Source: an uncultured Bacteroidales bacterium (GTDB taxonomy: Bacteria; Bacteroidota; Bacteroidia; Bacteroidales; Bacteroidaceae). From it: a DNA stretch of 49,535 bases. Positions 1-49,535 of the stretch are shown here, in pieces; position 1 is the stretch's first letter, and each line of letters starts with the position of its first letter. The stretch is from contig CACZXN010000014.1 of NCBI GenBank assembly GCA_902785075.1, forward strand, positions 1 to 49,535. The letters are read 5' to 3'. The position numbers and the translations under genes are program-made. The notes under the pieces were generated by a model. The model had not been told where the DNA came from, searched no databases, and was given only the letters and a program-made list of their open reading frames with translations.

Positions 1-2
1 AC

Positions 3-170
3 TATTTCGAGTTCTACGACGAAGTGTTCGACAGAATCGGTAAACTGCAGATTGACGAAGGTCTGCTTGACGAACCAGATGTAGAGATTCAAGACCCTGA
101 CGACCTCTACGAAATGGACATCAAAGACATCCCCGACGAAGAGGACGATAACGACAACTATATTTTCTAA
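3..170 (+). CDS. C-terminal fragment of an acidic protein (cut by the window edge)
   Basis: An open frame runs from the window edge to a TAA at 168-170. The visible 55 residues are very acidic, with many Asp/Glu, and end in the residues NYIF. No domain can be recognised in so short a tail. The stop lies directly before the porX ATG, so the two are probably co-transcribed. In some Bacteroidetes an HD-domain hydrolase lies beside porX, but nothing here proves that identity, so no function is assigned. Confidence 0.7.
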   Translation, partial: YFEFYDEVFDRIGKLQIDEGLLDEPDVEIQDPDDLYEMDIKDIPDEEDDNDNYIF

Positions 171-1723
171 TGAACAACGGAACGCTATTATGGGTAGATG
201 ATGAGATTGAACTGCTGAAAGCATACATCATCTTCCTCGAGAAAAAAGGATATGAAGTAATCACTGCCACCAATGGAAGTGACGCAATCGACATGTGCTC
301 CGAACGGACATTCGACCTGATATTCCTCGATGAGAACATGCCAGGCCTCAGCGGCTTGGAAACCCTAACACAGATAAAAGAAATCAACAGCACTATTCCT
401 GTCGTGATGGTGACAAAGAGCGAAGAGGAGAACATCATGAACCAAGCTATCGGATCAAAGATTGCTGACTACCTCATCAAACCCGTAAATCCGAATCAGA
501 TATACCTCACCATAAAAAAACATCTCCACAAGAAAGACCTGGAGGCAGAGGTGATGGACACCAGCTATCGTCAGAACTTCGGAAAGATAGGCATGCAGAT
601 CAACGACTCATACAGCTTAGATGAATGGAAGGACGTGTATCGTAAACTTGTGTATTGGGAGTTGGAACTCAGTACGACGAACAGCGACATGACCGAGATG
701 CTGAAGATGCAGAAAGCCGAAGCCAACCAAGGGTTTGCAAAATTCATCAAGCAGCATTATATCGACTGGATTACCCATCCGGAACAACGCCCGCTGATGA
801 GTCCTGATATCTTCAAACAGAAAATATTCCCATTACTGAACAATCAGGAAAAAGTGTTCCTCATTGTATTTGATAACTTCAGATACGATCAATGGCGCGT
901 ACTCAGTCAAGAACTGGCTAACGAGTTCACCTTCGATGACGACCTCTACATCAGCATCCTACCAACAGCCACACAGTATGCCAGAAATGCCATCTTCGCA
1001 GGACTCATGCCAATTCAGATTGCAGATATGTTCCCCGAATTATGGGTTGACGAAGATGAGGAAGAAGGTAAAAACCTCAACGAAGCCCCCCTGATTGAAA
1101 CCCAGATACAGCGCTATCGTCGACACGACACTTTTTCATATACCAAAATCAACAACTCAGTAGAGAGCGAACGACTGGTACAACAATTCCACACCTTGCT
1201 CAACAACGACCTAAACGTCATTGTGGTGAACTTCATCGACATGCTTTCACATGCTCGAACGGAATCGAAGATGGTGAGAGAACTTGCTTCAGACGAGAAC
1301 GCCTATCGTAGCATTACGGCATCGTGGTTCCGTCATTCGCCACTACGCGAACTGTTCACATTGCTCTCGCAAACAAATGCAAAAGTCATCATCACCACCG
1401 ATCATGGAGCTATCAAAGTGAGCAACCCGACGAAAGTGATTGGAGACAAGAACACCAATACAAATCTGCGCTATAAATTGGGCAAAAACCTCAACTATAA
1501 TAAAAAAGAGGTGTATGAGATGAAGGAGCCGCAAAAGGCACTATTGCCGTCACCCAACCTCAGTACGACATATATTTTTGCCACGAACGATGACTTCTTC
1601 GCATATCCTAACAACTATAACTATTACGTAAACTACTACCGAAATACATTCCAACATGGAGGTATCAGCATGGAAGAAATGCTAATCCCCTTGATCACAA
1701 TGGAAGGAAAGAAAAGAAGATAA
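170..1723 (+). CDS. porX: PorX-type response regulator with PglZ (alkaline phosphatase-like) output domain
   Basis: A CheY-like receiver domain spans about residues 5-120, with acidic pocket D10/D11, phospho-acceptor D54 in LDENMPG, T82 and K104 in LIKP. A helical linker follows, then a PglZ domain from about 215 to the end. It shows the VFDNFRYDQW motif, Thr residues near 266-268 (the usual nucleophile area) and a metal-binding DHG at about 411-413. There is no DNA-binding domain and no signal peptide, so it is cytoplasmic. In Porphyromonas and Flavobacterium PorX with the kinase PorY controls type IX secretion, and its PglZ domain is reported as a zinc phosphodiesterase acting on oligonucleotides. 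The length of 517 residues is normal. tsaE follows after 2 bases. A T9SS-type cargo tail lies at the other end of this window. PorY is not present here. Confidence 0.93.
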   Translation: MNNGTLLWVDDEIELLKAYIIFLEKKGYEVITATNGSDAIDMCSERTFDLIFLDENMPGLSGLETLTQIKEINSTIPVVMVTKSEEENIMNQAIGSKIADYLIKPVNPNQIYLTIKKHLHKKDLEAEVMDTSYRQNFGKIGMQINDSYSLDEWKDVYRKLVYWELELSTTNSDMTEMLKMQKAEANQGFAKFIKQHYIDWITHPEQRPLMSPDIFKQKIFPLLNNQEKVFLIVFDNFRYDQWRVLSQELANEFTFDDDLYISILPTATQYARNAIFAGLMPIQIADMFPELWVDEDEEEGKNLNEAPLIETQIQRYRRHDTFSYTKINNSVESERLVQQFHTLLNNDLNVIVVNFIDMLSHARTESKMVRELASDENAYRSITASWFRHSPLRELFTLLSQTNAKVIITTDHGAIKVSNPTKVIGDKNTNTNLRYKLGKNLNYNKKEVYEMKEPQKALLPSPNLSTTYIFATNDDFFAYPNNYNYYVNYYRNTFQHGGISMEEMLIPLITMEGKKRR

Positions 1724-1725
1724 AG

Positions 1726-2142
1726 ATGCATATTACGATTTCATCAATAGAACAAATACAAGAGGCTGCCCACCAGTTTATTGAAGCGATGGGCAATCGG
1801 AAACTGTTTGCCTTTTACGGAAAAATGGGAGTAGGTAAGACCACTTTCATCAAGGCCATTTGCGAACAGATGGGTGTGACTGACGTAATTAACTCTCCGA
1901 CTTTCGCAATTGTAAACGAATATTTGGATCGGGACGAACGACCCATCTATCACTTCGATTTCTACCGCATCAGAAAACCTGCCGAAGTGTTCGACATAGG
2001 ATTTGAGGACTATATCGGGAGCAACGCATGCTGCTTCATGGAATGGCCCGAGATGATAGAAGACTACTTACCAGAAGAAACGGTCAAAGTCACAATGGAA
2101 GAGCAAGATGATGGTAGCAGAATGGTGACTATTGATGATTGA
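1726..2142 (+). CDS. tsaE: tRNA threonylcarbamoyladenosine biosynthesis ATPase TsaE
   Basis: This is a small P-loop ATPase of 138 residues, the normal family length. Walker A is at residues 32-39 (GKMGVGKT), followed by the conserved region with NSPTFAIVNEY and YHFDFYR. A late FMEWPE motif is typical of TsaE. TsaE works with TsaB and TsaD to put threonylcarbamoyl on A37 of ANN-reading tRNAs in the cytoplasm. The start ATG lies 2 bases after the porX stop, so translation is likely coupled. The pairing of porX with tsaE is common in Bacteroidetes. Confidence 0.95.
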   Translation: MHITISSIEQIQEAAHQFIEAMGNRKLFAFYGKMGVGKTTFIKAICEQMGVTDVINSPTFAIVNEYLDRDERPIYHFDFYRIRKPAEVFDIGFEDYIGSNACCFMEWPEMIEDYLPEETVKVTMEEQDDGSRMVTIDD

Positions 2143-2176
2143 ATTACGAACAACAGAAAAAACGGCTTAGACGAAT

Positions 2177-5100
2177 ATGGAAGACTTCGTACACTTACAC
2201 GTACATACAGAATACTCTATCCTTGATGGTGCATCGAAGATTAGCAAACTGATAAATAAAGCCATCGCAAACAACATGCGCGGCTTTGCTATCACCGACC
2301 ATGGGAACATGTTCGGAGTGAAAGAATACTTCGACACCTGCAATAGCATAAACGAGAAACGGGAAAAAGAAGGCTTGGAACCATTCAAGCCTATCTTCGG
2401 ATGTGAAGTGTATGTAGCCGCTAATAAAAAAGAAGGACGAGACAAAGATAAAGACTATAAGCGTTATCACTTGATATTGCTGGCGAAGAACGAGCAAGGA
2501 TACCACAACCTTATCAAATTGGTCAGTCGAGCTTGGGTTGACGGTTTCTATGGCAAGCCTCGCACAGATCACGATGACTTGATGAAATATCACGAGGGTA
2601 TCATCTGTTGCTCGGCATGTATAGCCGGTGAGGTTCCTGCCAACATCCTTCGCGACAATATTCAAGCGGCACGCGAGACCATTAAATGGTACAAGAGTGT
2701 ATTTGGAGACGACTATTACATCGAACTTCAACGCCACGAAGTGAAAGACCCTAATCAGTTTGCCAACCGCGAGACGTTCATCCTACAACAACGTGCGAAC
2801 AAAGTCATGATAGAGCTGGCAAGAGAATATGGGGTAAAACTGATCTGCACGAATGATGTCCATTTCGTGAACGAGGAGGACGCAGAGGCACACGATCACC
2901 TACTCTGTCTGTCTACGGGAAAAGATTTAAGTGACCCTACCCGACTTGTCTATTCAAAGCAAGAGTGGTTCAAGACGAAGGAAGAAATGAACGAAATCTT
3001 TGCCGATATCCCAGAAGCGCTAAGCAACACCATTGAGATATTGGACAAATGTTCGACATACAATCTTAACTCCGACCCAATCATGCCATTCTATCCTATT
3101 CCCGAAGACTTCGGAACGGAAGAACAATGGCATCAAAAATTCACGGAAGCAGACCTATACAAAGAGTTTACGAGCGATGAAAACGGGGAAAATCAGCTTT
3201 CTCCAGAAAAAGGTGAAGCAAAAATACATAAACTGGGCGGATACGAAAAGATATATCGTATCAAATTCGAAGCCGATTATTTGGCAAAGTTAGCATACGA
3301 AGGCGCAGAACGAATATATGGCAAACCGCTCAGTCAGGAAGTGGACGAACGAATCCGTTTTGAATTACACATCATGAAAACGATGGGATTTCCAGGGTAC
3401 TTCCTCATTGTTCAAGACTTTATCAATGCTGCCCGGAACAATTTGGGCGTTTGGGTGGGTCCTGGTCGTGGTTCGGCGGCAGGTTCTGTTGTCGCTTATT
3501 GTTTAGGCATCACACGAATCGACCCTTTGAAATACGACTTGCTGTTCGAAAGATTCTTGAATCCCGATCGTATTTCCCTGCCAGATATCGATACCGACTT
3601 CGATGATGACGGACGAGGAAAGGTGCTGCAATGGGTAATGGACAAATACGGACATGAGAACTGTGCGCATATCATCACATACGGAACGATGGCGACAAAG
3701 AACTCTATCAAGGATGTAGCACGTGTGGAAAAATTACCTTTAGACCGTACCAATCAATTATGCAAAGCTATTCCTGAACGTCTTCCCGAGGGAGTGAAGA
3801 TGAATCTACCCAATGCCATTAAATACACTCCAGAGTTGCAAGAGGCAGAGTTCTCTGTCGATCCGCGTGAATCGAATACCATCAAATATGCTAAGACGCT
3901 CGAGGGAACTGTACGCAACATCGGTATTCATGCCTGCGGATTCATTATCTGTCGTGACCCGATTTCGGATCATGTACCTATCAGTACTGCAGAAGACCCT
4001 GATTTCCCAGGTATAAAGACGGCTGTGACACAATTTGACGGACACGTCATAGAAACAACAGGACTGATCAAGATGGACTTCTTGGGTCTAAAGACCTTGT
4101 CGGAGCAGAAAGAAGCAGTTAAGAACGTTAAATTAACACGAGGTATTGATATCGACCTTGATAATATACCCATCGACGATGAACTGACCTATCAGCTTTA
4201 TCAAAAAGGGCAGACAGTGGGTACGTTCCAATTTGAATCTGCAGGTATGCAGAAGTACTTACGAGAGCTACAGCCCACAGTTTTTGAGGACTTGATAGCG
4301 ATGAATGCCTTGTATCGTCCAGGTCCAATGAAGTACATACCTCAGTTTATCAATCGTAAGCATGGACGTGAAGAGATTACTTATGATATACCGTGTATGG
4401 AAAAATACCTAAAGGACACTTATGGCATTACAGTATATCAAGAGCAAGTCATGCTACTATCAAGACAGTTGGCAAATTTCACTCGTGGAGAAAGTGATGC
4501 CCTCCGTAAAGCGATGGGTAAGAAAAAGATAGACATCGTCAACGAGATGAAACCAAAGTTTATCGAAGGTGGCAAGAAGAACGGTTACGATCCAAATGTC
4601 CTTGATAAGATCTGGAAAGACTGGGAGGACTTTGCCAGCTATGCTTTCAACAAATCTCATGCAGCATGTTACTCATGGGTAGCCTACCAAACAGCTTACC
4701 TGAAGGCACATTACCCTGCAGAATTTATGGCTGCGCTGTTAACCCGTCGTCGTGATGACATTAAGGAAATCACGAAGCTGATGGACGAATGCAAGTCAAT
4801 GGGTATCGATACGCTAGGTCCTGATATCAACGAGTCGTTTGTTAACTTCGGTGTAAATCAGCAGGGCGAAATACGTTTTGGATTAGCAGCAATCAAAGGA
4901 GTAGGAGAAGGGGCGGCAAAAGCCATCATTGATGAACGCAGTCAAAACGGACCATTTAAAGACGTGTTTGATGTTTTCGAACGCGTCAACCTCAATACTT
5001 GCAACCGCAAATGTCTGGAATGTCTCATTTGGGCAGGAGCATTCGACTCTTTTGGCCTTCAAAGGGAAGCATTCTTCTCTCTATCATCTACAAACGAATT

Positions 5101-5881
5101 GTTCTTAGATACCCTCATTAGGTATGGAAACAAATTCCAATCAGACAAGTCGGAAGCAAGTTTCGGCCTTTTCGGAGCAATGGAAGTAGAGACGGTACAT
5201 CCTTCATTACCTCGTGAGGTAGTAACCCTAAGCGAAATAGAACGTCTAAATAAAGAACGTGATTTGGTGGGTATTTACATGTCGTCTCATCCGCTTGACG
5301 AATATTCTTTTATTATCGAACACGTCTGCAATACAGAACTTGAGGAATTGACCGACTTAAAAAGTCTGCAAAGCAAATCAGAAATCACATTTGCTGGAAT
5401 CGTCACAAACATCACTACAGGTACGAGTGCCAAAGATGCAAAGCCATACGGTCTTGTAAAAATAGAAGGTTTCAAAAGTTCACATGTCCTGAAACTATAT
5501 GGGAAGAAATGGGTGAGCACCCGGCATCTGTTCCATGTTAATGAGGCTATCTTTGTTCGTGCCCAAGTCGTTCAACCTTGGAAAACGTCAACCTATCTGG
5601 ATATGGTGATTAATTCTGTAGATTTATTGGCAGAAGTGAAAAACCAACTACTGGAGCAACTCACACTCACCATCAGCTTGGAAAACCTAACAATGGAATT
5701 GGCTAGCGAACTTATAAATCTGACAGATAAATATAAAGGTAATACCAAATTGAAGTTCGCTATCAACGAACCAGGGAACAGAACGATAGAGCTGAAAACC
5801 GATCGGGCAATTGAGGTAAGCAAAGAATTTGCACATTATATCAATAACCATTCTGATGTAATCGAGCTACAAGTAAATTGA
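2177..5881 (+). CDS. dnaE: DNA polymerase III alpha subunit
   Basis: This is the replicative C-family polymerase, 1234 residues, slightly longer than the E. coli enzyme. The N-terminal PHP domain starts at once with HVHTEYSILDG and has the metal-site motif ITDHGNMFG. The palm domain shows GPGRGSAAGSV and the catalytic acidic pair D470/D472 in PDIDTDFD. The fingers and HhH region includes NKSHAACYSWVAYQTAYLKA. A C-terminal OB-fold region (about 1060-1150) shows FAGIVTNI. It acts in the replisome with the beta clamp and other Pol III subunits. It lies 34 bases after tsaE and 29 before rnr, in an apparent operon. No break is seen in the reading frame. Confidence 0.97.
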   Translation: MEDFVHLHVHTEYSILDGASKISKLINKAIANNMRGFAITDHGNMFGVKEYFDTCNSINEKREKEGLEPFKPIFGCEVYVAANKKEGRDKDKDYKRYHLILLAKNEQGYHNLIKLVSRAWVDGFYGKPRTDHDDLMKYHEGIICCSACIAGEVPANILRDNIQAARETIKWYKSVFGDDYYIELQRHEVKDPNQFANRETFILQQRANKVMIELAREYGVKLICTNDVHFVNEEDAEAHDHLLCLSTGKDLSDPTRLVYSKQEWFKTKEEMNEIFADIPEALSNTIEILDKCSTYNLNSDPIMPFYPIPEDFGTEEQWHQKFTEADLYKEFTSDENGENQLSPEKGEAKIHKLGGYEKIYRIKFEADYLAKLAYEGAERIYGKPLSQEVDERIRFELHIMKTMGFPGYFLIVQDFINAARNNLGVWVGPGRGSAAGSVVAYCLGITRIDPLKYDLLFERFLNPDRISLPDIDTDFDDDGRGKVLQWVMDKYGHENCAHIITYGTMATKNSIKDVARVEKLPLDRTNQLCKAIPERLPEGVKMNLPNAIKYTPELQEAEFSVDPRESNTIKYAKTLEGTVRNIGIHACGFIICRDPISDHVPISTAEDPDFPGIKTAVTQFDGHVIETTGLIKMDFLGLKTLSEQKEAVKNVKLTRGIDIDLDNIPIDDELTYQLYQKGQTVGTFQFESAGMQKYLRELQPTVFEDLIAMNALYRPGPMKYIPQFINRKHGREEITYDIPCMEKYLKDTYGITVYQEQVMLLSRQLANFTRGESDALRKAMGKKKIDIVNEMKPKFIEGGKKNGYDPNVLDKIWKDWEDFASYAFNKSHAACYSWVAYQTAYLKAHYPAEFMAALLTRRRDDIKEITKLMDECKSMGIDTLGPDINESFVNFGVNQQGEIRFGLAAIKGVGEGAAKAIIDERSQNGPFKDVFDVFERVNLNTCNRKCLECLIWAGAFDSFGLQREAFFSLSSTNELFLDTLIRYGNKFQSDKSEASFGLFGAMEVETVHPSLPREVVTLSEIERLNKERDLVGIYMSSHPLDEYSFIIEHVCNTELEELTDLKSLQSKSEITFAGIVTNITTGTSAKDAKPYGLVKIEGFKSSHVLKLYGKKWVSTRHLFHVNEAIFVRAQVVQPWKTSTYLDMVINSVDLLAEVKNQLLEQLTLTISLENLTMELASELINLTDKYKGNTKLKFAINEPGNRTIELKTDRAIEVSKEFAHYINNHSDVIELQVN

Positions 5882-5910
5882 ATGTTTAATTACCATAAAA
5901 CTGACATAAT

Positions 5911-8103
5911 ATGACACGTTCTAAACTCAACAAAAAACAGCTGAAAGAAAAAGTGGTCGGCTTCTTGTCAAGTCGCCCTCGAGAGACCTTCACACTTAAG
6001 CAGTTATTCAACTCACTGAGACTTACGACTCATCCGTTGAAGATACTATGTGTCGATGTTCTGAACGAACTGATTGATGAGGAACAGATATTCCGAAACT
6101 ACGACGGAGAGATTGGCTTCAACGGCAAGACTAATCAGGTAACAGAAGGTGTGTTTAGATGTCTGGGCAAACGACGCAATTTGGTTGAGACCTCAGAAGG
6201 ACTGTCTATTTTCATCAATGATGACGATACCCTCCATGCTTTGAACGGAGATAAAGTGAAGGTGACAATATTTGCCACAAGGAAGAAATCCGATCGATTA
6301 TATGGCGAGATAATCGAAATCATAGAACGTAGCAACAAGCCAATCGTAGGAGTATTGCAAATTAATCATGGAGTTGCATTCCTGATTCATCCAGATGGTT
6401 CATTACCTTATGATGTATTTATTCCAGAAAGCCAATTAAAGGGAGGAAAGAACGGCGACAAGGCATTGGTTCAAATCATCGACTGGCCAGACAACACCCG
6501 TAACCCAATTGGAGTGGTTAAAGAAATCTTCGGAAAAGAAGGTGAAAACGAAACAGAAATGCATGCCATCCTTGCAGAATATGGATTACCCTATTCCTAC
6601 CCCAAGGAAGTGGAACGATATGCTGACAAAATCAGTGATGTCATACCTGCTGAGGAATATGCAAAGCGAGAAGACTTCCGCAATGTTACGACCTTCACTA
6701 TCGACCCACGTGATGCGAAAGACTTCGATGATGCCCTCTCAATCCGTCCATTGGAGAAAGGTCATTACGAAGTAGGAGTTCATATTGCTGATGTATCACA
6801 CTATGTACTCGAAGGCTCTATCATTGACAAAGAAGCACAACAACGAGGCACATCTGTATATCTCGTCGACCGTACTATTCCGATGCTTCCTGAACGACTT
6901 TGCAATTATATATGCTCACTTCGTCCTGATGAGGAGAAATTGACATTCTCGGTTATCTTTGATATGGATGAGGACGCAAAAGTATATAGCTCACGTATCG
7001 TACACACCATCATCAAGAGCAATCGCCGATTTGCTTACGAGGAGGTGCAGGCAATACTCGAACAAAACGGAGAAGCAGACGACATTGAAGGACACATTCC
7101 CGTTGCTAAGGATAAACGCACAGGAGAATACTGCAACGAACTCATCACCCTCAATCGGATGGCACATAAACTGAAAGCCAATCGAATGTATACAGGAGCT
7201 ATCGACTTCGATCGTGAGGAAATCCGTTTCGAAATTGATGAGACAGGTAAGCCTATTAGTGTTTATTTCAAGGTAGCAAAAGATGCCAATAAACTGGTCG
7301 AAGAATTTATGCTATTGGCAAACCGTACCGTAGCCGAGAGTGTAGGAAAGGTGAAGAAGGGGCAAAAAGCAAAAGTGTTGCCTTACCGAGTTCACGACTT
7401 ACCCGATCCTGGCAAGTTGGACAATCTCGCTCAGTTTGTAAAACGTTTCAAGTACAACATCATCACGCAAGGTACGAAGACAGAAGTTGCAAAGAGCATC
7501 AACAAATTATTGATGGATGTTCGAGGTGATAAAATCCAAAACTTGGTAGAGAATGTATCTTTGCGAGCAATGATGAAAGCCAAATACAGCACACACAACA
7601 TTGGCCACTACGGATTGGCATTCGACTACTATACACACTTTACCTCACCTATCCGAAGATATCCTGACTTGATGGTTCATCGTCTACTTACACGTTATGC
7701 AGAAGGTGGGGCAAGTGCAAGCCAGAAGAAATACGAGGGATTGTGCGAACATAGTTCTGCTATGGAGCAACTGGCAACAGCTGCCGAACGTGCATCTATC
7801 AAATACAAGCAGGTTGAGTATATGAGCGAACGGCTTGGCGAGGAATATGATGCAAAAATCAGCGGTGTGACTGAAGCTGGTGTTTATGCAGAAATCAATG
7901 AGAACCACTGTGAAGGATTTATTGCAGTACGTTTTCTTGCAGCTGACGAAACCTTCGACTTTGATGACAAGAGCTATTGTCTCATTGGTCGTAAATCCCA
8001 CCATCGTTTCTCGATTGGAGATGAAATTCGCATTAAGGTAGCAAAAGCTAACCTATTCCGTAAAACACTCGATTTTGATTTTATCAAGAAATACAGCAAA
8101 TAA
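5911..8103 (+). CDS. rnr: Ribonuclease R (RNB-family 3'-5' exoribonuclease)
   Basis: The protein has 730 residues. The N-terminal wHTH/cold-shock region (about 1-230) leads into the RNB catalytic domain. The active-site acids sit in IDPRDAKDFDDALS: D265, D271, D273 and D274 match the spacing of RNase II D201, D207, D209 and D210. The region around HFTSPIRRYPDLMVHR closes the RNB fold. A C-terminal S1 domain (about 640-730) begins near YDAKISGVTEAGVYAEI. The enzyme degrades structured RNA processively in the cytoplasm, with roles in rRNA and mRNA turnover. The lysine-rich C-terminal tail found in E. coli RNase R is missing here. Only 4 bases separate its stop from the next gene. Confidence 0.95.
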   Translation: MTRSKLNKKQLKEKVVGFLSSRPRETFTLKQLFNSLRLTTHPLKILCVDVLNELIDEEQIFRNYDGEIGFNGKTNQVTEGVFRCLGKRRNLVETSEGLSIFINDDDTLHALNGDKVKVTIFATRKKSDRLYGEIIEIIERSNKPIVGVLQINHGVAFLIHPDGSLPYDVFIPESQLKGGKNGDKALVQIIDWPDNTRNPIGVVKEIFGKEGENETEMHAILAEYGLPYSYPKEVERYADKISDVIPAEEYAKREDFRNVTTFTIDPRDAKDFDDALSIRPLEKGHYEVGVHIADVSHYVLEGSIIDKEAQQRGTSVYLVDRTIPMLPERLCNYICSLRPDEEKLTFSVIFDMDEDAKVYSSRIVHTIIKSNRRFAYEEVQAILEQNGEADDIEGHIPVAKDKRTGEYCNELITLNRMAHKLKANRMYTGAIDFDREEIRFEIDETGKPISVYFKVAKDANKLVEEFMLLANRTVAESVGKVKKGQKAKVLPYRVHDLPDPGKLDNLAQFVKRFKYNIITQGTKTEVAKSINKLLMDVRGDKIQNLVENVSLRAMMKAKYSTHNIGHYGLAFDYYTHFTSPIRRYPDLMVHRLLTRYAEGGASASQKKYEGLCEHSSAMEQLATAAERASIKYKQVEYMSERLGEEYDAKISGVTEAGVYAEINENHCEGFIAVRFLAADETFDFDDKSYCLIGRKSHHRFSIGDEIRIKVAKANLFRKTLDFDFIKKYSK

Positions 8104-8107
8104 AACT

Positions 8108-9364
8108 ATGAAACAGATTTTCGTTATTACTGCCACATTTTTGACAACCTTGTCCCTATGGGCAGCCGACAAGGCTACCATCACTATCAGCAACCCTCTC
8201 AACACGCCAAGAGGAAACGAATTGGTGGAGATTGATGTGAATTTAGTCAAGGCAAAACTAGATGGTATCTCGGCTTTCTACATCACAGATGCTGACGGCA
8301 AGGAAGTTCCAAGCCAAATTACCTACGATGGTAAACTAATTTTCTCTATAGGGGTACCTGCAAAAGGTAAATCTATCTACTATGCATGCAAAGGGCAGCC
8401 ATCGAAATATGAGTCTAAAGTCTTTGGACGCCAATTCCCAGAACGTGTCGACGATATCGCATGGGAAAACGATCGTGTAGCCTTCCGATGCTACGGACCA
8501 GCACTACAACGTAACGGAGAGCGTGCCTGGGGCTATGATGTGTGGAACAAGCGTACCTCAAAGCTAATTGTTGAAGCCCGTTATGCCAGCGAACTTGATG
8601 CCGACATGCAACGTGCAATCAGTAAACTACGCAGTATTGGAAAAAACGACCTTGCCGACGATGTCTACAATGCTATCAGTTATCATGTAGATCATGGAAA
8701 CGGAATGGATTGTTACAAAGTAGGTCCGACACTCGGATGTGGCACAACTGCTCTCATGATAGGCGACAAAATCGTCTATCCTCGCTGTTATAAGAACTAT
8801 GAAATTCTTGACAAAGGTCCTCTTCGTTTCACTGTCAAGCTGATTTACGGAACAGAAAAAATCGATGGAATGGAGGTTTTTGAGACTCGTATCATCAGTT
8901 TGGATGCAGGTTCCCACCTCAACAAAGCCATCGTAAGCTACACAGGATTAACGAAAGAGATGCCTGCTGCGGTTGGTATTGTGGTTCATAACGAAAACCC
9001 TAACGCCTACGTATTGAACAATACGGATGGGTATATGGGGTATGAAGATCTTGGTGACCCCACTCAATACAAAGAGAAGTATCGTGCTGTCCAAAATCAA
9101 GATTTCGGAAAGATCTATGTTGGTACAGTCTTCCCCCAAGCCATGAAAGAGATGAAGTTCAAATCAGAAAGTGGACTTCCTGGAGCAAATGGTCATATTC
9201 TGGCCATTTCATCGATAGGAAACGACACACCTTTTACTTATTATTTTGGTTCAGGATGGGATAGGAATGAGGAAACAGACATCTATTCACTCACCACTTG
9301 GGAGGCATACTTAAATCAGTTTGCACGTTTTGTAAAAACCCCACTTAAAGTCTCTGTAAAATAA
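8108..9364 (+). CDS. Secreted DUF4861-family protein
   Basis: The protein has 418 residues from the ATG at 8108. This start directly precedes a good Sec signal peptide (MKQIFVITATFLTTLSLWA, cut near residue 20). An upstream in-frame ATG at 8075 overlaps rnr and would bury the signal. The mature protein resembles the DUF4861 family, common in gut Bacteroidetes near polysaccharide lyases and hydrolases. It is rich in aromatic residues, with a GPTLGCGTTALMIGDKIVYP stretch and a closing WEAYLNQFARFVKTPL. Biochemical function is not established. The next gene, an HTCS regulator, starts 11 bases later, so a role in glycan use is inferred. No SusC/SusD pair is nearby. Confidence 0.75.
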   Translation: MKQIFVITATFLTTLSLWAADKATITISNPLNTPRGNELVEIDVNLVKAKLDGISAFYITDADGKEVPSQITYDGKLIFSIGVPAKGKSIYYACKGQPSKYESKVFGRQFPERVDDIAWENDRVAFRCYGPALQRNGERAWGYDVWNKRTSKLIVEARYASELDADMQRAISKLRSIGKNDLADDVYNAISYHVDHGNGMDCYKVGPTLGCGTTALMIGDKIVYPRCYKNYEILDKGPLRFTVKLIYGTEKIDGMEVFETRIISLDAGSHLNKAIVSYTGLTKEMPAAVGIVVHNENPNAYVLNNTDGYMGYEDLGDPTQYKEKYRAVQNQDFGKIYVGTVFPQAMKEMKFKSESGLPGANGHILAISSIGNDTPFTYYFGSGWDRNEETDIYSLTTWEAYLNQFARFVKTPLKVSVK

Positions 9365-9375
9365 AACCATTCATT

Positions 9376-12300
9376 ATGCAGTTACCTCGCCAGCTATCAA
9401 TAGCCCTATCCGGTTTGGGCTTGTTATGCCAATCAATCGGATTTTCAGCCCTTGCTCAGATTCCGAACATATTTGTTTCGGACATGCCCAATTTGGGTAA
9501 ACTGCCAGTAAACGAAGTGACTGCTATCTGTCAAGACGATGAGGGATATATGTGGTATGGGACCAGTGATGGACTTTGTCGAGATGACGGCTACAATATA
9601 CGTGTACTCCGTTCGGACTTCCTTACACCTGGGGTTTTGGCACGTAACCACATCAATAATATTGTGGTTGACCGTAAGGGACATATCTGGTTCAGTACAA
9701 GAAAAGGCATCTACATTCTCGACAAACATACGTTCAAGGCAACTCCATTACAAGTTGATGGGTTTGACCAGACGTTTTATGCATTATTGATTCACACTCA
9801 GGACGACCACATTTGGATGGGTGGCTATAATATGCTCTACGAATTCGACAGCGATTGCCAGTTGATCGAGAAACGAGAGCTGAAGTCGGGCGTGGCGATG
9901 TTTTACGAGGATAGTCATGCCAATCTGTTCATGGCTGTATTTGACGACGGAATTTACTGTAAACCTGCGGGTACAAACACGTTTCATTTGGTAGTTCCTG
10001 GCATCGTTCCCAACTGCATGACTGAGGATCACAGAACAGGAGGATATCTCTTCTGCCAAGACGGAGTGTTCGAAATGGTACCTGACAGAGAAGATAAAAG
10101 CCCTATACCTCATTACACTCTCACACAATTGCCCAAACCCAAGGACGAGAATGGGCAAGAAGTACCATTCTTTATACGTATTGTTCAGGACAACTATAAC
10201 CATTACACTTGGCTGCTTTCATATTATCGAGGTCTTTTCGTATTAGATGCAGAAGGTCATCAAGTGGAATTACCCGCTAATCTGCGTACACACAACAGCA
10301 ATACGATGAATTGTTTGTATAAGGACACTTTTGGTAGATTATGGATTTCGGGATTTAATACGGGTTGTCAAGTTGTCTGTTGGAACGAAGATGGCATTTC
10401 GGGAGTTGATATGAGTGGTTTCCAACAACGGACGCAGATGGTTCCTGCTGTCATGCAACTCTTCAAAGATGAAGGCGAAGTATTCTGGCTTTATCAAGAT
10501 CGAAGAGGACTTTATTTATATGATCCAAGCACAGGAGCAGTGACTCATTATTATGAGAACCCAGAATTAAGGGGCTTTGAGCTGTATCAAATCAAATGTA
10601 TATCACCATCACACCAACCTAATACGATTTGGGCAGCTTTCTATGGCAATCGTATCGTATGCTTGCAACGTCAAGGGATGCAATTCCAATTGGTGAAGTA
10701 CCTCACCCTTAACGATTATGCGAATAACTCGGGAGAAATTGAATGTATGAAGGAGGATGAGGATGGAAATCTTTGGATATGTGCTCAAAACGGGACATTC
10801 AAATACAACATTGCAAGCGGAGCTATTCATCAGATTACCGACGTGAGCGGTCAAGTGGCCTCTCTTTCAATTCTGCCCAATCGGCAAGTGTGGTTCGGCT
10901 TGAAAGACGGAGGATTGATTCGCTATAGTAATAAGATTCTGGAAAAGATAGACACCAAGTTTGGTATCAACTCGATTGCTGATGATGGGCAGGGACATCT
11001 CTGGATTGGATCGTCAGAGGGTGCAATCATCCGATTCGACCTTCAGAAGAAAACGTTGACAGATTTCACCACCACATGCGGAATGGAAGGTAACGTCATT
11101 AATGACATCATGACTGACAGCAAAGGTAATGTGTGGATTGTTTCCAACCAACAGGTACGCATTTTCGATCAACAGACGAATGCTTTACGTAACATCTCGA
11201 CTGCAGATGAGAATGTGGACATGAAACGCATTCTGCCACACGCACTCTACTATGACAAAAAGTCTCAAATTGTCTATTTAGGAGGCATACCAGGCATCAC
11301 AACCATCAACACATCCATCATGCGAGGTAAACGCCCACATCTGCTTTCAGCCGTTCCTCACACCCATCCAAAGGTTTATATTACGGATATCCGCTCAGCC
11401 AACAACAGCATTTGGTTTGACTCGCTGCGCCATCAAGACGAATTCATCCTCTATCCTGAAGATAGGAATATTGTTATCAATTTCTCCAACCTCAACATTT
11501 TAAAGACAGCAACTACGCGCTATGCCTATCGTTTGCTGGGGCTGAGTGACGAATGGATTTATCTTGTTCCTGGAAAGAACGAGGCTACCTACAATAATTT
11601 GCCAAAGGGCAGCTATACGTTCCAAGTGAAGACAATAGACGAAAACGGAATGTGGGACAATCTTTATACCGAACTACGCATCTATCGGGAACCCGCTTGG
11701 TACGAAACGATTTTTGCCTACATCTGTTATTTCTTGTTAGGAATAGCAATGATTCTGTATATAGCCTACCGCTATCAACGGAGTATCAAGGCGCGTAACG
11801 AGAAGAAGATGGCTGAACAACTGGTGCAAACCAAACTGAGTTACTTCACAAACATCTCACACGAGCTGCTTACACCACTTGCCGTCATATCGAGCATCAA
11901 TGAAAGTATTGAGCCTGTGGATGCTAGTCAGGAAGAGAAACAAATATTGATTGGTTCGAACATCACACGACTGAAACACCTGCTGCAACAGATTCTGGAC
12001 TTCCGCAAGGTGGAGACAGGAAATCTGAAACTCTACGTCGAACAAGGTAACCTCAGTCAGTTGATTGACCAACGCTGCAAGGAAAGTTTCATCCCATTGG
12101 CACAAAGCAAACACATACAAATCAACATCGAGAAGCCATTTGAAGACATCATCGGCTATTTCGATGTAGATAAAATAGATAAGGTGCTATTCAACCTCGT
12201 GTCGAACGCCATCAAGTATTCCAATGAGGAAACTAAGGTCACCATCAGGTTGCAGTTGCAAAACAATCAGATGGTGGTCATCTCTGTCGAAGACGAAGGA

Positions 12301-13371
12301 ATCGGCATCGATTCGCGCGACCTGACAAAGATATTCAATCCGTTCTATACCTCAGCGACCAACCTCACTACCGCGGCCAAAGACGGAACAGGAAGGGCAT
12401 CGAACGGTATTGGGCTATCGCTGACCAAAGACCTCATCGAGCTGCATCATGGTTCTATTCAAGTACAAAGCCAACGAGGACGAGGCTCAACATTCACCAT
12501 CAAGTTCCCAATCAATCGCGAAGCATTCAGCGCACATGAGATTAAGGACCGCAAGCAAGATGAACAGATAGGAATGCTCAAACGCGAGATTTCGCAGATG
12601 CATATCAACAGGAATCCAGCTACCGACCTGTCTCTGCTTATCGTGGAGGACAATGCAGACATGCTGGCTGCCCTTGACGAACTGCTGTCGAAGCAATACC
12701 ACACCTTCACAGCAGCAAACGGACGCGAGGCACTCGAAGTCGTCAAGCAACATCCTGAATTGCAATTCATCGTATCAGATATCAGCATGCCTGATATGGA
12801 TGGATTGACACTTTGTCGTGAACTGAAGAGCGACATCAACACCAGCCACATGATTATCGTGATGCTAACAGCGATGATTTCGAGCGAAAACCAAATTGCA
12901 TCTTACAATGCGGGAGCAGACGCATACTTGCCCAAACCCTTCGAATCGAAGGTGCTCAACGCTCTGCTCACCAACCTTTGGAATCAACGGCAGTCACGTC
13001 AACAAGCATTCCGCAAGAATCCAGATGCCCAATCGACCAACGAACTCGAATTGTCCGACATCGACCAAGATTTTATCGATAAAGCCATCACGGTTGTACA
13101 GCAGAACATTAGCAGCCCTCAACTCGATGTCGAATTCCTGGCATCCGAACTATGCATGAGCCGTTCTACTTTGACACGCAAACTGAAGTCCATCACAGGC
13201 GACACACCACTCGACTTCATCAAATCCGTGAAGCTGAAACATGCCTACCGACTACTGCAGCAACATCGATATTCGGTCATTGAGGTCATCGAAGCTGTGG
13301 GATATAACGACCGCCACACCTTCAGCCAATCTTTCAAAGACATGTTCGGCATCACCCCAAGCAAGGTATAG
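9376..13371 (+). CDS. Hybrid two-component system sensor kinase/response regulator (HTCS)
   Basis: The protein has 1331 residues. The domains in order are: signal peptide; a periplasmic two-propeller sensor built of repeated W-(Y/F/I)-G/S-T-x-x-G-L blades (about 30-690); a Y_Y_Y domain (about 700-765); one membrane helix (about 778-800); a HisKA domain with phospho-acceptor H829 in NISHELLTPL; a HATPase domain (about 930-1050) with LFNLVSNAIKYS and GIGLSLTKD; a receiver domain with D1135 in VSDISMPDMDG and K1187; and an AraC-type HTH (about 1235-1331). Such regulators sense oligosaccharides in the periplasm and activate glycan-use genes. All catalytic residues are present. It is the last gene of a run headed by housekeeping genes, which is unusual. 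A probable terminator follows at 13438. Confidence 0.95.
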   Translation: MQLPRQLSIALSGLGLLCQSIGFSALAQIPNIFVSDMPNLGKLPVNEVTAICQDDEGYMWYGTSDGLCRDDGYNIRVLRSDFLTPGVLARNHINNIVVDRKGHIWFSTRKGIYILDKHTFKATPLQVDGFDQTFYALLIHTQDDHIWMGGYNMLYEFDSDCQLIEKRELKSGVAMFYEDSHANLFMAVFDDGIYCKPAGTNTFHLVVPGIVPNCMTEDHRTGGYLFCQDGVFEMVPDREDKSPIPHYTLTQLPKPKDENGQEVPFFIRIVQDNYNHYTWLLSYYRGLFVLDAEGHQVELPANLRTHNSNTMNCLYKDTFGRLWISGFNTGCQVVCWNEDGISGVDMSGFQQRTQMVPAVMQLFKDEGEVFWLYQDRRGLYLYDPSTGAVTHYYENPELRGFELYQIKCISPSHQPNTIWAAFYGNRIVCLQRQGMQFQLVKYLTLNDYANNSGEIECMKEDEDGNLWICAQNGTFKYNIASGAIHQITDVSGQVASLSILPNRQVWFGLKDGGLIRYSNKILEKIDTKFGINSIADDGQGHLWIGSSEGAIIRFDLQKKTLTDFTTTCGMEGNVINDIMTDSKGNVWIVSNQQVRIFDQQTNALRNISTADENVDMKRILPHALYYDKKSQIVYLGGIPGITTINTSIMRGKRPHLLSAVPHTHPKVYITDIRSANNSIWFDSLRHQDEFILYPEDRNIVINFSNLNILKTATTRYAYRLLGLSDEWIYLVPGKNEATYNNLPKGSYTFQVKTIDENGMWDNLYTELRIYREPAWYETIFAYICYFLLGIAMILYIAYRYQRSIKARNEKKMAEQLVQTKLSYFTNISHELLTPLAVISSINESIEPVDASQEEKQILIGSNITRLKHLLQQILDFRKVETGNLKLYVEQGNLSQLIDQRCKESFIPLAQSKHIQINIEKPFEDIIGYFDVDKIDKVLFNLVSNAIKYSNEETKVTIRLQLQNNQMVVISVEDEGIGIDSRDLTKIFNPFYTSATNLTTAAKDGTGRASNGIGLSLTKDLIELHHGSIQVQSQRGRGSTFTIKFPINREAFSAHEIKDRKQDEQIGMLKREISQMHINRNPATDLSLLIVEDNADMLAALDELLSKQYHTFTAANGREALEVVKQHPELQFIVSDISMPDMDGLTLCRELKSDINTSHMIIVMLTAMISSENQIASYNAGADAYLPKPFESKVLNALLTNLWNQRQSRQQAFRKNPDAQSTNELELSDIDQDFIDKAITVVQQNISSPQLDVEFLASELCMSRSTLTRKLKSITGDTPLDFIKSVKLKHAYRLLQQHRYSVIEVIEAVGYNDRHTFSQSFKDMFGITPSKV

Positions 13372-13437
13372 TCTTTCTGTGTTAGTTGTTTAGTTGGGAA
13401 AACACAAGCTCTTTATGAAGTAATGGTATAGGAGTAG

Positions 13438-13470
13438 AGGTAGAGACGTAGCAAACAATTCTCTACCTTT
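13438..13470 (+). terminator. Probable terminator after the HTCS gene
   Basis: A 9-bp inverted repeat AGGTAGAGA / TCTCTACCT has a 13-base loop. A short T run follows, and a longer T tract comes about 7 bases later. It lies 67 bases past the HTCS stop on the plus strand. Confidence 0.5.
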
Positions 13471-13615
13471 AATCCTTTTTTTTCTTTGTATGGGTCAACT
13501 CCAATATCATTGCCATAATTTTTCGTCCTACCAAATTTAGAAATTTAGTATTTAGGGGGTATAATATAAAAAAATTAAAATATTTTTTTTTATATCTACT
13601 ACTCATAAACTACAT
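13471..13615. other. AT-rich intergenic stretch, no gene seen
   Basis: This part of the 566-bp convergent gap between the HTCS gene and asd is AT-rich, with T and A runs at 13475-13485 and 13560-13595. No open frame, RNA structure or promoter of the TAnnTTTG type was found in it. Confidence 0.6.
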
Positions 13616-13647
13616 ATCTAAATATCTAAACATCTAAACATCTTAAC
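13616..13647. repeat. Four tandem copies of an 8-bp repeat (ATCTAAAC type)
   Basis: Consecutive units read ATCTAAAT, ATCTAAAC, ATCTAAAC and ATCTTAAC with no gap. This is a short microsatellite just before the palindrome array. Confidence 0.85.
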
Positions 13648-13674
13648 TCTGGCGTCAAATCAGAAAATTATTTT

Positions 13675-13772
13675 CCCTTAAGGGGAATTTTTGTTACCCC
13701 TAGGGGCTACAAAATTTTCCCCTAGGGGCTGCACATTTTTCCCCTAGGGGCTGCAAAAATTATCTTTAGGAG
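13675..13772. repeat. Phased palindrome array, 22-bp period (array 1)
   Basis: Four 10-bp palindromes are present: CCCTTAAGGG at 13675-13684 and CCCCTAGGGG at 13697-13706, 13719-13728 and 13741-13750. Their centres are exactly 22 bp apart. The 12-bp spacers are A/T-rich, with T or A tracts (such as CTACAAAATTTT and CTGCACATTTTT). A fifth, degraded unit (TCTTTAGGAG, 13763-13772) falls on the same register. The palindromes have no loop, so they look like sites for a dimeric DNA-binding protein rather than RNA hairpins. The array lies between convergent genes, so it is not an obvious promoter element. It is related in form to the array at 46266-46470. Confidence 0.85.
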
Positions 13773-13793
13773 GAATAGAAAAAGAAGATATGA

Positions 13794-13845
13794 TTTTTGT
13801 ACAGAAAAAGGCGGACTTCATTCGAGGAAAGTCGTTGTACAAAAA
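13794..13845. other. Long inverted repeat downstream of asd
   Basis: TTTTTGTACA (13794-13803) pairs with TGTACAAAAA (13836-13845). An inner GACTT / AAGTC pair (13814-13818 / 13829-13833) makes a two-step hairpin. It abuts the terminator at 13846 and may be part of the 3' end of the asd transcript. Confidence 0.6.
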
Positions 13846-13865
13846 AAGGAGCAGACTTGCTCCTT
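13846..13865 (-). terminator. Intrinsic terminator for asd
   Basis: An 8-bp stem AAGGAGCA / TGCTCCTT has a 4-base loop. Read on the minus strand, the stem runs into a T tract (the seven A residues at 13841-13847). It lies about 72 bases past the asd stop. Confidence 0.75.
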
Positions 13866-13937
13866 ATTTTCTCTCTACTTCTGCGATATCATCTCCGTTA
13901 AGGAATGCTTGACGACCTCAGCAGATGAATATTTTTA

Positions 13938-14996
13938 CTATTTCACATTGCCTACCTTAATAAGGTATTCTGCAATCTGAACGGCATTGAGGGCTGCTCC
14001 TTTCTTTATTTGGTCGCCTGAGAGCCAGAATGTAAGTCCGTTTTCGTTTGCAAGGTCCTTGCGAACACGTCCCACATAGACATCGTCCTTGCCTGCTGTG
14101 AAGAGTGGCATAGGATAAGGCAGACCCTTCATTGTTTCCTTCGATGGGTCAGGATTGGCTTTTGCACCTACAAGAGCGGGATTGTCAATCAGAGTGACTC
14201 CATCTGCTGCAGCAATAGCCTGCTGAGCCTCTTCGACAGAGATAGGACGTTCTGTCTCTACCCACACAGCTTCGCTATGTGCACGGAGTGAAGAAATGCG
14301 TACACACATTGCTGAGCAATTAGCATCTGTGTGCATGATTTTCTTGGTTTCGTTGAACATCTTCATTTCTTCCTTGGTATAACCATTATCCTGGAATACG
14401 TCAATCTGAGGTATCACGTTGTATGCCAACTGGTATGCAAACTTGCTGACAACGGGGTCTTTCGACTCTGCAAGTGCCTTATACTGCTCTTGCAATTCAG
14501 CCATCGCAGCTGCTCCAGCACCAGATGCACTTTGATAAGAAGCAACATGTATGCGCTTGATGTGAGAAAGTTTCTCAATAGGTTTGAGCACAACCACCAT
14601 CATGATTGTTGTACAGTTCGGGTTGGCTATGATGCCACGAGGACGATTCAGCGCATCCTCTGCATTACACTCAGGAACAACGAGAGGTACATCGTCGCAC
14701 ATGCGGAACGCACTAGAGTTGTCAATCATGACAGTTCCGAATTTCGTAATGTCCTCTGCAAATTCCTTGGAAGTTCCTGCCCCAGCTGAGGTGAAAGCAA
14801 TATCGACACCCTTGAAGTCGTCTCCATGCTTCAACAGTTGTACTTCGTATTCCTTCCCACGGAAGGTGTACTTTCTGCCTGCACTACGGGTAGAACCAAA
14901 TAAAACCAGGTCATCAATTGGAAAATTTCTCTCATCAAGGACTTTCAGAAACTCTTGTCCTACTGCGCCACTTGCGCCCACGATTGCTACTTTCAT
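13938..14996 (-). CDS. asd: Aspartate-semialdehyde dehydrogenase
   Basis: The enzyme makes L-aspartate 4-semialdehyde from aspartyl phosphate with NADPH, feeding lysine/diaminopimelate, threonine and methionine synthesis. The N-terminal NADP loop is [10 protein letters not shown] (residues 7-16). The catalytic cysteine is C128 in NPNCTT. Q155, R233 and H240 fit the known substrate and acid-base residues; the R-to-H spacing of 7 equals that in E. coli (R267/H274). At 352 residues the length is normal. It is a single-gene unit with a TACCTTTG promoter at 15023-15030 and a terminator at 13846. Confidence 0.96.
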
Positions 14997-15022
14997 GTTA
15001 TCATTATTTATGTTTGCGGGTG

Positions 15023-15030
15023 CAAAGGTA
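15023..15030 (-). promoter_or_regulatory. Bacteroidetes -7 box (TACCTTTG) for asd
   Basis: The minus strand reads TACCTTTG, matching the TAnnTTTG consensus, 26 bases before the asd ATG. The -33 element is weak. Confidence 0.7.
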
Positions 15031-15150
15031 GCAAATATTTAATAATTGACAATTGATAATTCATAATAATTATGGTATTCGCAACAAGTAAAAGGTCCCA
15101 ATAGCTCTGTTTGCCATTCGGACGTGATAAATCGCTTGCGTCTAAAGAGT

Positions 15151-15633
15151 TTAGTCGCCCGATCCCCACACCTCGAGATGACGGCCTCGATAGGTTCCCT
15201 TCAAAAGGTTTCCTCCGGCATAGATAGCTCCGCGGAACACTTCATTCCCTTCATCGTCGCAAGCTACAAGAAGTCCTGTTTGAGGATTCAATGAAGCTTC
15301 CAACTCTTCTTCGCCAAAATACAGCGTAGCCGATGTTTTATTTTCTTCTAATGGGAACTCTACGGCATACTGACGACCATCTCCAAAGAAACAATAAGTA
15401 CCACCTAGAGCGGTCCACACTTCATTTTCCCAATCATTGCTATCCTCTTCATCGATTTGTTCCTCGCTAGTTTCTGCCACCAAGCTGTCAACCTCATTGT
15501 TTTCCTGTGTCTGAACCAAAGAATCAGCTTCCTCAGCCACTTCTGTGTTTGTACCTGCCTTTTTTTCGTTACAGGCAGTAAAGGCAAGAATGCATACCAA
15601 TGCAATTCCTAAAATCCAAATGTTTGTTTTCAT
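15151..15633 (-). CDS. Small lipoprotein with acidic linker, function unknown
   Basis: The protein has 160 residues. A lipoprotein signal ends at the lipobox LAFTAC with C21. An acidic, low-complexity linker (about 30-68) follows, rich in Glu, Asp and Ser. A compact C-terminal part (about 70-160) has the look of a small beta-barrel of the kind that reports on cell composition, with TYCFFGDGRQYAVEF and LYFGEEELEASL. No named family was recognised. It has its own promoter at 15668-15675, divergent from the antiporter gene, and a 16-base match between the two promoters suggests similar expression. It is probably anchored to the outer membrane or exposed to the periplasm. Confidence 0.8.
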   Translation of the reverse strand: MKTNIWILGIALVCILAFTACNEKKAGTNTEVAEEADSLVQTQENNEVDSLVAETSEEQIDEEDSNDWENEVWTALGGTYCFFGDGRQYAVEFPLEENKTSATLYFGEEELEASLNPQTGLLVACDDEGNEVFRGAIYAGGNLLKGTYRGRHLEVWGSGD

Positions 15634-15667
15634 GTCTCTGTCGCTTTATATTTAGTTTTTACGAAGG

Positions 15668-15675
15668 CAAAGGTA
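15668..15675 (-). promoter_or_regulatory. -7 box (TACCTTTG) for the lipoprotein gene
   Basis: TACCTTTG is found on the minus strand 35 bases before the ATG. It is part of a 16-base block (15667-15682) that is repeated inverted at 15754-15769 before the antiporter gene. Confidence 0.7.
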
Positions 15676-15760
15676 GTAAAAAGTTGGGAGTTAAAAGCTA
15701 TGAGCGGTTGGAAAATGCATTTTTTCAGCTTACCACCTTATTATTATTAAGTTTTTTTAC

Positions 15761-15768
15761 TACCTTTG
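15761..15768 (+). promoter_or_regulatory. -7 box (TACCTTTG) for the antiporter gene
   Basis: TACCTTTG lies 38 bases before the ATG at 15806, within the 16-base block 15754-15769 shared in inverted form with the lipoprotein promoter. Confidence 0.75.
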
Positions 15769-15805
15769 CAGCACAAAACCATTTTTTGGAAAAAATGCAC
15801 TCAAC

Positions 15806-17941
15806 ATGGACTCAGTGACTTCATATCTGCACCTTCCTATCCAAGACCCTACTTGGGTGTTCTTTTTGGTGCTATTAATCATATTGTTTGCCCCCCTTTT
15901 ATTTGCGAAACTGCGCATTCCGCATATCATCGGATTGATTCTCGCAGGAGTATTGATTGGCGAACATGGATTTAACATCCTCGAACGAGATACAAGTTTC
16001 AAGCTATTCGGACAGGTAGGCATTTACTACATCATGTTCCTTGCAGGATTGGAGATGGATTTGGTGCGATTCAAGCAAAACTTGTCAAAAGGGTTTATAT
16101 TCGGAGCGCTCACATCGTTAATCCCATTTGTATTTGGTTTTATCACAGGTTATTATTTGCTGCATTATACAATGTCGGCCTCACTGCTTTTAGCTTGTAT
16201 CTTCGCTTCGCACACGATTGTTTCGTACCCTATCGTAGCTAGATACGGCTTGACAAAGCATCCGGCTGTGACCATTACCATCTCAGCAACAATGATTGCA
16301 TTGCTCTTTGCCCTCTTGGTACTCGCCCTCATATCGGGGCAATACAAAGGTGAAGCCGATACGTTGTTCTGGTTGCTTTTTTCTGTGAAATGTATAGGAT
16401 ATTTTGTTGGTATCATTGTCGTTTTCCCAATTATTATCCGCTGGTTCTTCAAGCGATATACGGAACGTGTCGTACAGTATATCTTTGTCATCATGATGGT
16501 GTTCCTTGCAGCCGCATTAGCCAACTTGTGTGGTTTGGAAGGCCTACTTGGTGCGTTCATTGCAGGATTGATTTTCAACCGCTTCATTCCTTATACCTCG
16601 CCGCTCATGAACAGAATAGAGTTCGTAGGAAACGCATTATTTATACCCTATTTTTTGGTGGGAGTAGGAATGTTAGTCAATTTACAACCCTTATTTAAGG
16701 ATATGAACGCAATCATGGTGGTGCTAATCATCGTAATTGCAAGTACGCTGTCAAAACTGATTGCCTCAACAATAGCCCGTAAGATATTCAAGTTCAATCA
16801 TGCACAAGGTTTGCTGATGTTCGGACTTTCAGAAGCCCATGCAGCAGGCGCAATCGCAATGGTGATGGTAGGCACATCATTGGAAATCAGTCCTGGAGTC
16901 CCTTTGATGAGCAATGCTGTTTTGGATGGCGTTGTGTTAATGATTCTCATTTCATGCATCATTAGTTCGATGGCAACCGACCAAGGAGCAAGAAAACTGC
17001 GCCTTCAATTGGAAAGCAGCGAAGAAACGACAGAAAGCCGTCCTGCAGATGACGAAAAGATGATGGTATTGGTGAAAGACACATCAAAACTCCAGAATAT
17101 ACTTCAAACAGCCATCATGATGCGCAACACCACTCTGAATCGCGGATTGATTTGCCTGAATGTAGTGAACGATGCCGACTTTACAGAAAAATCTCAAGCC
17201 AAAAGTCGCGAAACCCTTCGAATGGCAGAAGATATCTGCTCTGCTGCTGATGTGCCAATACAAACACAAAGCCGACTTGCTGTCAACATCGTCAATGGAG
17301 TCGTTCACAGCATGCGTGAGAATGATGCCTCAGAAATACTCATAGGTATCCATGATCAACAGAATAGCGACAAATCATATTATGGCCAATTTGCTAACGG
17401 ATTGATACAGAGCATGGAACGACAACTGATCATCGTTGACTATACCCAACCCGTCAACACCATCCGAAAGATTATTGTTGCAGTACCTGAACGGGCAGAA
17501 TACGAGGTCGGCTTTTACCGTTGGGTATGTCGTTTAGCACGTCTGGCTGGAGAAATCGGATGCAGAATCGAATTCAGGACAACCGAATCTACAGGGCAAA
17601 TGATTCATCAATACATCCAGCAAAACCACAAAAATATACGAGCAGATTACAAGATGATGGACACTTGGCGGGAATTCCTTTCTTTGAAAGACGAAGTCAA
17701 TCCCGATCACCTCTTTGTCGTAGTGACTGCAAGACAAGGCGGTATCAGCTACCATCATGTGTTTGATAAGATTCCTGAATTACTACAGACTCACTTCAGT
17801 CACTGTAGTGTCATGATGATTTTTCCAGATCAATTTGGCGAAAACAACGAAGTATATTCGTTCTCTGCACCTTTAGTAAAACGTTATGAGACAAACCGCG
17901 TGTCAGCTTGGATGTCAAAATGGATTAGTAAAGTAGGATAA
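15806..17941 (+). CDS. CPA2-family cation:proton antiporter with C-terminal cytoplasmic domain
   Basis: The protein has 711 residues. The N-terminal part (about 15-400) holds about 12 hydrophobic helices of the Na+/H+ exchanger fold. The motif [20 protein letters not shown] and the run [11 protein letters not shown] are typical of the CPA2 (KefB/NapA-like) family. The C-terminal 290 residues are soluble and look like universal-stress-protein-type modules ([19 protein letters not shown]). They have no obvious TrkA-N NAD site. It likely exchanges Na+ or K+ for H+ across the inner membrane. The ATG at 15806 is chosen because it follows the promoter by a short leader. The LolD-like gene begins 2 bases after the stop. 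Confidence 0.9.
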
Positions 17942-17943
17942 AT

Positions 17944-18705
17944 ATGATAACAATTAAAAATATTACAAAAAGCTATGGTTCGCTGCAAGTACTCAAAGGT
18001 ATCAGCTTGCAAATCAACAAAGGCGAAGTGGTAAGTATAGTCGGACCAAGTGGAGCAGGTAAAACAACTTTGCTACAAATTATTGGAACACTTGAAGGCG
18101 CTGATAGCGGTGAAATCGAGATAAATGGAAAGAAAATCGATGGAATGGGCAAAGTTGAACAGGCTAAATTCCGAAATCAAGAAATAGGATTCATCTTTCA
18201 GTTTCATCAATTATTGCCTGAATTCACCGCATTAGAAAACGTGATGATCCCTGCACTCATTGCTAAGAAATCTAAACGAGAGGCGAAGAAACAAGCGATG
18301 GAACTGCTTGACTTGCTGGGGCTACACGAACGTGCCAACCACAAACCCAATGAATTGTCGGGTGGAGAAAAACAACGCGTTGCAGTTGCACGTGCTTTGA
18401 TAAACAATCCGTCTGTCGTTCTGGCCGACGAACCATCAGGAAGTCTTGACAGTAAGAACAAAACGGAACTACATCAGCTGTTCTTTGATTTGCGTGACCG
18501 ATTCGGACAGACCTTCGTCATTGTAACACACGACGAAGAACTTGCACAACTGACCGACAGAACCATCCACTTAAAAGACGGTGAAGTAATAGACAATGAA
18601 GAAACAAAGAATAATGATATAAAACAAACAGAAACAAATCATAATGAAAATAACGAAACCATCGATTCGGTTAGGCAAGAGGAATCAACTGACGGTGCTG
18701 CGTGA
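17944..18705 (+). CDS. ABC transporter ATP-binding protein, LolD/MacB type
   Basis: The core ATPase (1-220) has Walker A GPSGAGKT (34-41), signature LSGGE (138-142), Walker B VVLADE (158-163) and switch H196. This grouping ([20 protein letters not shown]) is that of LolD/MacB/FtsE ATPases, which serve lipoprotein release or efflux. No permease gene is adjacent, so the partner is elsewhere. Past residue 218 there is a polar, Asn/Glu-rich tail of about 35 residues, unusual for the family. From residue 234 this tail is encoded in the same DNA as the start of the next gene in another frame, so it may be a recent extension. Confidence 0.9.
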
Positions 18706-19528
18706 AGTAGATTTTGGTGTCTATCTTGACGGAGGAGAGACTGGTGACATCCTTTTACCAAAACGCTATGTTCCCAACGATTGCAAAATTGGTGATGTAG
18801 TAGATGTCTTTTTGTATCTTGACAACGAAGAACGATTGATAGCAACAACAGAGCATCCATTGGTGGAGGTCGGACAATTTGCCTTCTTAGAGGTGAAATG
18901 GGTCAACCAATTTGGGGCATTCATGGATTGGGGGTTAATGAAAGACCTATTCTGCCCATTTAAAGAACAAAAAATGCGTATGCAACAAGGAAAAAGCTAT
19001 GTTGTGTACTGTTATATTGATACACTTACCTCACGAATTGTAGCATCAGCAAAGGTCGAGAAATTCTTTGCGAAAGAGCCTCCAACATATAAAGTAGGGG
19101 ATATGGTGGAAGTAATGATTCAACAGAAAACTGATCTAGGATTTAAAGCAATCGTTGAAGGACGATATGGAGGACTCATTTATCAAAACGAATTATTCCG
19201 AGAAATACATACAGGTGACAAGCTAACTGCTTATGTAAAGACTATTCGCCCAGACGGAAAACTTGACATCTCACTGCAACATCAAGGTATGCAACATGTA
19301 ATGGATTTTTCAGAACAGCTCTATCAATACTTGCGAAACGACGAGAATGGTTTTTGTCCCTTTCATGATAAAAGTCCGGCTGAAGAAATTTATGCAGCAT
19401 TCAAAGTTAGCAAGAAGACATTCAAAAAAGCGGTAGGTGATTTGTATAAACGCAACATTATTACCCTAAAAACTGATGGGATTTATTTAACTGACGAAGG
19501 ACGAATTACAGGTCTAATTGAGGACTAA
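18644..19528 (+). CDS. cvfB: CvfB-like S1 RNA-binding protein
   Basis: The protein has 294 residues. Its start region ([21 protein letters not shown]) aligns by eye with the N-terminus of CvfB/YitL proteins, so the ATG at 18644 inside the upstream gene is credible. Tandem S1-like domains occupy about 5-215; the last has [21 protein letters not shown]-terminal winged-helix domain (about 225-294) has [21 protein letters not shown]. CvfB affects virulence-gene expression in Staphylococcus and binds RNA; here the role is inferred as RNA-linked regulation. It overlaps the ATPase gene by 62 bases in a different frame, which suggests translational coupling. Confidence 0.88.
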
Positions 19529-19651
19529 AAATTCGATGAAATCGCCCTTTTCGTCAATCTTTTCGTGTTTTTTTGGCAAAAAACCGCCAAAAGAACTATT
19601 TTCCCATATAATATGACGAGTTTACCGACACTTTAACTTTGGTAATATTCG

Positions 19652-19659
19652 TAACTTTG
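19652..19659 (+). promoter_or_regulatory. -7 box (TAACTTTG) for the RNA gene
   Basis: TAACTTTG fits TAnnTTTG. A second copy of the same 8-mer lies at 19634-19641, 18 bases upstream, giving a tandem pair. No open frame follows for over 250 bases, only the structured region. Confidence 0.65.
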
Positions 19660-19660
19660 C

Positions 19661-19929
19661 ACCGTGAAAGAAATAATAGGATAGTGTTTGTAAAAAAGCA
19701 TTAAGCATTAAGCAAAAAGTTTTCATAATAATTAAGTTAGACTGGTTAATAGTTAAGTATGGATTTATTAATGCTTGTTCGGTATCCGGGAGGATTCCGA
19801 ACAAGCAGAATCCAAAAAACAAAAAATGAATTCAGAGAAATAATACAATATATACTTGTACTCTCTTACTATCTATTACACTACTAATCTATGAATCCAA
19901 TAGAAAGACCGACGGTTAGTCGGTCTTTT
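19661..19929 (+). ncRNA. Candidate structured non-coding RNA, about 265 nt (6S-like rod shape)
   Basis: A promoter box at 19652 precedes and a strong terminator at 19904-19929 closes this gene-free stretch. Near the ends, TAATAG(G)ATAGT (about 19674-19685) can pair with ACTATCTATTA, about 19869-19879, with one bulged G, closing a long rod. The middle has a strong hairpin: TGCTTGTTCGG (19772-19782) with CCGAACAAGCA (19797-19807). Inside it ATCC / GGAT pairs across a T-T mismatch, and TGGATT (19760-19765) with AATCCA (19809-19814) extends the base. A long rod with a closing stem recalls 6S RNA, but no sequence match was possible here. Small frames inside are not credible genes. Confidence 0.6.
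19904..19929. terminator. Strong terminator, probably bidirectional
   Basis: The stem AAAGACCGAC / GTCGGTCTTT (10 bp, 19904-19913 / 19919-19928) has loop GGTTA and a T run on the plus strand. It ends the RNA gene. On the minus strand it lies 8 bases past the ybeY stop and could end that operon as well. Confidence 0.85.
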
Positions 19930-19936
19930 ATTTTAT

Positions 19937-20368
19937 CTATAAAGTTTTCAAGGTTGCAAGCGCTTTATTCTCAGCTGCTTCCATAATAGCTCGCTCACCT
20001 GGTCCCTTGTCATTAATGCCACAAAGGTGTAAAATTCCATGAATGATGACGCGATGAAGTTCTTCCTGATATTCTGTACCCTGTTGCTTAGAATTTGAAG
20101 CAACAGTATCCAAGCTGATAAATATATCGCCTCTTATCGTATGACTGAGCGAATCATCAAACGTAATGATATCCGTGTAATAATCGTGTTGTAGATATTG
20201 ACGGTTTACTTCAAGAATCTTAGCGTCGTCACAGAAAATATACGCAATTTCTCCGACAATCCGCCCATAGGATTCGGCTACAACTTCAATCCATTTCTTT
20301 ATTTTCTGACAGTCAATATCTGGGAAGGAGACACTATCATTTTGAAAGCAGATCTTCATAGTCATCAC
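19937..20368 (-). CDS. ybeY: Endoribonuclease YbeY (16S rRNA maturation)
   Basis: The family core is clear: YIFCDDAKILEVNRQYL, then YYTDIITF, GDIFIS and the metal motif HGILHLCGIND with H110 and H114. In E. coli a third His follows at +10 from the first; here the residue is D120, a change I believe is usual in Bacteroidetes. The protein has 143 residues from 20368; ATGs at 20365 and 20359 are equally possible, the last giving the family-like start MKICF. It matures the 3' end of 16S rRNA and supports ribosome quality control. It overlaps the protease gene by about 30 bases and is last in the operon. Confidence 0.93.
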   Translation of the reverse strand: MMTMKICFQNDSVSFPDIDCQKIKKWIEVVAESYGRIVGEIAYIFCDDAKILEVNRQYLQHDYYTDIITFDDSLSHTIRGDIFISLDTVASNSKQQGTEYQEELHRVIIHGILHLCGINDKGPGERAIMEAAENKALATLKTL

Positions 20369-21941
20369 GTTTAATGGTAGCTATACCCTTTAGATAGATG
20401 TTGTTTGACCCATTCGAGATCTGATAATACTCATTCATTTCCCACAAATCACGTGCAAGCAACGCTTTCATCTGCAGTTTCAGCATGGGTAGTGATTTCT
20501 CAAGAATAGAATCATTATACTCAACCTTTGCTTTTTTAGCATTGTCGAGCAACATATCCATTAGTTCCTGTGTAATTTCATAGTTCTGGTTGAAACTGTC
20601 GAATGTGCTATATTGTTTCAGCAATTTCTTTCGGTTCTTGTCGATGAATTTCAAGCAGGCTTGTGGTATGCAGCTTTTGGCTAATAATTCTCGATGGAAT
20701 CGTGTATATTGAGCAGTATCAAGCGTAACATATACATCGGGCATTATGCCACCACCACCATAAACCGTACGTTGATTTTTCAGCGTCTTGAATTTCAAAG
20801 AATCAGCAAAGTGTATACTATCAGGATTGGTCAACTCACCACTATTGAGACGCTCAAGCATATCTTTGTTGTAATCATCACCTTTACCTTTCACATAAGG
20901 TTTCTGAATACAGCGTCCTGAAGGGCTGTAATAATGAGCTGTGGTCAATCTGATCATCGAACCGTCTGGCATATTGATGGCACGCTGAACCAACCCCTTT
21001 CCAAATGAACGTCGTCCGATAACCAACCCTCTATCGTGATCTTGGATAGCACCCGAAACAATCTCAGATGCAGATGCTGTGTAGCTGTCAATAAGCACAA
21101 CAACTCTACCCTTGCGGAACACACCATTTCCATCTGCTAAGAAGTTCTGGCGTGGCATTATACGCCCTTCGGTAAACACGATTAAATCGCCCTTTTCTAG
21201 GAATTCATTGCTGATTCTAACAGCTGCCTCCAGATAACCGCCTCCATTTCCCTGAAGATCTAAAACCATATCTTGCATACCATGATCCTGAAGCATACGA
21301 ACAGCACTCTTGAATTCTTCGTGGGTTTTTGCACCAAAATTATTAATACGAATATACCCCGTCGTCTCGTCTATCATATACTTTGCATCAATCGAGTACA
21401 CAGGAATCGTATCTCGAGTCACAATAAACGTATTGAGTCCTTTGACTCCCTGACGCATGACTCCCAAACGGACTTTTGATCCTTTTGGACCACGCAACTT
21501 ACGCTTTATGTCATCCGTCGTCAGTTTCTGTCCGGCTATTGATGTATCATTAACGGTGATGATGCGGTCACCGGCTATTATACCAACTTTCTCGGATGGT
21601 CCACCACTAACAGGTTGAATGACAACCAACGTATCCTCTACCATATTGTATTGAACACCAATACCTTCGAAGTTTCCTTCCAATGGTTCTGTTAATGCCT
21701 TTACTTCTTTAGCTGGCGTATAGGCAGAATGAGGGTCTAGCTGATTCAGCATGCCCCTTATTGCATCTTCGACCAGTTTGTCTTCATCCACATCTTCAAC
21801 ATATAATTGATTGATGCGTGCTTCGGCCAATATCAGTTTCTGCAATGGGATAGCTGCTAATGGATTATTATTTTCATTTCGGTCTTGAGCCACTGCAACA
21901 ATAGATACAAGCCAGGCTGCTAAAACGATGATCTGCTTCAT
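20337..21941 (-). CDS. S41-family C-terminal processing peptidase
   Basis: The protein has 534 residues with a signal peptide (MKQIIVLAAWLVSIVAVA). A PDZ domain covers about 85-170 (EGIGVQYN, GDRIITVND). The protease core carries the Ser-Lys dyad S290 (YTASASE) and K315 (RSFGKGLVQ), with the expected 25-residue spacing. GNGGGYLEAAV forms the oxyanion-side loop. Such proteases trim C-termini of exported proteins in the periplasm. A C-terminal helical extension (about 400-534) is usual for Bacteroidetes members. It lies 12 bases after coaD and overlaps ybeY. Confidence 0.95.
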   Translation of the reverse strand: MKQIIVLAAWLVSIVAVAQDRNENNNPLAAIPLQKLILAEARINQLYVEDVDEDKLVEDAIRGMLNQLDPHSAYTPAKEVKALTEPLEGNFEGIGVQYNMVEDTLVVIQPVSGGPSEKVGIIAGDRIITVNDTSIAGQKLTTDDIKRKLRGPKGSKVRLGVMRQGVKGLNTFIVTRDTIPVYSIDAKYMIDETTGYIRINNFGAKTHEEFKSAVRMLQDHGMQDMVLDLQGNGGGYLEAAVRISNEFLEKGDLIVFTEGRIMPRQNFLADGNGVFRKGRVVVLIDSYTASASEIVSGAIQDHDRGLVIGRRSFGKGLVQRAINMPDGSMIRLTTAHYYSPSGRCIQKPYVKGKGDDYNKDMLERLNSGELTNPDSIHFADSLKFKTLKNQRTVYGGGGIMPDVYVTLDTAQYTRFHRELLAKSCIPQACLKFIDKNRKKLLKQYSTFDSFNQNYEITQELMDMLLDNAKKAKVEYNDSILEKSLPMLKLQMKALLARDLWEMNEYYQISNGSNNIYLKGIATIKRDDYEDLLSK

Positions 21942-21953
21942 AGGAAATAGTGA

Positions 21954-22409
21954 TTAATGGGTCATAATGGGTAAAGGCAAAAACTGTGTGACATCTTTAC
22001 CACAGCTGATGAGTTCACGAATGATGCTTGAGCTGATATTTGCATACTGCTCCTCTGTAAAAAGTAATACTGTTTCAATGCCGGATAGCTGGCGATTCAC
22101 GTCGGCAATCTGACGCTCATATTCGAAGTCTTTCACATAACGTACACCCCGTACCAAAAAGTCGGCTCCTATACTCCGTGCAAAGTCTGTCGTCAACCCT
22201 TCATAATGAGTGACGGTGATTCGTGGATTATCAGCGAACACCTTATTTATATATATAATACGCTCATCCACGCTGAACATCGTTTGCTTATTAGCATTGA
22301 TTCCTATAGCAATAACGACTTCATCGGCAACGGAGAGTGTCCGATCAACTATTGACTTGTGCCCTAAGGTAAAGGGGTCAAATGTTCCTGCGAATAGTGC
22401 TTTGTGCAT
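21954..22409 (-). CDS. coaD: Phosphopantetheine adenylyltransferase
   Basis: The enzyme has 151 residues, close to the usual 160. The nucleotidyltransferase signature is GTFDPFTLGH (residues 8-17; TxGH). A late SSSIIREL motif matches the ISSS(L/I)(V/I)RE motif of the family. It transfers AMP from ATP to 4'-phosphopantetheine, the fourth step of CoA synthesis in the cytoplasm. It starts 3 bases after the topoisomerase gene and precedes the S41 protease by 12 bases. Confidence 0.96.
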   Translation of the reverse strand: MHKALFAGTFDPFTLGHKSIVDRTLSVADEVVIAIGINANKQTMFSVDERIIYINKVFADNPRITVTHYEGLTTDFARSIGADFLVRGVRYVKDFEYERQIADVNRQLSGIETVLLFTEEQYANISSSIIRELISCGKDVTQFLPLPIMTH

Positions 22410-22412
22410 ATA

Positions 22413-24416
22413 TTATTCCTCCTCTGTCATTTCTGTGTCAGCTTCGGGCTTGTCTTCTTCAAACACTAGATTATTAATGATAAAATTCTGGCGCTCCATC
22501 GTGTTCTTGCCCATATAATATTCCAACAATTCTTGTACCTTATCGGTCTTCTTCAAGGTAACTTGCTCCAATCTCATGTCGGGACCAATAAAATTCTTGA
22601 ATTCCTCGGGCGAAATCTCACCCAAACCTTTAAATCGTGTAATTTCTGGTTCTGGGCTCAATGCTTGGATGGCATTCACACGCTCGTCTTCAGAATAGCA
22701 ATAGATGGTGATGAAGTCGCCTTTATCTTCAGGGTGTTCCTTCTGATAGGCCTCAAGGATAGGTTTCTTAATGCGTTTCTTTCTGTTTCGAACTCTGAAC
22801 AGTGGAGTTTGTAGTATTTGCACATGTCCTTTCTTTACCAATTCAGGAAAGAACTGCAGGAAGAACGTGATCATCAGTAGACGTATATGCATACCATCCA
22901 CATCGGCATCGGTTGCGACAATCACTTTATTATATCGCAGTCCATCGATACCATCTTCTATATTGAGTGCCGCTTGTAGCAAATTGAATTCTTCATTCTC
23001 GTACACCACTTTTTTGGTTAGTCCATAGGTGTTGAGCGGCTTACCACGAAGTGAGAACACAGCTTGTGTCTCAACATCACGGCTCTTGGTGATGCTACCG
23101 CTGGCTGAGTCTCCCTCTGTGATGAAGATGCAACTGTCTTCTTTCTTGTCGCCCTTGGCATCATTGAGATGAATGCGGCAGTCGCGCAATTTTCGATTGT
23201 GGAGGTTGGCTTTCTTGGCACGCTCGCGAGCCAGTTTGGTCACACCTGCTATCGCTTTGCGGTCGCGCTCGTTATCCTGTATCTTCTGTTGTATCACATC
23301 AGCCACATCGAGATTTTTATGCAGGTAGTTATCGACCTCTGTCTTGACGAAATCTCCAATAAACTTATTCACGCTGATACCACCATTAGGTTCCATCGTC
23401 AGCGAGCCGAGTTTGATTTTAGTTTGGCTTTCAAATTGCGGTTCCTGAATATTAATAGCTATAGCTGCAACGATGCCGTTACGGATATCTCCATATTCAT
23501 AGTTTTTGTTGAAAAACTCCTTAATGGTTCGGGCTATGTGTTCCTTAAAAGCACTTTGGTGTGTACCTCCCTGAATGGTGTGCTGTCCATTCACAAACGA
23601 ATGATACTCTTCACCGTATTGCTGATTGGTATGGGTAAACGCAATCTCTATGTCTTCGCCTTTCAGGTGAACGATTTCGTAAAGAGGGTTGGTGTCCATC
23701 GTATCTTCCAGCAAATCTTTCAATCCATTTCGGCTTGTAATACGCCGATTGTTGTAGTAAATCTCTAAGCCAGTATTCAGATAGGTATAGTTGCGTAGCA
23801 TTGTCTCCACGAACTCTGTCTGGAATTTATAGTTCAAGAACAGGGTGTTATCTGGCTCGAAGAAAATATATGTACCCGTTTCCTCGTTCGAATCTTCTGT
23901 TATGTCGCTTTGTAATACACCTCGTTGGAATTTGGCAATACGAACCTTTCCCTCGCGATAGCTTCGCACTTCAAAGTTCGAGCTAAGGGCATTTACCGCT
24001 TTCGTTCCGACTCCGTTCAATCCCACACTCTTCTTGAATGCTTTCGAGTCGTACTTTCCACCCGTGTTGAGCATGCTGACTGCCTCAATCATCTTACCCT
24101 GAGGTATTCCTCGCCCAAAGTCTCTTACACTCACGGCTTTGTCTTCTATGATTTCTATTTCGATACGCTTTCCTGCGTTCATTTTGAACTCGTCGATTGA
24201 GTTGTCAATGATTTCCTTCAACAAGACATAAATACCATCTTCTGCATGAGAACCATCTCCTAAACGTCCGATATACATACCAGGACGAGTGCGAACATGG
24301 TCCATATCGCTCAAATGGCGTATGTTATCGTCGTTATATTCTACCGTTCCATTCGTTTCTCCATCAACTGATGGGAGAGGAGCATTTACGTTGTCTTTAT
24401 TTTGTTTTACTGCCAT
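22413..24416 (-). CDS. parE: DNA topoisomerase IV subunit B (GyrB/ParE family)
   Basis: The protein has 667 residues. The GHKL ATPase domain shows [19 protein letters not shown] and [14 protein letters not shown]. The transducer domain carries [12 protein letters not shown]. The TOPRIM domain has [10 protein letters not shown] and [10 protein letters not shown], and a C-terminal GyrB tail has [13 protein letters not shown]. Length and motifs fit topoisomerase IV subunit B more than gyrase B, but family assignment by eye is not certain. It decatenates daughter chromosomes together with a ParC partner, which is not in this window. It lies 9 bases after the acetyltransferase and 3 before coaD. 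Confidence 0.92.
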
Positions 24417-24425
24417 TCTTGATGA

Positions 24426-25568
24426 TTAATTACCAATTGTCTTCTTATAACATCTTCTACGTTTATGCTGACGACGTTCAAAATAAATCCATTGCGACTG
24501 TACCTTTGAGTTGACTTCCAATTCGGGGTTTGTCTCTACATACTTATACCCTTCCGAAATAAAGAGTGGAAGCAAATCATAGAATAACACGGCATTGATG
24601 CCTTTTCCCTGATATTCTGGCAACAAACCGACAAGCATGAGGTCGAGTGTATCGGGTTTCTTCCATTTCAATGCCTTCAACAGATGGAACCATCCGAAAG
24701 GCAACAGTTTGCCATGAGCCTTCTGAAGGGCTTTCGACAATGACGGCATAGATATACCTACGCAGATTAATTTTCCGTTTGCATCTGTGATGAGCGAAAC
24801 CAACTTCAAATCGATGAACGGGATGTATTGCTTGATATATTGGTCTATCTGACGTTCTGTCATTTCGGAGTAGCCAAACAGTGGTTTAAATGCTTCGTTG
24901 ATGACCTGAAATATCTCACGGCCATATTCCTTCTTCAATTTTGAGCGTGAGGTATATTTCTTGATTTGAAGACCGTACTTCTCCATCACAATTTTTGCAA
25001 TGCGAGTCAATCGTTCGGGAACTCCCGTCTCGCGTGGAACGGTCATCAGCAATTCAATCCAATCGGCATCTTTCTCAAAACCAAGAGCCTCAATATGCTG
25101 GGGATAATAGGGATAATTGTAGATAGTAGCGTTCGTGCTCAGTTCTTCAAAACCTTCGACCAACATGCCTTCTGCGTCCATATCGGTAAATCCCAGAGGT
25201 CCCTGAATGGTATCCATTCCTCTATCCTTCCCCCACGCGGATACTGCGTTAATCAGGGCTTTGCTGACTGCTCTGTCGTCGATGAAATCAATATAACCAA
25301 ACCTCACCACTCGTTGTTCCCAGCGTTCGTTTGCACGCTTGTTGATGATACCTGCCACACGCCCCACAATCTTACCTTCTTTGTAGGCCAAATAATAGAC
25401 AGCATCACAGAACTCCATCGCCGGATTCTTGTCTGAGAAGGTATCCATCATATCCTCATAGATGTCTGGTACCGAATAGGGATTGTCCTTATACATTTCG
25501 TAATTGAAACGCACAAATTGCTTCAACTCCTTGCGACTTTCGACTTGCTTTATCGTTATTTCACTCAT
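24426..25568 (-). CDS. GNAT-like acetyltransferase domain protein
   Basis: The protein has 380 residues. The C-terminal part shows an acetyl-CoA fold pattern, with LMLVGLLPEYQGKGINAVLF matching the Q/R-x-x-G-x-G/A loop, and a following YKYVETNPELEVN. The N-terminal half carries a second GNAT-like region (GKIVGRVAGIINKRANE) with the motif QGPLGFTDMDAEGMLVEGF. Proteins of this layout are widely conserved in Bacteroidetes; the substrate is not known to me. It is first in an operon with parE, coaD, the S41 protease and ybeY, with a promoter at 25621. Confidence 0.75.
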   Translation of the reverse strand: MSEITIKQVESRKELKQFVRFNYEMYKDNPYSVPDIYEDMMDTFSDKNPAMEFCDAVYYLAYKEGKIVGRVAGIINKRANERWEQRVVRFGYIDFIDDRAVSKALINAVSAWGKDRGMDTIQGPLGFTDMDAEGMLVEGFEELSTNATIYNYPYYPQHIEALGFEKDADWIELLMTVPRETGVPERLTRIAKIVMEKYGLQIKKYTSRSKLKKEYGREIFQVINEAFKPLFGYSEMTERQIDQYIKQYIPFIDLKLVSLITDANGKLICVGISMPSLSKALQKAHGKLLPFGWFHLLKALKWKKPDTLDLMLVGLLPEYQGKGINAVLFYDLLPLFISEGYKYVETNPELEVNSKVQSQWIYFERRQHKRRRCYKKTIGN

Positions 25569-25594
25569 ATCATTCTATTAGAAAATACAATTGT

Positions 25595-25609
25595 TGCATG
25601 CTGCATGCA
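25595..25609. promoter_or_regulatory. 15-bp odd palindrome TGCATGC-T-GCATGCA, possible operator
   Basis: A perfect inverted repeat of 7 bp flanks one central base. It lies just downstream of the -7 box at 25621, near the expected transcription start of the acetyltransferase operon. A one-base loop makes it a poor RNA hairpin and a better candidate for a dimeric repressor site. Confidence 0.45.
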
Positions 25610-25620
25610 CAAAGAATGAG

Positions 25621-25652
25621 CAAAGATACATTTTTTTTTGTAAATAGCCAAA
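25621..25652 (-). promoter_or_regulatory. Promoter of the acetyltransferase-parE-coaD-S41-ybeY operon
   Basis: The minus strand reads TTTG (25649-25652), 20 bases, then TATCTTTG (25621-25628). This is close to the Bacteroidetes TTTG-N19-TAnnTTTG consensus and is the best promoter match in the window. Confidence 0.8.
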
Positions 25653-25688
25653 TAAAAACGCAAAAAACTATCTATAACGCCTTTTCCT

Positions 25689-27356
25689 TCAACCGATTCC
25701 CTCTATAATCTGTTCCAAAGTGATGGTTGAATCGTCAATGCCAAAGCCATTTTTTTTCAAAGTCGACTTACGTTTCTTGACAGCATCGACACTGATATGG
25801 AAGATGTCGGCTATGATCTTGTTTTTCACTTTCATCCGGGTCAGGATACACATCTTAATATCTTCTTCTTCGAAGTCTTTGTGTTCCTGACGTAGTTTGC
25901 TGACGAAGTTGTTCTCTGAGGCATTGAGCAAATCTTCTATTTCCTGCCAAGTTTCATTGGTCAGGCGAACATTATTATTGCCATTTATCAAATTTGCCTT
26001 GACCTCCGACACATGAGCTACAAAGTACTTTTGCAGCAAAGCAAGAGTGATGCTTTTCTGATGTATCAATTTTTGGTCATTCTCGTGTTGCCGCTTCTGT
26101 TCCTCGACATACATGTTGTGCGTTTCTATCTCATGCTTTCGCTTCATCAGGTAAGCCTGGCGACGAAGGCGACTTGTTCGACGATGATAGAAAATGAAGA
26201 ACACCAGAAACAGCAGGATGACCACTATCCAAGTAATCAGCATCCATTTCTGGTGCGATAGTTTCTCCTCTTGGTGCTCTCGCTTAATGACGTCATGATA
26301 GTAGTCGTCCTTCGCTTTTTGGATGTTATGCACTACATTATTGGTGACGAAGACGATGGAATCGGCATAAATTCGTGCTGATGCTGTGTCGTTTTCGAGA
26401 ATGGCAATCTTACATAGGTTCTGATAAACTGCCACATTCTCCATTTTATCTGCCGACTTGATATTCAAGAACGCCTCTTTTGCCTGCTCCAACGAATCTT
26501 GGGCCATATAGCTGATCGCCAAAATAAAATTGGCAGATGAGTTGGTAAAACGATTCACCTCACCCATACCTTCTTTGGCAAGTTCCAATGATTTCTGATA
26601 GTCGCCTGAAAGGAAATACAACACTGATGCATAGCGCAGACAATCATATTTCTTCGCCTCCAACTTCTCCTTCACCGCGACTTCATACGCTTCGTTGATA
26701 CTTTCAAATGCCTTTTCCGACTCGCCTGATGCCATGTATCGATTGCTCAACATCATTAGAATATTGATGTAGTTAGCAGGCAAATCGTTACAAAGCTTAT
26801 AGGCTTCCAAGGCTTCTGTCATCAGACGTATTCCCTCTTTGGAATTACTTTGATACACGAGGATGCCCAGTCGATTCTTTGCTCTGTAATTGATAGGCCA
26901 GTTTTCGACCTTTTCCGAATACTTGATGGCTTCTCTAAACAAGTCTTCTGCTCGTTTAGAGTTGTGGCGAGTGTCCTCATAGATACCCATGTAATAGCAG
27001 CTCTGGGCATAGTGGAGCTGTGATTCGGAACGATGAAATGGCCATATTCCTCCTGTCGCTGCTTCTTTATAGTACTCGTATGCCGGACGAATGACACTAT
27101 CGGCCTTGATGCTGCGCAACCAAGTGACGTTTGTCATCGTACGAACCAACTTGTAATGAGCATCAGTTTCACGACTCACTGCGACCGATTGACTCAAAAC
27201 AGTATCAATTCGCTGCAACATCATATCTGCGCTGTCTGGATAGAGCGGCAGATACGCCTCAGCTCGATCCAGCAACTTCTCGACTTGTTCATCACTTGTA
27301 CAAGCAGCAAGAAACATGAGCAATAAACAACATAGCACTGTACGTTTCATCATCAT
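25689..27356 (-). CDS. Membrane-anchored TPR regulator with C-terminal helix-turn-helix-like region
   Basis: The protein has 555 residues. The N-terminus looks like a lipoprotein signal (LAAC, C19). TPR-like helical repeats fill about 25-330 (for example AEDLFREAIKYSEKVENWP and YQKSLELAKEGMGEV). One membrane helix follows (about 370-392, WIVVILLFLVFFIFY), then a basic coiled coil (about 395-445). The C-terminal region has an HTH-like pattern (MKVKNKIIADIFHISVDAVKKRK) resembling LuxR-type or sigma region 4 helices. This layout is common in Bacteroidetes and is thought to link periplasmic sensing to transcription. The target genes are unknown. The promoter box at 27365 is so close that the third ATG (27350) may be the true start. 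Confidence 0.8.
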   Translation of the reverse strand: MMMKRTVLCCLLLMFLAACTSDEQVEKLLDRAEAYLPLYPDSADMMLQRIDTVLSQSVAVSRETDAHYKLVRTMTNVTWLRSIKADSVIRPAYEYYKEAATGGIWPFHRSESQLHYAQSCYYMGIYEDTRHNSKRAEDLFREAIKYSEKVENWPINYRAKNRLGILVYQSNSKEGIRLMTEALEAYKLCNDLPANYINILMMLSNRYMASGESEKAFESINEAYEVAVKEKLEAKKYDCLRYASVLYFLSGDYQKSLELAKEGMGEVNRFTNSSANFILAISYMAQDSLEQAKEAFLNIKSADKMENVAVYQNLCKIAILENDTASARIYADSIVFVTNNVVHNIQKAKDDYYHDVIKREHQEEKLSHQKWMLITWIVVILLFLVFFIFYHRRTSRLRRQAYLMKRKHEIETHNMYVEEQKRQHENDQKLIHQKSITLALLQKYFVAHVSEVKANLINGNNNVRLTNETWQEIEDLLNASENNFVSKLRQEHKDFEEEDIKMCILTRMKVKNKIIADIFHISVDAVKKRKSTLKKNGFGIDDSTITLEQIIEGIG

Positions 27357-27364
27357 TCTTTTTG

Positions 27365-27372
27365 CAAAGATA
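27365..27372 (-). promoter_or_regulatory. -7 box (TATCTTTG) for the TPR regulator
   Basis: TATCTTTG on the minus strand ends 8 bases before the first ATG, so the transcript would have almost no leader. Confidence 0.6.
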
Positions 27373-27493
27373 TGATAGGGATCACACCTTATACTTTAAT
27401 TATATCGAGCGCTTGCCCAAATTGGACAAATTCCGAAACCTGAATTAAACGCTTGCACCAACTGGCGATTGTGTCAAATCGTTGATTGAGTTC

Positions 27494-29008
27494 TTATCTT
27501 CTCATTATCTTTTTCCCCTCCTCAATTACAATGCCGAACGTCCCATCTTTAGCAGGCATGCCATCGAGACGATACGCAGTTCCTCTCTTATCCTCCTTCA
27601 AAGGTGATGATAGTGTTGTAGTTCCTGTCAGATGTGCGTATTCAGCTTGTGCATCAGCAATGAGTTGACGGAAAACAGGATCAGCATGCAAGCGAGCTAC
27701 CAAACCGCTGGAGAGCATGCGAGTTGCTTCAATATCGGTGAACCAATGATAGCCTACGATGAGACGATTGTAGCCATACTGATAGCCACGTCGAAGGATT
27801 TCGTTCTGGCAGTCGGGAGCTACCTCTGCGAGCACGAGGGCTTCGGTCCATCCCAGATTGGTATGCCCTGATGGGAAACTGCTCTTGCCACGTTCCTTTT
27901 CCTCGTCGCCAGGAACAAACGATGACTGGCCAAGCTGCACGAATGGACGTTTGCGAAAGCGGATGGGCTTCAGCCGATCGGCAGTTTCACTACTCTTTTC
28001 CAATACAGCTGCGATGAGTGCGGTGATTTTAGGAGTTCCTTCGTCAGACAGTGGCAGATTCATGGCCTCTCCAAAGACTTTCTGCATCATGGAAACACTA
28101 TATTCAGCCTCTTCGGCAGCTTGTTTACCGCGTTCGGTCGTACGTTGCGGGAAAGCATGCCAATAGAGTGTCAGGTCGGAAATGTATCGATAACTAGCTG
28201 TATCGACAGGGTCGTTCAGGAACTTCTCCCCATGTGGCACATCCACTCCCTCTACAGGATCGTAGTCGGCAGACAGGCCCTTGAGTTGGGCATACTCAGC
28301 ACGGGCAGCTGCGATGTCGGCCTCAAATTCGGGGTTGCAATGAGCGCGAGCAATGATAGCCGCTCCACAGAGATATCCGGCATTCACATCACTCTGCCAA
28401 TTGGCACCAGCGATGATTTGATTCTCTCCAAACTCGAATCCACGACGGAGAATGGTGTCCTGTAGGGCTGGCCACATTTCAGCAAAGGCAAGCGATACGG
28501 CCCATCCGAAAGCAGTGTGATAAGATGGGAAAGAACCCTCGTGACGCAACTCCTCTTCATTGCCGCATTCACCCCATGCTTGTTCGTTCATCATCATAAA
28601 GGGACGCGATCGCTTGTAATAATCCTTAGCATTCTGCGTTGACAATCCACCCGTATTGTAACACTTCTCCAACAATTTCGACAAAGCAGGAGTCTTATCG
28701 TTACTGATTTCACTGAGTTCCAACACTTCCGCCAATATTCCACGCATCACGTTCGAAGCGTTCTGTTGTTCACGAATTGCCTTCTCGCCGCGTTTCGTAT
28801 CACGTTGCGTTTTGCCCCATTCCCATTGAATCAAGTCATCAGTGAATTCAGGGCTTACTGAATCAGGATGAATAGGTAGGAAATAGGTCGCATTAGGTAC
28901 ATCGTCTGGTTTTACATAACTGTTGTCTTGCTGAGCTAGGCAAACATTTATGCCGCAAAAGATAAGGATGGCGGCTAACATCCATCGTTTGAGAATCATC
29001 ATGGTCAT
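27494..29008 (-). CDS. Exported double PAP2 (acid phosphatase-like) protein; first domain lacks catalytic residues
   Basis: Two tandem PAP2 domains follow a signal peptide (ending ICGINVCLAQ). The PAP2 signature is K-x6-RP, PSGH, then SR-x5-H-x3-D. The second domain keeps it: KPIRFRKRP, PSGHT and NRLIVGYHWFTD. The first keeps KDYYKRSRP but has PSYHT and NQIIAGANWQSD, so Arg is Gln and the nucleophile His is Asn; it is probably inactive. The protein likely removes phosphate from organic esters or lipid pyrophosphates in the periplasm. An upstream in-frame ATG at 29026 lies inside the frd terminator, so a start at 29008 (or 29002/28999) is preferred. Confidence 0.88.
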   Translation of the reverse strand: MTMMILKRWMLAAILIFCGINVCLAQQDNSYVKPDDVPNATYFLPIHPDSVSPEFTDDLIQWEWGKTQRDTKRGEKAIREQQNASNVMRGILAEVLELSEISNDKTPALSKLLEKCYNTGGLSTQNAKDYYKRSRPFMMMNEQAWGECGNEEELRHEGSFPSYHTAFGWAVSLAFAEMWPALQDTILRRGFEFGENQIIAGANWQSDVNAGYLCGAAIIARAHCNPEFEADIAAARAEYAQLKGLSADYDPVEGVDVPHGEKFLNDPVDTASYRYISDLTLYWHAFPQRTTERGKQAAEEAEYSVSMMQKVFGEAMNLPLSDEGTPKITALIAAVLEKSSETADRLKPIRFRKRPFVQLGQSSFVPGDEEKERGKSSFPSGHTNLGWTEALVLAEVAPDCQNEILRRGYQYGYNRLIVGYHWFTDIEATRMLSSGLVARLHADPVFRQLIADAQAEYAHLTGTTTLSSPLKEDKRGTAYRLDGMPAKDGTFGIVIEEGKKIMRR

Positions 29009-29023
29009 TATTAGATACAAAAA

Positions 29024-29061
29024 CACCCTAATCCTGCCACTAAGGCGAAAGGATTAGGGTG
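29024..29061 (-). terminator. Strong terminator of the frdCAB operon
   Basis: An 11-bp stem CACCCTAATCC / GGATTAGGGTG encloses a small inner GCC/GGC pair. On the minus strand it is followed by five T residues. It lies 12 bases past the frdB stop. Confidence 0.9.
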
Positions 29062-29073
29062 CAGTAGAGAAAA

Positions 29074-29832
29074 TTAGTCAGCCAATTTAGCCTTGATGAA
29101 CTCTCGGTTCAAGCGGGCAATGTTGGCAATGGTTTCACACTTAGGACATACAGCCTCACAAGCACGAGTGTTGGTGCAGTTACCGAAACCGAGTTCGTCC
29201 ATCTTGGCTACCATAGCTTTCGCACGCTTAGCAGCCTCAGGGCGTCCCTGTGGCAGGAGTGCAAGCTGGCTCACCTTCGAGCTGACAAACAGCATAGCTG
29301 AGCCATTCTTACATGCAGCCACACAGGCACCACAACCGATACATGAGGCACAATCCATAGCCTCATCAGCATCCTGCTTAGGAATCAAGATAGCGTTGGC
29401 ATCTTGTGGAGCACCTGTACGTACGGTAGTGTATCCGCCTGCCTGGATAATCTTGTCGAAGGCAGAACGATCGACCATACAATCCTTGATGACAGGAAAA
29501 CCAGCCGAACGCCAAGGTTCAACGGTGATGGTTTCGCCATTCTTGAAACGGCGCATATAAAGCTGACAAGTGGTGGCACCACGCTCAGTCTTACCATGTG
29601 GTGTTCCATTAATATAGAGAGAGCACATACCGCAGATTCCTTCACGACAATCGTGATCGAATACGAACGGCTCCTTACCAGCAGCGATGAGTTCCTCATT
29701 CATGATATCGAGAGCCTCGAGGAATGAGGTGTCGTCTGGTATATTCTTCAAATCATGAGTTTCGAAGTGACCCTTGTCCTTCGGACCGTTCTGCTTCCAG
29801 AACTTTATAGTGACATTCAAATTTTTAGCCAT
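29074..29832 (-). CDS. frdB: Fumarate reductase/succinate dehydrogenase iron-sulfur subunit
   Basis: The protein has 252 residues with three cluster motifs. The [2Fe-2S] ligands are C62, C67, C70 and C89. [15 protein letters not shown] segment (C161, C164, C167, C174) fits the [4Fe-4S] site. [13 protein letters not shown] gives the remaining [3Fe-4S]-type ligands. It passes electrons between the flavin subunit and the membrane quinone site. In Prevotella-type fermentation the complex mainly reduces fumarate to succinate. It starts 2 bases after frdA and ends at a strong terminator. Confidence 0.95.
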
Positions 29833-29834
29833 AA

Positions 29835-31814
29835 TTAATTCTTGTAATTTCTGGTTTGTACCTTGATTGCTTCGTATTCGAGTGGCTCCTTGATGAGCTC
29901 AGGATCCTTGTCGGCACCCTTATACTCCCAACAGCCTACGTAGAAGAAGTTAGCATCATCGCGCTTAGCTTCACCTTCCTCCGTCTGGTACTCCTCACGG
30001 AAGTGACCACCGCATGATTCATTACGAGAGAGAGCATCGTGGGCAACGAGTTCACCCATCGTGAAGAAGTCGCGAAGGTGTACAGCCTTGTCAAGCTCGA
30101 CATTGAGACCCTCCTTTGTTCCGGGAACGAACAGATTGGTATCGAACTCCTTCTGCAGTTCCTTCATCTTCTGAATACCAGTCTTCAATCCTTCTGCCGT
30201 ACGGCCCATACCTACATACTCCCACATAATGTGACCAAGTTCCTTGTGGATAGAGTCAACACTGCGCTTACCCTTGATGTTAAGCAGACGAGTGAGTTCT
30301 GCGTCAACAGCCTTCTCTGTCTCAGCAAACTCAGGGAGATCAGTACTAACACGTGGCCATAGTGACTGGTCCGCAAGATAGTTCTGAATAGTGTAAGGAA
30401 GCACGAAGTATCCATCAGCCAACCCCTGCATCAAAGCAGAAGCACCCAAACGGTTAGCTCCATGATCCGAGAAGTTACATTCGCCAATAGCAAAAAGACC
30501 AGGTATAGAGGTCTGCAACTCATAGTCAACCCAAACACCACCCATCGTATAGTGGATAGCAGGGTAAATCATCATTGGCTTATAGTACTTCACACCATTG
30601 ATTTCGTTAGCGAGATCGCCAGGATAAACATCAGTGATTTCCTCATACATATCGAAGAGGTTGCCATAACGCTGCTTCATAGCATCAAGACCCAAGCGGT
30701 TGATACTCTCGGAAAAGTCGAGGAATACAGCCAAACCTGTGTTATTTACGCCAAAGCCCTTATCACAACGCTCCTTAGCTGCACGGCTAGCAACATCACG
30801 AGGAACGAGGTTACCGAATGCAGGATAGCGACGCTCCAGATAGTAGTCACGGTCTTCTTCTGGGATTTCCCAACCTTCCTTAGTTCCAGCCTGCAAAGCC
30901 TTAGCATCTTCTATCTTCTTTGGAACCCAGATACGTCCATCGTTACGGAGAGACTCTGACATAAGGGTCAACTTAGATTGCTTATCACCATGAACAGGAA
31001 TACAAGTTGGGTGAATCTGTACGTATGAAGGATTGGCCATATATGCACCCTTACGATAGCACTGAACAGCGGCTGTACAGTTACATCCCATTGCATTGGT
31101 AGAAAGGAAGTAAGTGTTTCCATAACCACCTGTAGCAATCACAACAGCATTAGCGCTGAAGCGCTCCAACTTACCTGACACGAGGTTCTTAGCAATTATA
31201 CCACGAGCCTTACCATCAACAATAACAACATCCTCCATCTCATAGCGAGTATAGAGTTTCACCTTACCAGCCTGAACCTGAGCAGAGAGTGCACTGTAAG
31301 CACCCAAAAGCAACTGCTGACCTGTCTGTCCTTTCGCATAGAATGTACGACTTACCTGCGCACCACCGAATGAGCGGTTAGCCAAAGTACCACCATATTC
31401 GCGAGCAAACGGAACACCTTGTGCTACACACTGATCGATGATGTTGTTGCTTACCTCTGCCAAACGGTAAACATTTGCCTCACGAGCACGGTAGTCACCA
31501 CCTTTAACTGTATCATAGAAAAGACGATATACGGAGTCACCATCATTCTGGTAATTCTTTGCGGCATTGATACCACCCTGCGCAGCAATAGAGTGAGCTC
31601 GACGGGGAGAATCCTGGATACAGAAATTCAGCACATTGAATCCCATCTCTGCAAGGCTAGCTGCAGCACTCGCTCCAGCAAGACCTGTTCCAACCACGAT
31701 GACATCAAGCTTCAGCTTGTTCTTTGGATTGACCAAACGCTGGTGTGCTTTATAATTCGACCACTTCTCAGCTACTGGTCCCTCAGGAATCTTTGAATCT
31801 ATTTTTATAGCCAT
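29835..31814 (-). CDS. frdA: Fumarate reductase/succinate dehydrogenase flavoprotein subunit
   Basis: The protein has 659 residues. The FAD Rossmann motif is [11 protein letters not shown] (about 41-51). H74 in [11 protein letters not shown] is the expected covalent FAD attachment site. Later motifs [29 protein letters not shown] and [18 protein letters not shown] place it in the B-type (Bacteroidetes/Wolinella-like) group. The active-site arginine region [10 protein letters not shown] is present. It interconverts fumarate and succinate on the cytoplasmic side of the membrane. It is the middle gene of frdCAB. Confidence 0.96.
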
Positions 31815-31852
31815 AATCTTATTTGCATTTACGTTTTACTATTAAAGAATTG

Positions 31853-32566
31853 TTAGCCTACTGCAAAAGGAAGCAACTTGAAGTCACACTTTCCAACAGC
31901 ATCTGGGAACAACCAGAAACCAAGGACAACGATAAGGAATAAAGCCATGATGACGGTGCTCCATACCTGACCGATACACTTCCAACGCTTGAACCAAACA
32001 TGTCCACTCAATCCAAGTGTTTGCATTGACGACCACATACCATGAGTTAGATGGAACCAAATGGCGATAAGCCAGATGATGTACAGAATTGAGAATACAG
32101 GATTTGAGAAGGTCTCTTTAATCCAATTGAAACCATCGGCTGGTCCATATTTCAGTCCTTCTGCTCCGATAATCTCTGCAAACATCATGTTGTACCAGAA
32201 GTTAAACAAGTGAAGCAGAAGTCCCAAACAAATGATAATACCCAAAACAAGCATGTTCTGGCTTGCCCATTCAACTTTCTCAGGCTTGTCTGTTACTGCA
32301 TACTTGTTACTACCACGAGCCTTACGGTTCTGAATCGTAAGTATAAACGCATAGATGATGTGAATGGCAACTAATGCAGCCAATCCCATAGTAGCAGCAA
32401 TCGCATACCAATTAGAACCTAACAACGCACAAATTGTGTTGTAGGCCTCACCACTAATCAATGCCACTACATTCATACATCCATGGAAAGTGATGAAGAG
32501 AACTAGCGCAAAACCAGTAATCGACATGACTAGTTTTCTTCCAATCGATGAATTAAATAACCACAT
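31853..32566 (-). CDS. frdC: Fumarate reductase/succinate dehydrogenase cytochrome b subunit
   Basis: The protein has 237 residues with five predicted membrane helices. Histidines suited to bind two haems b sit within the helices (H28 in FITFHGCMN, HIIYAF, LLHLFNF, and FHLTHGMW near the fourth helix). A single large cytochrome b subunit is typical of B-type quinol:fumarate reductases. It anchors FrdAB and exchanges electrons with menaquinol. It is first in the operon, 38 bases before frdA, with a promoter box at 32634. Confidence 0.95.
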   Translation of the reverse strand: MWLFNSSIGRKLVMSITGFALVLFITFHGCMNVVALISGEAYNTICALLGSNWYAIAATMGLAALVAIHIIYAFILTIQNRKARGSNKYAVTDKPEKVEWASQNMLVLGIIICLGLLLHLFNFWYNMMFAEIIGAEGLKYGPADGFNWIKETFSNPVFSILYIIWLIAIWFHLTHGMWSSMQTLGLSGHVWFKRWKCIGQVWSTVIMALFLIVVLGFWLFPDAVGKCDFKLLPFAVG

Positions 32567-32633
32567 AAATAAATCTTTTAAATTGTTTTAATATTGTTTG
32601 TTTATTTTTTCCCTTATCAGTTTGATTAGGTTG

Positions 32634-32641
32634 CAAAGATA
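32634..32641 (-). promoter_or_regulatory. -7 box (TATCTTTG) of the frd operon
   Basis: TATCTTTG on the minus strand, 67 bases before the frdC ATG. The leader is A/T-rich and shows no stable structure. Confidence 0.7.
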
Positions 32642-32747
32642 ACACTTTTCTCCGAAACAAAAACAATCCTATTAAAAAATAAATAGGTATAACCGAAAAA
32701 ATATGCTTTTTTTATCCACTTTAGCATGTAGAGAATATATGATTTTG

Positions 32748-32945
32748 TCATTTTCCTCGCAAGTGATTCATGAATTCCTCTTTCATTTCTCGCCTCTCTT
32801 CTGCTGACAAATTAGGCAAAAAATGGATGATAGTTTCCATAAAAGCTTGTTCAGCCTTAGCTCTCATCTGAGCTTTTCCTGCACGGATGCCTGCTGACAA
32901 CTCGTTCTTCGGTAATAATGCCCTGTTAAAATTTCCGTCACTCAT
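32748..32945 (-). CDS. Small conserved-looking protein of unknown function (65 residues)
   Basis: This short, charged, mostly helical protein has no signal peptide or membrane segment. It ends in a segment rich in Glu, Arg and Lys (AEERREMKEEFMNHLRGK). It begins 5 bases after murF-alr and is therefore probably translated from the same transcript. The codon use resembles its neighbours. I do not recognise a family. Its position in a cell-wall operon is the only hint of function. Confidence 0.7.
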   Translation of the reverse strand: MSDGNFNRALLPKNELSAGIRAGKAQMRAKAEQAFMETIIHFLPNLSAEERREMKEEFMNHLRGK

Positions 32946-32950
32946 AATAG

Positions 32951-35398
32951 TTATTCTTGAACATATATCCTCTGAACACGTCTTGACACAGATGTCAGGA
33001 TCTCATAAGGTATCGTACCTATTGCATCACTTAATACCGTGATTGGAAGCTCATCACCAAAAATGGTAACATGATCACCCTCACTACAATCAATACCTGT
33101 AACATCAATCATACAAACATCCATGCAAATATTTCCAACGTAAGGTGCCCTCTTCCCATTTACAAGACAATAGCAGTTCCCATTACCCAATTTACGATTC
33201 AATCCGTCCGCATAACCAATAGGAATAGCTGCAATACTGCTATCACGACTAATCTTTCCCTTACGACTATATCCAACTGTTTCGCCCGCAGGAACATTGC
33301 GGATCTGAAGAATTGTGGTTTTGAGAGTTGCCACATTGTTGATAACACCATTATTTCGGGGGTTAATACCATACAATCCTAATCCAAGACGCACCATATC
33401 CAAGTGGTATTTCTGGAAATGTTCAATGCCTGCGGAGTTACATATATGGCGCAGTATTTTATGACTATATGCTGCTTGCAATTTTTGGCTGGCTTCATCG
33501 AACAATTCAAACTGCTGACGAGAAAAACCATCGAATTCATCGTCGTCACTTCCAACAAAATGGCTAAAAACCGAACATGGAACTAGAGCAGATTGTTTGT
33601 TCAAACGCTCAACCAAACGATTGATTTCGGTTTTCGGATTGAAACCCAGACGATGCATACCTGTATCAAGTTTGATATGAATTGGGAAATTAGTTATACC
33701 CTCTTTTTCCGCAGCATAAATCAGTGCTTCGAGAAGTTGAAAATTATAGACTTCTGGTTCCAAACGATAATCAAACAACATCTTGAAAGAAGTCATCTCT
33801 GGATTCATAACCATAATGTTACTGGTTATGCCTGCTTTGCGCAAATCAGCACCCTCATCTGCAACTGCTACAGCCAGATAGTCTACACCCTGATCTTGTA
33901 ATGTCTTGCTTGTTTCCAATGCGCCTACACCATAAGCAGAAGCTTTTACCATGCAAACCATCTTTGTTTCTGGCTCCATGAACGAACGATAATAGTGAAG
34001 GTTTTCGATCAATGCATTGAGGTTTACCTCCAAAATCGTCTGATGCACTTTCAAAGTGAGCAAATCGCTAAGACGGTCAAAGTGATAACGACGGGCACCT
34101 TTGATGAGGATAAATTCATTACTGAGAGTAGCAAATTCCTCGCTGGCAATCAAGTCTTCCGTTGTCTTGAAGAAATAAGCATCCATCTTGAAATAATGAG
34201 CACACGAACTGATTTCCTCACCTACTCCAATAATCTTTTCAATACCTCTACGCTCAACCATCTCTGCCACCTTACTATAAAGTGTACGAGGAGCCTCACC
34301 ACTTTGGAGGATATCGCTTAGGATCAATGTTCGTTTTTGTGACTGATTATCTGGGCGACGACTCATGAAGTCGAGTGCAATATCCAAGGAATGAATATCA
34401 GAGTTATACGAATCATTAATGAGTGTACAGCCATTAACGCCGTCTTTTACCTCCAATCGCATGGCTACTGGCTCGAGTGATGCCATACGTTGACAAATAC
34501 GCTCAAGGTCAACAGCACTGCCCAAACTAGCACAAGTAGCTAAACAAATCACTGAGTTCTCGATAGCCGCATTATCGATAAACGGAATAGTGTACTGCCC
34601 TTGCTTGCCATTCAGATTGAAAGTGATTGTTGCAGAGGTTCCTTTTTTTTCCACATTTCGAACCATCGGCCAATAATGCACTTTGTCTAATGCATCTTGT
34701 CGTGCTACTTTGGTGATGAACTCGTCCTGCAGGTTTATGACGGCAGTTTCGCAATTACGCATGAGTTTCAGTTTCTCATCACATTTCCCCTCCTTTGTAA
34801 AGAAGTTCTCCTGATGAGCCTCTCCAATATTGGTGATTACACTGATTGTTGGGCGAATCATCCTGTTGAGGTTGTCCATTTCGTTCGGATTGGAAATACC
34901 TGCTTCAATAATGGCTACATCATTATGCGGATTCAATAGCCAAAGCGATAAAGGCACACCAACTTGTGAATTATAGCTACGAGGTGAGCGACATACGTTG
35001 AAATCGGGCGAAAGTAGTTGGTATAGCCATTCTTTCACCGTAGTTTTTCCATTACTGCCTGTGATAGCTATCACAGGGATATTAAACTGCTCGCGATGAT
35101 ATGCTGCCAGCTGTTGCATCGCTTGCAATGTATCATGAACCAACAGAAAATTACTTTGAGGATATGCATCAATATCTATTGGCAATGTGCTCACCACAAA
35201 GTTTCTAACTCCTCGTTTATGTAGTTCCCCAATATATTTATGCCCATCATTCCTATTTGTACGAATGGCAAAAAACAACGTTTCCTTAGGGAAACAAAGC
35301 GATCGGCTATCTATGAGAAGCCAATTGATGAGGGCATCTTCCGACCCTTTTCGTTCCGCACCTATTATATGCGCGATATCACTGATTTTGTATTGCAT
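32951..35398 (-). CDS. murF-alr: Fused MurF (UDP-MurNAc-tripeptide:D-Ala-D-Ala ligase) and alanine racemase
   Basis: The protein has 815 residues with two enzymes in one chain, a fusion typical of Bacteroidetes. The MurF part (1 to about 440) has the ATP loop ITGSNGKTT (112-120), followed by VIEAGISNPNEM and NDSYNSD. The Alr part (about 450-815) has the PLP lysine K485 in MVKASAYGVG, then HIKLDTGMHRLGF and a C-terminal domain with GYADGLNR. The racemase makes D-alanine from L-alanine, and MurF adds the D-Ala-D-Ala dipeptide to the peptidoglycan precursor in the cytoplasm. The start overlaps the GSCFA gene by 20 bases, so the two are likely coupled. Confidence 0.96.
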   Translation of the reverse strand: MQYKISDIAHIIGAERKGSEDALINWLLIDSRSLCFPKETLFFAIRTNRNDGHKYIGELHKRGVRNFVVSTLPIDIDAYPQSNFLLVHDTLQAMQQLAAYHREQFNIPVIAITGSNGKTTVKEWLYQLLSPDFNVCRSPRSYNSQVGVPLSLWLLNPHNDVAIIEAGISNPNEMDNLNRMIRPTISVITNIGEAHQENFFTKEGKCDEKLKLMRNCETAVINLQDEFITKVARQDALDKVHYWPMVRNVEKKGTSATITFNLNGKQGQYTIPFIDNAAIENSVICLATCASLGSAVDLERICQRMASLEPVAMRLEVKDGVNGCTLINDSYNSDIHSLDIALDFMSRRPDNQSQKRTLILSDILQSGEAPRTLYSKVAEMVERRGIEKIIGVGEEISSCAHYFKMDAYFFKTTEDLIASEEFATLSNEFILIKGARRYHFDRLSDLLTLKVHQTILEVNLNALIENLHYYRSFMEPETKMVCMVKASAYGVGALETSKTLQDQGVDYLAVAVADEGADLRKAGITSNIMVMNPEMTSFKMLFDYRLEPEVYNFQLLEALIYAAEKEGITNFPIHIKLDTGMHRLGFNPKTEINRLVERLNKQSALVPCSVFSHFVGSDDDEFDGFSRQQFELFDEASQKLQAAYSHKILRHICNSAGIEHFQKYHLDMVRLGLGLYGINPRNNGVINNVATLKTTILQIRNVPAGETVGYSRKGKISRDSSIAAIPIGYADGLNRKLGNGNCYCLVNGKRAPYVGNICMDVCMIDVTGIDCSEGDHVTIFGDELPITVLSDAIGTIPYEILTSVSRRVQRIYVQE

Positions 35399-36233
35399 GT
35401 TTTAATTGATTTATCTGTTCTTGGGTTTGTGCAACTAAATGCACATATTTCTCATTGGTTGCATCCATCGGTCGATGCTTCAAAATGCGATTGAGAGACT
35501 CAAATTGTTCGATAAAATCGATGGTTTTCTTCTCAAAGAATGCTTTTTGGAACTGCTCCCATATATAATTGACAGCTATTTGCGAAGGATGCAGCATGTC
35601 GTCTGCATAGAACCTATAATCACGTAGTTCGTCCATCATGATTTCAAAGGCAGGGAAATAGAAACAATTATCTGGATATGCCTTACATAGAGCATCTATT
35701 GCCAACAGCAGTATCGATTTACTCAATTGATTCTCGTGTAACCCATCTTTCTTATGACGTATAGGGCTGACAGTGAATACTATCATTTTACGAGGGGGAA
35801 TGACTGAAGTATCGATGAAATGGGAGAAAACGTCAACGATTTCATCAATAGAGAGTCGCCTTCTCGTAAATAGATAATCTGGTTGTTTCTTACAGTTAGA
35901 AACCACTAGTCCTGTTTGATTCAACACATATACCCATGCTGTACCAAAAGTCAGAATATATGTATCAGCACGACTATTGTTCGCATCAAACTCTTCTTTC
36001 GGATAAGGTTTCTGAACCCATTCCAAGAATGCTGGACTTCTGTCTTCGAGCGCATTTAGGATAGAAAGTGGGTTGTATAAAGCCCCAAACGGATTAACCA
36101 CACAATCAAATCCTGCATCCATCATCCTCTCTCCGATATTGTCAGTGAAACACGAGCCAAGCATCAGTATCCTATTCCTGTGAGAAAGATGCAATCCATT
36201 ACTTTTTATGTCAACCTTAGTTCTGAAATCCAC
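35379..36233 (-). CDS. GSCFA-family protein
   Basis: The protein has 284 residues. The name-giving motif is clear at LGSCFTDNIGERM, near residue 26, followed by CVVNPFGALYNPLSI. Later blocks ILTFGTAWVY, VFTVSPIRHKKDG and ADDMLHPSQIAVNYIWE follow the SGNH/GDSL-esterase order, with a late D-x-x-H pair. GSCFA proteins are hydrolase-like; their substrate is not known. It has no signal peptide. It is the first gene of the unit with murF-alr, so an envelope-linked esterase role is a guess. No clear -7 box was found before it. Confidence 0.85.
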   Translation of the reverse strand: MDFRTKVDIKSNGLHLSHRNRILMLGSCFTDNIGERMMDAGFDCVVNPFGALYNPLSILNALEDRSPAFLEWVQKPYPKEEFDANNSRADTYILTFGTAWVYVLNQTGLVVSNCKKQPDYLFTRRRLSIDEIVDVFSHFIDTSVIPPRKMIVFTVSPIRHKKDGLHENQLSKSILLLAIDALCKAYPDNCFYFPAFEIMMDELRDYRFYADDMLHPSQIAVNYIWEQFQKAFFEKKTIDFIEQFESLNRILKHRPMDATNEKYVHLVAQTQEQINQLKHAIQNQ

Positions 36234-36304
36234 TTTTTCAATAAGTTTGCTTAAAAACGGAAATCTTTTTTGTGATTCAAGATAGCATTTTCAATTTATT
36301 TTAT

Positions 36305-36312
36305 TACCTTTG
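36305..36312 (+). promoter_or_regulatory. -7 box (TACCTTTG) for the nucleoside kinase-like gene
   Basis: TACCTTTG followed by CACACAAATC. The ATG is 43 bases further on, which argues that the short N-terminus of the product is genuine. Confidence 0.75.
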
Positions 36313-36354
36313 CACACAAATCTTTTGCAAATATACTAAAACTTATTCACATAT

Positions 36355-37353
36355 ATGGAACCAGATATAATAATTCTGCAAATTCAGGACAAAAAAACTC
36401 AAGAAATTGATTTTGTGCAACTTCACAATATCAAAGACTTGAATCGTGCCATTCGTGGAGGAATGATGAAAGACATTGTCAATATGTCGGAAATATTAAT
36501 GGATAAACGGATAGATTCCATCTCCCAAGAAATTATTGGCCGTCAAAATGTAAAGGTAATCCTTGTAGCAGGTCCCTCATCGAGCGGAAAGACGACTTTC
36601 TGTAAGCGATTGTCACTCCATCTTATGGCTAATGGGTTAAAACCTTATCCTATTTCTCTTGATGACTATTTCGTAGATCGTACCCGCACTCCTCGCGATG
36701 AATCGGGCGATTATGACTACGAATCGGTTCGCGCAGTAGATCTCGAACTGCTTCAAAAGCATATTGGAATGTTGCTGAAAGGCGAGGAAATCGAACTTCC
36801 TCACTACGACTTTCCAACAGGAAAAAGCTTGAATAGCGGTCGCAAGTTGCGGTTGGAAGATGACATGATTTTGCTGTTTGAAGGCATTCACGGTTTGAAT
36901 CCCGAACTGACATCCCAGATTCCTGAGTCATTTAAATACCGTATATATGCTTCTGTCTTAGCTCCAGTTCGTATTGACAAGGATACAATGGTTAGTCGCA
37001 CTGATAGCCGATTAATTCGACGAATTTTAAGAGATTATCGCTATCGTGGAGCATCAGCTATTGCTACTATCGATCGTTGGCCAAGCGTTCGACGAGGTGA
37101 GGACCAATGGGTATTCCCTTTTCAAAAATATGCTGATGTAGAGTTTAACAGTGTGCAGATATATGAGTTAGCAGTTCTACGTAATAAGGTTCTCCCGCTG
37201 TTGGCCGAAATCACGCCTGACATGCCTCAGTACGAGGTTTCAGATCGTTTACGTCGTCTACTTCTAATGTTTACACCTATCGAAGATATGACCCTCACTC
37301 CTCCAACTTCCCTTCTACGAGAGTTCATGGGTGGTAGTTCTTTCAAATACTAA
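36355..37353 (+). CDS. Uridine kinase-like P-loop protein, short form
   Basis: The protein has 332 residues. The Walker A motif is AGPSSSGKTTFCKRL (about 73-87). Motifs typical of the phosphoribulokinase/uridine kinase family follow: ISLDDYFVDRTRTPRDESGDY and LLFEGIHGLNPEL. Related Bacteroidetes nucleoside kinases are often about 550 residues, with an extra TGS and threonyl-tRNA-synthetase-like second domain in front. Here only about 65 residues precede the kinase, and a promoter directly upstream shows the gene is not simply cut. Substrate is unproven; uridine is inferred. The FecE-like gene starts 21 bases after the stop. Confidence 0.82.
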   Translation: MEPDIIILQIQDKKTQEIDFVQLHNIKDLNRAIRGGMMKDIVNMSEILMDKRIDSISQEIIGRQNVKVILVAGPSSSGKTTFCKRLSLHLMANGLKPYPISLDDYFVDRTRTPRDESGDYDYESVRAVDLELLQKHIGMLLKGEEIELPHYDFPTGKSLNSGRKLRLEDDMILLFEGIHGLNPELTSQIPESFKYRIYASVLAPVRIDKDTMVSRTDSRLIRRILRDYRYRGASAIATIDRWPSVRRGEDQWVFPFQKYADVEFNSVQIYELAVLRNKVLPLLAEITPDMPQYEVSDRLRRLLLMFTPIEDMTLTPPTSLLREFMGGSSFKY

Positions 37354-37374
37354 TTATCAATTCTACAACGATAG

Positions 37375-38160
37375 ATGGAATCTGCAATCATACTTAGGCA
37401 TCTGACAACTGGATATCGCTTGAAAGGGAAGGACCGCATTGTGAGCAAAGATATGAACGCGTCTCTGATATCGGGTCAACTCACTTGCCTGATAGGTCCC
37501 AATGGAACAGGTAAATCAACCCTGCTTCGTACACTTGCGGCTTTCCAACCCGCATTGAGTGGCGAGGTATCTCTTTTCAATAAACCCGTCAGCAGCTACA
37601 GCAATGAAGAATTGTCGAAGCATATTAGTATCGTGCTCACCAACAACTCACACATCAAAAACCTCACGACCTATGAAGTAGTCGGGCTTGGACGCAGCCC
37701 TTATACAGGATTCTGGGGACGCCTATCCGAACAAGACCACAATATTATCCGTCAATGTATTCAAAGGGTAGGTATAGAAAAAGTAGCGCAACAGGCATTC
37801 CAAACACTCAGCGACGGAGAACGTCAGAAAGCGATGATTGCCAAAGCAATTGCTCAAGAAACACCTGTCATCCTGCTTGACGAACCAACAGCTTTTCTCT
37901 ACTATCCTAATAAGGTGGGAGTAATGCTCATGTTACGAAGTTTAGCTCACGACATGGGGAAGACCATTCTAATGTCCATTCACGATATTGACTTGGCATT
38001 GCAAGTTGCTGACAATATTTGGTTGCTTACTGAAGATGGAACATTAATTAACGGCACTCCAGAGCTACTTTGCTCTGATGGTACAATTCAACGGCATGTT
38101 GTTAGTGAAGATATCGAGTTTGATACACTGCGACGTACATTCAGTATCAAGCTACCTTAG
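37375..38160 (+). CDS. ABC transporter ATP-binding protein, FecE/iron-siderophore type, without partner genes
   Basis: The protein has 261 residues with Walker A GPNGTGKSTLL (41-51), signature LSDGERQ, Walker B VILLDEP and the switch SIHDIDLALQ. The pattern matches FecE/BtuD-like ATPases for iron-siderophore or cobalamin uptake. Neither a FecD-like permease nor a binding protein is adjacent. It follows the kinase-like gene closely, so both may be on one transcript. Whether it supplies energy to a distant permease cannot be told from this window. Confidence 0.9.
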   Translation: MESAIILRHLTTGYRLKGKDRIVSKDMNASLISGQLTCLIGPNGTGKSTLLRTLAAFQPALSGEVSLFNKPVSSYSNEELSKHISIVLTNNSHIKNLTTYEVVGLGRSPYTGFWGRLSEQDHNIIRQCIQRVGIEKVAQQAFQTLSDGERQKAMIAKAIAQETPVILLDEPTAFLYYPNKVGVMLMLRSLAHDMGKTILMSIHDIDLALQVADNIWLLTEDGTLINGTPELLCSDGTIQRHVVSEDIEFDTLRRTFSIKLP

Positions 38161-38251
38161 TTTTCATGCATACACATGCGTTTTTCCTCATTGATAGGTA
38201 TTAACTTAGAATCAAATAAAATGAAATAACTAACATTAAAACAAAACGGAC

Positions 38252-39439
38252 ATGAAGGACTTTAATTATTATGCACCGACCGAAGTAGTCTTCGGTGAAC
38301 AATCAGAGGAGCAAGTAGCTCATCTTATTAAGAAATATGGTGGTACTAAAGTGCTGGTTCACTATGGAGGAAAAAGTGCAGAACGCTCAGGCCTGCTTGA
38401 TAAAATTTGCGACCTACTCAGTAAGGACGGTTTGGCTTTTGTCAAACTTGGTGGAGTAGTACCCAATCCTCGTCTTTCGTTAGCTAAAAAGGGAATAGAG
38501 TTGTGCCGCCATGAGGGAGTTGATTTCATTCTGGCTGTAGGAGGAGGAAGTGTGATTGACTCAGCAAAATGTATAGGATATGGTGTTTGCATGAATGAGG
38601 ACGTATGGAATCTCTATCTCGGTCAAGCTGAAGCACCAAAGACAATGCTACCAATTGCTGCTGTACTTACCATTCCGGCTGCAGGTAGTGAAATGAGTGA
38701 AGCATCAGTCATCACAAATGAAGATGGTGATGTGAAGCTCGGCTATTCGAACAACATGTCTCGTCCTAAGTTTGCTATCATGAATCCACGAAGGACTTTT
38801 ACCCTTCCCCCTTATCAAACAGCAGCTGGTGTAACTGACATGATGATGCATACAATGGAGCGCTATTTCACCAAAGATGACGATATGGATCTCACAACAG
38901 ATTTGGCTGAAGCTGTATTACGAAGGATGAAGACAGCTGTATTCGATGTTCTGAAAAACCCAGAGGATTATCGTCAACGTGCTCAAATTATGTGGGGCGG
39001 TAGCATTGCACACAACGGGCTAACAGGATGTGGAGTACAAGATGATTGGGCTACACACCAATTGGAACATGAGTTAAGTGGCATGTTTGATGTAACTCAC
39101 GGAGCAGGGTTGGCAGCAATATGGCCTAGTTGGGCTCGTTATGTGATGCATGAAAACCTCAGTCGCTTTGTACGTTTTGCAGTGAACGTGATGGATGTTC
39201 CAAACGACTTCTCTGATCCAGAAGGAACTGCAATCAAAGGTATCGAGGCAACAGAACGTTTCTACCACGCTATAGGTATGCCTATCAATATTCGCGAACT
39301 AATCGGACGTGAGATTACGGACGAAGAGATTCGCGAAATGACACGTAAGTGTAGCCGCAACTACACCCATACCTGCGGGGCCCTCAAAGTATTGAAGGCC
39401 GAGGATATGGAGGCTATCTATAAAATGGCAAGAGGATAA
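38252..39439 (+). CDS. Iron-containing alcohol dehydrogenase (BDH/YqhD type)
   Basis: The protein has 395 residues. The NAD(P)-binding loop is VGGGSVIDSAK, and the following AVLTIPAAGSEMSEASVITN is typical of the butanol dehydrogenase branch. The metal-binding part shows DWATHQLEHELSG and THGAGLAAIWPSW, which supply the expected Asp and His ligands. It reduces aldehydes to alcohols with NAD(P)H in the cytoplasm; the natural substrate cannot be read from sequence. It stands alone, with 91 bases upstream and no clear TAnnTTTG box, and converges on the GH51 gene. Confidence 0.93.
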   Translation: MKDFNYYAPTEVVFGEQSEEQVAHLIKKYGGTKVLVHYGGKSAERSGLLDKICDLLSKDGLAFVKLGGVVPNPRLSLAKKGIELCRHEGVDFILAVGGGSVIDSAKCIGYGVCMNEDVWNLYLGQAEAPKTMLPIAAVLTIPAAGSEMSEASVITNEDGDVKLGYSNNMSRPKFAIMNPRRTFTLPPYQTAAGVTDMMMHTMERYFTKDDDMDLTTDLAEAVLRRMKTAVFDVLKNPEDYRQRAQIMWGGSIAHNGLTGCGVQDDWATHQLEHELSGMFDVTHGAGLAAIWPSWARYVMHENLSRFVRFAVNVMDVPNDFSDPEGTAIKGIEATERFYHAIGMPINIRELIGREITDEEIREMTRKCSRNYTHTCGALKVLKAEDMEAIYKMARG

Positions 39440-39459
39440 AAACCTACTCGCTTGTAGCA

Positions 39460-39492
39460 TTGCCATCTACTTAGCAAACTGGTAGATGGCAA
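39460..39492. other. Inverted repeat overlapping the end of the GH51 gene
   Basis: An 11-bp stem TTGCCATCTAC / GTAGATGGCAA (39460-39470 / 39482-39492) spans the last GH51 codons and its stop. Neither strand has a T tract after it, so it is not a classical terminator. It could stabilise the 3' ends of the two converging transcripts. Confidence 0.6.
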
Positions 39493-41437
39493 ACGTCTTA
39501 GCAGGAATCGAAAGAGAATAGGTAGGAGCCGAGACGGTTATGTTTTGCGTCTTTGGCTCATACTTATTTGGATCAGTAAGGGTGTTCTCCCCATCCATAT
39601 CATCAGCATGGAAGGTAATCAGTTTGCCTGTGTGCTCACCCTTCATGCCTTTGAGATTTAGTGTAACACTTTGAGCCTTGTTGCCAGTATTAACGATTTT
39701 CACATTGTAGCAACCTGCCTTGCTATCAAAGTTAGCGCTTGCAAAGAGACCGTCTTGGTCGCTATTGCCTGCTACAGGTTTTCCATTCATCAACAATGAT
39801 ACCACATTTGTACCCTTAGTTGTAGAATACATCTGCTGAACCTGATAAGAGCAAGAACGGAATGAAGTGAGGTTATCATACCAAATCATATCTGGGCGCC
39901 ATTGCCATCCTTCTACGTGAGCAAAGAGTGGTGCATAAGTAGCCATTTCAACCACATCAGCATTGCGCTCTACACCTGTGAGGAAAGCTGCCTCAAGCAG
40001 TGCTGCCTCAAAGTGGTTCCATTTCTTGCCTCTTCCGTGACAAGCATATTCGCCTGCAAATACTTTCGAACCCTTGCGTGGATAGTTGTCGTAGCGGTTA
40101 CCGCTTGCAAGGAACCAACTCTCAGGACGATAGAAGTGCTCATCGACAAGGTCAGCACCTATTTTGCGCATCTCTGGCCACAAGAAATCGAAGTCCTCAC
40201 CTTCGCTGTTAGGGCCTGATGTACCTATTATCTTGATATTTGGATACAGTTTGCGAACTTGATCTACGAATGGCTGCAGGTGGTCAATGTATGTCTGTCC
40301 CCACTGTTCATTACCGATTGCTACATATTTCAAGTTGAAAGGTGCTGGATGTCCCATATCAGCGCGCAGTTTAGCCCATTGGTTCTTTGCAGGATCTCCA
40401 TTCGCAAACTCAATGAGGTCAATTACATCGTCGATATAAGGCTGAAGTTCATCAACAGGTACATGAGCCTCCTCTGAATGGTTCTGGAATTGACAAGCAA
40501 GTCCTACACTTACTACAGGAAGTGGTTCTGAACCGATTTCCTCAGAGAGTTGGAAATACTCAAAGAAACCAAGGCCATAGCTCTGATAGTAATCTGGGAA
40601 GTATCGGCTGGTGAACGTATAGTGCCAGCGATTCTCGTTCAGCGGACGATTCTCAACAGGTCCCACTGAGTTTTTCCATTGGTAGCGGGTTTCAAGGTCT
40701 GTTCCCTCAACGATACATCCTCCTGGGAAGCGGAATACACCAGGGTGGAGTTCTTCCAAAGCTTTTGCCAAATCCATACGCATACCGTTCTCATGACCCT
40801 TATATGTCTTGACAGGGAACAAGCTGACATGTTCCACATCTGTGGTCACCTTGCTGTCTCCCCACACACGGAGGTGAGCCTTTGCGAAGGTGCGGCTTGG
40901 TTTGATGATTGCTGTATATTTCTTCCATTCCTTGCCGCTTACGTCCACACCTACATTTCCGATTTTCTGATCGTCGCTCATCGTAGCATTATCTACGAGG
41001 TCAACCCATAGTTTTGCACTTCCGCCATCTGGCACACGTGCCCATACAGAGAAGCGATATTCCTCACCACCTTTCACTCCCATACCGAAGAAGCCGTGAT
41101 TCTCAATCATGGTGTGCTTGTCGCTATGTCCAGAAGGAGCAAGACGTACGTAGTGGGGATTCTTGTTGAAAGGACCATCGTTTCTCAAAGATACCTTACC
41201 AGAGATGTCCCAACCAGCATAATGGTCGGGGAACTCAAACGAGCGGTTCTTCACCAACTCGGCATACAGACCTCCGTCGGCTGCATAGTTGATGTCTTCG
41301 AAGAAGATGCCATACATGGTATAGGGAATCGGTGCTCCCAACTTTTTGGAATTGATGATAAATTCATGGTTCTGGGCATTCATCCCCAACGAGCTTAGCG
41401 CGAGCGCTACAGCCATAGTTACATTAGTTACTTTCAT
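39467..41437 (-). CDS. Alpha-L-arabinofuranosidase, GH51, with N-terminal carbohydrate-binding-like region
   Basis: The protein has 656 residues with a signal peptide (ends ALSSLGMNAQ). The N-terminal region starts with the GH51 motif GIFFEDINYAADGGLYAELVKN. A CBM4-like insert (about 75-215) follows. The clan A barrel has acid/base E377 in AIGNEQWG and nucleophile E463 in FAGEYACH. A C-terminal beta domain ends in LSIPAKTFAIYQFAK. The enzyme removes terminal arabinofuranosyl units from arabinan or arabinoxylan, probably in the periplasm or at the cell surface. No SusC/D pair or other hydrolase accompanies it. It has its own promoter with a 5' hairpin in the leader. Confidence 0.95.
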   Translation of the reverse strand: MKVTNVTMAVALALSSLGMNAQNHEFIINSKKLGAPIPYTMYGIFFEDINYAADGGLYAELVKNRSFEFPDHYAGWDISGKVSLRNDGPFNKNPHYVRLAPSGHSDKHTMIENHGFFGMGVKGGEEYRFSVWARVPDGGSAKLWVDLVDNATMSDDQKIGNVGVDVSGKEWKKYTAIIKPSRTFAKAHLRVWGDSKVTTDVEHVSLFPVKTYKGHENGMRMDLAKALEELHPGVFRFPGGCIVEGTDLETRYQWKNSVGPVENRPLNENRWHYTFTSRYFPDYYQSYGLGFFEYFQLSEEIGSEPLPVVSVGLACQFQNHSEEAHVPVDELQPYIDDVIDLIEFANGDPAKNQWAKLRADMGHPAPFNLKYVAIGNEQWGQTYIDHLQPFVDQVRKLYPNIKIIGTSGPNSEGEDFDFLWPEMRKIGADLVDEHFYRPESWFLASGNRYDNYPRKGSKVFAGEYACHGRGKKWNHFEAALLEAAFLTGVERNADVVEMATYAPLFAHVEGWQWRPDMIWYDNLTSFRSCSYQVQQMYSTTKGTNVVSLLMNGKPVAGNSDQDGLFASANFDSKAGCYNVKIVNTGNKAQSVTLNLKGMKGEHTGKLITFHADDMDGENTLTDPNKYEPKTQNITVSAPTYSLSIPAKTFAIYQFAK

Positions 41438-41494
41438 ACCTTTTCTGTTATAATGAGTTTCAATTCTTTATTCGCCATTCTCTATGTCAAATGC

Positions 41495-41516
41495 CCCCTT
41501 CTTTCAGCAAAAGGGG
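41495..41516 (-). other. Hairpin at the 5' end of the GH51 leader
   Basis: CCCCTT / AAGGGG (41495-41500 / 41511-41516) has a 10-base loop. It sits within about 10 bases of the expected transcription start. The full leader is about 85 bases. It may protect the mRNA 5' end or act in regulation. Confidence 0.45.
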
Positions 41517-41527
41517 ATATTCGTTTG

Positions 41528-41535
41528 CAAAGATA
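41528..41535 (-). promoter_or_regulatory. -7 box (TATCTTTG) for the GH51 gene
   Basis: TATCTTTG on the minus strand, 90 bases before the ATG. It gives the longest leader among the promoters found here. Confidence 0.65.
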
Positions 41536-41612
41536 GGAAAAAGAATTGAAACTAGCACCATGATTATCCCAAAAAATGTCATTTCACCGTCTTCTAAACA
41601 GCGAAAACCTTG

Positions 41613-44057
41613 CTATTTTATCTCGGAATAATAATACCTCGTATCTCTATCCTCTGAATCACTATAACTATCACCATAAAGCGCTTCAAAATCAACGTCT
41701 GCATTAGTGGAATTGACACGCATAATACGATATTTGTAGTTATGTGCATTGATGAGTCCTGAATCCTTCAGCAGGTCCATTCCCGGTTTATTACCCCAAT
41801 CAGCTCCCATCACATGATCTGATGTGGTCGTAAGGTCATAGTAGTAGTTCGTAGAGCCTTTATAAGTATTCCCTTCCTCATGGTCTTCACGCACCAGGTT
41901 GCCGTATGTGTCGTATGCACGGTTCTCAACCTTCACCCTCCACTTGTCTTCACTTGGCCTTTTCTGCTTGCTTTGCTCACGCACCACCCGACCATTCTGT
42001 TCGGTATATTCCATGTAGGTCTCAATCTTATCATCTTCGCCAAAACCTGGCGTACCGATGGTCGTAGAATGGCTAATTCTTCCCTGCTTGTCGTATTCCA
42101 TCTTGTCCGTGATATTTGGGAAGAACTCATCTGTAGGTACTCTATAACCATACAAAATTCGCTCCGTCATCTGATTACGGGCATTATAGGCGTACGTCGT
42201 CTTTAGCTTGCCGGCAGATTTATTCTCGAGATTTAATACTGTACCTTCATCTACAAGGTTTCCTCGCTGGTCGTATGTATAGTTCATTATATCTGTACGC
42301 CACTTAAGACCACGGTTATATCTTATCAATTCTTTCTTCAAGAGGCGACCTCCGTCAGTAAATGTTGCCTTGACTTCATGCGTCAACACATCTTTTCCGT
42401 CAGTCACTTCGTACTGATCTTTTTCCACGCAGAATCCACGTTCGTCATAATGGAAGATAGTCTTGACAGGTTTTTGGTATGTTAAAGATAAAGTCATTAG
42501 CGTTTCTGCTATTCGGCCTTGCTGATCATAGGACAAATGCAAAACTGTTGTATCAGATGAGGTTTTTAAGACAATACTATCAAGACGGTAGGCATATTCA
42601 CCCGGAGCCAAGTCTTTACGGGTAAACGTCTTGTTATACAGACGTTTCACTGTTGCCTTGGGGAAGCGCTTCTGCAGTTGTGCCTTCTCTGCATCCGTCA
42701 TGAAGCCTTCGATGGTGAAGTTGTCAATCTGTATGCTGTCCATCCATTCAGGTATCACCACTTTGTCTTCGAATGTAAGCTGAAGACGCTGATAGTGGCT
42801 TTCTTGCTTCAGCACCTCAGGAACCGTCTTTATCTTCGGAGTTGTAGCATTAGCCGACAATGCAGGGTATTTAAGTCGTGCCAGCAGTTCGGCATCCTCG
42901 TCTATCTTGCGGGCAATCCACCCTATCTTGGGTTCTAATGCTCCTGTTGCCTCATCTATTATGACACCTACAAATCCTGCATAGAGCATGATGTCAGTTT
43001 CTTCAATCACTTGCATGGTTTCACGGTCAATCAACTGGTACTTTAACGGCACTTTCGACAACTCAACACCTTGCATCTGACTTTGCGGAATGGTTGCCCT
43101 TATCTTCCCATTCTTCATATCGGGAAAGAGTTTCACCATCCAGCCATCCAATTCTGTAGGCTTCTCCATGCTGCATCCTCCTCCACGCAGACGGTCGGGA
43201 CGATCCTGCATCACAATATCCTTCCAGAACTTGCTACTGGGTTTTCCTTCAGCCGTTTTGACCAACTCAGCGATAATGGGTTTCAGTTCCTTCGTCCACC
43301 AACCCATGTTGTACTTCTCCAATCCCTGTACCTTCTCAGCCAATTTTCGCCAGTCGGCAGGTGTGCCCTTTAATATAATATAAGGTATACCGCATGAGAT
43401 GCGGCCTGCGATATAGTGGAAATAACTCTTCAGCGACTCCATTAGTGTGATTTGTGAGGCAATACGCTCTGTCTGCCCCGTGGTAGAGAAGTCGGAGGTC
43501 ATCAGTTGGGCTATATCGCCCTTGGTGTTTTCTGCAATCGCAGCCGAGAACTTGTCGAAGAGGTCGCTCCAGTTGGCATTCTTGTCGTCCAGGATATCCT
43601 CTTCCGTCATAATCTTCAAGTCATTCACGCCTTCGTGGGCGACCAACAGCGAGCGCATCTCTTCGGAATGATTGTTGACATACTCGCTGAATTCAAAGCC
43701 GATAAGCTGCCACATCATATCGGGCGAAAGCACAAAAGGTCGATGCTCTGCGTATGCACGCACCAGAGAATAGAAGAACACATCCTCACGGGCATACGAA
43801 AGCTTCTCGTCTGCAAAACTATATGCCAGAATCTCTGGGTCAAAACGATAAGAAACGGTACTTAGCACAAGACTTCTTGCAAGATTGGCTGAGGAAATGT
43901 TATATAACGCCTTTTCCTCCTCTTCTATAGCAGGAAGATTTGCGTCTACTTCGAACTTGATGGAGCCGACTTCCTGGCTCAATACTTTGCATTTCTGTGC
44001 CATCGCAAGGCTTCCAGCCATGCAGGCAACAATGATCATTAAGATTGTTCGTTTCAT
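41613..44057 (-). CDS. Exported DUF4419-like protein with C-terminal YD-like repeats
   Basis: The protein has 814 residues with a signal peptide (ends CMAGSLAMAQ). Residues about 90-330 look like DUF4419 (RPFVLSPDMMWQLIG, GIPYIILKGTPADWRKLAEKV, WWTKELKPII). A middle part (about 330-490) has no family I recognise. From about 500 a series of YD/RHS-like strands follows (YDERGFCVEKDQY, YTYDQRGNLVDEG, YDKQGRISHS, YDTYGNLVRED). The last 300 residues are clearly related to the whole mature part of the protein encoded at 44849-45964, ending in RYYYSEIK in both. No T9SS signal is seen at its C-terminus. Function unknown; a surface or periplasmic role is inferred. Confidence 0.75.
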   Translation of the reverse strand: MKRTILMIIVACMAGSLAMAQKCKVLSQEVGSIKFEVDANLPAIEEEEKALYNISSANLARSLVLSTVSYRFDPEILAYSFADEKLSYAREDVFFYSLVRAYAEHRPFVLSPDMMWQLIGFEFSEYVNNHSEEMRSLLVAHEGVNDLKIMTEEDILDDKNANWSDLFDKFSAAIAENTKGDIAQLMTSDFSTTGQTERIASQITLMESLKSYFHYIAGRISCGIPYIILKGTPADWRKLAEKVQGLEKYNMGWWTKELKPIIAELVKTAEGKPSSKFWKDIVMQDRPDRLRGGGCSMEKPTELDGWMVKLFPDMKNGKIRATIPQSQMQGVELSKVPLKYQLIDRETMQVIEETDIMLYAGFVGVIIDEATGALEPKIGWIARKIDEDAELLARLKYPALSANATTPKIKTVPEVLKQESHYQRLQLTFEDKVVIPEWMDSIQIDNFTIEGFMTDAEKAQLQKRFPKATVKRLYNKTFTRKDLAPGEYAYRLDSIVLKTSSDTTVLHLSYDQQGRIAETLMTLSLTYQKPVKTIFHYDERGFCVEKDQYEVTDGKDVLTHEVKATFTDGGRLLKKELIRYNRGLKWRTDIMNYTYDQRGNLVDEGTVLNLENKSAGKLKTTYAYNARNQMTERILYGYRVPTDEFFPNITDKMEYDKQGRISHSTTIGTPGFGEDDKIETYMEYTEQNGRVVREQSKQKRPSEDKWRVKVENRAYDTYGNLVREDHEEGNTYKGSTNYYYDLTTTSDHVMGADWGNKPGMDLLKDSGLINAHNYKYRIMRVNSTNADVDFEALYGDSYSDSEDRDTRYYYSEIK

Positions 44058-44091
44058 ACTTTATATAATATATTATTAATTTGGTTCTTTG

Positions 44092-44841
44092 TTAAAACGC
44101 ATGTCTGAACTTCCAGCCATTATCGTCAACAGTCGCATCATGTCTGAAATCATCTGCAAGGAATTTGATGTCGACACGTAAAGCCTCAAGTGCACGACGA
44201 TTGCCTTTCTTCACTGCCTCGATGAGTTGACGATTGAGCCTCAACAGACGCCTCACGAGGTACTCCTCCCCTTCTGGAGCCTTCCGACTGGCACAACCAT
44301 TAGTGCGTGCATACATAGGATTCGCACCTCTGACAAAGACATCCCACAATGTGCCATCAAGAACCGTTATCTGTGAAGTATCTGTTCTGGCAGCCAAGAT
44401 GGCGTTTGTCCATAGCCCTCGTAGGTCGGATGCCAGATCGTCAGGAATGTGCAACTGATGGTATGCGACAGGTACTGCCCAAGGTTTACGCGGCTTCTCG
44501 CGCAACGTCCAACGCGAAGAACTACCCTCGGATTTTGTGAGTTCCATGATTTCTCTGTATGTCTGATCCCAGATGCTCTTCATCGACTCATTATATACCA
44601 ATGCGTGCTTCACGGAATCATACCCCAAGACACCCTCACTCCGAAACGATCGGGAGATAAACACCCCACAGCTTAACTTGTTCAGATGAAGAAGTTTTGT
44701 TCTTTTCTCGTTGTAGTAATGAGTGAATGCATCATTACTGTTGCTTGCGTAATTCGCATATACAGCAGGGTCAAGTGCATTTTGTGCCATCGCTATGAGC
44801 GACAGACACAACATTACTTGAATTAACACTACTTTTTTCAT
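44092..44841 (-). CDS. Exported protein of unknown function (249 residues)
   Basis: The signal peptide (VVLIQVMLCLSLIAMAQ) is nearly the same as that of the gene upstream, while the mature parts are unrelated. The mature protein is mostly helical with several conserved-looking Trp and Arg residues (WTLREKPRKPWAVPVAYHQL, LRGLWTNAIL) and a cysteine in TNGCASRK. I do not recognise a family. It lies 7 bases after the YD-repeat gene and 34 before the DUF4419 gene, in the same orientation, so the three form one likely operon. Confidence 0.7.
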   Translation of the reverse strand: MKKVVLIQVMLCLSLIAMAQNALDPAVYANYASNSNDAFTHYYNEKRTKLLHLNKLSCGVFISRSFRSEGVLGYDSVKHALVYNESMKSIWDQTYREIMELTKSEGSSSRWTLREKPRKPWAVPVAYHQLHIPDDLASDLRGLWTNAILAARTDTSQITVLDGTLWDVFVRGANPMYARTNGCASRKAPEGEEYLVRRLLRLNRQLIEAVKKGNRRALEALRVDIKFLADDFRHDATVDDNGWKFRHAF

Positions 44842-44848
44842 AATTCTT

Positions 44849-45964
44849 CTATTTGATCTCCGAATAATAATACCTCACGTCCTGACCTACTGTACTTGAG
44901 CCTCTCATTCCTTCGAAGTCACCAAGGGGATTGACTCCGTTGATGCGCATGAGGCGGTTTTTGCACTTACATGCCTGGACGAGCATACTCAGTTGCAAGA
45001 ATTGCATTCCAGGTTTACCATACCAGTCAAGCCCCTGCACGTTCTCCGTCTTGGTGGCGAGGTCGTAATAATAGTTAGCGGAGCCGTAGTACTGATCATC
45101 TTCCTCGTAGTCTTCACGCACCATGTTGCCGTAGGTGTCGTATGCACGGCTTTCGACAACTACACTCCATTCACCTTCAATACCATTGCCCTTGCGTGTC
45201 TCGCGCACCACCTGTCCGTTCTGTTCGATGTATTCGATGTAGGTCTCGTTCTTTCCGTCCTCCCATCCGTTGGTCACGATATTGGTATAATGGCTCACAC
45301 GGCCGTTCTGGTCGTATTCCCTCGTGGTCGTGATATTGGGGAAGAACTCATCTTCCTGAGTTTTATGGCCATACGCTATTTCTTCAATCCGCTGGTTCAG
45401 TGCATTGTAGGCATAGGTGGTCTTCGACTTACTGAGTGTGTTGCTCGGTGTCATAAGAGATTGGCTCAAGTGTTCCACACAGTTTCCACGCTGGTCGTAG
45501 GTGTAGCTGTCCGTGACGAGACAATTCACCTTTCCGTCTTTGTCGAACATCTTCGTTTCTTGCTTCATCATACGGCCTTCGTCGGTATAGGTTGCACGAA
45601 CCTCTGTCAGCTGAACGTCTTTGCCATCAACCTCTTGGTATTGGTCCTCTCCCACACAGAAACCACGCTTATCGTAGTGGTAGATGTGCTTCTCGGGTGT
45701 GAAACTTGTAGCTATCAGTAACATTTCTGCAATCCGCCCTTGAGCGTCGTAAGCGAAACGGAAAACGCTTTTACCGTATGATGCCACATTCACGATGCTG
45801 TCGAGACGGTAAGCATACTGACCTGGAGCAAGATTACGACGGGTGGTGAACTTTACAGAGTCTTGACCTGGAGCCAACACCCTCTGTACTTTCTGTGCCA
45901 TCGCAAAGAGCGAGATGCACAACATGACTTGAATTAAAACGATTTTTTTCATAACTTTGCACAA
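44849..45964 (-). CDS. Exported YD-repeat-like protein, paralogue of the DUF4419 protein's C-terminal half
   Basis: The track start at 45964 precedes a second ATG at 45952 (MKKIVLIQVMLCISLFAMAQ), which is the likely start of the signal peptide. The mature part consists of repeats of the form Y-(D/N)-x-x-G/N-(R/Q) (FAYDAQGRIAEM, YHYDKRGFCVGED, YTYDQRGNCVEH, YDTYGNMVRED). It ends with RYYYSEIK, like the 814-residue neighbour. Nucleotide similarity between the two genes is high in places, for example near 45120 and 41892. Such repeats make beta-sheet shells in RHS/YD proteins, but no toxin core is present. It is the first gene of the three-gene cluster. Confidence 0.75.
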   Translation of the reverse strand: MCKVMKKIVLIQVMLCISLFAMAQKVQRVLAPGQDSVKFTTRRNLAPGQYAYRLDSIVNVASYGKSVFRFAYDAQGRIAEMLLIATSFTPEKHIYHYDKRGFCVGEDQYQEVDGKDVQLTEVRATYTDEGRMMKQETKMFDKDGKVNCLVTDSYTYDQRGNCVEHLSQSLMTPSNTLSKSKTTYAYNALNQRIEEIAYGHKTQEDEFFPNITTTREYDQNGRVSHYTNIVTNGWEDGKNETYIEYIEQNGQVVRETRKGNGIEGEWSVVVESRAYDTYGNMVREDYEEDDQYYGSANYYYDLATKTENVQGLDWYGKPGMQFLQLSMLVQACKCKNRLMRINGVNPLGDFEGMRGSSTVGQDVRYYYSEIK

Positions 45965-45983
45965 TTTAGTGATTGATTACGCT

Positions 45984-45991
45984 GCAAAGTA
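45984..45991 (-). promoter_or_regulatory. Weak -7 box (TTACTTTG) before the YD-repeat cluster
   Basis: The minus strand reads TTACTTTG, one base off TAnnTTTG, 20 to 32 bases before the possible ATGs at 45964 and 45952. Confidence 0.4.
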
Positions 45992-45999
45992 ACAACATT

Positions 46000-46250
46000 T
46001 TTTGTTTTCCACCAAGAAAATTAGTTTACAAAAAATTTACATTTTCCGCATTTCGTCACTATATTCGTACTTTCGTCACTTTTCCCCCATTTCATCGGTG
46101 TTTTTGGCAAAATCGTCTTTTGAAATTATCAAAAATGTCCTAAATACTCCAATTTTAAGGTGTAAAATTGCCAAATTGCCCCATTTCATCGACAAAAATT
46201 TGCTGTATCGTCTTTTGCGACTTAAGAAACGATAAAATTACCAACACATA
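46000..46250. other. AT-rich non-coding stretch with spaced TCGTC/TCATC motifs
   Basis: No credible gene occurs in this part of the 700-bp gap. TTTCGTCACT occurs at 46051 and exactly again at 46071. Related TTTCATCGG and AATCGTCTTT follow near 46090 and 46111, then TTTCATCGA and ATCGTCTTTT near 46184 and 46207. Steps are about 20 bp. This may be an outlying part of the array that begins at 46266. Confidence 0.5.
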
Positions 46251-46265
46251 AGGAAATTTGTTTTT

Positions 46266-46470
46266 CTCCCCTAATGTATTTTTATTTTCCCTTAAGGCAA
46301 TTTTATATTTCATAGTATGAAATGTATGTTTCATAGTTTGAAACGTACGTTTCATAGTTTGAAATGTACGTTTCGTAGTACGAAACATAAATTACCCTTA
46401 GGAGAAAAATCTTTTTCTGTTAAGGGAAAATACTTTTTTCATTAGGGGTAACATCTTTTTCTTCAGGGAG
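46266..46470. repeat. Phased palindrome array, 21-22-bp period (array 2)
   Basis: Ten palindromic or half-palindromic cores have centres at about 46272, 46293, 46315, 46336, 46357, 46378, 46399, 46421, 46443 and 46464, so the steps are 21-22 bp. The outer cores are CCCCTAATG, CCCTTAAGG, CCCTTAGGA, GTTAAGGG, ATTAGGGG and TTCAGGGA. The inner four are odd palindromes: TTTCATAGTATGAAA, TTTCATAGTTTGAAA (twice) and the perfect TTTCGTAGTACGAAA. A second palindrome, GAAACGTACGTTTC, interleaves halfway between them. T and A tracts fill the gaps. The array sits in a divergent intergenic region. The open frame across it merely reads 21 bp as 7 codons and is not a gene. Confidence 0.85.
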
Positions 46471-46633
46471 TTCCAACCGTTTCAACTTTTTCATTTCGCA
46501 GAAAGCATGCCGATTGCTCAAAAAACACTCATTAGCATACTTTTTCCACATGATTTTCAGCATAGAACCTTCAATCATGTTAAAGAATAAGGTAAAAGAT
46601 GCGCGATTCTTTCTTCATGTACAGAATATTTCG

Positions 46634-46641
46634 TAACTTTG
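46634..46641 (+). promoter_or_regulatory. -7 box (TAACTTTG) for the exchanger gene
   Basis: TAACTTTG lies 31 bases before the ATG at 46672. It rules out the earlier in-frame start at 46639, which falls inside the box. Confidence 0.75.
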
Positions 46642-46671
46642 CACCAAAGTTTTGGGTCAAAGCAAAAAGAT

Positions 46672-47625
46672 ATGTGGTTATTCATCATCAAATTTATCGT
46701 AGGGTTGCTCTTAGTCATTAAGGGGGCAGATTTCCTGACAGACGGAGCTTCATCGATTGCACGAAAGTTCAAGGTGTCGACCCTCTTGATTGGGCTTACC
46801 ATTGTGTCGTTTGGCACCTCGCTCCCCGAATTGGTGGTCAGTTCGGTTTCGGCTCTGAAAGGCAGTAGCGATATGGCGATGGGAAATGTGATAGGTAGCA
46901 ACCTGTTCAACACACTTGCTATCGTGGGAGTTACGGCTCTGTTCTGCCCAATCGTGTGCAAGAAGGATTTACTGCTTCGCGACCTACCTGTAAATGTACT
47001 AGTGACATGCACCTTATTTGTGATGGTGTACTATTGCTACGGAATTGGCACTCTGACTAGAATGGAGGGTATCACACTGCTTATCATCTTCGCCATCTAT
47101 ATGGGATTCACCATCTACACCTCGCTCAAATCCTCGAAACGGGCAGAGGAAGTATCTACAGAGCCATTTATGCCAATGTGGAAAGCCATCCTGTGGATTG
47201 TATTAGGCTTAGTAGCCCTCGTATTTGGCGGCAATTGGTTTGTTGACGGAGCAGCAGGCATTGCAGGCGAATTGGGTGTCAGCGAATCAGTAATTGCGCT
47301 CACGATTGTATCAGCAGGCACATCGTTCCCAGAGCTGGCAACCTCAGTCGTAGCTGCACGCAAAGGGGATACAGATATGGCGATGGGCAATGTGGTTGGT
47401 AGCAATATCTTCAACATCATGTTTATCCTGGGTGTAGCATCTGTCATCAACCCAATTACAGCAAATGGTATCGAGATTCTCGACTTCAAGATATTGCTCT
47501 TCAGCATCCTGCTGCTTACAGCATTCTGCGTAATTGGCAAACGTCACAGAATCGGCAGATGGCAAGGAGCAATCCTAACCATTTGTATGATTGCCTACTA
47601 TGTGTATTTGGTCTATTCAGCATAG
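46672..47625 (+). CDS. CaCA-family Na+/Ca2+ exchanger (YrbG-like)
   Basis: The protein has 317 residues from 46672. About ten membrane helices fall in two halves related to each other. Each half carries the alpha-repeat signature: GTSLPELVVSSVSALKG (48-64) and GTSFPELATSVVAARKG, each followed by D(M/T)AMGNV(I/V)GSN. These acidic and Ser/Thr/Asn residues bind the cations. The protein likely exports Ca2+ from the cytoplasm in exchange for Na+ or H+. Its size is normal for bacterial members. It stands alone, downstream of array 2. Confidence 0.94.
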   Translation: MWLFIIKFIVGLLLVIKGADFLTDGASSIARKFKVSTLLIGLTIVSFGTSLPELVVSSVSALKGSSDMAMGNVIGSNLFNTLAIVGVTALFCPIVCKKDLLLRDLPVNVLVTCTLFVMVYYCYGIGTLTRMEGITLLIIFAIYMGFTIYTSLKSSKRAEEVSTEPFMPMWKAILWIVLGLVALVFGGNWFVDGAAGIAGELGVSESVIALTIVSAGTSFPELATSVVAARKGDTDMAMGNVVGSNIFNIMFILGVASVINPITANGIEILDFKILLFSILLLTAFCVIGKRHRIGRWQGAILTICMIAYYVYLVYSA

Positions 47626-47717
47626 ATTTTGAGAGCAATCGAGGTGAAAACATCAAAAAATAGGGCACAAAAGGCAAAAAACTCCCATATCAAGCCCCAT
47701 ATCTCCAAACTTTTTCG

Positions 47718-47725
47718 TACCTTTG
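47718..47725 (+). promoter_or_regulatory. -7 box (TACCTTTG) for rpsO
   Basis: TACCTTTG lies 48 bases before the rpsO ATG. Confidence 0.75.
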
Positions 47726-47773
47726 CATCCGCTTTACGCGAAAAATAAATATTAACAAACAAAATTATCATTT

Positions 47774-48043
47774 ATGTACTTAGATTCAGCTAAGAAGCAA
47801 GAGATCTTTAGTCAGTACGGAAAGTCTAATACTGATACTGGTTCATGCGAGAGCCAGATAGCTTTATTTTCATACCGTATCGACCGTTTGACCGAGCATG
47901 TCAAGGCCAATCACAAAGATTATAGCACAAACAGAGCTCTTGTTAAGCTTGTAGGTCAGCGTCGCAGTTTGCTGAACTATCTCAAGAACAAGGACATTGA
48001 GCGCTATCGCGCCATTGTTAAGGCTCTTGGTCTCCGTAAGTAA
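47774..48043 (+). CDS. rpsO: 30S ribosomal protein S15
   Basis: The protein has 89 residues, the standard length. The S15 signature is visible: TGSCESQIALFSYRIDRLTEHVK, then HKDYSTNRALVKLVGQRRSLLNYLK and a final LGLRK. It binds the central domain of 16S rRNA and is an early assembly protein of the small subunit. It is monocistronic, with its own promoter and a strong terminator at 48066. It is not next to pnp, unlike in many bacteria. Confidence 0.98.
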   Translation: MYLDSAKKQEIFSQYGKSNTDTGSCESQIALFSYRIDRLTEHVKANHKDYSTNRALVKLVGQRRSLLNYLKNKDIERYRAIVKALGLRK

Positions 48044-48065
48044 TACGTTTGAGACTGAAAAAGTA

Positions 48066-48095
48066 AGAGGATATCCATTGTGGGTATCCTCTTTT
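48066..48095. terminator. Strong terminator shared by rpsO and the DUF4250 gene
   Basis: An 11-bp stem AGAGGATATCC / GGGTATCCTCT has loop ATTGT and only one T-G wobble, with TTTT on the plus side. On the minus strand a T run follows a few bases after the stem, so it can also end the converging xerD-DUF4250 unit. Confidence 0.85.
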
Positions 48096-48098
48096 CGT

Positions 48099-48275
48099 TT
48101 ACCAAAACTTGTTGGCTTCAGCACTATATTCAAACCCAGCATCAGCAAGCTTCGCCTTAAGCCAATCGGGGTCAATCTCTAAATCTTCGCAAAGCGACTG
48201 AAGGGAATCGTAGTTGTCTCGCAACTTCATGTTGATGAAACTCATCAGCATCATTGGATCTTGAGGAATTTGCAT
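48099..48275 (-). CDS. Small DUF4250-family protein (58 residues)
   Basis: A short frame runs from ATG at 48275 to TAA at 48099. The product begins MQIPQDPMMLMSFINMKLRD, continues with NYDSLQSLCEDLEID and ends in NKFW. This order (PxDP/MLxSxxNxKLRDxYxxLxxLC) matches DUF4250. The family is widespread in Bacteroidetes and Firmicutes; its function is unknown. It is cytoplasmic and mainly helical. It lies 46 bases after xerD on the same strand and ends at the shared terminator. Confidence 0.88.
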   Translation of the reverse strand: MQIPQDPMMLMSFINMKLRDNYDSLQSLCEDLEIDPDWLKAKLADAGFEYSAEANKFW

Positions 48276-48321
48276 TTACTTGATTATTTTGGTGCTCACC
48301 CTGTTGAGCAACCTAAGGTTA

Positions 48322-49239
48322 CTATTCTTTTCGTTTGTTATATCTTGGATGATGGGTCAAAATTTCCTCACGCAGATGACTAGTATCGATATGCATGTAA
48401 ATCTCAGTCGTCGAGATTGATTCATGACCCAACATTGCCTGAATGGCTCTTAAATTCGCTCCACCCTCTAATAAGCTGGTTGCGAAACTATGTCGAAACG
48501 TATGAGGACTGACCGTCTTCTTGATTCCTGCCTTCTCCACTAATTCCTTCACAATATGGAACACAAGGATTCGTGACAGACTCTTCTTCCTCAGTTGACT
48601 GAGAAACACATAATCCTCATAACCTTCTTTCACAGGAATGTGGCACCTATCTGCGAAATAAAGGTTCAGTTCCTTTACCGCTTTTGGCGAAATAGGTACG
48701 AGTCGCTGTTTGGAACCCTTACCAATCACCTTGATGAACCCTTCGTCGAGATACAAATCCGACAATTTCAAATTACAAAGCTCGCTTACTCGAAGACCAC
48801 AGCTGAACATCACTTCTATCATCGCCTTGTTTCGCTGACCTTCTGGCTGAGACAAGTCGATAGCGCTTTCGATTAAGTCGATTTCTTCAACTGACAAAAT
48901 ATCAGGCAGATGTTGGGGCTTCTGAGGTAAGTCAAGCAGCTCCATCGGATCCTTATCCAACTCACAAGTCATCACTAAGAACTTATAGAAGCTACGAACC
49001 CCCATAAGTATCCGATATTGAGAGGTTGGATGAACGCCTACATCGTGCAAAGCCGCAGAAAACTCATGAAAGTCCTCCAACTCTACCTCCAAAGGATGAC
49101 GATGCTTTTCTTCGATGAATTTGAAGAATTTCAGCAAATCACGCTGATAGGCATCAATCGTGTTTTGCGAGAAAGCCTTTTCCAGTTTCAAGTACTGGTA
49201 ATACCTTCGCAATAATCCATTTATCTCTTTATTCTCCAT
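48322..49239 (-). CDS. xerD: Tyrosine recombinase XerD
   Basis: The protein has 305 residues. The N-terminal SAM-like core-binding domain covers about 5-95. The catalytic domain has the full set of tyrosine recombinase residues: R150, K174, H246, R249 (HTFRHSFA), H272 (GHESISTT) and nucleophile Y281. Length and sequence match XerD, which resolves chromosome dimers at dif together with XerC. It is thus likely the housekeeping enzyme and not a phage or transposon integrase; no att sites or mobile genes adjoin it. The promoter box at 49264 is close to the start. Confidence 0.94.
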   Translation of the reverse strand: MENKEINGLLRRYYQYLKLEKAFSQNTIDAYQRDLLKFFKFIEEKHRHPLEVELEDFHEFSAALHDVGVHPTSQYRILMGVRSFYKFLVMTCELDKDPMELLDLPQKPQHLPDILSVEEIDLIESAIDLSQPEGQRNKAMIEVMFSCGLRVSELCNLKLSDLYLDEGFIKVIGKGSKQRLVPISPKAVKELNLYFADRCHIPVKEGYEDYVFLSQLRKKSLSRILVFHIVKELVEKAGIKKTVSPHTFRHSFATSLLEGGANLRAIQAMLGHESISTTEIYMHIDTSHLREEILTHHPRYNKRKE

Positions 49240-49263
49240 ACTGCTTCATGGAACTTTAGCATG

Positions 49264-49271
49264 CAAAGATA
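49264..49271 (-). promoter_or_regulatory. -7 box (TATCTTTG) for xerD
   Basis: TATCTTTG on the minus strand, 24 bases before the xerD ATG. Confidence 0.7.
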
Positions 49272-49349
49272 TAAAAAAAGTTTGAGAAAACACCCATTTT
49301 TCATCAAAAAACCTTTTTGCCCCTATATATATAATAAGGTATCATAAAA

Positions 49350-49378
49350 AATGCCTGAAGCTTCAAGCTCCAGGCATT
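49350..49378 (-). terminator. Terminator of the T9SS-substrate gene
   Basis: The long inverted repeat AATGCCTG / CAGGCATT encloses AGCTT / AAGCT. On the minus strand it runs into a T tract (the A run at 49346-49350). It lies about 42 bases past the stop at 49421. Confidence 0.85.
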
Positions 49379-49420
49379 AATTGATTACTCTTTCTTGAGA
49401 ATCGAGAAAGAGAGCGTGTA

Positions 49421-49534
49421 TTACTTCACGAATACCTTCTTACCACCTACAATGTTAAGACCCTTCTGGAGAGCATTGATACGCTGACCTGAGATGTTGT
49501 AGATAGCAGCTGACTTCTTCGTATTGTTAGCAAC
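49421..49534 (-). CDS. C-terminus of a protein with a type IX secretion (Por) sorting signal, cut by the window edge
   Basis: Only the last 37 codons and the stop are in the window. They read IYNISGQRINALQKGLN, then IVGGKKVFVK. This pattern (hydrophobic YN-x-x-GQR, then G-x-x-I/V-x-x-GKK-V-x-x-K at the end) is the type A C-terminal signal that directs proteins through the T9SS to the cell surface. The mature function lies outside the window. It fits the presence of porX at the other end. Confidence 0.85.
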   Translation of the reverse strand, partial: VANNTKKSAAIYNISGQRINALQKGLNIVGGKKVFVK

Positions 49535-49535
49535 T

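What the first reader, a model, noticed from the sequence alone, without database searches (positions are those of the whole stretch)
46266..46470. Second, larger phased array with two interleaved palindrome families
About ten cores keep a 21-22-bp step over 200 bp. The outer cores resemble array 1 (CCCTTAAGG, ATTAGGGG), while the four inner ones switch to TTTCATAGTTTGAAA-type palindromes at a strict 21-bp step. GAAACGTACGTTTC forms a second symmetry point halfway between. One array thus holds two core sequences on one periodic frame, as if spacing and symmetry were conserved and sequence was free to change. This one is in a divergent gap, array 1 in a convergent gap, so the shared feature is structural and not tied to gene direction.
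Basis: partly seen in the sequence, partly recalled or inferred. Interest (0 to 1): 0.8.

Follow-up and report, generated by a model that had tools for sequence, protein, structure and literature searches.

The report
Binding ladder for an HU-type protein
A stretch of evenly spaced palindromes between two genes looks like a docking ladder for one member of a family of histone-like proteins, each of which seems to read its own version of the ladder, so the spacing stays fixed while the letters change.

Summary
The array is real. At 46268-46469 four TTTCATAGTATGAAA-type units step by exactly 21 bp, flanked by CCCTTAAGGG-type units at 21.5-22 bp. It is one of 8 'a-type' arrays among at least 57 phased arrays in gaps of this Bacteroidaceae genome. 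In six related genomes lags of 21-22 bp between similar dyads are enriched with differing cores; 329 kb of mixed control contigs shows none.

The key link: genes for HU domain + winged-helix proteins (Pfam HU-HIG) carry such a repeat near their own promoter. Of 48 such genes, 48 have a best upstream period of 21-23 bp (42 significant), against 24 significant of 281 control genes. In this genome one paralogue's leader holds the window's a-core and another's the b-core. Six of seven named gut Bacteroidales genes repeat it. At one gap behind rplS four species carry arrays with four different cores; the G014 one matches that genome's own HU-HIG leader.

So the frame is conserved, but the core most likely follows a cognate, diversifying DNA-binding protein. 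Binding, autoregulation and the role of dispersed copies are inferred. No paper describing this was found.

The parts
46268..46276 (.). left outer core, degenerate (CCCCTAATG)
   Evidence: read directly
46289..46297 (.). left outer core CCCTTAAGG, centre 46293.5, 21.5 bp from the first inner centre
46308..46322 (.). inner a-type unit 1, TTTCATAGTATGAAA, centre 46315
46329..46343 (.). inner a-type unit 2, TTTCATAGTTTGAAA, centre 46336
46350..46364 (.). inner a-type unit 3, TTTCATAGTTTGAAA, centre 46357
46371..46385 (.). inner a-type unit 4, TTTCGTAGTACGAAA, centre 46378 (paired A-T to G-C change in both arms)
46396..46403 (.). right outer core CCCTTAGG, centre 46399.5
46418..46426 (.). right outer core around TTAAGGG, centre 46421.5
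46441..46448 (.). right outer half-core ATTAGGGG
   Evidence: read directly
46462..46469 (.). right outer half-core TTCAGGGA
   Evidence: read directly
13674..13752 (.). array 1: outer-type units only (CCTTAAGG, CCCCTAGG x3)
46639..47625 (+). right-hand gene: Na/Ca exchanger family; its likely true start is the ATG at 46672, behind a TAACTTTG box at 46634-46641
   Evidence: Pfam PF01699; start and box read
44849..45964 (-). left-hand gene, weak RHS-repeat match, function not assigned

Best explanation
The window array is a ladder of duplex-DNA binding sites for a dimeric HU-type protein of the HU-HIG family with a C-terminal winged helix, most likely the a-type paralogue of this genome (contig C15, 40200-40823, minus). 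One dimer would sit on each 21-22 bp unit, two helical turns, so neighbours lie on one face of the helix. The winged helix would read the symmetric core; the HU fold would fix the spacing. Each paralogue has its own core, so when a protein's specificity changes its arrays change with it while the frame stays. The array at the paralogue's own promoter probably autoregulates it; the dispersed copies, this one included, are probably docking sites for local DNA architecture or regulation. Shown by sequence: the arrays, the frame, the promoter association, the core sharing between leader and dispersed sites. Inferred: binding, one dimer per unit, autoregulation, and the role of the dispersed copies.
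For: (1) Four HU-HIG/wHTH paralogues of this genome carry 21-bp arrays just behind their promoter, each with a different core: C15 a-type, C50 b-type, C23 d-type, C96 e-type. (2) Upstream of 48 such genes (48 of 50 fetched loci; two had too little upstream) the best period among 12-40 is 21-23 in 48 of 48, significant in 42; controls 55 of 281 and 24 of 281; Fisher p about 2e-29. (3) Seven genes from named Phocaeicola, Bacteroides and Parabacteroides records: 6 of 7 significant, 7 of 7 with period 21 or 22; one of them (L362) is nearly the same gene and array as L353 of the first set. (4) The array lies within 60 bp of a TAnnTTTG box in 32 of the 39 loci that have one (no control for chance boxes). 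(5) Leader cores recur dispersed in their own or a near genome: G009 C10 in 4 places, C4 in 1, C28 in 3, C1 in 2 (one is itself); the G006 c-core in 3 places of G007; the b-core in 2 and the a- and d-cores in 1 each of this genome's 400-kb sample; none in the control contigs. (6) At the rplS gap of G014 a 22-bp array (period p 0.002) shares 31 12-mers with that genome's own HU-HIG leader, 12 with the G015 one, 0 with the other 20 leaders compared. (7) The same a-type array stands in front of the matching gene (80% identity) in G004, while the flank on one side does not align. (8) In the apparent b/c orthologues (no tree made) the recognition region changes (ATGLERSTASREL to ATGLCRSSASADL) together with the core (GTTGC..GCAAC to GTTCG..CGAAC). 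(9) Unrelated cores keep one register: outer to a or b 21.5 bp, TATTAATA to CCCCTTAATGGG 22 bp. (10) The model shows an HU fold plus a winged helix (146-207, pLDDT 78-93 in ten-residue means), matching HU/IHF and wHTH chains.
Against: No binding data. Core similarity correlates with protein similarity (Mantel p 0.001 for wHTH, 37 loci), but the HU part predicts it better (rho 0.33) than the winged helix (0.24) or the recognition region (0.18), so 'the winged helix reads the core' is not favoured by that test. The outer CCCYTARGGG units have no assigned protein, nor have most dispersed cores of G004 and the commonest dispersed core of the G009 sample (ATACGA..TCGTAT). G007 has dispersed c-arrays but no c-type gene was found in its 69%-complete assembly. 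Twelve of 22 genus leaders had no dispersed match in the partial samples, and the only match of a thirteenth (L312) is itself. Six of 48 leaders are not significant; some AT-rich ones (L326, L352) could be simple repeats; in seven of 48 the scored window ends more than 180 bp before the start codon. The 48 include near-duplicate pairs (for example L313/L324, L347/L350). The control genes come from four genomes only, with fewer resamplings (floor 1/61). The period test does not itself test symmetry. The structure model is weak as a whole (mean pLDDT 68.7, pTM 0.39; one Foldseek match at E <= 0.001).
Confidence: 0.77

Rival explanations
1. Mobile or dispersed mosaic palindromic repeats (BIME/REPIN- or MITE-like) that spread by an unknown transposase; the frame is only the repeat unit length.
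For: At least 57 copies in gaps of this genome, presence/absence between species, mosaic make-up. In b-arrays with mixed loop orientation the order is always GGTCG then CGACC, 7 of 7, so each element is close to a whole palindrome.
Against: No Y1/RAYT transposase found in the genome (85.5% complete). No target-site duplication or clean empty site could be shown. It does not explain why HU-HIG upstream regions hold a 21-23 bp repeat in 42 of 48 cases, nor a common register across unrelated cores. Spread by some copying process is still compatible with the binding-site reading.
Confidence: 0.14
2. RNA (or single-strand) hairpin elements: the transcribed array folds into tandem hairpins that regulate transcripts.
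For: Leader arrays would be transcribed in many HU-HIG genes (array behind the -7 box by up to 60 bp in 19 of 39). Stems change with compensation (GTTGC/GCAAC to GTTCG/CGAAC) while the loop GGNCG is shared.
Against: Cores with no loop (CCCCTAGGGG, GAACATATGTTC) share the frame. Arrays occur with any gene orientation, and in 13 of 39 HU-HIG genes lie upstream of the -7 box. A two-turn spacing has no obvious reason in RNA. No Rfam family matches the window.
Confidence: 0.06
3. Neutral minisatellites: tandem palindromes grow by slippage and hairpin-primed copying and drift in concert.
For: Copy number varies; arrays lie in gaps; many relatives lack the rplS one.
Against: Strict 21-22 bp period across unrelated sequences and genera, association with one gene family, conservation of the a-array at the HU-HIG gene while one flank diverges, core sharing between a gap array and its genome's leader.
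Confidence: 0.03

Closest known systems
HU-HIG family (Pfam PF18291) / HU_rel (TIGR01201)
   Same: The candidate binding proteins score above the Pfam cut-off (44.6-60.1 bits against 26.2).
   Different: They miss the NCBIfam HU_rel cut-off (35.5-67.8 against 68.6). No cognate DNA site for this family was found in the papers searched.
BrickBuilt MITE of Porphyromonas gingivalis (PMC4596501)
   Same: Dispersed, intergenic, array of 23-nt tandem repeats in a Bacteroidales genome; the shortest one (84 nt, no terminal inverted repeat listed) lies beside a PF00216 HU-type gene in the paper's Table 1. That may make it the same kind of thing; not tested.
   Different: Described as a MITE with 12-nt IS5-like terminal inverted repeats and leader/tail segments up to some 300 nt; period 23; no link to the HU-type protein is drawn in the parts read.
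BIME / REP elements with RAYT transposases
   Same: Dispersed intergenic mosaics of palindromes.
   Different: No RAYT found in the genome; strict two-turn ladder; tied to HU-HIG promoters.
Autoregulated regulators with paired palindromic boxes about 21 bp apart (ArgR boxes; recalled)
   Same: Dimer sites on one face of the helix, repeated at two turns.
   Different: Here three or four or more units, many paralogues with different cores, and dispersed copies.

Membership tests
HU-HIG protein family (for the candidate trans-acting protein) | Match to PF18291 above its curated cut-off | tested here: met
   all 6 proteins scanned, 44.6-60.1 bits, cut-off 26.2
HU-HIG protein family (for the candidate trans-acting protein) | HU fold plus extra C-terminal domain (here wHTH) | tested here: met
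   AlphaFold model, mean pLDDT 68.7, pTM 0.39, wHTH part 78-93 in ten-residue means; Foldseek hits to HU/IHF and to wHTH domains such as PKZ Zalpha and CzrA, only the best at E <= 0.001
Operator/binding array of that family (for the window feature) | Core shared with the leader array of a paralogue in the same genome | tested here: met
   C15 gene leader holds the a-type core in four units; it is one of the 8 a-type loci found by BLAST and parsed
Operator/binding array of that family (for the window feature) | Physical binding by the protein | not testable with these tools
   needs EMSA, footprint or ChIP
BIME/REP | RAYT (Y1_Tnp, PF01797) in the genome | tested here: not met
   0 matches in an 85.5%-complete genome; the same search rings in 5 of 14 control genomes
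BrickBuilt-type MITE | IS5-like terminal inverted repeats with target-site duplication | tested here: inconclusive
   elements end in outer units with A/T runs (by eye); only a few flanks share sequence; no clean empty site
Rfam RNA families | Gathering-score match in the window | tested here: not met
   0 matches

The most novel reading that the evidence does not exclude
Bacteroidales carry a set of parallel, orthogonal DNA-addressing systems: paralogous HU/winged-helix proteins, each autoregulated through its own two-turn ladder and each with its own dispersed ladders over the chromosome. Protein specificity and all its sites change together, so that even at one conserved gap the ladder is re-written from one address to another. 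It would be a bacterial counterpart of rapidly evolving, protein-defined chromosome landmarks.
Probability: 0.35. Interest if true: 0.92.

Novelty: new variant of a known kind. Interest (0 to 1): 0.82.

Why it matters
If right, it gives a candidate DNA target, readable from sequence alone, to a Bacteroidales DNA-binding family for which none was found in print; it turns unexplained intergenic repeats (perhaps including BrickBuilt) into candidate binding sites; and it offers a natural series of protein/DNA pairs with fixed geometry and changing specificity, in which co-evolution of a histone-like protein and its sites can be tested.

Tried and rejected
RAYT/REP membership: searched, none. Empty-site and target-duplication analysis at the antiporter, 4Fe-4S, tRNA and other gaps: flanks too diverged for a clean junction. 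Shared flanks as mobile-element ends: mostly absent; a few unrelated dispersed repeats instead. Coding explanation (21 bp = 7 codons): set aside by eye, because variation in the a-units is not mainly at third positions. ParB/parS: recalled consensus has a different inner spacing; not tested. Rfam: nothing. A regulon of the a-type sites: neighbours of the eight loci are diverse (L19, Glu/Gln-tRNA synthetase, LuxS, exonuclease VII, DsbD and others; two short neighbours not scanned), no common function seen. Phage origin: one weak hit of 50,697 phage records and one weak viral contig. A first, too strict dyad detector missed the c-type arrays and was replaced. Two of the own-genome loci fetched around BLAST hits (L030, L033) held no array and were dropped, which leaves 55 fetched plus 2 in the window.

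Full report
What is there. The window is contig C14 of a 2.9-Mb draft genome, 85.5% complete. Between a minus-strand gene (44849-45964) and a Na/Ca exchanger gene (46639-47625) lie four inner units at exactly 21 bp, framed by degenerate CCCTTAAGG-type units. The symmetry between the units follows from tandem palindromes and needs no second explanation.

It is a genome-wide family. BLAST with the array and with a second element finds dozens of places. I parsed 57 elements, both window arrays included: 8 with a-type inner units, 18 with b-type by the loose pattern TTGC-N7-GCAA (mostly GTTGCAGGTCGTGCAAC), 31 counted as outer units only, two of which (L017, L021) hold odd inner units. In 54 of 57 no open frame of 90 codons or more overlaps the array; in three (L016, L022, L088) one of 106-167 codons does, which I take as spurious without test. 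Neighbours are tandem 29, divergent 17, convergent 9, unknown 2. Inner families were not mixed in one array. Steps: inner 21 bp (22 of 22 a-a, 32 of 33 b-b); outer-outer 22 bp in 76 of 94; outer-inner 21.5 bp, half of each, in 37 of 44. In b-arrays of mixed loop orientation the order is GGTCG then CGACC, 7 of 7.

The frame outlives the sequence. I counted pairs of similar dyads at every lag from 12 to 70 bp. Lag 21/22 counts: this genome (400 kb) 6/4, G009 0/13, G215 1/2, G327 0/4, and, sampled around repeat hits, G004 1/9 and G007 14/0, against means of 0.06-0.18 per other lag. In 329 kb of loci around antiporter homologues, mostly Clostridia with some other Bacteroidota, the counts are 0/0 (one pair at lag 42). 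The G215 signal is weak: another lag reached 3 there, as one did in G327. The cores differ: ATACGATCATTATCGTAT in G009, GAACATATGTTC and GTACGCTCCTTGCGTAC in G004, GTTCGTCGCCCACGAAC in G007. Unrelated cores share one register, for example TATTAATA to CCCCTTAATGGG at 22 bp.

Orthologous gaps. Behind rplS and its terminator this genome has four a-units, G007 four c-units and G013 three b'-units; the outer parts of G007 and G013 align while the stems differ. G014 has a fourth kind, GAGTGCGCACTC in four units at 22 bp (p 0.002). The other ten genomes viewed there show no array by eye (G001, G003, G004, G005, G009, G010, G011, G012, G015, G016). The G014 array shares 31 12-mers (one mismatch allowed) with the leader of that genome's own HU-HIG gene, 12 with the G015 one and none with 20 other leaders of the genus. 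Other gaps with different cores in two species: L110 with L202, L014 with L204 (one flank), L113 with L126, and the window gap with L044 (downstream gene only). The opposite case is one locus with the same a-type array in this genome and in G004 (L012 and L207): the array aligns well while the flank on one side does not.

The gene next to that one conserved array gave the lead. It encodes an HU-HIG protein. The genome has 12 HU-HIG matches. Four, all about 210 aa with a C-terminal winged helix, carry a 21-bp array directly behind their promoter, each with its own core: C15 a-type, C50 b-type, C23 d-type, C96 e-type. Of six others tested, one (L306, glycine-rich tail) has a significant 22-bp period and five have none; two more lie at contig starts without upstream sequence.

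Test across genomes. A profile of six such proteins matches 12 of 17 genomes of the genus and 49 of 121 of the family, 16 of 30 genera. I used 50 loci: all 23 genus matches and one for each of 27 further genomes, as the tool returned them, of 72 places listed. Two had too little upstream sequence. In the 330 bp (or what was there) upstream of the other 48, the best period among 12-40 bp was 21 in 37, 22 in 8 and 23 in 3; 42 were at the resampling floor of p 0.005. Of 281 control genes (at least 120 bp gap; four genomes; 60 resamplings) 55 had a best period of 21-23, and 24 were significant with it; these include at least one HU-HIG gene and several dispersed arrays. Fisher p is about 2e-29, or 1e-27 on a common score threshold, 39 of 48 against 19 of 281. 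The null is a first-order Markov resampling and tests periodicity, not symmetry; some of the 48 are near-duplicates. A TAnnTTTG box (recalled Bacteroidota -7 consensus) lies within 60 bp of the scored window in 32 of the 39 loci that have one, window downstream in 19 and upstream in 13; chance boxes were not controlled for. In seven loci the scored window ends more than 180 bp before the start; in two of them (L322, L329) another array near the promoter is seen by eye.

A second set. Seven homologues in records deposited as plasmids of Phocaeicola massiliensis, Bacteroides finegoldii and Parabacteroides distasonis (the last from another family) were tested the same way: period 21 or 22 in 7 of 7, significant in 6; one of the six (L362) repeats the gene and array of L353, so it is not independent.

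Same core at leader and elsewhere. Leader arrays of 22 genus genes were searched in six sequence samples. Four G009 leaders hit 4, 1, 2 (one is the gene itself) and 3 places in G009 and none elsewhere; the other two had no hit, also with the array near the promoter as query. The G006 c-leader hits 3 places in G007. This genome's b-leader and the G016 b'-leader hit 2 places each in this genome's sample; the a-leader hits one place here and the G004 leader; the G004 a-leader hits itself. None hits the control contigs. The d-core has one further copy on contig C1 of this genome; the e-core has none among the loci held. Twelve of the 22 leaders had no hit in these partial samples.

Mechanism, with what is shown and what is not. 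A two-turn spacing kept across unrelated sequences, with and without a central loop, argues for duplex DNA read by a dimer on one face of the helix. The association with upstream regions of one DNA-binding gene family names the candidate. That the protein binds, represses itself and decorates the dispersed arrays is inference. One telling pair is the apparent b and c orthologues, where the recognition region and both arms of the core change together while the loop GGNCG stays (no tree made). The outer CCCYTARGGG units remain without a partner, as do most dispersed cores of G004 and ATACGA..TCGTAT in G009.

What is known. Ten searches of open-licence papers, for BrickBuilt, palindromic repeats with RAYT, tandem palindromes, 22-bp palindromic repeats, mosaic elements, short tandem repeats at helical turns, HU-HIG, HU superfamily, HU domain with winged helix, and HU autoregulation, listed no paper describing this (listings only). 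I recall a 2017 paper on HU/IHF clades that named HU-HIG; it is not held and was not read. BrickBuilt of P. gingivalis (abstract, sections on identification, structure and locations, first part of the homology section, and passages read) is the closest described element: 23-nt arrays, intergenic, 19 copies. Its Table 1 places the shortest copy beside a PF00216 DNA-binding gene, an untested lead that it is the same kind of thing. In PMC3733652 (GTAG/CGTC palindromes) and PMC5771137 only passages were seen.

Verdict. The likely cause is a diversified family of HU-type proteins, each with its own ladder. I put 0.77 on the arrays being cognate sites of these proteins, and much less on any particular role of the dispersed copies.

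Noticed in passing
L290 around 14017 (G215): Three 22-bp GCCGACGGC-type palindromes appear to lie inside a coding frame that reads like PrmC (by eye), as if an array had been taken into a gene.
   Followed up: no
window about 46010-46097 and L035 left flank: An 87-bp stretch beside the array is 94% identical to the flank of another element; an unrelated dispersed intergenic repeat.
   Followed up: no
window about 13530-13660 and L026 left flank: Array 1 and the array of L026 share about 127 bp of flank at 90.6% identity, so these two loci are copies of a larger unit.
   Followed up: no
L105, L107, L110, L098: A further 22-23 bp family with cores CCTCGAGG / CCTCTAGGAGG and spacers like AACACTTGTAA joins on to CCCCTAGGGG units.
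   Followed up: partly
L306 (contig C87), upstream of an HU-HIG gene with glycine-rich tail: A significant 22-bp period (TTTGCAAACAATACA...) suggests other HU-HIG subtypes have ladders too.
   Followed up: partly
L307 (contig C47): An HU-HIG gene without winged helix has two outer-type units (CCCCTAGGGG, CCCCTTAAGGGG) upstream; a possible partner for the outer core, but the period test there was not significant.
   Followed up: partly
many element flanks, e.g. L019, L024, L026, L096: A recurrent motif like GGCAATGATATAG...TTGGCACAAATGC lies beside elements (read by eye; short BLAST matches).
   Followed up: no
BrickBuilt_14, PGN_0871/PGN_0872, P. gingivalis (PMC4596501, Table 1): The shortest BrickBuilt copy (84 nt, no inverted repeats listed) lies beside a PF00216 HU-type gene, as the ladder model would predict.
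   Followed up: no
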